DNA from: Oscillospiraceae bacterium
GTDB taxonomy: Bacteria > Bacillota > Clostridia > Oscillospirales > Oscillospiraceae
Direction: 5' to 3'
DNA length: 34,436 nucleotides
Assembly: GCA_031261635.1 (NCBI GenBank)
Contig: JAISJH010000031.1
Location: forward strand, 1-34,436
Made by a program: the position numbers and the translations under genes
Part shown: one piece after another, positions 1 to 34,436 of the stretch
Layout of the letters: each line of letters starts with the position of its first letter
Position numbering within the stretch: the stretch's first letter is position 1
The notes under the pieces: generated by a model
Told to the model about the DNA's origin: nothing
The model's database searches: none
The model's input: only the letters and a program-made list of their open reading frames with translations

Positions 1-293
1 GGGACAGGGCAGGGCAAAGCCCTGCCCGTGGTGCGCCCTTCGGCGCACCGTCTTTGCGAAGCCGCCGCCGCACTTGCGATACGTAGTCAATGATATGCGG
101 CGAAGCAATCCAGGGTTGACGTAGAACCCTACGATACGTAGGCACGTAAGACGTATGTTATCCCCCCGGCACTGGATTGCTTCGCACCTGTAACTGGGTA
201 CGTATCGCAGGCTTACCGGTGCTTCGCAATGACGGGCAAGGGCTTCGCCCTGCCCTGACTACCATTGCCCTTACACGCTGCCCCCATAACGCG
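1..293. repeat. Intergenic repeat mosaic, cut by window edge (modules E, D, E)
   Basis: This stretch holds no gene. It starts inside a module-E hairpin (GGGCAGGGC...GCCCTGCCC, about 5-28) and a GCGCC/GGCGC hairpin (about 33-48). Module D copy 1 follows (about 49-238), running from CGTCTTTGCGAAGC to GCTTCGCAATGACG with the inner GCAATCCAG and CACTGGATTGC halves. A second E hairpin (about 236-260) comes next. No inverted frame end is seen on the right; the mosaic stops about 30 bp before the kinase stop codon. Confidence 0.85.
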
Positions 294-1763
294 TCACTCA
301 ATCGCGATTTGCAGGGCGCTTGGGAGCCTTACGCGCATTGTTGTTCCTACGCCTACCTCGCTGTCTATTTCGATTGTGCCTTTGTGGCGCTCTACGATTT
401 CCCGCGCTATCGCGAGTCCCAGTCCGCTCCCGCCGTGTGCGCGGGCGCGGGCTTTGTCAACCCTGTAGAAACGCTCGAACAGGCGCGGCATATCCGCCTC
501 GGGGATACCTATACCGTTGTCGCGAACGGCCGCGGTCAGTTCACCGCCAACGCTTGACGCTACAATCTCAATATGGCCGCCCTCCGGCGTGTAGCGTATC
601 GCGTTCGAGACGATATTTATAAGCACCTGTTCAATCCTGTCCTTATCGCCGTAGCAAAGCAGCGGCTCGGAGCCGCAGTCGAGCGAGATTGTCAGCCCGC
701 GCTTTTCAGCTTCGAGCAACATCGCCTCGTAGACCCGCCGCGCGGCCTCGCAGAGGTCGAAAATCTCAAAGTTAAACGGTATTTCACCCGCGTCGAATTT
801 AGACAGCACCAGTAAATCCTGCACGAGCTTCGTCATACGGTCGCTTTCGTTTAGGATAACGTTCAGGAAATTCCTCCGCGTTTCCGGGTCAAGCTCGTCG
901 TCCTCGGCAACAAGCGTTTCCGCGTAGCTTCGCACGCTCGTAATCGGTGTGCGAAGCTCGTGGCTTACGTCGGCTACGAAATCGCGCTGCTGCTGCTCCG
1001 TGCGGCGGTGTTCGCGCTCGGCTTTCTGAACGTTTTCCGCAAACTCGTTTATTACCGGAACCAAGTCGCCTACTTCGTCATTCCAGGCCTTTTCAAGCGG
1101 CTGCGAATAGTCGCCTATACTATAGCGTTTAGCGCCCCGCCCCAAATTTTGCAGCGGACGTATAAACTTCATATAAAACCCGAACATACCAAAGCCAAAC
1201 GAAACGATTATCGCCGCTACAACCGCCTGAACGGTCGAAGTCCTGTTCTCCCGCATACGTTCGTATATTTCAAATTTATCGTCCCATACATATATAATAT
1301 AGTCGCCGACGGGCAAAGCCGCGTCCACGTAGTCCTGGAACCTGTCAACGACAAAGCCCTCCCGCCCGAGAACGGCCTCTAAAATATTTAGCGTAATCGG
1401 TATAACGTCCCCCGTGCCGCTTGTTCGCGCCAAAACCTCGCCGTATTTCCCGCCAAGGATATAGTATTTGCGGTGTTCGCCGTCTATCCCGAGTTGCCCG
1501 CTGTAATGCGCCATAACGGTAGCGAGTTCGTCCGAGTTTTCCGCGGCCTTTGCTAAATCCATAGAAATATCAGCCCGCTGAAACTGCTCGTGCAGGCGGG
1601 AGTAAAAACGCTCGTGCAAGCCCTGTGTAGAGTTTCGCAAAAGCACCGTCGCGAGGAAAATCCCGACGGTCGCCATTAAGCCGCTCAAAAGCACAGCGGT
1701 ATAAGCGGCCATACCAAAACGGTACTGCCGCTTAACTTTTTTAGTTTTCTTATTTGTACTCAT
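294..1763 (-). CDS. Membrane sensor histidine kinase (PhoR/WalK-like)
   Basis: A 489-residue two-component sensor kinase of the cytoplasmic membrane. A basic N-terminus precedes TM1 (about 18-42). An extracytoplasmic sensor of about 135 residues follows, then TM2 (about 178-201) and a HAMP linker (about 202-254). The HisKA H-box DVSHELRTP places the phospho-accepting histidine at 268. The HATPase domain has the N-box (Asn387), G1 DNGIGIP (415-421), the F-box LFERFYRVD and G2 GGSGLGL (444-450), so all catalytic motifs are intact. The start overlaps the end of the upstream isomerase gene by 14 nt and has no clear ribosome site of its own, so translation is probably coupled. No response regulator is adjacent in the window. 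Histidine kinase identity is secure; the signal and partner are unknown. Confidence 0.93.
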   Translation of the reverse strand: MSTNKKTKKVKRQYRFGMAAYTAVLLSGLMATVGIFLATVLLRNSTQGLHERFYSRLHEQFQRADISMDLAKAAENSDELATVMAHYSGQLGIDGEHRKYYILGGKYGEVLARTSGTGDVIPITLNILEAVLGREGFVVDRFQDYVDAALPVGDYIIYVWDDKFEIYERMRENRTSTVQAVVAAIIVSFGFGMFGFYMKFIRPLQNLGRGAKRYSIGDYSQPLEKAWNDEVGDLVPVINEFAENVQKAEREHRRTEQQQRDFVADVSHELRTPITSVRSYAETLVAEDDELDPETRRNFLNVILNESDRMTKLVQDLLVLSKFDAGEIPFNFEIFDLCEAARRVYEAMLLEAEKRGLTISLDCGSEPLLCYGDKDRIEQVLINIVSNAIRYTPEGGHIEIVASSVGGELTAAVRDNGIGIPEADMPRLFERFYRVDKARARAHGGSGLGLAIAREIVERHKGTIEIDSEVGVGTTMRVRLPSALQIAIE

Positions 1764-2424
1764 TGCACAAGTGCCATAACGCGGCTTCGTCCTCCTCTAT
1801 CGTAGGAAAACGCGCCTGCGGGACATAAAAACGGTTGTCGTTTTCGTCGTCGTTAACGCTCGAAACCTCGCCGATTAGACAGCGTTCACCCTCTGCCCAA
1901 AACGCGTGATATACGCCCGGTTCAAGCGTAACGCTCTCCCCCGGGACAAGCCTCAAAATCAGGCCGGGTGTACAGGCAACGCGCTTACCGTCTACGGAAA
2001 CGGTAAAACTCTCCTCCGACAGCGCTTCGCCTCCCGGGGAGGATTTCCAGAGCTGCATACAGAGCGTACCTCCGGCGCGGTTGATAATATCCTCACGCTT
2101 GTTAAAATGAAAATGGCAGGGGCAGACCTGCCCGGCTTCGGAAATAAGGAGCTTTTCAGCATAGCCCTTAGGATAGCGCGGGTCAGACAGCGAGCCGTTG
2201 CGAACGGTAAACAGCGTCAGCCCGACTTTCAAAAAATCGCCCTGCCCGTAATCGGTAACGTCCCAGCCCAAAGCCAAAGCCCGAACCTCGTCATAATCGC
2301 CGGAGGCAAGCTCAGTCCTCCAGCGCTCCGGGCTAAACCGCGCCCAGGCGGGCAAATTGAAACCGGCAGACGCGATAAAGGCTTCCGCCCCCCGCAGGAT
2401 ACTATTGATTTCAGAACGCTTCAT
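1750..2424 (-). CDS. D-lyxose (D-mannose) isomerase, cupin family
   Basis: A 224-residue protein of the D-lyxose isomerase family, cupin-fold enzymes that interconvert D-lyxose and D-xylulose and often D-mannose and D-fructose using a divalent metal. Family landmarks are GWDVTDYGQGDF (53-64), the TVRNGS stretch, YAEKLL (88-93), then HFHFNKREDIINR with His104, His106 and Glu111, and a later His173 in PGVYHAFW. These are the expected four metal ligands. Length is typical of the family. The ATG at 2424 has GGAGTG seven bases upstream (2432-2437). It is the first gene of a two-gene unit with the sensor kinase, and its upstream region is the triple repeat end at 2446-2565. Substrate preference cannot be read from sequence. 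Confidence 0.87.
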   Translation of the reverse strand: MKRSEINSILRGAEAFIASAGFNLPAWARFSPERWRTELASGDYDEVRALALGWDVTDYGQGDFLKVGLTLFTVRNGSLSDPRYPKGYAEKLLISEAGQVCPCHFHFNKREDIINRAGGTLCMQLWKSSPGGEALSEESFTVSVDGKRVACTPGLILRLVPGESVTLEPGVYHAFWAEGERCLIGEVSSVNDDENDNRFYVPQARFPTIEEDEAALWHLCNEYK

Positions 2425-2445
2425 AACTTAACACTCCATATAAAT

Positions 2446-2565
2446 CAGATAACAGTTAGCAAATATCAGATATCAGAGACGATAGTTCAGATAACAGTTA
2501 GCAAATATCAGATATCAGAGACGATAGTTCAGATAACAGTTAGCAAATATCAAATATCAGAGACG
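2446..2565. repeat. Three tandem copies of the repeat-frame end, 42-bp period
   Basis: CAGATAACAGTTAGCAAATA begins at 2446, 2488 and 2530, giving two full 42-bp units plus the terminal end of the third. Each unit carries the frame end finishing in CAGAGACG, and the spacer ATAGTT joins them. Elsewhere the end occurs once or twice, so this looks like local amplification of the element terminus. Confidence 0.9.
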
Positions 2566-2853
2566 AGGGTTTGGACGTGGGTTGCGGGGTACGTAGGGGC
2601 GGGGGCAAGGGCGAAGCCCGCCCGTCATTGCGAAGCACCGGTAAGCCCGCGATACGTAGGGCGTTACAGGTGCGAAGCAATCCAGTGCCGGGGGGACAAC
2701 ATACGCCCTACGTCCCCACGTATCGCAGGTGCCTACGTCAACCGTGGATTGCTTCGCCGCATTTAATGGGTACGTATCGCAAGTGCGGAGGCGGCTTCGC
2801 AATGACGGGCAGGGCGGGTTTGAAACCCGCCCCTACGTCACCCCTTACAAACC
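2566..2853. repeat. Repeat mosaic between D-lyxose isomerase and RNase Y (linker, B-like, D, B)
   Basis: Non-coding. After the tandem frame ends comes the linker GGTTTGGACGTGGGTTGCG. A B-like hairpin with an internal GGGCAAGGGCGAAGCCC follows (about 2590-2620). Module D copy 2 spans about 2619-2812 and is the hetero-arm subtype with CAACCGTGGATTGC. A module B hairpin (about 2811-2836) ends 17 bp from the RNase Y stop codon. No right-hand frame end is present, so the composite is one-sided. Confidence 0.85.
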
Positions 2854-4464
2854 CTATTTCGCGTACTCTACCGCGCGGGTTTCGCGCATTAGGTTTACCT
2901 TTATCTGTCCCGGGTACTCTAGGTTCTGCTCTATCTTGTAGGCAATCTCTCGCGCTAGCAGTATCATAGCGTCCTCGCTCACGTCCTCGGGGTTCACCAT
3001 AACGCGCACTTCGCGCCCGGCCTGTATAACAAACGCCGACTGAACGCCCGGGAAGCTGTGAGTAATCTCCTCGAGTTTTTCAAGCCGCTTGACGTAGTTT
3101 TCAAGGTTTTCGCGCCTCGCTCCCGGGCGCGACGCGCTTATCGCGTCGGCGGCCTGTACAAGGCAGGCTATAACCGTCCGCGCCGCAACGTCGCCGTGGT
3201 GCGATTCTATGCCGTGGATAACCTCCGCGTGTTCGTGATATTTCCGCGCTAGGTCAACGCCGATTGAGATATGCGTACCGTCGGTTTCGTGGTCGATAGA
3301 CTTGCCGATATCGTGCAAAAGCCCGGCACGACGGCCTAAAGCCGCGTCCGAACCTAACATCTGGCAGAGCTGCCCGGTTATCTGGGCAACCTCAATACTG
3401 TGGGCAAGCACGTTCTGCCCGTAACTCGTCCTGTAATGCAAACGCCCCAGAAGCTTTACAAGCTCCGGGTGCAGACTGTGTATACCAGTTTCAAAAAGCG
3501 CACGCTCACCCTCCGTTTTAATCGAAGCGTCAACATCTTTCCTCGCGCGCTCTACAGCCTCCTCAATACGCGCCGGCTGGATACGTCCGTCAAGCACAAG
3601 TCGTTCAAGCGTCAGGCGGGCAACCTCCCGCTTGTAGGGGTCGTAGGAACTGAGCGTTATAGCCTCGGGGGTATCGTCAATAACGAGGTCAACTCCTGTA
3701 AGGTTTTCAAGCGTCCGAATATTGCGCCCCTCGCGCCCGATAATGCGCCCTTTCATCTCGTCGCCGGGCAGCGGAACCGTTGAAACCGTAACCTCCGCGA
3801 TATGCTCCGACGCGACGCGCTGTATGGCCTGCGTAATGTACTCCCGCGCGTTGGCCTCGGCTTCCTCCTTGATTTTCACCTCGGCCTCTCTGATTTTAAC
3901 GGCGGCTTCGTGAGTAACTTCCGATTGCAGCTTTTCAAGCAGCAGTTCCTTAGCCTGTTCGGCGGAAAGCTGCGCTATTTCCTGGAGCTTTTCGTTGTGC
4001 GATTTAAGAACCGCCGCGGCCTTTACGTTCAGCGCGTCCGCGTCCGCGAGTTTCTTATCGAGCGACTCGCCTTTTTTCTCAAGCGCGTCGGTCTTTTTGT
4101 CGAGAGATTCTTCCTTTTGCTGTAAGCGGTGTTCGGATTTCGTGAGTTCCGCTCTGCGTTCCTTTTCCTCGCGTTCGTGTTCGTTTTTGTCTTTCAGGAG
4201 CTGTTCCTGGTTGCGAAGCCGTTCCTCTTTGGCTTCCTGCAAGATGTCGCGTTTGGCGGCTTCGGCTTTGGATTTTGCTTCTTTTTCGATACGGGTTGCT
4301 TCATCGTTGGCGCGTTTAAGTATCTGCTCCGCGCTTACCCCGGCCTGTGACTGGTCGTTCGTAAGCCGTTCCGTAACTTTCTTAGTAATGCTTTTTGAAA
4401 GCAGGAAAAATTCCGCGATAAGTAAAACGATTGCAACAACGCCGACAATAATGGCGTCAAACAT
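2854..4464 (-). CDS. rny: Ribonuclease Y (membrane-anchored endoribonuclease)
   Basis: A 536-residue full-length RNase Y, the endonuclease that starts mRNA decay in many Bacillota. It has an N-terminal membrane anchor (about 4-22), a long charged coiled coil (about 45-225), and a KH RNA-binding domain with [12 protein letters not shown] (239-250). The HD phosphohydrolase domain carries LLHDIGK with His384-Asp385 and the downstream HHGD. The C-terminus [10 protein letters not shown] is the family signature ending, so the gene is complete. It is transcribed alone from a strong promoter at 4539-4567. Product identity is very secure. The stop is followed directly by repeat modules. Confidence 0.97.
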
Positions 4465-4538
4465 TGGTTACGAGTCCCCCTAATCTATATTTATGCCGAC
4501 ACTATACGCAAATTATACAATTCGGCACATTAAAGTAT

Positions 4539-4567
4539 ATTATACCACAATCAAAGCCCGCTGTCAA
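4539..4567 (-). promoter_or_regulatory. Sigma-A type promoter of rny
   Basis: On the minus strand TTGACA (4567-4562), a 17-bp spacer and TATAAT (4544-4539), preceded by TGG as an extended -10. This is a consensus vegetative promoter, giving a leader of about 70 nt before the RNase Y start. Confidence 0.88.
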
Positions 4568-4603
4568 GCAAAATTCTCCGCAAAATTCACAACATTTATT
4601 GTT

Positions 4604-5419
4604 AGTTATCAGATATCAAATATCAGAGACGATGTAACAGTTAACAGTTATCAAATATCAAATATCAGAGACGTAAGGTTTGGACGAGGGTTGCGTCCTG
4701 CGGGAGGCACCCCCCGCGCCTGCGGGCGCACCCCCCTCTAAAGAGGGGGGCTTTGGAGGGAGGGACGAGGGTTACGTCCGCACACTGCGCGGGGTACCCA
4801 CGTCCTATCCACGTCCCGGCGCCGTGCGCCGTCTTTGCGAGCGCCGCCGCACTTGCGATACGTAGAGAGTATAGGCGCGAAGCAATCCAGTGCCGGGGGG
4901 ACAACATACGGACGTATCGCAAGGTACTACGTCAACCCTGGATTGCTTCGCCGCATATCATTAACTACGTATCGCAAGTGCGGCGGCGGCTTCGCAAAGA
5001 CGGGCAGGGCTTTGCCCTGCCCTGTCCCGGCGCAATGCGCCGGGACGGTGGACGGGGGTTGCGTCCGCGCAGTGCGCGGGGAACCACCCCGGCGCTTCGC
5101 GCCACCCCTCCCAAGAGGGGAATGGACGCGCCGCGCACGGCGCGGGACGCGACCCTCGTCCAAGCCTATTCCCCTCTTGGGAGGGGTGCCGCCCGTAGGC
5201 GGCGGGGTGGTTCCCCCGCAGGGCGTACCCCACAACCTCCGTCCTTCCCTCCAAAGCCCCCCCTCTTTAGAGGGGGGTGCCGCCTCAGCGGCGGGAGGTG
5301 CCGCAACCCACGTCCTAACCCTCGTCTCTGATATCTGATATTTGCTAACTGTTAACTGTTACATCGTCTCTGATATTTGATATTTGATAACTGTTAACTA
5401 TAATAACTGTTAACTATAA
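4604..5419. repeat. Doubly framed nested repeat composite between rny and the SDR gene
   Basis: A roughly 800-bp non-coding composite. It has two frame ends on the left (outer 4604-4631, inner 4637-4673) and two mirrored ends on the right (inner 5323-5358, outer 5365-5399), like one element inserted inside another. A TAATAACTGTTAACTATAAT tail follows (5400-5419). Inside are a linker, a C-type hairpin cluster (about 4700-4760), module D copy 3 (about 4826-5003), E hairpins, and inverted C-type modules with CCCCTCTTGGGAGGGG and CCTCTAAAGAGG stems. Open frames here are repeat translations, not genes. Confidence 0.87.
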
Positions 5420-5460
5420 TATTTCGTCCACAATCGACAAGCCTCGTCAAAAAACCGCCG

Positions 5461-5489
5461 TTGACAAATCTCAACATATATGGTAAGAT
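5461..5489 (+). promoter_or_regulatory. Promoter of the SDR gene
   Basis: TTGACA (5461-5466), 17-bp spacer and TAAGAT (5484-5489), with TGG just before the -10 (extended -10). The leader to the ATG at 5523 is about 27 nt. Confidence 0.8.
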
Positions 5490-5522
5490 ACTACCACGTT
5501 AACACTAATGGAGGAACACACA

Positions 5523-6284
5523 ATGCTATTCGACATCAGAAACAAGTACGCCGTAGTCACGGGCGCTTCGTCGGGGCTCGGGGTGCAATTCGCTACGGCG
5601 CTCGCTCGTGAGGGCGCGAATGTTGCCCTGCTCGCCCGCAGAACGGACAAGCTCGACGCGGTAAAAGCCGAACTCGAGGCTCTCGGAGTACGCGCTATCG
5701 CTGTCAAATGCGACGTACTCGACAACGCCAACATTGCTTCCGCTATCGCCGAGGTGAAAACGGCCTTCGGACGCATAGATATCCTTGTCAACAACGCCGG
5801 AACCGCCGCGGCGGCTCCCGCCGAGTCGCAGTCGGACGACGACTGGTTCCGCGTTATCAATACTAACCTCAACAGCGTCTATTTCGTTTCGCGCGAAGTC
5901 GGCAAAGTTATGATTGAGCAGAAATACGGTAAAATCATCAACATCGGCTCTATCCACTCAAACGTCGCAATGCCCGGACTGCCAATCTCCGGCTACGCGG
6001 CGGCAAAAGGCGGCGTGCGTATGCTCACGAAAGACCTAGCGAACGAATGGGCGAAGCACAATATAACCGTCAACGCGATTGGCCCCTCCTACTTTGAATC
6101 GGAAATGACGGCGGGAGTAATCGGCACGGACAGCTTCAACCAGGCGCTAAAACTATACTGCCCAATGGGACGCTTAGGCAAAAGCGGCGAACTAGACGGC
6201 GCGCTGCTATACTTCGCCTCCGACGCGTCAAGTTTTACTACAGGCCAACTGTTATCAGTAGACGGAGGCTGGACTTCTATCTAG
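5523..6284 (+). CDS. Short-chain dehydrogenase/reductase (SDR)
   Basis: A 253-residue classical SDR using NAD(P)H. It has the nucleotide loop TGASSGLG (13-20), NNAG (90-93), catalytic Ser143 in the NIGSIHS segment and YxxxK with Tyr158 and Lys162. Ser-to-Tyr spacing is 15 rather than the usual 13, so the loop is slightly longer. The C-terminal SVDGGWTSI is typical. Overall it resembles gluconate 5-dehydrogenase/KduD/FabG-like members, but the substrate cannot be assigned. The start chosen is the ATG at 5523, because GGAGG (5510-5514) sits correctly upstream; an in-frame ATG at 5508 overlaps that site. The final G of the TAG stop is the first base of the next repeat frame (GTTAACAG). It is a single-gene unit. 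Confidence 0.93.
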   Translation: MLFDIRNKYAVVTGASSGLGVQFATALAREGANVALLARRTDKLDAVKAELEALGVRAIAVKCDVLDNANIASAIAEVKTAFGRIDILVNNAGTAAAAPAESQSDDDWFRVINTNLNSVYFVSREVGKVMIEQKYGKIINIGSIHSNVAMPGLPISGYAAAKGGVRMLTKDLANEWAKHNITVNAIGPSYFESEMTAGVIGTDSFNQALKLYCPMGRLGKSGELDGALLYFASDASSFTTGQLLSVDGGWTSI

Positions 6285-6858
6285 TTAACAGTTAGCAAAT
6301 ATCAAATATCAGAGACGTGAGTTTGGACGTTTGGTTGCAGACGTGGATTTGGACGTTGGTTACGCGCGAATACGTAGGGGCGGGTTTCAAACCCGCCCCC
6401 TTCACCGTCCCGGCGCCGTGCGCCGTCTTTGCGAAGCGCCGGTAAGCCTGCGATACGTAGAACGTTACAGGTGCGAAGCAATCCAGTGCCGGGAGGACAA
6501 CATACAGCCTACGTCCCTACGTATCGCAGGGTACTACGTCAACCCTGGATTGCTTCGCCGCATATCATTAACTACGTATCGCAAGTGCGGCGGCGGCTTC
6601 GCAAAGACGGTGCGCCGGGGCGGCGCACCACGGGCAGGGCAAGCCCTGCCCCCGCGCAATGCGCGGGGAGGGCGGGTTTGAAACCCGCCCCTACGTTCCC
6701 TCTGCAACCCACGTCCAAACCCAACGTCCTCATCCCCTCTGTGGAGGGGTGCCGCCCGCAGGCGGCGGGGTGGTTTCCCGCGCCGTGCGCGACGTATCCC
6801 CGCAACCCACGTCCAACCCAACGTCTCTGATATTTGATAACTGTTATCTGATATCTGA
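6284..6858. repeat. Complete framed repeat composite between SDR and pheS
   Basis: The left frame end (6284-6317) begins on the SDR stop codon and the right end (from 6822) closes about 10 bp before the pheS -35. Between them come linkers, module B (about 6376-6401), module D copy 4 (about 6421-6611), a GTGCGCCGGGGCGGCGCAC hairpin, E hairpins, an inverted B (about 6667-6695), and an inverted C with CCCCTCTGTGGAGGGG (about 6735-6775). A mirrored linker GTCCAAACC/CGCAACCCACGTCC closes it. No gene. Confidence 0.88.
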
Positions 6859-6866
6859 AATAGCGG

Positions 6867-6896
6867 TTGACAAACACCAATCAAGTGTGATATAAT
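6867..6896 (+). promoter_or_regulatory. Promoter of pheS
   Basis: TTGACA (6867-6872), 18-bp spacer and TATAAT (6891-6896), with TGA giving an extended -10. The leader to the ATG at 6936 is only about 33 nt, too short for a T-box leader. Confidence 0.9.
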
Positions 6897-6935
6897 TTAT
6901 TGTTAGCAACTATATTTTATACTGGAGCGGAAACA

Positions 6936-7982
6936 ATGGATAATAACTTACTTGAACAGATTGCTGAAATCCGCGCTGCCGCGCTGGACGCTATTGTCGC
7001 CGCGCTTGAAGCGCGTGATTTGCCCTCGCTTGCGGATATCCGCGTGCGGCATCTTGGCAAAAAGGGCGTCATCACTTCTATTTTGAAAACTATGGGACAG
7101 CTTCCCGCCGAGGAGCGCCCTAAATTCGGCGCGTTTGTCAATTCCCTGCGCGAAACTATCGAACACGAACTGGAGGTCGCGAACGCGAAGCTCGGTTCCG
7201 CGGCCTTTGAGGAGCGTTTGAAAGCCGAGGCTATCGACGTTACAATCCCCGCGAAGCCCGCTCACTTCGGGCATACGCACCCCTTGACAATCGTTCACGA
7301 CGAGGCTGTAGACCTGTTTTTGACGCTCGGTTTTACCGTCGCGGAGGGGCCGGAAGTCGAACTTTCCGAATACTGCTTCGACAAGCTGAACACTCCCAAA
7401 GGCCACCCGGCGCGCGACAGGCAGGATACTTTCTACTGCGACGAGGAGGAGACTATCTGCCTGCGAACGCAGACGTCCTCCGTGCAAATCAGAACTATGG
7501 AAAATTTGAAACCGCCGATACGGATAATCTCACCCGGGCGCGTATACCGCAAGGACGAGGTGGACGCTACGCACAGCCCGATTTTCCACCAGATTGAGGG
7601 CTTAGTAATAGACAAGGGCATAACAATGGGCAACCTCAAATGGACGCTGAACAGCTTAATGCGCGGTCTGTACGGCAGGGACGTTCAGACGCGTCTGCGG
7701 CCGCACCATTTCCCCTATACCGAGCCGTCCTGCGAGCTTGATATACAATGCTTCGAGTGCGGAGGCAAGGGCTGCCGCCTGTGCAAGGACGAGGGCTGGA
7801 TAGAGCTTCTCGGCGCGGGAATGGTTCACCCGAAGGTGCTGTCCGGCTGCGGAATAGACCCCGGGGTCTACAGCGGTTTCGCCTTCGGCATAGGGATTGA
7901 GCGCCTCGCAATGCGCCGCTTCGGGATAACGGATATGCGGCTATTGTACGAGAACGACGCAAGGTTTTTGAAACAATTCTGA
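6936..7982 (+). CDS. pheS: Phenylalanine--tRNA ligase alpha subunit
   Basis: The 348-residue catalytic alpha subunit of the alpha2-beta2 enzyme that charges tRNA-Phe. The N-terminal helical coiled-coil arm (about 1-85) is followed by the class II synthetase core. Motif 2 is PGRVYRKDEVDATHSPIFHQIEG, and motif 3 is in FGIGIERLAMRRFGITDMR near the C-terminus. The ATG at 6936 was chosen over one at 6900 because ACTGGAGCGG lies just upstream of it and because the promoter -10 ends at 6896. The partner gene pheT is not adjacent: a half repeat element and a two-gene toxin/antitoxin-like insert lie between. No T-box precedes the gene. Confidence 0.97.
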   Translation: MDNNLLEQIAEIRAAALDAIVAALEARDLPSLADIRVRHLGKKGVITSILKTMGQLPAEERPKFGAFVNSLRETIEHELEVANAKLGSAAFEERLKAEAIDVTIPAKPAHFGHTHPLTIVHDEAVDLFLTLGFTVAEGPEVELSEYCFDKLNTPKGHPARDRQDTFYCDEEETICLRTQTSSVQIRTMENLKPPIRIISPGRVYRKDEVDATHSPIFHQIEGLVIDKGITMGNLKWTLNSLMRGLYGRDVQTRLRPHHFPYTEPSCELDIQCFECGGKGCRLCKDEGWIELLGAGMVHPKVLSGCGIDPGVYSGFAFGIGIERLAMRRFGITDMRLLYENDARFLKQF

Positions 7983-7993
7983 CGGCAAATAGG

Positions 7994-8048
7994 CAAATAA
8001 CAGTTATCAAATATCAAATATCAGATACGCGCGCCGCGCGGGACGGGG
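7994..8048. repeat. Half repeat element (left end only) after pheS
   Basis: A single left frame end, AACAGTTATCAAATATCAAA and onward (7997-8025), is followed by a GCGCGCCGCGCGGGACGGGGG tract. There is no mirrored right end. Its layout matches the half element between nifH and the nifB-like gene, and it sits just before the next start codon. Confidence 0.75.
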
Positions 8049-8057
8049 GTTTTTGTT

Positions 8058-8237
8058 ATGGTTGAGACTATTGAGCGCAAAGCAACGTTTACAGTAAGCA
8101 ATTCCGGTATTCCGACTAAAGAAGAAATGGCTGCGTTATTAGCTAAATTACCGCACGGGAACGCGGCGGATTTCCTTGCCGAATGTGACGACCCCGAGGA
8201 GGACGCCTATTGGGAGAGTCAGTATGGCAGAAAATAA
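8058..8237 (+). CDS. Small acidic protein, candidate antitoxin
   Basis: A 59-residue reading frame starting ATGGTTGAGACT and ending at TAA (8235-8237). The N-terminus (ETIERKATFTVSNSG) could be a short strand, followed by a helix (TKEEMAALLAKL) and an acidic tail (ECDDPEEDAYWE). I recognise no AbrB, RHH or HTH domain. Its stop lies 14 nt inside the following PemK/MazF-like gene, the usual antitoxin-first arrangement, and the acidic tail would suit binding to a basic toxin. Upstream is GGGGGTTTTTGTT with only a weak ribosome site. The function is inferred from position; it could also be an unrelated small protein. Confidence 0.6.
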   Translation: MVETIERKATFTVSNSGIPTKEEMAALLAKLPHGNAADFLAECDDPEEDAYWESQYGRK

Positions 8238-8571
8238 AAACGCCTGGGATATTTGGGTAGCCGATGTTCCCTTTGAAAACAGCGACGGTCATAAAATTCG
8301 TCCGGTTATTATATTGGAAGATAGCGATGATAGTGTTCAAGTCGTGCAAATGATGATGCTAACCACGCATACGCCCCGGCTTGGTGAATACGCACTGCGT
8401 TATTGGCGGGAAAGCGGGTTACATAGACCCACAACGGCGCGAATATCAAAAATAATCGACTTGCCGCAGGATTCGTTTTCCTATAAAATCGGGACGTTGA
8501 ACAGTGATGACATTGAGGAAATCTACAGACTTTTGACCACACTAAACACACACGGAGAGAACACACAATGA
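8224..8571 (+). CDS. PemK/MazF-like protein, candidate mRNA interferase toxin
   Basis: A 115-residue protein with the pattern of the PemK/MazF family of ribosome-independent mRNA endonucleases. IWVADVPFENSDGHKIRPVIIL resembles the first strands and K-x-RP motif. A central LTTHTPRLGEYALRYW follows, and the ending is ARISKIIDLPQDSFSYKIGTLNSDDIEEIYRLL. The ATG at 8224 is chosen over 8176 because GGGAGAG lies just upstream and the 14-nt overlap with the preceding frame suggests coupling. The stop TGA overlaps the pheT start as ATGA (8568-8571), so pheT is translationally tied to it. The family call is moderately sure; activity is not shown by sequence, and a non-toxic regulator derived from the fold is possible. 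Confidence 0.68.
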   Translation: MAENKNAWDIWVADVPFENSDGHKIRPVIILEDSDDSVQVVQMMMLTTHTPRLGEYALRYWRESGLHRPTTARISKIIDLPQDSFSYKIGTLNSDDIEEIYRLLTTLNTHGENTQ

Positions 8572-10883
8572 AACTATCACGCGAGTGGTTACACGAATAC
8601 GTTGCAATCCCCGGGGTTGGTGACCGGGATTTTGCCGAGGCTGTTACGCTTTCCGGCTCTAAGGTTGAGGTTACTGACAATTTGCGCTCTAAGGTGAAAA
8701 ATATTGTCGTCGGGCGCGTTAGCTCTATTGAGCGTCACGCTGATTCCGACCACCTTTGGGTCTGTACCGTTGACATTGGCGCGGACGCTCCGCTCACTAT
8801 CGTTACCGGGGCGCAGAATGTCAAGGCCGGGGATATTGTCCCCGTCGCGAAGCATAACGCGGTTTTGCCGGACGGAACCAAAATTACAAAGGGCAAAATT
8901 CGCGGCGTTAAGAGCGAGGGTATGCTCTGCGGTTTAGAGGAGCTTGAACTCGACACGCGCGATTTCCCCTACGCCATAACTGACGGCATTTTCATCATCG
9001 ACGAGCCGGACGCGGTAGTCGGCGCGGACGTAACGGCTCTGCTCGGCTACGACGACAGCGTTGTCGAGTTTGAGATAACGAATAACCGCCCGGATTGCCT
9101 GTCCGTGCGCGGCTTGGCGCGTGAGGTTGCCGCTACCTTTAACGCGGATTTCAAGTTCCCCGAGCCTGTTGTGAAAGGCTCCGGCGGCGATATTGCAGAG
9201 TTCCTAAAAATCACAATCGAAAACCCCGAATTGTGTTCGCGGTATTCTGCGCGTGTTGTGCGGAACATAAAGGTCGAAGCGTCCCCGCGCTGGCTTCGGA
9301 GGCGTTTGCGAGCCTCGGGAGTGCGCCCGACTAACAACATCGTTGACATTACAAACTACGTAATGCTCGAATACGGTCAGCCTATGCACGCCTTTGACTA
9401 CGCCTCGGTAAACGGGGGTACAATAAACGTGCGCCGCGCTAAAGACGGCGAATTTTTAACTACCTTAGACGGCGCCAAACGCGCGTTGAACCCTGATATG
9501 CTCTTAATCACGGACGCGCTCGGGCCTATCGGCCTCGCAGGTGTTATGGGCGGCGAAAACTCCGAGATTTCAAGCGAAACGCAGAGCATAGTGCTTGAAT
9601 CCGCGACTTTCAACGGCGTTAGCATACGCAAGACCGCTACCGCGCTCGGAATGAGGACGGACGCAAGCTCACGCTTTGAAAAGGGGCTTGACGTGCTGAA
9701 CACTATCCCCGCCCTTGACAGGGCCTGTGAGCTTATAGAACTTCTCGGTTGCGGCGAAGTCGTGAACGGTATCGCGGACATTTTAACTCCCGAAGGCAAG
9801 CAGGTGCGCAAAGCTATTACGCTTGACCCCGCAAAGGTGAACGCTTTTATCGGCGCGGACATACCTACTGCGTTTATATTTGACACGCTTCGGAAACTCG
9901 GTTTTACAGTCGAGGGCAACAGCGTAACCGCTCCGTCGTGGCGGCAGGATATAGAACACTGGACGGATTTAGCCGAGGAAGCGGCGCGGTTCTATGGTTA
10001 TAACAATATTCCCGAAGCCGCGATTGCCGGAGACGTTCAGTCGCGCGGGCTTACAGAGCGCCAGCGTTTTGAGCGCAAACTAAACGCCTTAGCGCGGGCG
10101 GCGGGTTACAGCGAGGCCTTAACCTACAGCCTTGTTCCGGAGAGCGGCGGCGTTTCAGTTATTAACCCGCTCGGGACGGATAAAACCTTTATGCGAACCT
10201 CTATGCTCCCCGGTATGCTTCGCGTTCTCAATACTAACCGCGACGCGCGGAATAAGGACGTCAAGCTCTATGAGCTTGCCCGCGTCTACCTCCCGCAGGA
10301 CGGCGAAACGCTTCCGCTTGAACAAAAGACGCTTGTACTCGCCGCTTTGGACAGCGGGTTCTATAGCCTCAAAAACGACCTTGTTAACATTCTTACGGCT
10401 TTGAACGTCCCTGTACCCGAGTTTATCGCCGAGGGCGGCAACGCGACTTTCCACCCGGGGCGCTGCGCTTTGGTCGGCGACTACGGTATTGCGGGCGAAA
10501 TTCACCCCGCGCTTTCTGAAAAAACCGTTGCCGCTGAAATAAACGTTGACGCGCTCTTTGCCGCGAGGCTTCCCGAAGCAGTCTATAAAGAGGAGGCGCG
10601 TTTCCCGGAACTGCTGCTCGATTTGGCGTTCACGGTTGACGCGGACGTTACGGCGGGGGCAATGCTCGCGGCAATCACAAGCGCGGGCGGCAAGTTACTC
10701 TCACGCGCGGAACTGTTCGACGTATACACCGGCGCACAATTAGCAAAAGGCAAAAAGTCAATGGCGTTCAGCCTCGCGTTCCGCTCCGGCGAAAAAAACC
10801 TGACCGACGAGGATATCGTACCGCTGACAAACGCGATACTGGCAAAATGCGGTGAAGCGTGCAACGCGCAGTTGCGGCAATAG
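8568..10883 (+). CDS. pheT: Phenylalanine--tRNA ligase beta subunit
   Basis: The 771-residue beta subunit, near the normal length. It has an N-terminal EMAP-type tRNA-binding domain (about 40-150), the B3/B4 editing region in the middle, the B5 domain (about 400-470), a catalytic-like core, and a C-terminal anticodon-binding FDX-ACB domain (about 680-770). It partners PheS to charge tRNA-Phe. The start ATG overlaps the toxin-like stop (ATGA), and the GGAGAG ribosome site lies inside the toxin-like gene. No promoter is visible between pheS and pheT, so expression should come from the pheS promoter through the insert. The last 13 codons are duplicated downstream as part of a 259-bp tandem repeat. 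Confidence 0.97.
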   Translation: MKLSREWLHEYVAIPGVGDRDFAEAVTLSGSKVEVTDNLRSKVKNIVVGRVSSIERHADSDHLWVCTVDIGADAPLTIVTGAQNVKAGDIVPVAKHNAVLPDGTKITKGKIRGVKSEGMLCGLEELELDTRDFPYAITDGIFIIDEPDAVVGADVTALLGYDDSVVEFEITNNRPDCLSVRGLAREVAATFNADFKFPEPVVKGSGGDIAEFLKITIENPELCSRYSARVVRNIKVEASPRWLRRRLRASGVRPTNNIVDITNYVMLEYGQPMHAFDYASVNGGTINVRRAKDGEFLTTLDGAKRALNPDMLLITDALGPIGLAGVMGGENSEISSETQSIVLESATFNGVSIRKTATALGMRTDASSRFEKGLDVLNTIPALDRACELIELLGCGEVVNGIADILTPEGKQVRKAITLDPAKVNAFIGADIPTAFIFDTLRKLGFTVEGNSVTAPSWRQDIEHWTDLAEEAARFYGYNNIPEAAIAGDVQSRGLTERQRFERKLNALARAAGYSEALTYSLVPESGGVSVINPLGTDKTFMRTSMLPGMLRVLNTNRDARNKDVKLYELARVYLPQDGETLPLEQKTLVLAALDSGFYSLKNDLVNILTALNVPVPEFIAEGGNATFHPGRCALVGDYGIAGEIHPALSEKTVAAEINVDALFAARLPEAVYKEEARFPELLLDLAFTVDADVTAGAMLAAITSAGGKLLSRAELFDVYTGAQLAKGKKSMAFSLAFRSGEKNLTDEDIVPLTNAILAKCGEACNAQLRQ

Positions 10884-10898
10884 GCGCCCCCCCCGCCC

Positions 10899-10998
10899 TG
10901 TAGGGGACGATGCCCACATCGTCCCATCGGGTTTTACAATTCTGCGTAAAACGTGCATTTGTGCAACTCTCGGGGCGATGTGGGCATCGCCCCCTACA
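10899..10998. repeat. Module F, copy 1
   Basis: A 100-bp element with inverted ends TGTAGGGG/CCCCTACA. Each arm carries CGATGCCCACATCG-type palindromes (GACGATGCCCACATCGTCCC left, GGGGCGATGTGGGCATCGCC right). The core CGGGTTTTACAATTCTGCGT is unique to this family. Confidence 0.85.
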
Positions 10999-11158
10999 AG
11001 GCGGGTGCAACCCGCAGGCGGCGGGGGTGCGGAGGTGCAAGAGTTACAACATTAACAAGAGTTACAACATTAACCGCCACAACACCACACATCACGACAG
11101 CGAAAATGCGGTGAAGCGTGCAACGCGCAGTTGCGGCAATAGGCGGCACCCCCCGCCC

Positions 11159-11258
11159 TGTAGGGGACGATGCCCACATCGTCCCACCGGGTTTTGCAAT
11201 TCTGCGTAAAACGTGAATTTGTGCAACTCTCGGGGCGATGTGGGCATCGCCCCCTACA
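11159..11258. repeat. Module F, copy 2
   Basis: Nearly identical to copy 1, including the core with TTCTGCGTAAAACGTGAATT, because it lies in the tandem duplication. Confidence 0.85.
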
Positions 11259-11355
11259 GGGCAGGTGCAACCCGCAGGCGGGGGGAGTTCCAAAAGTTAC
11301 ACCCACAAACCGCCACAACACCACACATCACGACAGCGAAAAGGAGTTGACAACA

Positions 11356-11637
11356 ATGGACGAGCAATTCGGCACTAAGAAGTTTACTACGCTTGACAAG
11401 CAGAACGAGATTCGGGCTATACTCGAGTCCGTCTATTCCGCGCTGAAGCAGAAGGGTTACGACCCTATCAACCAGCTGATAGGTTACATCATTTCCGAGG
11501 ACCCGACCTATATAACGGGCTACGGCAACGCGCGGACGCTGATTACAAAAGTAGACCGCGACGAAATGCTCCGCGAACTGATGTTCTACTACCTGGAGGG
11601 CGGGAAAGACAACGCACAGGGAACAGATGACAAATAA
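11356..11637 (+). CDS. ireB: IreB-family regulatory phosphoprotein (UPF0297)
   Basis: A 93-residue member of the IreB/UPF0297 family, small cytoplasmic proteins that in enterococci are phosphorylated by the PASTA kinase IreK and affect antimicrobial tolerance. Family features are FGTKKFTTLDKQNEIRAILESVYSALKQKGYDPINQLIGYIISEDPTYI and the arginine-rich LITKVDRDEMLRELM helix. The ATG at 11356 has AAGGAG at 11341-11346. In many Bacillota ireB is followed by ruvX and a DUF1292 gene; neither follows here, though a DUF1292 gene lies about 19 kb away. The TAA stop is part of the next repeat end (ATAACAGTTATC). No promoter is seen, so it may be read from pheST. Confidence 0.93.
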   Translation: MDEQFGTKKFTTLDKQNEIRAILESVYSALKQKGYDPINQLIGYIISEDPTYITGYGNARTLITKVDRDEMLRELMFYYLEGGKDNAQGTDDK

Positions 11638-11767
11638 CAGTTATCAAATATCAAACAACGTTTGTTAAACCCGTAGAATCCGTGTAGGGGACGATGCCCA
11701 CATCGTCCCGAGGGTTTATCAATCTTACATTCTACGGGGCGGGACGATGTGGGCATCGTCCCCTACA
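11634..11767. repeat. Truncated frame end plus module F, copy 3
   Basis: A partial left frame end (11634-11656) overlaps the ireB stop. Module F copy 3 (11683-11767) follows, with TGTAGGGGACGATGCCC and the mirrored CATCGTCCCCTACA ends and a shorter core than copies 1 and 2. Confidence 0.82.
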
Positions 11768-11819
11768 ATTGTAAAATCTGCCAAAAGTAAAAAAAGTTTC
11801 ATCAATTAGTAAAAAACAC

Positions 11820-11848
11820 TTGACAAATCAATTCAAATGTGTTACAAT
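11820..11848 (+). promoter_or_regulatory. Promoter of the small conserved protein and NlpC/P60 gene
   Basis: TTGACA (11820-11825), 17-bp spacer and TACAAT (11843-11848). The leader to the ATG at 11879 is about 24 nt. Confidence 0.83.
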
Positions 11849-11878
11849 TCGGTTACACCGGATGGGAAGGAGGGCATT

Positions 11879-12217
11879 ATGCCCGATATCACTCTTGCCA
11901 ACCCGTTGGTTTATAAAGGTCTCCCGCTTAGACGCAACGGCAAAAACCTTATCTACGGCAACCCAGGGGAAACCCACTACGTTGTGTTACAGGCTCGGGA
12001 TACGGAAATGGTGAAAGGCCTGGAGGTTTCAAAAAAAGTTCTCGTTAACCTCTATACGTCTGACATCGAAGTCAAACCCCGCGACAGGCGGCTCAAAAAG
12101 GCGGAAAAAGACGGACTGTGCGCCGCGATGGACGTTGCGGCAGTCTGGCTCGACAGAGCGTTAGAGCGCGATATACCGGCGGCAACGGCAGGGAAGCCCG
12201 ACGGTAAGAAAGCGTGA
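11879..12217 (+). CDS. Small conserved protein of unknown function
   Basis: A 112-residue soluble protein starting MPDITLANPLVYKGLPLRRNG. It has a strand-rich N-terminal half (NLIYGNPGETHYVVLQARDT) and a helical C-terminal half (KKAEKDGLCAAMDVAAVWLDRALERD) ending in a disordered basic tail. The look is of a conserved Clostridia hypothetical; I cannot name a function. There is no signal peptide or membrane segment. The ATG at 11879 follows an excellent AAGGAGG (11868-11874), preferred over an in-frame ATG at 11837 that overlaps the promoter. It is the first gene after its promoter, and the cell-wall hydrolase follows after 51 nt, probably in the same transcript. Confidence 0.8.
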   Translation: MPDITLANPLVYKGLPLRRNGKNLIYGNPGETHYVVLQARDTEMVKGLEVSKKVLVNLYTSDIEVKPRDRRLKKAEKDGLCAAMDVAAVWLDRALERDIPAATAGKPDGKKA

Positions 12218-12268
12218 CACGCGCCCCCCTTTTGCGACCGTACCGGCGGATAATTCTTGGGGGGAAAT

Positions 12269-13285
12269 ATGCAAAAAACACCTGTTGAAATCAGCGATTT
12301 TGCGCGTAGCAACAATCGGACAAGCGCTTGTCATTTCACTGCTATTATTGTAACCGTTTTGTTTCTGTTGGCTTTCGTTTCGCTCTCCGCTAACGCGGCT
12401 AACGAAGCGGGCGGAGTGGTCAAATCCACCGACGTAAACGTCAGAGCCGGGGCTAACACCGACAGCGCGGTGCTTACCTCCCTTAAAAAGGGCGATAACG
12501 TCGTAATCGTCAAATGGGCTAACGACAGCTGGTACGAAGTCATAATCTCCGGCGGGACGCGCGGCTTTGTACTCGCGAAATATATTACTCCGCTTGATTC
12601 CGTAACCTTCGCGGTCGGGACGGGGGAGCTTGAGGCGGAGGACGTATCCTTCCGCGCGGGTCATTCGACCGACAGCGAGCGTATCTCCCTGCTAAAACTC
12701 GGGACGCAGTTTGAAGTCACGGGAACCTGGGCTGAATGGTACAGCGTAAAATACAACGGTAAAGAGGGCTATGTACACTCCGACTACGTGCGTATCCTCA
12801 AAACCGCCGCCGCTAAGGCCGCTGAAACCACCTCGGCAAAGACCACCACGGTTGTAAAAGAGCTTACCGCGAGCTACACAAACAGCGCGACCGCCGTTAA
12901 ATATTCCTCTAACACGAACATAGCCGGCGTTGAGGAACTCGCAATGTCGCTCCTGGGGACAAAATACGTCTACGCGGGAGCGAGTACAAAGGGTTTCGAC
13001 TGCTCGGGCTTTACATATTACCTCGCTAAGAGCGTCGGAGTAGACCTCCCGCACGGCGCTACAGGACAATACAAATACGGCGAAAAAGTCGCCAAAACAG
13101 AGCTAATGCCGGGCGACTTCGTATTCTTCTCCTCTGCTGAAACCAAGGGAATAGCCCACGTGGGAATGTACCTCGGCGACGGCGTGTTTATCCACTCCTC
13201 CAGCGCGGCGAAAAAGGTTAAACTAAATAACCTCTCCGACCAATACTACGAGCAGCACTGGTACGGAGCGAGACGCATACTTTGA
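12269..13285 (+). CDS. Secreted SH3b-SH3b-NlpC/P60 cell-wall endopeptidase
   Basis: A 338-residue exported peptidoglycan hydrolase. The N-terminus has a long cytosolic stretch, then a hydrophobic signal/anchor (about 23-43, TAIIVTVLFLLAFVSLSANA). Two bacterial SH3 domains follow (about 48-108 and 118-178), each with the VNVRAGANTDS / VSFRAGHSTDS signature. A Ser/Thr/Ala-rich linker (about 180-215) leads to a C-terminal NlpC/P60 domain. Catalytic Cys245 is in FDCSGFTYYLAKSVGVDLPH and His297 in GIAHVGMYLGDGVFIHSS. It probably cleaves stem-peptide gamma-D-Glu bonds. The ATG at 12269 sits below GGGGGG (12259-12264); an upstream TTG is less likely. Its TGA stop is followed immediately by the next repeat end. 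Confidence 0.93.
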   Translation: MQKTPVEISDFARSNNRTSACHFTAIIVTVLFLLAFVSLSANAANEAGGVVKSTDVNVRAGANTDSAVLTSLKKGDNVVIVKWANDSWYEVIISGGTRGFVLAKYITPLDSVTFAVGTGELEAEDVSFRAGHSTDSERISLLKLGTQFEVTGTWAEWYSVKYNGKEGYVHSDYVRILKTAAAKAAETTSAKTTTVVKELTASYTNSATAVKYSSNTNIAGVEELAMSLLGTKYVYAGASTKGFDCSGFTYYLAKSVGVDLPHGATGQYKYGEKVAKTELMPGDFVFFSSAETKGIAHVGMYLGDGVFIHSSSAAKKVKLNNLSDQYYEQHWYGARRIL

Positions 13286-13622
13286 CAGTTAACAGTTAGC
13301 AAATATCAAATATCAGAGACGGGGGTTTGGACGTTGATTGCGTCCAAACCCCCGTCCGTCCCCCGTCCCGGCGCAGTGCGCCGTCTTTGCGAAGCACCGG
13401 TAAGCCCGCGATACGTACAATGTTACAGGTGCGAAGCAATCCAGTGCCGGGGGGACAACATACGTATGTTACGCTCCCGGCACTGGATTGCCGCGCGCCT
13501 AAACGTCCTACGTATCGCAAGTGCGGCGGCGCTCGCAATGACGGGGCAGGGGCAAGCCCCGCCCCCGCGCCCCCCGTCCAAACCCCCGTCTCTGATATTT
13601 GATATTTGATAACTGTTAACTG
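13286..13622. repeat. Framed repeat composite between NlpC/P60 and nifH
   Basis: The left end (13286-13321) abuts the NlpC/P60 stop; the right end (13587-13622) closes 11 bp before the nifH -35. Inside are a linker, GTCCAAACC, a CGGCGCAGTGCGCCG hairpin, module D copy 5 (about 13379-13545, symmetric subtype with CCAGTGCCG in both arms), an E hairpin, and a mirrored linker. No gene. Confidence 0.88.
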
Positions 13623-13633
13623 AACATTCCCTA

Positions 13634-13662
13634 TTGACAATTGCGCCAAGCTGTGGTATAAT
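13634..13662 (+). promoter_or_regulatory. Promoter of nifH
   Basis: Perfect TTGACA (13634-13639), 17-bp spacer and perfect TATAAT (13657-13662) with TGG extended -10. There is no sigma-54 type GG/GC element, so the gene looks constitutively transcribed rather than NifA-controlled. Confidence 0.92.
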
Positions 13663-13665
13663 TAA

Positions 13666-14553
<888 letters not shown>

Positions 14554-14555
14554 TT

Positions 14556-14615
14556 CAGTTAACAGTTATTAAATATCAAATATCAGATGCCGCGCTCGGC
14601 GCGGGACGGGGGCTT
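14556..14615. repeat. Half repeat element between nifH and the nifB-like gene
   Basis: One left frame end (CAGTTAACAGTTATTAAATA, 14556 on) is followed by CCGCGCTCGGCGCGGGACGGGGG. There is no right end. The same arrangement follows pheS. The next gene starts 13 bp later. Confidence 0.75.
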
Positions 14616-14628
14616 TAGAGGTTTTTAT

Positions 14629-15849
14629 ATGAAAATTGCAATTGCTACTACGGACGGCCTGGTTGTCAATCAGCATTTTGGGCATACTCCTGAATTTGCT
14701 ATAGTTGAAGCGGAGGGAAAACACTGGGAGTTTACCGAGCGCCGCGCTAATCCGGCGGCTTGCGCGGGCGGGCAGCACGACCACTCGCGCTTTGACGAGA
14801 GCATTGATGTTATCGCCGATTGCGAAGCGCTGTTCGTTAGCAAAATAGGCGACTACGGGCGCGGACAGCTTGAACGTCGGCACATCGCCGTTATGGAAAT
14901 CAGCGGCCTGATTGACGAACTGTTACCCAAGTACCTTACATACCTGCAAAAGCCTAAACGCGCCTTTGTCCCAAAGCCAAAAGCGGCTCAAAAGCGCGAC
15001 CTGTCTAAAGACCACCCCTGCTTTGCCGAGGGCAAGCCGGGGACTAAGGGGCGCGTTCACCTCCCCGTTTCGCAGGCCTGCAATATCCAGTGCCGCTTTT
15101 GTATCCGCAGTCAGAACGTCGATGAAAACCGCCCCGGCGTCGCGAACGGTATTCTGCCGCTTGATAACGTCGCCGCGACTGTTGACAAGGCGCTCGAGCT
15201 TTGCCCGGAGATAACTGTCGTAGGGATAGCGGGGCCGGGCGATTCGCTCGCCTCCCCCCACGCGCTTGAAGCGTTTCGTCTGCTGGAGGAAAAGCACCCG
15301 GAGCTTATAAAATGCCTCAGCACAAACGGGCTAGCCCTGCCGGATAACGTGCAAAACCTGCGCGAAGCCGGGGTCGAAGCCCTGACCGTTACAGTTAACG
15401 CCGTTGACCCCGTTATTGCTGACAAAATAGTATCGCACATCATATATAAAGGCGAGCTTCTGCGCGGCCTTGACGCTATGAAAATCCTTATAGCGAACCA
15501 ACTTGCGGGGATAAAAGCCGCCTCCGGCCTCGGCATAACCGTGAAAGTCAACACCGTGCTAATCCCCGGCGTTAACGATACCCACATAGACGCTATAGCC
15601 AAGGCCGTAGCCGAAGCGGGAGCCGCAAAGCTCAACATAATAGCCCTAATCCCGCAGCACGAGCTGTCGCATATCCCCGCCCCAACCTGCGAACAGCTAG
15701 ACCTTGCCCGCGTACAGGCGGGAAAATACCTAACCCCCTTCCGCCACTGCCAGCACTGCCGCGCCGACGCCGTAGGAGTACCGGGAACAAGCGACTTCGC
15801 AAGCGAACTATACAGCGGCCGCGCAATGGAAACATTCTCGCACGGATAA
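14629..15849 (+). CDS. nifB: NifB-like radical SAM protein with N-terminal NifX-type domain
   Basis: A 406-residue protein. Residues 1 to about 105 form a NifX/dinitrogenase-cofactor-type domain (MKIAIATTDG, NQHFGHTPEFAIVE). The rest is a NifB-type radical SAM enzyme, which builds the NifB cofactor precursor of nitrogenase. Evidence is the HPC motif (129-131), the CxxxCxxC cluster site with Cys151, Cys155 and Cys158, ENRPGVANG (166-174), VVGIAGPGDSLASP (197-210), and CQHCRADAVG with Cys374 and Cys377. In the common two-domain NifB the NifX-like domain is C-terminal; here it is N-terminal. The ATG at 14629 follows a weak AGAGGT. Sequence motifs support NifB chemistry strongly. Whether it serves nitrogen fixation or another cofactor-dependent reductase is open. 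Confidence 0.86.
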   Translation: MKIAIATTDGLVVNQHFGHTPEFAIVEAEGKHWEFTERRANPAACAGGQHDHSRFDESIDVIADCEALFVSKIGDYGRGQLERRHIAVMEISGLIDELLPKYLTYLQKPKRAFVPKPKAAQKRDLSKDHPCFAEGKPGTKGRVHLPVSQACNIQCRFCIRSQNVDENRPGVANGILPLDNVAATVDKALELCPEITVVGIAGPGDSLASPHALEAFRLLEEKHPELIKCLSTNGLALPDNVQNLREAGVEALTVTVNAVDPVIADKIVSHIIYKGELLRGLDAMKILIANQLAGIKAASGLGITVKVNTVLIPGVNDTHIDAIAKAVAEAGAAKLNIIALIPQHELSHIPAPTCEQLDLARVQAGKYLTPFRHCQHCRADAVGVPGTSDFASELYSGRAMETFSHG

Positions 15850-15851
15850 TG

Positions 15852-16564
15852 CAGTTAACAGTTATCAAATATCAAATATCAGAGACGGGGGCTTGGACGG
15901 GGGTTGCGGGGGACGTACAATATAACCGTAGGGGCGGGTTTCAAACCCGCCCTTTGGTTTCGCAATTATAAAAAAACGCACAATCCTTATAGGGGCAGGG
16001 CGAAGCCCGCCCCGTCATTGCGAAGCACCGGTAAGCCCGCGATACGTAGGGTGTTACAGGTGCGAAGCAATCCAGTGCCGGGGGAGAAACATACGTATGT
16101 TATCCTCCCGGCACTGGATTGCTTCGCGCCTATACGCCCTACGTATCGCAAGTGCGGCGGCGCTCGCAAAGACGGGCAGGGCGACGCCCTGCCCTGTCCC
16201 GGCGCACTGCGCCAGGACGGTGGACGGGGTTACGCCCGCGCACGGCGCCGGGAAACCACCCCGCCGCCTGCGGGCGGCACCCCTCCACAGAGGGGATAAG
16301 GACGTGGGTTGGACGTGGGTTGGACGTGGGTTGCGTGGACGCGAATCCCCCGCAACTCTCGTCCAAACCCCTATCCCCTCTGTGGAGGGGTGCCGCCCGC
16401 AGGCGGCGGGGTGGTTCCCCCCCGCAGGGCGCAACCCCCGTCCTGCCCTTCAATGCCCCCCTCTGTAGAGGGGGGTGCCGCCTCAGCGGCGGGGGGTGCC
16501 TCCCGCAGGACGCAACCCCCGTCCTAACTCTCGTCTCTGATATTTGATATTTGATAACTGTTAT
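15852..16564. repeat. Large framed repeat composite between nifB and the hybrid kinase
   Basis: About 710 bp without a gene. Left end 15852-15887, right end from 16532. Inside: linker, module B (about 15929-15955), a B/E hybrid (about 15989-16012), module D copy 6 (about 16012-16177, symmetric subtype), E hairpins, module C (about 16255-16296), three 11-bp tandem linkers GGACGTGGGTT (16300-16332), inverted C (about 16372-16412), a CCTCTGTAGAGG variant of C (about 16450-16495) and a mirrored linker. The right end closes 12 bp before the next -35. Confidence 0.88.
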
Positions 16565-16576
16565 TTGAAATTATCC

Positions 16577-16606
16577 TTGACAAAATATAACCAAATGTGC
16601 TATAAT
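16577..16606 (+). promoter_or_regulatory. Promoter of the hybrid sensor kinase
   Basis: TTGACA (16577-16582), 18-bp spacer and TATAAT (16601-16606) with TGC extended -10. Confidence 0.9.
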
Positions 16607-16657
16607 CATAGTGGACTCGGCTAAAATTCGTATAAAACATTGGAGCGCGCTTTAATT

Positions 16658-19600
16658 ATGTCTATCCGATGGCGGCTTATTATTACTTTTTCTGTTTGTC
16701 TGGCTTTGGCTTGCGGAGCTATAGCCTTTGTTGTGTTTAACCGCGCGGCGCAGTCTGACGAGGTGTCTTTTGACAATCTCGCTGTCAGTCAGCTTGAACA
16801 CGTTGACGAATACGTTCAGACCTATCTTGAATCGGGCAAGACTAATGTCCGCTATCTCGCGGACCTGACGTTTGTCCGGAGTTCGCGCGGCAAATTGTCG
16901 GATTATACGCAAACTGAGAGCGAAACCGCCTTGCAGCTTTCCGCATTTTCGCCTGACCAGCGTGAAATATACGAGGAGCTTGTTCGTATTGCCCGCTCTA
17001 ACGATAACTACACGCGGGTATTTATGGCGAATGACGACGGGCAGTTTGTTGTCGCGCCGGAGCTAGTCACGCTTCCGGCGGGCTTTGACCCGCGTTTGCG
17101 CCCCTGGTATATTGAGGCCGCCGCGAATAGTGACAGTATCACAATTTCCTCGCCGTATATGTCAGTTGCCGGGAAAATCTCCTGCGCGGTGGTTATTAAA
17201 ACTTTCGATTCGCGGGGCGAACCGCTCGGGCAGATTGGCGTTGAGTATGATTTGGGAAAACTTGTAAATAATCTCAACGCGCGGCACATTCTTGAAACGG
17301 GTCATCTCGTTGTTTATGACAAGTACGGCAATATTTTCGCTAACGGACGAACCCCCTCGATGCCGGAAAGAGACCCGAAGGATTATCCCGAGCTATTGAA
17401 GCGTATCGCCGTCACCGACCTCAATAAATTCGACGACTTTGGCGACGACGGTCATAAGCTTCATATAGTTGTACACTCTATGCGCTCAACCGGCTGGAGG
17501 CTCGCGGTTATATTTGAAAAAAGCGAGATGGAGGAGGGCTCCGTATCGCTGCTGATAACGGTTTTAGTCGTTACGCTGTTTTCCTACGCTGTCGCGCTGA
17601 TTGTTGTAAACTTTATGGCACTTGGGATAGTTACGCCTATTGAGCAGCTTATTGAAGCGTCAAGGCTTATTTCCGCCGGAGATTACGAGATAAACGACGA
17701 GGTTCGCGAAACACTGTATCACAAGCTTAACGTCTCCGGCGTTGGTGAGAGCCGCGTACTCGCGGATTCACTTAAGACTATGCTTCGCACCTTGGAGGAG
17801 CGCGTGGAAAAGGCCGTTGCCGCAGATAACGCTAAGTCTGACTTCCTGGCGAATATGAGCCACGAAATCCGCACGCCTATGAACGCCATAATCGGTATGA
17901 GCGAGCTTGCCCTCAGTGAAAACACCTCGCCGGAGGTTGAGGAATATATGCGCGAGATAAAAGGCGCGGGCGCAAACCTCCTCTCCGTCGTGAATAATAT
18001 TCTCGATTTCTCAAAGATTGAATCCGGCAAACTGGAGGTCAACAACACGCCATATTTCTTCGCCTCGCTGATAAACGACGTTGTAAACCTAATCAGAGTG
18101 CAGATATCGGAAAAACCCATTGACTTCATCGTCAACGTAGACGCCAATATCCCCAACGGACTGTCCGGCGACGAGGTGCGAGTGCGCCAGGTTCTGACAA
18201 ACCTTCTAAGCAACGCCTGTAAATACACCGAGGAGGGCAGTATAACGCTCACGGTATCGGCGGATTTGCTGTACGGCGACAAGGTTCTTTTTATGTTTGA
18301 AGTTAAAGACACCGGTATCGGAATTAAAAAGGCCGATATGGAATTGCTGTTTGAAAAATTCAGCCGCATAGATAAGACAAGCAGTAACACAGTCGTGGGA
18401 ACGGGGCTAGGTCTGTCAATAGCGCAGAGCCTCTGCCGAATGATGAACGGACAGGTAAGCGCGGTCAGCGAATACCAGATAGGTTCGACGTTCACCGCGA
18501 CGCTCGAGCAGGATTACAGCGACCCCGCCCCCTTCGCGGTTGTCGAGAACGCCGATAACAAAAACGTTCTGTTCTATCAAAAGCACCCGCTTATAGCGCA
18601 GTCGCTTGAATACACGTTCAAAAACCTCGGGGTCAAGGCGGTCAACGCAAAGGACGCCGGAGTGTTCTTTGACGAGCTTCAGACGGGAGAGTACGACTTC
18701 GCCTTTTTCGCGGGCGGTCAGATTACTCAGGCTATCAGTATGTCGGACACGCTCGGGCTTAAGACCGTTCTGATTGCGCTATTGTCCGTCGGGGAAACGC
18801 ATAAATATAACATCAACACGGTTACTATGCCGCCCTATGCGCTGGCTATCGCTAACGCGCTCAATCAGACGGCTACGGTTAAACTGCGGACACATACGAA
18901 CGTGCGCTTCCTCGCGCCGCTCGCGCATATTCTGATTGTCGACGACCTCGCGGTTAATATTAAAGTCACGCAGGGCTTGCTTGCGCCGTATAAAATGCAC
19001 GTCAGCGCGTGTACCTCCGGGCAGGAGGCTATAGACCTTATCTGCGGGCATAACTACGACCTCGTGTTTATGGACCATATGATGCCCGGTATGAACGGTA
19101 TTGAGGCGACGCGAATTATCCGCGCTATCGAGGGCGACTACTTCCGCGATATCCCTATAATCGCGCTCACGGCGAACGCCGTATCGGGAATGAAAGAAAT
19201 GTTCCTGCAAAACGGGTTCAGCGACTTTCTTGCTAAACCGATAGAGATTTCCGAACTCTCGTCCGTACTCGAACGCTGGATAAGCAAGGAAAAACGCTTC
19301 AAGGCGGGCGAAGCTGTAGCGGAACCAATCGGCGAGCGGCGTTTGCCGGAGATTGAGGGCGTTGACAAAGAACGCGGAATGGAACTCGCGGGCGGCAGCG
19401 AAACTAATTTCATAGAAATCCTGCGGCTGTTTTCCGAGGACGCTCATATGCGCGCGGAAAAAATACGCCAGGCACCGCTGACCCCCGGAGCGGATTTGTC
19501 GCAAACCGCCGCCGACGCTCACGCGCTGAAAGGTTCCTCCGGCTTTATCGGCGCGAACGCTTTCTACGAATTGTCCGGCGAACTGGGCTTTGCGATTAAG

Positions 19601-19927
19601 AGCGGCGATTACGTTAAAATTCGCAGGAAAGTCAAAACGTACCTCGAGGAACTAAAAAAACTCGTAGACGCGATAGACGCGGCAATAATACAGGCCGCGG
19701 AAGCTGAAAGCTCCGGCGAGGAGGAAATAGGCAGCGGCGACCTCCTTGCCCTGCGCCGCGCCCTAAGCGCGGACGATATTTTCGCGGTTGATAAACTCTT
19801 AGCAAAACTGGAAAATATGAACCTGAGCGAAAAGAGCAGAGCAAACCTACAGGAAATAAGCTCCTGCCTACTGGTGTCAGATATCAACGCGGCTATGAGG
19901 AAAATCGACGAAATCATTACAAGATAG
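16658..19927 (+). CDS. Hybrid sensor histidine kinase (sensor-HAMP-HisKA-HATPase-REC-Hpt)
   Basis: A 1089-residue membrane phosphorelay kinase. TM1 is about 7-29, then a periplasmic-type Cache sensor of about 260 residues (with RLRPWYIEAA and ISSPYMS) and TM2 (about 298-322). A HAMP-like linker leads to HisKA with NMSHEIRTPMNA (His402). The HATPase (about 500-620) has DTGIGI and GTGLGLSI. A degenerate receiver-like segment (about 630-755) lacks the phospho-Asp context. A true REC domain carries LVFMDHMMPG (Asp806), and a C-terminal Hpt has AHALKGSSGFIG (His955). This is a full internal relay His-Asp-His. The ATG at 16658 is preferred to a TTG at 16640. The next gene is an HD-GYP response regulator, a likely output. 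Its TAG stop abuts the next repeat. Confidence 0.94.
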   Translation: MSIRWRLIITFSVCLALACGAIAFVVFNRAAQSDEVSFDNLAVSQLEHVDEYVQTYLESGKTNVRYLADLTFVRSSRGKLSDYTQTESETALQLSAFSPDQREIYEELVRIARSNDNYTRVFMANDDGQFVVAPELVTLPAGFDPRLRPWYIEAAANSDSITISSPYMSVAGKISCAVVIKTFDSRGEPLGQIGVEYDLGKLVNNLNARHILETGHLVVYDKYGNIFANGRTPSMPERDPKDYPELLKRIAVTDLNKFDDFGDDGHKLHIVVHSMRSTGWRLAVIFEKSEMEEGSVSLLITVLVVTLFSYAVALIVVNFMALGIVTPIEQLIEASRLISAGDYEINDEVRETLYHKLNVSGVGESRVLADSLKTMLRTLEERVEKAVAADNAKSDFLANMSHEIRTPMNAIIGMSELALSENTSPEVEEYMREIKGAGANLLSVVNNILDFSKIESGKLEVNNTPYFFASLINDVVNLIRVQISEKPIDFIVNVDANIPNGLSGDEVRVRQVLTNLLSNACKYTEEGSITLTVSADLLYGDKVLFMFEVKDTGIGIKKADMELLFEKFSRIDKTSSNTVVGTGLGLSIAQSLCRMMNGQVSAVSEYQIGSTFTATLEQDYSDPAPFAVVENADNKNVLFYQKHPLIAQSLEYTFKNLGVKAVNAKDAGVFFDELQTGEYDFAFFAGGQITQAISMSDTLGLKTVLIALLSVGETHKYNINTVTMPPYALAIANALNQTATVKLRTHTNVRFLAPLAHILIVDDLAVNIKVTQGLLAPYKMHVSACTSGQEAIDLICGHNYDLVFMDHMMPGMNGIEATRIIRAIEGDYFRDIPIIALTANAVSGMKEMFLQNGFSDFLAKPIEISELSSVLERWISKEKRFKAGEAVAEPIGERRLPEIEGVDKERGMELAGGSETNFIEILRLFSEDAHMRAEKIRQAPLTPGADLSQTAADAHALKGSSGFIGANAFYELSGELGFAIKSGDYVKIRRKVKTYLEELKKLVDAIDAAIIQAAEAESSGEEEIGSGDLLALRRALSADDIFAVDKLLAKLENMNLSEKSRANLQEISSCLLVSDINAAMRKIDEIITR

Positions 19928-20530
19928 CAGTTATCAAATATCAAATATCAGAGACGAGAGTTTGGACGTTGGTTGCGTCCTGCGGGGGAAACCACCCCGC
20001 CGCCTGCGGGCGGCACCCCTCCACAGAGGGGATTAGGACGAGGGTTTGGACGGGGGTTGTGAGGTTGCTGAACCCTTACACAAACGCAGAGACAAAATTC
20101 CCCTCTTGGGAGGGGTGGCGCGTAGCGCCGGGGTGGTTTCCCCGCGCCGTGCGCGGTGTAACCCCCGTCCTGCCAACGTCCCGGCGCAGTGCGCCGTCTT
20201 TGCGAAGCACCGGTACGCTTGCGATACGTACTATGTTACAGGTGCGAAGCAATCCAGTGCCGGGAGGACAACATACGTCTTACGTCCCCACGTATCGCAG
20301 AATACTACGTCAACCCTGGATTGCTTCGCCGCATTTCATTAACTACGTATCGCAAGTGCGGAGGCGGCTTCGCAAAGACGGGCAGGGTAGCCCTGCCCCC
20401 GCGCACGGCGCGGGGAAACCACCCCGGCGCCGTGCGCCGGAAGGGCGGGTTTGAAACCCGCCCCTACGCCCCCCCCGCAACCCACGTCCAAGCCAATCGT
20501 CTCTGATATTTGATATTTGATAACTGTTAT
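19927..20530. repeat. Framed repeat composite between hybrid kinase and HD-GYP regulator
   Basis: The left end (19927-19956) starts on the last base of the kinase stop. The right end (from 20498) closes near the ribosome site of the next gene, with an extra TAACTGTTAACTG copy (20539-20552). Inside: linker, module C (about 19993-20033), a CCCCTCTTGGGAGGGG C-variant (about 20099-20140), a CGGCGCAGTGCGCCG hairpin, module D copy 7 (about 20192-20382, hetero-arm subtype), E hairpins, a CGGCGCCGTGCGCCG hairpin, inverted B (about 20443-20466) and a linker. No gene and no promoter consensus were seen. Confidence 0.87.
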
Positions 20531-20573
20531 TTAATATCTAACTGTTAACTGAACAAAAAAGGAGCATAAGGTT

Positions 20574-21638
20574 ATGAACAAACCTAGTACAATCGCTATT
20601 GTGGACGACAATATCTCTACCCTTAAAATAGGCAAAAGTATACTCGCGGATACGTATGGTACTTATACTTTGCCTTCGGCCGAGAAGCTGTTCGAGCTTT
20701 TGGAGCGTGTCGTACCCGACCTCATTCTCCTTGACATCGAAATGCCGGAAATGGACGGTTACGAAACTATCCGTATTCTGAAAGACAGTCCCAAAACCGC
20801 CGATATCCCGGTAATCTTTCTTACGGCGCGAAACGGTTCGCAGAGCGAGCTGTCCGGGCTTGAACTCGGCGCGGTGGATTACATCACTAAGCCCTTTTCG
20901 CCCGCGCTTCTGCTAAAGCGGATAGAGCTTCACCTAAAGCTTCTCGAACAAAACCGCCGTTTGCAAAAATATAACGACGACCTACAGTCGATAGTTGCGG
21001 AAAAAACCAAGAACGTTCAGGAATTGCAGGAAGCCGTAATGAAAACTATGGCGAACCTCGTGGAATACCGCGACAATTTCACGGGTGGCCACGCCGAACG
21101 CTCCGGCAAGGTGCTGAGTATACTCCTCGAAAGCGCGGAGGCGCAGGGGATTTACCGCGCCGAGATTGCCTCGTGGAATAAAGCGCTGCTGCTGCAATCG
21201 TCGCATTTGCACGACGTTGGCAAAATAGCGATACGCGACGAAATTCTACTAAAACCCGGGCGGCTCACACCCGAGGAATTTGAGATAATGAAAAAGCACG
21301 CGGAACTGGGCGTTGACATTATCGACAGCATACAAATGGGCGGTTCGGAACACTCAATCGCGTTCCTCGACTGCGCCCGCATACTCGCGGGAAGCCACCA
21401 CGAAAAATGGGACGGCAGCGGCTATCCCGGCGGCCTGACAGGCGAGGAAATCCCCCTGCAAGCAAGATTTATGGCGATAGCCGACGTCTACGACGCGCTG
21501 GTATCTTTCCGCCCCTACAAGCCGCAAATCTCCCACGAGGACGCGCTAATAATTATAAGAGACAACGAAAACGGCCACTTCGACCCGAAGCTTGTAAAAG
21601 TGTTTTTAGAAAACGCGGACAAGATTGCGAATAGTTAA
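20574..21638 (+). CDS. Response regulator with HD-GYP cyclic-di-GMP phosphodiesterase domain
   Basis: A 354-residue REC-HD-GYP protein. The receiver (about 6-122) has DD near the N-terminus, phospho-acceptor Asp54 in LLDIEMPEMDGYE, and the Thr/Lys of FLTAR and ITKPFSP. A coiled linker (about 125-165) leads to an HD-GYP domain with HAERSGK, HLHDVGK (His213-Asp214), KKHAELG, SHHEKWDGSGYPGGL (GYP at 283-285) and IADVYDAL. Such proteins hydrolyse cyclic-di-GMP, and all metal-binding motifs are present. AAGGAG (20559-20564) precedes the ATG. It follows the hybrid kinase and is a plausible partner. The final codons AGT TAA are supplied by the next repeat end (AGTTAACAG). Confidence 0.95.
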   Translation: MNKPSTIAIVDDNISTLKIGKSILADTYGTYTLPSAEKLFELLERVVPDLILLDIEMPEMDGYETIRILKDSPKTADIPVIFLTARNGSQSELSGLELGAVDYITKPFSPALLLKRIELHLKLLEQNRRLQKYNDDLQSIVAEKTKNVQELQEAVMKTMANLVEYRDNFTGGHAERSGKVLSILLESAEAQGIYRAEIASWNKALLLQSSHLHDVGKIAIRDEILLKPGRLTPEEFEIMKKHAELGVDIIDSIQMGGSEHSIAFLDCARILAGSHHEKWDGSGYPGGLTGEEIPLQARFMAIADVYDALVSFRPYKPQISHEDALIIIRDNENGHFDPKLVKVFLENADKIANS

Positions 21639-22185
21639 CAGATATCAAATATCAAATATCAGAGACGATGGGTTTGGACGAGGGTTGCGGTGGTACGTAG
21701 GGGCGGGTTTCAAACCCGCCCTCCCCCGTCCGCCGTCCTCCGTTCCGCGTCCCCCGTCCAACGTCCCGGCGCCGTGCGCCGTCTTTGCGAAGCACCGGTA
21801 AGCTTGCGATACGTACAATGTTACAGGTGCGAAGCAATCCAGTGCCGGGGGCGAAACATACGTATGTTATGCTCCCGGCACTGGATTGCCGCGCCGGTCT
21901 CAATGGTACGTATCGCAAGCGTACCGCGGCTCGCAATGACGGGCAGGGCAATGCCCTGCCCCCGCGCAATGCGCGGCACCCCCCGCCGCCTGCGGGCGGC
22001 ACCCCCCTCTAAAGAGGGGGGCTTTTTTGGTTTGGACGGGGGAACCGGGGGGACAACCCCGCAACCTCCGTCCTACCCTCCAAAGCCCCCCTCTTTAGAG
22101 GGGGGAAGCCGCCTCAGCGGCGGGGGGTGCGTACCCTCGTCCAAACTCCCGTCTCTGATATTTGATATTTGATAACTGTTAACTG
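21634..22185. repeat. Framed repeat composite after the HD-GYP gene
   Basis: The left end (21634-21667) supplies the HD-GYP stop codon; right end 22150-22185. Inside: linker, module B (about 21699-21722), a run of GTCC-rich linkers, a CGGCGCCGTGCGCCG hairpin, module D copy 8 (about 21777-21942, symmetric subtype with a central ACATACGTATGT), an E hairpin, C-type hairpins with CCTCTAAAGAGG and CTCTTTAGAG stems (about 21985-22020 and 22085-22125), and a mirrored linker. No gene. Unique AT-rich sequence follows up to the next promoter. Confidence 0.88.
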
Positions 22186-22253
22186 CCCCTGCCCTCCGCA
22201 AGCGATTTTTCCAAAAAATTACAAAATTGTTCCTCTAAACGCCTCCCGGGTAC

Positions 22254-22282
22254 TTGACAAATTACAAAAGATTTGCTATAAT
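22254..22282 (+). promoter_or_regulatory. Promoter of the CAT/E2-fold gene
   Basis: TTGACA (22254-22259), 17-bp spacer and TATAAT (22277-22282) with TGC extended -10; AGGAGG follows at 22311-22316. Confidence 0.93.
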
Positions 22283-22321
22283 GATACAAAACGATGTTAT
22301 TGTAATTTTTAGGAGGACTCA

Positions 22322-23173
22322 ATGCGTAAAGACGGTCGCAGGCTCGATAATTTAGCCGCCTTTTACAGACTCACACCCTTTATGATGAAAACACGCGGCG
22401 ACGCTTCTAATTTCTACCGCGATACCGTCAATATCGAAGCGGCTGAAATCTTCGCGCGGAAGCTTCGCGCGGAGGGGCTGAAGCAATTCGGTATGCTGCA
22501 CGTTTTTGTCGCCGCTTACCACCACACGGTTATGCAGCTTCCCGCGCTGAACCGCTTTATCTCCGGGCAGCGGATTTACGCGCGCAACAAGCTCGAAATC
22601 GTTATGACCGTCAAAAAACAGCTCTCGACTGAAAGTACGGAAACGTCCTACAAGGTTTTCCTCGAGCCGAACGACACTATCCGCGAGGTCTACGTCAAAA
22701 TGTCGGAGGCTATAGCCAAAATCAAGGCAGACACCGGCGACAACGCCACAGAGAACACCGCCGAAGTGCTGATGAAATTCCCGCGCGTTATGCTGAAATT
22801 CATTATCTGGCTGCTCGGCTTCCTCGACTACTTCTCGATACTGCCGCAGAGCATTATTGACGCGTCCCCTTTCCACGGCTCGCTCGTTATCACCGATTTA
22901 GGCTCTATCGGGATAGGTCCGATTTATCACCACCTCTATAACTTCGGCAACGTCCCCGTGTTCCTCGCGTTCGGGCGCAAATCGCGCAAGACTGAAACGG
23001 ACCTTGACGGCAACGTAGTCGAGCGCCGCTACATAGACTACGCGGTAGTCTGCGACGAGCGCATCTGCGACGGCTACTACTACGCCCAGGCGTTCAGGCA
23101 CATCAACCACTATCTGCACAACCCCGAGCTGCTCGACAAAGCACCGGAAGTTATAAATTCAGATGTCAAGTGA
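22322..23173 (+). CDS. CAT/2-oxoacid dehydrogenase E2-fold protein lacking the catalytic His
   Basis: A 283-residue protein with the fold pattern of chloramphenicol acetyltransferase and the E2 catalytic domain, trimeric CoA-dependent acyltransferases. Evidence is the N-terminal MRKDGRRLDNLAAFYRLTPFMM, LNRFISGQRIYARN (77-90), SLVITDLGSIGIGPIYHHLY (187-206) and the terminal active-site segment CDERICDGYYYAQAFRHI (244-261). The usual HxxxDG reads ERICDG: the catalytic His position is Glu246 while Asp250-Gly251 remain. There is no lipoyl domain and no drug-resistance context. A hydrophobic stretch at about 157-172 could be membrane-associating. Start and promoter are excellent. The gene is alone in its unit. 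It may use another base, or act as a binding or structural protein. Confidence 0.82.
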   Translation: MRKDGRRLDNLAAFYRLTPFMMKTRGDASNFYRDTVNIEAAEIFARKLRAEGLKQFGMLHVFVAAYHHTVMQLPALNRFISGQRIYARNKLEIVMTVKKQLSTESTETSYKVFLEPNDTIREVYVKMSEAIAKIKADTGDNATENTAEVLMKFPRVMLKFIIWLLGFLDYFSILPQSIIDASPFHGSLVITDLGSIGIGPIYHHLYNFGNVPVFLAFGRKSRKTETDLDGNVVERRYIDYAVVCDERICDGYYYAQAFRHINHYLHNPELLDKAPEVINSDVK

Positions 23174-23181
23174 TATATTAT

Positions 23182-23792
23182 AGTTATCAAATATCAAATA
23201 TCAAATATTAGAGACGGGAGTTTGGACGTTTGGTTGCGCGGGGGCAAGCCCAGTTCCTGTGTTGCACACGCGTTGCCCTCGCAGAACCCCTTGCCACGCG
23301 CACGGCGCGGGAAACCACCCCCCGCCTGCGGGCGTACCCCTCCACAGAGGGGATGAGGACGAAGGCTTGGACGGGGGTACGACGGGCGCGAATTTTCCCG
23401 CAGAACGCATCTTACGTCCAAACCCCCGTCCTCATCCCCTCTGTGGAGGGGTGCCGCAGCAGCGGCGGGGTGGTTCCCCCGCAACCCCGCAACCCACGTC
23501 CTAACCCGCGTCCCGGCGCAGTGCGCCGTCTTTGCGAGCCGCGGAACGCTTGCGATACGTAGCATTGAGACCGGCGCGGCAATCCAGTGCCGCAGTCCGC
23601 AGATACGTATGTTATGCTCCCGGCAAATACGTATGTTACGCTCCCGGCACTGGATTGCTTCGCGCCTGTAATGTTCTACGTATCGCAAGTGCGGCGGCGC
23701 TCGCAAAGACGGCGCACGGCGCCGGGACGCAGGGCGCAACCCCCGTCCAAACCAACGTCTCTGATATTTGATATTTGATAACTGTTATCTGT
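23182..23792. repeat. Framed repeat composite before the SGNH lipoprotein gene
   Basis: About 610 bp without a gene. Left end 23182-23216, right end 23756-23792. Inside: linker, a segment with GGGGCAAGCCC, module C lacking part of its GC stem (about 23307-23352), linkers, inverted C (about 23435-23475), a CGGCGCAGTGCGCCG hairpin and module D copy 9 (about 23523-23712). This D copy has an internal duplication of AATACGTATGTTACGCTCCC giving two central palindromes (about 23600-23645). A GGCGCACGGCGCC hairpin and a mirrored linker follow. Confidence 0.86.
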
Positions 23793-23809
23793 AACAACGA
23801 GGCTTACGA

Positions 23810-24655
23810 ATGAAAACAAGATGTATCTTTTTCGCGCTGTGTTTTTTATTCCTCTGCGGCTGTGCGCCCGGCACGGACGGAGGGGAGGTTACTGTGGTCT
23901 TTAGCCCTATAGTTACCTCGAATGTTGTTGCCACGCCGGAGGTCACTCCTCCCGCCGCTACGGAAAGCCCGGAGCCTACCGAAGCAGTTGAAATAACGCC
24001 GGTGCTTGGGGAAACGCCGAGCGCGGGGCAGGGGTACCTTGACCGCATTATTTTCCTCGGCGACAGCACGTCCTATGGCCTGAAGTACTACGCTAAACTC
24101 TCCGGCGGCAAGGAAACGAAGCAGGTCTGGACGCCCGCCAGCGGGACGCTCACGCTCGACCACCAAGGCTACGCGACCATTGTCTATCCCCCCACAGGCG
24201 AGGAAATCTCTATCCGCGACGCCGTGACGGACGCAAAGCCCGAGATACTTATGATAACCCTCGGGGTCAACGGAGTGTCATTTCTCGGCGAGGATAATTT
24301 CAAGGCTGAATACGGCGACCTCGTATCGGACATAATGGAAATATCGCCCGATACGCGGATAATCATACAGTCGATTTTCCCCGTTGCCGCAAGCTATGAG
24401 TACCTCAAATCTATCAATAACGATAAAATAAACGCCGCGAACGGCTGGCTTCGCGACCTCGCGCTTGAATACGGCCTGCGCTACCTCGATACCGCGAGCG
24501 TACTCGCAGTCGGGACAGGCGGGTTCCTGCCGGAAACCTACCACAACGGCGACGGTATACACCTCAACGGCGAAACGTTCACAATAGTTCTGGACTATAT
24601 CAAAACCCACGCGCTGCCGGGCTACGCGATTGCCCCGCCCGAATTTGGAGAGTGA
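23810..24655 (+). CDS. SGNH/GDSL-family hydrolase lipoprotein
   Basis: A 281-residue extracytoplasmic lipoprotein. A signal peptide ends in the lipobox LCGC (acylated Cys18), followed by a Thr/Pro/Glu-rich linker (about 25-75). The SGNH esterase-like domain has IIFLGDSTSYG with nucleophile Ser86, Gly152 and Asn154 in LGVNG, and the Asp248-Gly-Ile-His251 pair in NGDGIHLN. All four SGNH blocks are present. Likely activity is ester hydrolysis or O-acyl transfer on a cell-surface glycan, but the substrate is unknown. CGAGG precedes the ATG. It is first of a tight three-gene operon; the next start is 5 nt after its stop. Confidence 0.9.
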   Translation: MKTRCIFFALCFLFLCGCAPGTDGGEVTVVFSPIVTSNVVATPEVTPPAATESPEPTEAVEITPVLGETPSAGQGYLDRIIFLGDSTSYGLKYYAKLSGGKETKQVWTPASGTLTLDHQGYATIVYPPTGEEISIRDAVTDAKPEILMITLGVNGVSFLGEDNFKAEYGDLVSDIMEISPDTRIIIQSIFPVAASYEYLKSINNDKINAANGWLRDLALEYGLRYLDTASVLAVGTGGFLPETYHNGDGIHLNGETFTIVLDYIKTHALPGYAIAPPEFGE

Positions 24656-24660
24656 TAAAT

Positions 24661-25143
24661 TTGAAAAAGATTATACTGTTCGCACTCGCGGCGGCTCTGA
24701 TTGCTTTAGCCGCCTGTTCGCCTAAGGATACCGAGCTTACCTATCCCGAACACGATATAACTATCGAGCAGCTTGAAGCGGCTGTCGACCTCTATTTCGA
24801 TACCTCGGTAATGTACAAGGCCGACGACGAGTACATCGGCCGCACGTTTGACTTCCCGGAGGGCGTCTGCGCCTCCGCGCTCGTCAAGGTTCCTACGGGG
24901 ACCAATCAGGACGAATACGGAGTATTCATAGCGGAGCGGGGCAAAGAAAAGGAACTGTTTGAAGCGTTGCAAGCCTACCGCGAAAAGCGCCAAGAAGCGT
25001 GGATGGACGAATACCTCCCCGAAGAAAAGCACAAAGTGAGCGACGCGTCGGTATCGTCTTTCGATAACTACGTTTACTACGTTATAGCCGGTACTGAAAC
25101 GCGCGAGGCGGTAGCCTCGGCGGTTAGAAAATTTTTCACGTGA
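24661..25143 (+). CDS. DUF4358 lipoprotein
   Basis: A 160-residue lipoprotein of the DUF4358 family. The signal peptide MKKIILFALAAALIALAAC has the lipobox LAAC (Cys19). The mature part shows the family pattern of paired helices and strands: DEYIGRTFDFPEGVCASALVKVPTGTNQDEYGVFIAERGKEKELFEALQAYREKRQEAW, then VSSFDNYVYYVIAG. The start is a TTG at 24661 with GGAGAG eight bases upstream; the in-frame GTG at 24652 overlaps that site. It sits between the SGNH lipoprotein and an FlhB-like gene with 5-6 nt gaps. As I recall, DUF4358 proteins in Clostridia often accompany surface-glycan acylation genes, which would suit the SGNH neighbour. Function is unknown. Confidence 0.85.
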   Translation: MKKIILFALAAALIALAACSPKDTELTYPEHDITIEQLEAAVDLYFDTSVMYKADDEYIGRTFDFPEGVCASALVKVPTGTNQDEYGVFIAERGKEKELFEALQAYREKRQEAWMDEYLPEEKHKVSDASVSSFDNYVYYVIAGTETREAVASAVRKFFT

Positions 25144-25149
25144 GAAACT

Positions 25150-25422
25150 ATGGCTGCGCCTAACAAAAAGCGGCTTGCCGCCGCGCTGGAGTTTAACCCC
25201 GACAAGTCCTCCGCGCCGGTTCTGACGGCGTTCGGCGAGGGCGTTATAGCCGAGCGCATTATCGAAACCGCAAACCTCTCAAAAGTCCCCGTAGTAGAGG
25301 ACAAAAACATCACCGAGGTACTAAAAACAGTAACAATAGGCGACGAGATACCCGAGGAACTCTACGAGGTAGTAGCCCAGGTGCTGGTGTTTATCAGTAA
25401 TGTTGATAATAAAAGTAGTTAA
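25150..25422 (+). CDS. FlhB/EscU C-terminal-domain-like protein (YlqH type)
   Basis: A 90-residue cytoplasmic protein matching the C-terminal domain of FlhB/YscU export-switch proteins without the membrane part, like B. subtilis YlqH. Matching stretches are SSAPVLTAFGEGVIAERIIETANLSKVPVVEDKNITEVLKTVTIGDEIPEELYEVVAQVLVFI. The autocleavage site NPTH of true FlhB is replaced by NPDK (16-19), so self-cleavage is not expected. There are no flagellar genes in the window. It is the last gene of the SGNH-DUF4358 operon, 6 nt after the previous stop. Its final codons AGT TAA are supplied by the next repeat end. Role unknown. Confidence 0.87.
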   Translation: MAAPNKKRLAAALEFNPDKSSAPVLTAFGEGVIAERIIETANLSKVPVVEDKNITEVLKTVTIGDEIPEELYEVVAQVLVFISNVDNKSS

Positions 25423-26160
25423 CAGTTATCAAATATCAAATATCAGAGACGGTGGTTTGGACGAGGGTTGCGCCCTGCGGGGGGTACGTAGGGGCGGGTT
25501 TCAAACCCGCCCTCCGGCGCACTGCGCCGGGGAAACCACTCCGCCGCCTGCGGGCGGCACCCCTCCCAAGAGGGGAATTTGGTACGCCGCGCACGGCGAG
25601 GGTACAACCCCCGCCTCTGCGGAGGCACCCTCTTCACAGAAGGGGGCAGGGGATTGGGCGAGGGTTGCGCCGCGCTCGGCGCGGGACGCGCCTCTCGTAA
25701 CCCTCGTCCAACCAAAAAAGCCCCCTTCCGGAGAAGGGGGTGCCGCCCGCAGGCGGCGGGGGTTGTACCCCGTAAATTCCCCTCTTGGGAGGGGTGGCGC
25801 GAAGCGCCGGGGTGGTTCCCCGCGCCGTGCGCGGACGCGTCCCCCGTCCACCGTCCCGGCGCAATGCGCCGGGACAGGGCAGGGCATTGCCCTGCCCGTG
25901 GTGCGCCCTCCGGCGCACCGTCTTTGCGAAGCCGCCACCGCACTTGCGATACGTACCAATGATATGCGGCGAAGCAATCCAGGGTTGACGTAGAACCCTG
26001 CGATACGTAGTCCGTATGTTGTCCCCCCGGCACTGGATTGCTTCGCACCTGTAACATTGTACGTATCGTAAGTTTACCGGTGCTTCGCAAAGACGGCGCA
26101 CGGCGCCGGGACGCGGGAGGGCGGGTTTGAAACCCGCCCCTACGTTGCCGCAACACCAAA
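25417..26160. repeat. One-sided repeat composite after the FlhB-like gene
   Basis: About 740 bp without a gene. The left end (25417-25451) supplies the upstream stop codon. Inside: linker, module B (about 25488-25513), a CGGCGCACTGCGCCG hairpin, C variants with GCCGCCTGCGGGCGGC (about 25540-25580) and CTCTTCACAGAAGGGGG / CCCCCTTCCGGAGAAGGGGG stems (about 25628-25770), CCCCTCTTGGGAGGGG (about 25789-25806), E hairpins, module D copy 10 (about 25915-26096, inverted hetero-arm subtype), a GGCGCACGGCGCC hairpin and inverted B (about 26116-26143). A mirrored end appears only at 26289-26325, beyond the next promoter. Confidence 0.85.
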
Positions 26161-26204
26161 TCAACATTCCCAAAAAATTTTTCTTCAAAATTGCAAAATA
26201 CCCC

Positions 26205-26233
26205 TTGCAAGTTTGTTAAGTTTGTGTTATACT
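26205..26233 (+). promoter_or_regulatory. Promoter of the unknown membrane protein gene
   Basis: TTGCAA (26205-26210), 17-bp spacer and TATACT (26228-26233) with TGT extended -10. The roughly 105-nt leader contains a hairpin (26241-26278) and a mirrored repeat end (26289-26325). Confidence 0.75.
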
Positions 26234-26240
26234 CTACATA

Positions 26241-26278
26241 TGACTGTGCAAATCCTGTCTTGGTAAGACGTACACAGT
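26241..26278 (+). other. Leader hairpin
   Basis: ACTGTG (26243-26248) pairs with CACAGT (26273-26278), and within it GTCTTGGTAAGAC (26258-26270) forms a second short stem. It lies at the very 5' end of the predicted transcript. No known riboswitch matches. Confidence 0.5.
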
Positions 26279-26344
26279 TAGCAAAACTAAATATTTGATA
26301 TTTAATATTTGTTAACTGTTAACTGATTTCGGAGGTTACATACT

Positions 26345-27295
26345 ATGAGCCGTGAACGTTCGCTGTTCCTCGCGCCTATCTTCCGCAAAATTTCTATCGT
26401 TTTGCTGTTTATCACTTTCGCAACCTGGTTTTTGCCGTATTTTGATTATGACGCGAGTGAGTACGGTATTGACATCAGCGCGGGTCCGCTGCGTTACTCC
26501 GCTGAGGACGGCCGCACCGTCACGCGCTTCTACAACGAAAAAGAACCACGCAAAGACGCTGACGGCGTACCTATGACGGACGCTAAAGGCCGCCCGGTCT
26601 TAATCACGAACGTCCTCACGACCGCTGAAAACGACGCTGTGCTGGTAAACTACACCGACAGGAACGGCAATCCGCAGCAGGGCTACATCGGCGGCAAGCG
26701 TGAGCTTCACGACTACCGCGATAAGGCATCGCTCTGGGGCTTCCTGTTCCTCGGCTACAGCTATCCGCAGATACTGGCGGAGCTTGATTATACGGCCGCC
26801 GCTCCCGCCGTCGATAACTATAAATACGTTGACCCTAACCCCAAGCCAGGGCAGGAGAACGCGCTTCACCCCTCGGGCTATCACGACCTTTTCTACCGCG
26901 CGGACGGTTCCAGGATACCCTACCGCGAGGTTATAACCGACAAGCTTGGCGCGGGTAATACCGCCGCTGAAAAGGCCATTCCGAAGTTTATCAAGATGTG
27001 GCACATCGAGCCGCTGCTCTTTATGGTACTCGCGGGGATACTCGGTATAGTCCTGTGTTGGAAACGCCGCGGGATTACAACGCAGTTCTGGCCGCTAATC
27101 GTCGCCTCGCTCGGCATAGGCGCGACTTTCGCGAACCGCATAATCGGGCTGTGTAACGATATGGGCGGCGCGGCGCAGTGGATACACTTCGCAATGTACG
27201 TCTTGCTTGCGGCAAACGCGATAGTCGGCATAGTCGTACAGTCCTGGGAAATCAAAACGCGCCCCGAGGAATACTACCTCCCAATGGTAGCGTAA
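26345..27295 (+). CDS. Membrane protein of unknown function
   Basis: A 316-residue integral membrane protein I cannot assign to a family. TM1 is about 14-32 (ISIVLLFITFATWFLPYF). A large, probably extracytoplasmic, polar domain of about 185 residues follows (33-218), rich in Asp, Asn and Tyr. Three more hydrophobic segments lie near the C-terminus (about 222-240, 247-264, 276-298). GGAGG (26331-26335) precedes the ATG. The gene is alone between its promoter and a hairpin that could terminate transcription at 27338. There is no lipobox or enzyme motif. It is real on codon structure, ribosome site and promoter. Confidence 0.83.
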   Translation: MSRERSLFLAPIFRKISIVLLFITFATWFLPYFDYDASEYGIDISAGPLRYSAEDGRTVTRFYNEKEPRKDADGVPMTDAKGRPVLITNVLTTAENDAVLVNYTDRNGNPQQGYIGGKRELHDYRDKASLWGFLFLGYSYPQILAELDYTAAAPAVDNYKYVDPNPKPGQENALHPSGYHDLFYRADGSRIPYREVITDKLGAGNTAAEKAIPKFIKMWHIEPLLFMVLAGILGIVLCWKRRGITTQFWPLIVASLGIGATFANRIIGLCNDMGGAAQWIHFAMYVLLAANAIVGIVVQSWEIKTRPEEYYLPMVA

Positions 27296-27337
27296 CAATA
27301 TTAGTTAATAGTTATCAAATATCAGATTTTAACCAAT

Positions 27338-27379
27338 GCGCCGGAGGAACAATTTACGTTCTCCCGGCGCTCGTTTTCT
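27338..27379 (+). terminator. Probable intrinsic terminator of the membrane protein gene
   Basis: GCGCCGGAGGAAC (27338-27350), a 7-nt loop, and GTTCTCCCGGCGC (27358-27370) form a 13-bp stem with two internal mismatches, followed by TCGTTTTCT. It is one of few hairpins here with a T-rich tail. Confidence 0.55.
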
Positions 27380-27400
27380 ACAGGTTTCGCGTTATTGTTG

Positions 27401-27409
27401 TGGTATAAT
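27401..27409 (+). promoter_or_regulatory. Extended -10 upstream of the spoIIA genes
   Basis: TGGTATAAT at 27401-27409 without a good -35 (CAGGTT at the expected place). It is a possible weak sigma-A promoter. No clear sigma-H or Spo0A box was recognised. Confidence 0.45.
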
Positions 27410-27730
27410 AAGGTTGTATTTGATATTTGACATCTGCTATCTGCTAACTATGAAGCCGCAGTCAAAACGCGAAAAACTCAAAAGTCCGTCATTGCGAGCG
27501 CAGGCAAGCTTAACTTATAAGCGGGTCTAGGCGCGAAGCAATCCAGTGCCGCAGTCCACAGATACCGTATGTTGCGCTCCCGGCACTGGATTGCTTCGCC
27601 GGTGTCAATGGTACGTATCTTGCGCTTTCCGCGGCTCGCAATGACGGACTCTTGACTCTTTAGCGTTTCAATACACTTCTAATAAACCGCTATCTGCACT
27701 TTGCTAACTGAACAATCGGAGAGAACATAA

Positions 27731-28015
27731 ATGATAACATACGAATCGGGCGCGATGCGCGTGAGCCTTGCCGGCGATATCGACCACCACAGCGCGAACA
27801 GTGTCTACAGCGAGGTTCGCGCCGCCATAACGCGCGAGTTGCCGCGAAGCCTGGTAATGGATTTCACGGCCGTGAGCTTCTGCGACAGTTCCGCGATTGC
27901 GCTGGTTGTGCGGACAAAAAAGCTTATGGACGAGCTATTGGGAAGCTTCGCGGTGGAAAATTTGGGCGGTCAGCCGCTAAAGGTTATGCGCGCGTCAAAG
28001 CTTGTGGCCTGCTGA
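27731..28015 (+). CDS. spoIIAA: Anti-sigma F factor antagonist SpoIIAA (STAS domain)
   Basis: A 94-residue STAS protein that, unphosphorylated, releases sigma F from SpoIIAB in the forespore. The phosphorylation motif is FCDSSAIALVV, with the acceptor at Ser53 or Ser54, and AGDIDHHSA is the early strand-helix signature. It is shorter than the 117-residue B. subtilis protein: the frame ends soon after LGGQPLKVMRASKLVAC, so the last helix and strand may be missing. CGGAGAG precedes the ATG. SpoIIAB normally follows directly; here 322 bp with repeat modules intervene. The short C-terminus may be natural or a result of the insertion. Confidence 0.85.
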   Translation: MITYESGAMRVSLAGDIDHHSANSVYSEVRAAITRELPRSLVMDFTAVSFCDSSAIALVVRTKKLMDELLGSFAVENLGGQPLKVMRASKLVAC

Positions 28016-28084
28016 AGCCGCGGTCAACGCGCTTGCTTTTACAGGAATGTGCAACGCATATTTGCCTACCGCCTTAACGGAGGA

Positions 28085-28320
28085 CAACCCCCGCCGCTGA
28101 GGCGGCACCCCCTTCCGTGGAAGGGGGCAAGGATTGGACGAAGGTTACGACGGAGACGCGTTACGTAACCCCGTCCAAACCAAAAAAGCCCCCTTCCGAA
28201 GAAGGGGGTGCCGCCTCAGCGGCGGGGGTTGTCCCCCTCCGTGGAAGTGCGCCGCCCGCAGGCCGTAACCAACGTCCAAACCCACGTCTCTGATATTTGA
28301 TATTTGATAACTGTTAACTG
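28085..28320. repeat. Repeat composite splitting spoIIAA from spoIIAB
   Basis: Between 28016 and 28337 there is no gene. From about 28085 come C-type modules GCCGCTGAGGCGGC with CCCCTTCCGTGGAAGGGG (about 28090-28130), linkers, the mirrored CCCCCTTCCGAAGAAGGGGG with GCCGCCTCAGCGGC (about 28188-28230), a mirrored linker and a right frame end (28285-28320). There is no left frame end. The spoIIAB ribosome site TAGGAG starts within 10 bp of the right end. Confidence 0.85.
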
Positions 28321-28337
28321 AACATAGGAGAATAACT

Positions 28338-28769
28338 ATGAACTACATAAAACTCGAGTTCCCCTCGCTGTCGGCCAATGAGGCTTTTGCGCGTAACGCC
28401 GTGGCTTGTTTTGCGGCGCAGCTTGACCCTACGCTTGACGAAATCGGGGACGTCAAGACTGCCGTTAGCGAAGCCGTCACTAACTGCATCGTTCACGCCT
28501 ACCCGGAGGCTATCGGTAAGATTTACATACGTTGCCGCTTCAATTCGGATACTCAGCTTGAAATTGTTGTGCGCGATACCGGGGTCGGGATACCCGACGT
28601 TGAAAAGGCTCGCGAACCGCTGTTCACGACAGGCGGTGAGGACCGCTCGGGAATGGGCTTTTCGATGATGGAGGGCTTTATGGATTATCTGCGCGTAACG
28701 TCAAAACCGGGGCGCGGGACAACCGTCACAATGCGGAAAAAGATAGGCGGTAGGCTCCGTGTCCGCTAG
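28338..28769 (+). CDS. spoIIAB: Anti-sigma F factor / serine kinase SpoIIAB
   Basis: A 143-residue GHKL-family kinase that binds sigma F and phosphorylates SpoIIAA. The N-box is EAVTNCIVHAYP (Asn49), G1 is DTGVGIP (80-86), and G2 is RSGMGFSMMEGFMD (103-116). Length is typical. TAGGAG precedes the ATG by 8 nt. The sigma F gene overlaps its end by 11 nt, so the anti-sigma and sigma remain coupled, while SpoIIAA is separated by a repeat insert. Confidence 0.94.
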   Translation: MNYIKLEFPSLSANEAFARNAVACFAAQLDPTLDEIGDVKTAVSEAVTNCIVHAYPEAIGKIYIRCRFNSDTQLEIVVRDTGVGIPDVEKAREPLFTTGGEDRSGMGFSMMEGFMDYLRVTSKPGRGTTVTMRKKIGGRLRVR

Positions 28770-29490
28770 TGTGCAGAGCCAAAACGCCGGGAGCGGGGCA
28801 GGTATGGGTGGCGACGAGGAAAAACTTCTCAACGATAACGCCGGGCTTATTTGGAGCATTGTGCGCCGCTATTTTGGGCGCGGGGTTGACCCGGACGACC
28901 TCTATCAGCTCGGTTGCATAGGCTTTATCAAGGCGCTGCGCGGGTTCGACAGCGAGTTTGGGACGGCGTTTTCGACCTACGCCGTGCCGAAGATTGCGGG
29001 CGAAATCCGCCGCTTCATTCGCGACGACGGCCCCGTGAAAATTAGCCGCACGTATAAGGAACACGCCTACACGATTGCGAAGGCTACGGCCTTTCTGGAG
29101 CAGAAGCTCGGCCGCGCACCGCTCCTATCGGAACTCGCGGAGGAAACGGGCTTCACGCCGGAGGAAATCGCCGCTACCGAGACCGCCGTTGCCGCTCCCG
29201 CGAGCCTGTCCTACACTTCGGACGACGGCAACGGCGACACCCGCGCCCTCGAGGACGTTCTAACAACAGACGCAAACGGCACCGAGGAGGAACGCCTACT
29301 CGAACGCCTAGCGATAAGGCAAGCAATAGAGCGCCTACCCGAACGCGAGCGCACGGTAATAGCCCTGCGCTATTACCGTGGAATGACACAGGACGCCGCC
29401 TCAAAGGTGCTGAAAGTATCACAGGTGCAAATATCACGCATAGAGCGCAAAGCCACAAACGCTCTAAGAGCGCAATTGACATTTATGTAG
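28759..29490 (+). CDS. sigF: RNA polymerase sigma-F factor (SpoIIAC)
   Basis: A 243-residue sigma-70-family factor of the forespore. Region 2 is DPDDLYQLGCIGFIKALRGFDSEFGTAFSTYAVPKIAGEIRRFIRDD, region 3 follows KISRTYKEHA, and region 4 is LPERERTVIALRYYRGMTQDAASKVLKVSQVQISRIERKA. The GTG at 28759 is taken as start because GGCGGTAGG lies upstream and it overlaps spoIIAB; an ATG at 28804 would remove a low-complexity N-terminus and is a fair alternative. The TAG stop (29488-29490) is part of a module B repeat (ATGTAGGGGCGGG). Presence of this gene indicates an endospore former or recent descendant. Confidence 0.94.
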   Translation: MSASVQSQNAGSGAGMGGDEEKLLNDNAGLIWSIVRRYFGRGVDPDDLYQLGCIGFIKALRGFDSEFGTAFSTYAVPKIAGEIRRFIRDDGPVKISRTYKEHAYTIAKATAFLEQKLGRAPLLSELAEETGFTPEEIAATETAVAAPASLSYTSDDGNGDTRALEDVLTTDANGTEEERLLERLAIRQAIERLPERERTVIALRYYRGMTQDAASKVLKVSQVQISRIERKATNALRAQLTFM

Positions 29491-29946
29491 GGGCGGGTTT
29501 CAAACCCGCCCTCCCCCGCACCGCGCGGGGAAACCACCCCGCCCCTGCGGGGGCACCCCTCCACAGAGGGGATAGGGGTTTGGACGTGGGTTGCGTCCGC
29601 GCACGGCGCGGGACACCCCCCGCGCCTGCGGGCGCTTCCCCCCTCTAAAGAGGGGGGCTTTGGAAGGCTTGGACGGGGATACGCCCTGCGGGGGACGTAG
29701 GGGCGGGTTTCAAACCCGCCCTCCCCGCGCAACGCGCGGGGGTAGTGGACGGGGGTTGCGCCGCGCACGGCGCGGGGAAACCACCCCGCCCCTGCGGGGG
29801 CACCCCTCCACAGAGGGGATAGGGGTTTGGACGGGGGTTGCGTAATCCGGGCGCGGCGAGCCTCGCCCCTACACGCCACAGCGTACTCCCCCGCAAAAAT
29901 ATAACGCTCAAAACCAAGGGGGCGGGTTTGAAACCCGCCCCTACAT
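29488..29946. repeat. Unframed repeat composite after sigF
   Basis: About 460 bp without a gene and without the usual frame ends. Module B (29488-29512) supplies the sigF stop. Then come a CCGCACCGCGCGG hairpin, module C (about 29530-29572), linkers, a CCTCTAAAGAGG C-type hairpin (about 29640-29660), B (about 29698-29723), a GCGCAACGCGC hairpin, a second C (about 29776-29822) and linkers. The GCGGCGAGCCTCGCCCCTAC module (29852-29872) and an inverted B (about 29921-29944) close it. The 29947-30060 stretch looks unique but non-coding. Confidence 0.83.
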
Positions 29947-30059
29947 CTACATTGTGCAATAATAAATGTCGTTACAGACCAATTGCGCGAACAATGTCGC
30001 AAACCAACCACCCGAATAACAGCGCCCAAAACCCAACCGTCCCGCGCCGTGCGCGGCAA

Positions 30060-30085
30060 TTATTCATTATTCACTATCAATTGTA
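30060..30085. repeat. Module G fragment beside 6S RNA
   Basis: TTATTCATTATTCACTATCA followed by ATTGTAA, the mirrored form of the AT-rich module G seen near 31470 and 34350. It lies directly at the 3' end of the 6S RNA. Confidence 0.65.
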
Positions 30086-30288
30086 ATAACTCCCGCCGAT
30101 GCCGTGTGAGCCTCGCTCAAACCTGCACGTAATGGCAGGTGGGTCGCCTCCCCGACGCTTCTATGCTTCCAACTTCCGGCCTTTTGAGGGGTCGGGAGGC
30201 CTGCATTCCACGGCGGGAGTTTATCCGGCGTCCCTTTTCAGCGTTGTGGGTTTAATAAAGACCCATCACGAACACCGCAGGAGTTGAT
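30086..30288 (-). ncRNA. ssrS: 6S RNA
   Basis: Read on the minus strand, this is a roughly 200-nt RNA with 6S architecture, the RNA that mimics an open promoter and holds sigma-70-type polymerase. The 5' part AACTCCTGCGGTGTTCGTGA pairs with the 3' part ACGGCATCGGCGGGAGTT, giving a closing stem with the UGUUCG and GGCAUC elements typical of 6S. A central region follows, with the hairpin TGGGTC...ACCCA on the 5' side and ACCTGC...GCAGGT on the 3' side. A long apical stem is built from GCCTCCCGAC and GTCGGGGAGGC. It sits alone between repeat module G at its 3' end and a small framed repeat at its 5' end. End points are estimates. Confidence 0.75.
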
Positions 30289-30295
30289 TCAGTTT

Positions 30296-30414
30296 ACAGT
30301 TATTAAATATCAAATATCAGATACGCCGCGCGGCGGCGGTTTTGGCGGCGGTCAAGGAATGAAACCCCGCGCCGTGCGCGGAAACTGATATTTGATATTT
30401 GATATCTGTTAACT
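30296..30414. repeat. Minimal complete framed element, about 119 bp
   Basis: Left end 30296-30325, right end 30384-30414, with only a short GC core between them (CCGCGCGGCGGCGG, a GGTCAAGG segment and CCGCGCCGTGCGCGG). It is the smallest complete copy. The right end supplies the stop codon of the DUF1292 gene and the left end lies about 8 bp from the 6S 5' end. Confidence 0.85.
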
Positions 30415-30720
30415 GTCATATAACCTTTCCATAAATAGTTCGTAGATTTCTTCCAGTAGGGTTTCGTCGTCTATTGTCGCGAAGAGGTCCTCGCCTGTTT
30501 CCTCGTCCTCTACTACTTCAAAAACGAACATTGAGGGGGTCTCGTCGTCGGGGATATCCGCTTCGCAGAACGACATATATTCGCGGCCGTTATGCTCGAG
30601 GGTGTCGAGGTGTTCTATGTTGTACTCGTTGCCCTCCTCGTCGGAGATGCTGATTATAGTAGCGCCGAAGTCCGCTTCCTCGTTTTGGCGGGACTGCGGG
30701 GGGGCTTTCTTTTTTTCCAC
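30409..30720 (-). CDS. DUF1292 family protein (YrzB-like)
   Basis: A 103-residue acidic protein of the DUF1292 family: IISISDEEGNEYNIEHLDTLEHNGREYMSFCEAD, FVFEVVEDEETGEDLFATIDDETLLEEIYELFMERL. The family is widespread in Bacillota, of unknown function, and usually sits after ireB and ruvX. The GTG at 30720 is chosen because AGAGGT (30733-30728) precedes it by 7 nt; an in-frame TTG at 30753 has a poorer site. It follows the BLIP-like lipoprotein gene on the same strand after about 70 nt, probably one transcript. Its last codons AGT TAA come from the repeat end. Confidence 0.88.
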   Translation of the reverse strand: MEKKKAPPQSRQNEEADFGATIISISDEEGNEYNIEHLDTLEHNGREYMSFCEADIPDDETPSMFVFEVVEDEETGEDLFATIDDETLLEEIYELFMERLYDS

Positions 30721-30789
30721 GTGTTTGACCTCTGTGTTGGAGCGTCCGGGCAAGCTAACGCCCGCCTACGACGTTATTTGTAGTTTTTC

Positions 30790-31209
30790 TTAGGCAATCT
30801 TGCCCTTGACGTTGCGGCTGTTCGGGTCGAGCTTCAGCAAAACGCCGTCGCGGAAGCTGATTTGAACGGACTTGTTCATATCGCCTCTGCCAACCCATTC
30901 GTAGGTGATGACGTCGCCGTTTTTGGTCTTGGTCGTTTTAATCGCGCGGCCTTCCGCGCCGATAATTGTCGCGGCTTCCTCAAGCGTGGTGGAACCTTCG
31001 ACAAGCTTGTCGTATTCCTCTTTGACGATTTCGCTGTCGTAAGCGTCGGCGGTTAAGTCGCGCCCGCCCTCCGGCACTACGACCTGCGTCGCGGCCTTGG
31101 ACGTCGGGTAGGTGGTAAGGTCAGGCGGCGGCTGGTTAGGTAAACAGGCCGCGAGAAGCAGTACCGCAAGCAATGCCCCGAGAACGATTCGCAATTGTGA
31201 GAGTTTCAT
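30790..31209 (-). CDS. Lipoprotein with BLIP/DUF3862-like domain
   Basis: A 139-residue lipoprotein. The signal peptide MKLSQLRIVLGALLAVLLLAAC ends in lipobox LAAC (Cys22), followed by a Pro/Thr-rich linker. The domain EYDKLVEGSTTLEEAATIIGAEGRAIKTTKTKNGDVITYEWVGRGDMNKSVQISFRDGVLLKL has the helix-turn plus four-strand pattern of DUF3862/BLIP/SmpA-type domains: short Y-x-K-x-x-x-G-x-T start, G-x-x-G, then YxWxG. Such domains bind partner proteins on the surface; there is no enzymatic role to infer. GGAGGTG precedes the ATG, and the promoter at 31268-31296 is strong. The DUF1292 gene follows. Confidence 0.82.
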   Translation of the reverse strand: MKLSQLRIVLGALLAVLLLAACLPNQPPPDLTTYPTSKAATQVVVPEGGRDLTADAYDSEIVKEEYDKLVEGSTTLEEAATIIGAEGRAIKTTKTKNGDVITYEWVGRGDMNKSVQISFRDGVLLKLDPNSRNVKGKIA

Positions 31210-31267
31210 ATATGCACCTCCGAATTAAATCACACGAGTGGTTAGAAAACTAAGTTTTCACGTGTTC

Positions 31268-31296
31268 AGTATACTACTTTTTGTATACCTTGTCAA
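31268..31296 (-). promoter_or_regulatory. Promoter of the BLIP-like lipoprotein and DUF1292 genes
   Basis: On the minus strand TTGACA (31296-31291), 17-bp spacer and TATACT (31273-31268). Confidence 0.88.
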
Positions 31297-31314
31297 GTGG
31301 TATTTTTTAATCAA

Positions 31315-32111
31315 ATAACAGTTATCAAATATCAAATATCAGAGATGTTAAGACAATTGACAATGAATAATGAATAATATCGGGGGTTTTGACGTTGGTT
31401 GCGTCCGCTGCGGCGGGGAAACCACCCCGCCGCCTGCGGGCGGCACCCCTCCACAGAGGGGATAGGGTTTGGACAATTGATAATTGATAATGAATAATGA
31501 ATAATTACGGGGGTTTGGACGTAGGTTGCGGTGGGTGTACGTTCCCACGTCCAAAACCTTCGTCCTTATCCCCTCTGTGGAGGGGTGCCGCCCGCAGGCG
31601 GCGGGGTGGTGTCCCGCGCCGTGCGCGGCGTATCCCCGTCCTGCCCACGTCCCCCGTCCCGCCCACGTCCCCCGTCCTGCCCACGTCCCCCGTCCCGCCC
31701 ACGTCCCGGCGCCGTGCGCCGTCTTTGCGAGCGCCGCCGCACTTGCGATACGCAGGGCGTATAGGCGCGCGGCAATCCAGTGCCGCGAGCGTAACATACA
31801 TATGTTTTCCCCCCGGCACTGGATTGCTTCGCACCTGTAACATTGTATGTATCGCGGGCTTACCGGTGCTTCGCAATGACGGTGCGCCGTCCCGGCGCAC
31901 CCAGGGCAGGGGCGAAGCCCTGCCCTGTCCCGGCGCAATGCGCCGGGACGGTGGACGTGAGTTGCGCAATCCGGGCGAGGCGAGCCTCGCCCCTACGTCC
32001 CCGGCGCAACCAACGTCCAAATCCCCCGTCATTGTCAATTATCAATTATCAATTGTCAATTGTCAATTGACTTAACGTCTCTGATATTTGATATTTGCTA
32101 ACTGTTAACTG
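31315..32111. repeat. Large framed composite with module G, between divergent promoter and lipoprotein 3' end
   Basis: About 800 bp without a gene. Left end 31315-31346, right end 32076-32111. Just inside both ends are mirrored AT-rich G modules (about 31352-31378 and 32031-32070). Further in are module C (about 31415-31460), a second G (about 31473-31505), the linker, a GGGTGTACGTTCCC segment, inverted C (about 31565-31610), four 18-bp tandem units CCCCGTCC[T/C]GCCCACGTC (31634-31706), module D copy 12 (about 31719-31882), a GTGCGCCGTCCCGGCGCAC hairpin, E hairpins and the GCGAGGCGAGCCTCGCCCC module (31973-31995). Confidence 0.87.
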
Positions 32112-32130
32112 AACCCCCCTCGGGGGGTTC
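32111..32130 (-). terminator. Hairpin at the end of the solute-binding lipoprotein gene
   Basis: GAACCCCCC/GGGGGGTTC is a perfect 9-bp stem with a 2-base loop whose inner end touches the stop codon (32129-32131). There is no T-run after it on the minus strand, so termination is plausible but not certain. Confidence 0.45.
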
Positions 32131-34102
32131 ACGCTTGTTCGGCTATGTATATTGCGGCTCTTGACTGGATTATCGCGGTTACTTCGTCGGCTGTCTTTTG
32201 TCCCTCGAAGTAGGCTTCTACCTCGTCCTCGATTATCGCTTGCAAAGCGCTGTCCATTCCGTGGATACTGTCGATTGAAGCGAACCAGGCGGCGAATTTA
32301 TCGTATTGAGCCTGCGTCATTGGCTTGCCGCCCTGCTGCGGCTCGTTTAGCGCGTTTTCGACTTCCGCGTCGTAGCGGGACTGCATAGCCGGAAAGCCCC
32401 TGCCGCGTCCAAAATCCGTTGTGAGCGTCAGGCGCAAAAACTCCCACGCGGCGGCTTTTTCAGTACACGCCCGCGTCATTGCGAGCGTGAACGGCATAGG
32501 CATAAACACGCCGGTTTTCCTGTCCTTCCCGGGGTAGCCTTTGACCGAGAGCGTGCCGCCGAGCGCGTCGTCCGAATAAACATAGCCGGAGAATGTCGCC
32601 GTACTTAGCAGCATCGCAAGCTGCGTCCCCGACTTGATTTGTTCCGAATCATTTTTGTACTGTCCCGCACTTTTGGGCGCGGTAGCTACTAATTCAAGCA
32701 ATTTTTTGAAATCGGGCGTATCGAAAAGCGCGGTACCGCTGTCCCAGTCCACAAAATCGTAAATGCTTTGGTATAGCAGAAACGCCAGCAGGTCGGCGCG
32801 CGGCATTGCCTCGTTCAGCACGGTCGCTCCCTCCGGCGTGGCGGTTAGGTAGCCTTGCATTTCCTCAAAAGTCCAGCCCGGTTCGGTTCCTAAAAATTCG
32901 GAGCTTCCGGCAAAGGACATTACGCTGACCTTCGGCGTCAGGCGATAGAGCGCGTCCCCCGTGGATAAGGCTTTGCGAACCGACGGCACAAGCGTTATCC
33001 CCGGGTCTGCGTCAATATAGGGCGCGAGGTCCTCAAATAAATCCTTACGCGCAAAGCTTTCAAAGGGTATATTTTCCGTTATCATCAAATCGGGAATGTT
33101 CCCGGCGATAATCTCAACGTTGAGCTTTGTTATATCGCGGTAAGACTGAATTACAATTTTGTAATCCGCGCTTTCCGTATTGAAGCGCAAAACCGCGTCT
33201 GACAGTTCAGACGGTACGAAGTTTCCTTCGTAGCATACGGCGATAGTTAGCTCTGTTTTCTTGACGGCAATCGGGGCGCGTTGCAAAACGCACAAGGCTC
33301 TGTCCGCGAGGCAGAGGAGCTTGTCGCCGGGAAGCACTCCCAGCACTTGCGTTTGAGCGTCAAGCAGTGCGCCGCCGAAGCTCACGATATCGCTAGCCTG
33401 CGACGTTTCCGAGTTTATCAGAAAAATCCCTCGACTCTGGTCGTAAGCGAGCCAGTTCGCGCCGTAGGAGACTATCCCCGAGGCGTAAACATCGGGCGGC
33501 AAATCGAAAACCACCACGCCCTCCGAATTTTTGTCGAAGTCGATTTTATTGAGCGTCAGCTTGTAGCCGCCTAAGAGCCGCTCGTTTGCAAGCACAAGCG
33601 GCGTACCGCCCGGCACGGAGGTCAGGCCGTATATAATGTTGTTAATAGTAAGCTCTGCAAGCTTCGCGCCGCCGCTGTCGCAGACGTATACGGTATCACC
33701 GTTGCCGCCGAAGTAGAGCCTGCCGTCAGCGTCGCCCGCGAGGTAGCTTATGGCCTCCTCGTCGATGTATTCAACCCCCGCGAGCGTCGTGGCGCTGTAA
33801 TTCCCCGGGATAGTCTCAAAACCCGGCACAGCGAGCTTGTCCGTACCGTCGGGGTTGATACTAAACAGCGAGCCTCCCGCGATATACCAAATCTTGTCAT
33901 TAAAATAAGCGGCAGCCGATATATCCTTGCCAGCCCCATACAGCGGCCGCGCAGCCCATTCAAAGCCCTCGGCAAGCTCCAAAAGCGTATCGCCGCCGCC
34001 CGTAGGGGCGAGACTAGCCTCGCCCGGTTGCGTGGGAGGGTTATTAGCTACGCAGGAGGCAAACATCAACAAGGCAAGCGCAAAGGCAAAGAGTTTTTTC
34101 AT
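32129..34102 (-). CDS. Lipoprotein: beta-propeller-like region fused to extracellular solute-binding domain
   Basis: A 657-residue lipoprotein. The signal peptide MKKLFAFALALLMFASC ends in lipobox FASC (Cys17). Residues about 40-285 are made of short repeated strands (KIWYIAGGSLFSINPDGT, GRLYFGGNGDTVYVCDSGG, NWLAYDQSRGIFLINSET) like a beta-propeller. The rest, from LTIAVCYEGNFVPSELSDAVLRFN, is a family 1 extracellular solute-binding protein with DLMIT, DLFEDLAPYI, KAAAWEFLRLTL. It could be an ABC importer binding component for a sugar or other solute, but no permease genes are in view. The ATG at 34102 has GGGGAATTG upstream; the longer frame to 34150 lacks a signal peptide start. Residues about 25-34 (QPGEASLAPT) are encoded by a repeat module. 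Confidence 0.85.
   Translation of the reverse strand: MKKLFAFALALLMFASCVANNPPTQPGEASLAPTGGGDTLLELAEGFEWAARPLYGAGKDISAAAYFNDKIWYIAGGSLFSINPDGTDKLAVPGFETIPGNYSATTLAGVEYIDEEAISYLAGDADGRLYFGGNGDTVYVCDSGGAKLAELTINNIIYGLTSVPGGTPLVLANERLLGGYKLTLNKIDFDKNSEGVVVFDLPPDVYASGIVSYGANWLAYDQSRGIFLINSETSQASDIVSFGGALLDAQTQVLGVLPGDKLLCLADRALCVLQRAPIAVKKTELTIAVCYEGNFVPSELSDAVLRFNTESADYKIVIQSYRDITKLNVEIIAGNIPDLMITENIPFESFARKDLFEDLAPYIDADPGITLVPSVRKALSTGDALYRLTPKVSVMSFAGSSEFLGTEPGWTFEEMQGYLTATPEGATVLNEAMPRADLLAFLLYQSIYDFVDWDSGTALFDTPDFKKLLELVATAPKSAGQYKNDSEQIKSGTQLAMLLSTATFSGYVYSDDALGGTLSVKGYPGKDRKTGVFMPMPFTLAMTRACTEKAAAWEFLRLTLTTDFGRGRGFPAMQSRYDAEVENALNEPQQGGKPMTQAQYDKFAAWFASIDSIHGMDSALQAIIEDEVEAYFEGQKTADEVTAIIQSRAAIYIAEQA
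34001..34031 (-). repeat. Repeat module absorbed into the lipoprotein reading frame
   Basis: On the minus strand, GCAACCGGGCGAGGCTAGTC then TCGCCCCTACG. It differs at a few positions from the intergenic copies at 31967-31997 and 29841-29873. It is in frame and encodes Gln-Pro-Gly-Glu-Ala-Ser-Leu-Ala-Pro-Thr in the linker just after the lipid-modified cysteine. Confidence 0.82.
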
Positions 34103-34140
34103 CAATTCCCCAATCTGTAAAGCTGTATTATGTAAACCTA

Positions 34141-34169
34141 AGTGTAGCACAATCGGCGGGTAATGTCAA
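34141..34169 (-). promoter_or_regulatory. Promoter of the solute-binding lipoprotein
   Basis: On the minus strand TTGACA (34169-34164), 17-bp spacer and TACACT (34146-34141). The leader is about 32 nt. Confidence 0.83.
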
Positions 34170-34170
34170 G

Positions 34171-34195
34171 GACCTGCGCCGGGACGGCGCAGGTC
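34171..34195. repeat. Perfect GC hairpin upstream of the lipoprotein promoter
   Basis: GACCTGCGCC, loop GGGAC, GGCGCAGGTC: a 10-bp perfect stem directly upstream of the -35 on the minus strand. It has no T-run on either side and resembles E-type hairpins. Confidence 0.7.
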
Positions 34196-34436
34196 AGTTA
34201 ACAGTTAGCAAATAGTCAGTTAACAGTTAGCAAATATCAGATATCAGAGACGAGGGTTTGGACGGGGGTTGCGGGGATACGTCGCGCACGGCGCGGGAAA
34301 CCACCCCGCCGCCTGCGGGCGGCACCCCTCCACAGAGGGGATAGGGGTTGGACAATTGATAATGAATAATGAATAATGAATAATTACGGGGGTTTGGACG
34401 TAGGTTGCGGAGGGTGTACGTTCCCACGTCCAAAAC
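34195..34436. repeat. Repeat composite at right window edge
   Basis: A partial left end (34195-34215) and a full left end (34218-34252), then linker, a CGCGCACGGCGCG hairpin, module C (about 34298-34340), module G (about 34351-34386), linker, and a GGGTGTACGTTCCC segment. The last 150 bp are almost identical to about 31410-31557. The composite continues beyond the window. Confidence 0.85.

Follow-up and report, generated by a model that had tools for sequence, protein, structure and literature searches.

The M1 copy in the lipoprotein gene

The window, a stretch of 34,436 nucleotides, contains a predicted lipoprotein gene and three copies of a short dispersed repeat, hereafter M1:

32129..34102, minus strand, predicted lipoprotein gene of 657 aa with a signal peptide and Cys17, followed by a variable linker (coding score 389, strong)
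34001..34030, plus strand, 30-nt M1 copy (GGTTG subclass) that runs antisense to the gene; its minus strand encodes QPGEASLAPT
31967..31997, minus strand, intergenic M1 copy of the GGATTG subclass, found by pattern search
29843..29873, minus strand, third M1 copy of the window, intergenic, with one core mismatch, found by pattern search

The plus-strand sequence of 34001-34030 is CGTAGGGGCGAGACTAGCCTCGCCCGGTTG, and its reverse complement supplies the codons CAA CCG GGC GAG GCT AGT CTC GCC CCT ACG of the gene, that is, residues 25-34 (QPGEASLAPT), which start eight residues after the predicted lipid-anchor residue, Cys17. The coordinates, reading frame and residue numbers proposed in an earlier note on this DNA were confirmed, and the peptide is, as that note held, repeat DNA read in frame within the linker that follows the anchor cysteine. 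The protein has no match in Pfam (E ≤ 1) or NCBIfam (E ≤ 0.001); its N-terminal region gives weak propeller-like matches and its C-terminal region shows a weak likeness to extracellular solute-binding proteins.

It had also been claimed that the gene copy matches the module at 31967-31997. Both do belong to the same repeat family, but the closest relatives of the gene copy are other GGTTG copies elsewhere in the genome, since it is a 30-nt GGTTG unit and the copy at 31967-31997 a 31-nt GGATTG unit. Relative to the consensus, the gene copy carries two core differences, both silent (GCA to GCT and AGC to AGT), and its hairpin is weaker (-14.1 versus -16.8 kcal/mol for the consensus unit).

No close orthologue of the lipoprotein was present among the genome contigs searched. 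The nearest one, from congener G001, is 39% identical and lacks the QPGEASLAPT peptide, having an unrelated linker (ASDGSDGANSAPSGNSAEAGEVTAQPIG...). Orthologues carrying the same peptide in unrelated codons were looked for and none was found. An identity of 39% is too low for this orthologue to serve as a clean empty site for the lipoprotein copy. Moreover, the linker after the cysteine spans about 28 residues in the window lipoprotein and about 32 in the G001 orthologue; as it is no longer than that of the orthologue, replacement of part of the linker is as likely as a clean insertion.

Structure of the repeat unit

The M1 unit can be written as YGTAG-GGGCGAGGC-TY-GCCTCGCCC-GG(A)TTG. Alignment of 84 near-consensus copies gives (T/C)GTAGGGGCGAGGCT(T/C)GCCTCGCCCGG, followed by ATTG or TTG, and conservation stops on both sides, so that the unit has fixed ends. 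It is built from GTAG and a 9-bp stem closed by a TY loop of 2 nt, and falls into two subclasses, GGTTG (30 nt, or 10 codons) and GGATTG (31 nt). The hairpin GGGCGAGGC-TT/TC-GCCTCGCCC has a folding energy of -16.8 to -17.3 kcal/mol. GTAG is present in all 84 near-consensus copies, partly by construction as the seed pattern contained it. When GTA was removed from the pattern, the genome count rose only from 87 to 102, and this rise is partly due to one-mismatch copies and to palindromes matched on both strands. M1 thus shows two hallmarks of GTAG-tagged repetitive extragenic palindromes (REPs): one end of the hairpin bears an unpaired GTAG, and the palindrome is short and perfect, with a stem within the 5-13 bp range and a short loop of the frequent TY type.

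Copy number and genomic arrangement

With up to three mismatches, GTAGGGGCGAGNCTNGCCTCGCCC has three matches in the window versus none in 100 dinucleotide shuffles, and the 2.31-Mb genome (125 contigs, 89% complete) contains 87 exact matches, whereas the reversed control gives none. Neighbouring M1 copies, 25-66 bp apart, are arranged head-to-head in 20 cases, tail-to-tail in one and head-to-tail in one, after four self-overlaps were dropped. A REP-like arrangement, with many dispersed, mainly intergenic copies and mostly head-to-head dimers, is therefore also seen for M1.

The repeat census covered about 1.97 Mb of the 2.31-Mb genome, with genes called using a hexamer coding model; repeated 16-mers make up about 10% of the census sequence. 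Allowing up to three mismatches, M1 gave 129 matches, of which 21 lie within called ORFs in a genome that is 82% coding. Strict coding flanks on both sides were found for 4 of these 21. This strict in-gene count differs between M1 (4/129) and family M2 (0/574; P = 0.001), and the GC-rich families more abundant than M1 have zero in-gene copies in the census under the same strict criterion. A literature search for the DNA string of the repeat returned only unrelated papers among the 20 matches listed of 134.

Other repeats occur alongside M1. Intergenic cassettes of the window (e.g., 2439-2600, 13279-13632 and 15845-16577) contain several GC-rich modules flanked by inverted AT-rich repeats (AACAGTTATCAAATATCAAATATCAGAGACG). 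In the census, the AT-rich module M3 was found within TatD, MutL, an EcfA1-EcfA2 fusion and others. TatD (L184:14983-15745, plus strand; module VVNSYQISNIRDEL) has the same length as its counterparts in congeners and as solved homologues, suggesting that sequence was replaced, not inserted. The ATPases EcfA1 and EcfA2 share one ORF (L284:52-1795, minus strand), in which an AT-rich repeat (NNSYQISNIRDGGLDGG) joins the two parts; the repeat may have mediated a fusion of the two genes. Segments of the QLTIDNGQLTI type, derived from another AT-rich repeat, were seen in ORFs resembling dihydroorotase (L264:11235-12678, minus strand), PyrK (L178:6276-7023, plus strand) and an M42 peptidase (L209:2899-3985, minus strand), apparently in beta-hairpin positions.

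In-frame copies in other genes

Looser windows combined with inspection extended the in-gene set beyond the strict criterion. Besides the lipoprotein of the window, it comprises:

L069, FtsY (named by NCBIfam), two M1 copies in frame
L254, FtsK (named by NCBIfam), one M1 copy and one variant (M1b) copy
L249, IorA, indolepyruvate oxidoreductase (named by NCBIfam), one M1 and one variant (M1b) copy
L186, second lipoprotein (signal peptide), in-frame M1 copy just after the anchor cysteine
L288, NFACT-like gene, partial M1 copy

From sequence, we take the L186 product to be a phosphate-binding-like lipoprotein and that of L288 to be an NFACT-like protein. The copies in these five genes lie in frame (that in L288 is partial), and the genome-wide census bears out the view of the earlier note that the modules can move into genes.

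For FtsY and IorA, the comparison with congeners was by length and identity. Over the aligned span, FtsY is 18 aa longer than the 87%-identical FtsY of G001. Relative to the other congeners the excess is 15-18 aa, so that it is seen against all five, and the excess over E. coli FtsY falls around the repeat. By length comparison, IorA is 14 aa longer than its G001 counterpart, and that of G002 is longer still. Length excess as proof of insertion fails for the lipoprotein, for FtsK, where the G001 protein is longer, and for TatD, where lengths are equal.

All three frames of the antisense strand of M1 are open. The GEASLAPT frame is used by five of five validated antisense copies, compared to 3 of 13 in spurious ORFs without coding flanks (P = 0.007), the split between validated and spurious being our judgement, for which coding scores were used and, in the case of L186, the signal peptide. 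Of five core changes across the in-gene copies, four are silent, against an expected fraction of 0.29 (P = 0.03, on small numbers). In other phyla, long ORFs, called without a coding model, again show the frames of M1 seen here, as well as others. The frames of M1 seem to be filtered by what the protein tolerates.

Distribution and search for a mobilizing enzyme

None of the 60 other family genomes that were sampled, among them one congener, contains the exact 24-mer core of M1. With one mismatch allowed, the core is absent from four of five congeners and found at three sites in G001, the nearest congener, none of them on the contigs of the FtsY, IorA, FtsK or lipoprotein orthologues. Given this near-absence from relatives, the expansion of the repeat took place in this lineage, and some of the copies went into genes; on the simplest reading of polarity, it was gained here. 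The burst of these tiny palindromes is recent and lineage-specific. Outside the family, the exact 24-mer core was recorded, among the matches listed (L081-L160), in Chloroflexi, Actinomycetota, Planctomycetota, Deinococcales, Burkholderiales, Nitrospira, Geobacter and others.

A RAYT gene (Y1 transposase, PF01797) was detected in none of six genomes of the genus (this one and five congeners), with a positive E. coli control, and no reverse transcriptase (PF00078) was found in this genome. Among other genomes with the 24-mer, 9 of 16 contain a Y1 transposase, counted as presence anywhere in the genome. The RAYT association usual for REPs is thus not seen here. Di Nocera et al. (2013; PMC3733652) describe this association as common for GTAG-tagged REPs, not universal, and for that reason we treat RAYT as typical of REPs rather than defining.

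Origin of the lipoprotein copy

Very probably, a GTAG-tagged, REP-like palindrome spread in this species, and a copy of it went into the lipoprotein linker or replaced part of it, surviving there because it was tolerated. The 30-nt unit would have multiplied in the genome, and one copy would have landed in the stretch after the cysteine or overwritten part of it. Its survival is probably owed to a 10-codon unit with a stop-free frame, encoding a small, flexible Pro/Ala-rich peptide in a tolerant place. More generally, transposition into genes would be followed by loss of harmful cases. We infer both active transposition of M1 and neutrality of its in-gene copies. A broader scenario appears rather unlikely as a whole: a 24-nt palindrome identical across many phyla (as far as the matches listed go) would spread here without RAYT and be kept in genes through two broadly tolerated linker frames, one on each strand (GEASLAPT and VGARLASP), sometimes by length-neutral replacement.

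The earlier note spoke of domestication. In the full sense of the word, the module would have been recruited for a protein function, for example as a spacer holding the binding domain off the membrane. Its position shortly after the anchor cysteine in two lipoproteins (in the window and at L186), with mostly silent changes and one frame favoured, is in keeping with such a role. Relatives, however, use unrelated linkers of similar length, and the same repeat sits in the unrelated proteins FtsY, FtsK and IorA, which argues for tolerance rather than a shared role. As silent changes and a favoured frame also fit simple tolerance, a gained function is unsupported; neutral tolerance is the simpler explanation, and domestication seems improbable.

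An origin of the repeat within the lipoprotein linker, with later spread between genes, is disfavoured and very improbable: QPGEASLAPT is plausible as a linker, but many phyla, among the matches listed, share the exact 24-mer core, and the copy in the lipoprotein gene departs further from the consensus than most of the intergenic ones do, with a weaker hairpin. Equally improbable is misjoining of a repeat into the gene during assembly. Although the assembly is fragmented and the gene lies close to a contig end, the frame is intact on both sides, as judged from coding scores on both flanks, the substitutions are silent, and the same pattern, with the frame kept, recurs in several unlinked genes. 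Pro/Ala-rich linkers are common, but chance similarity or convergent codon use is refuted by the shuffled and reversed controls and by unit boundaries that agree with those of the family.

Relation to known repeats and significance

The small dispersed repeats (SDR) of Nostoc are mobile, 21-27 nt long and form a hairpin like M1, and differ from it in sequence. The closer likeness is to the GTAG-tagged REPs, intragenic copies of which are also reported by Di Nocera et al. (2013; PMC3733652). As described there, these share with M1 the unpaired GTAG end, 9-bp stem and 2-nt TY loop, a likeness of description rather than of compared consensus sequences, as well as the mostly intergenic location, predominance of head-to-head dimers and presence of some translated copies in genes. 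M1 differs from them in its clostridial host, in which RAYT was not detected in the genus genomes searched.

That paper also mentions Rickettsia elements inserted in frame. Like M1, these Rickettsia palindromic elements (RPE; Ogata et al. 2000, 2002, as cited in PMC3733652) are short palindromes found in frame in many unrelated genes. M1 correspondingly occurs in FtsY, FtsK, IorA, two lipoproteins and, partially, the NFACT-like gene, and orthologues lack it, as seen from FtsY lengths in all five congeners and from the G001 lipoprotein linker. On the other hand, RPE-4 and RPE-6 are CGTC-tagged and RPE-1 is longer according to the same source, and both sequence and host differ; the tag of M1 is GTAG. 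QMITE2 of Coxiella (PMC5896051) also holds a GTAG REP and shows in-frame ORF insertions, but is an element of 150-190 bp, unlike the 30-nt M1.

Judged from its sequence, the lipoprotein copy is a genuine GTAG-REP lying in frame within a gene. Precedents are well established in intragenic REPs and in the Rickettsia palindromic elements, and with M1 in genes this known, uncommon phenomenon gains a clear new example. One question it poses is how REPs are mobilized where RAYT is not found. It also allows the difference between copies that are tolerated in genes and those that are not to be measured by frame, family and protein site. To the Rickettsia and REP examples of new protein sequence made from repeats, it adds one from a clostridial host.
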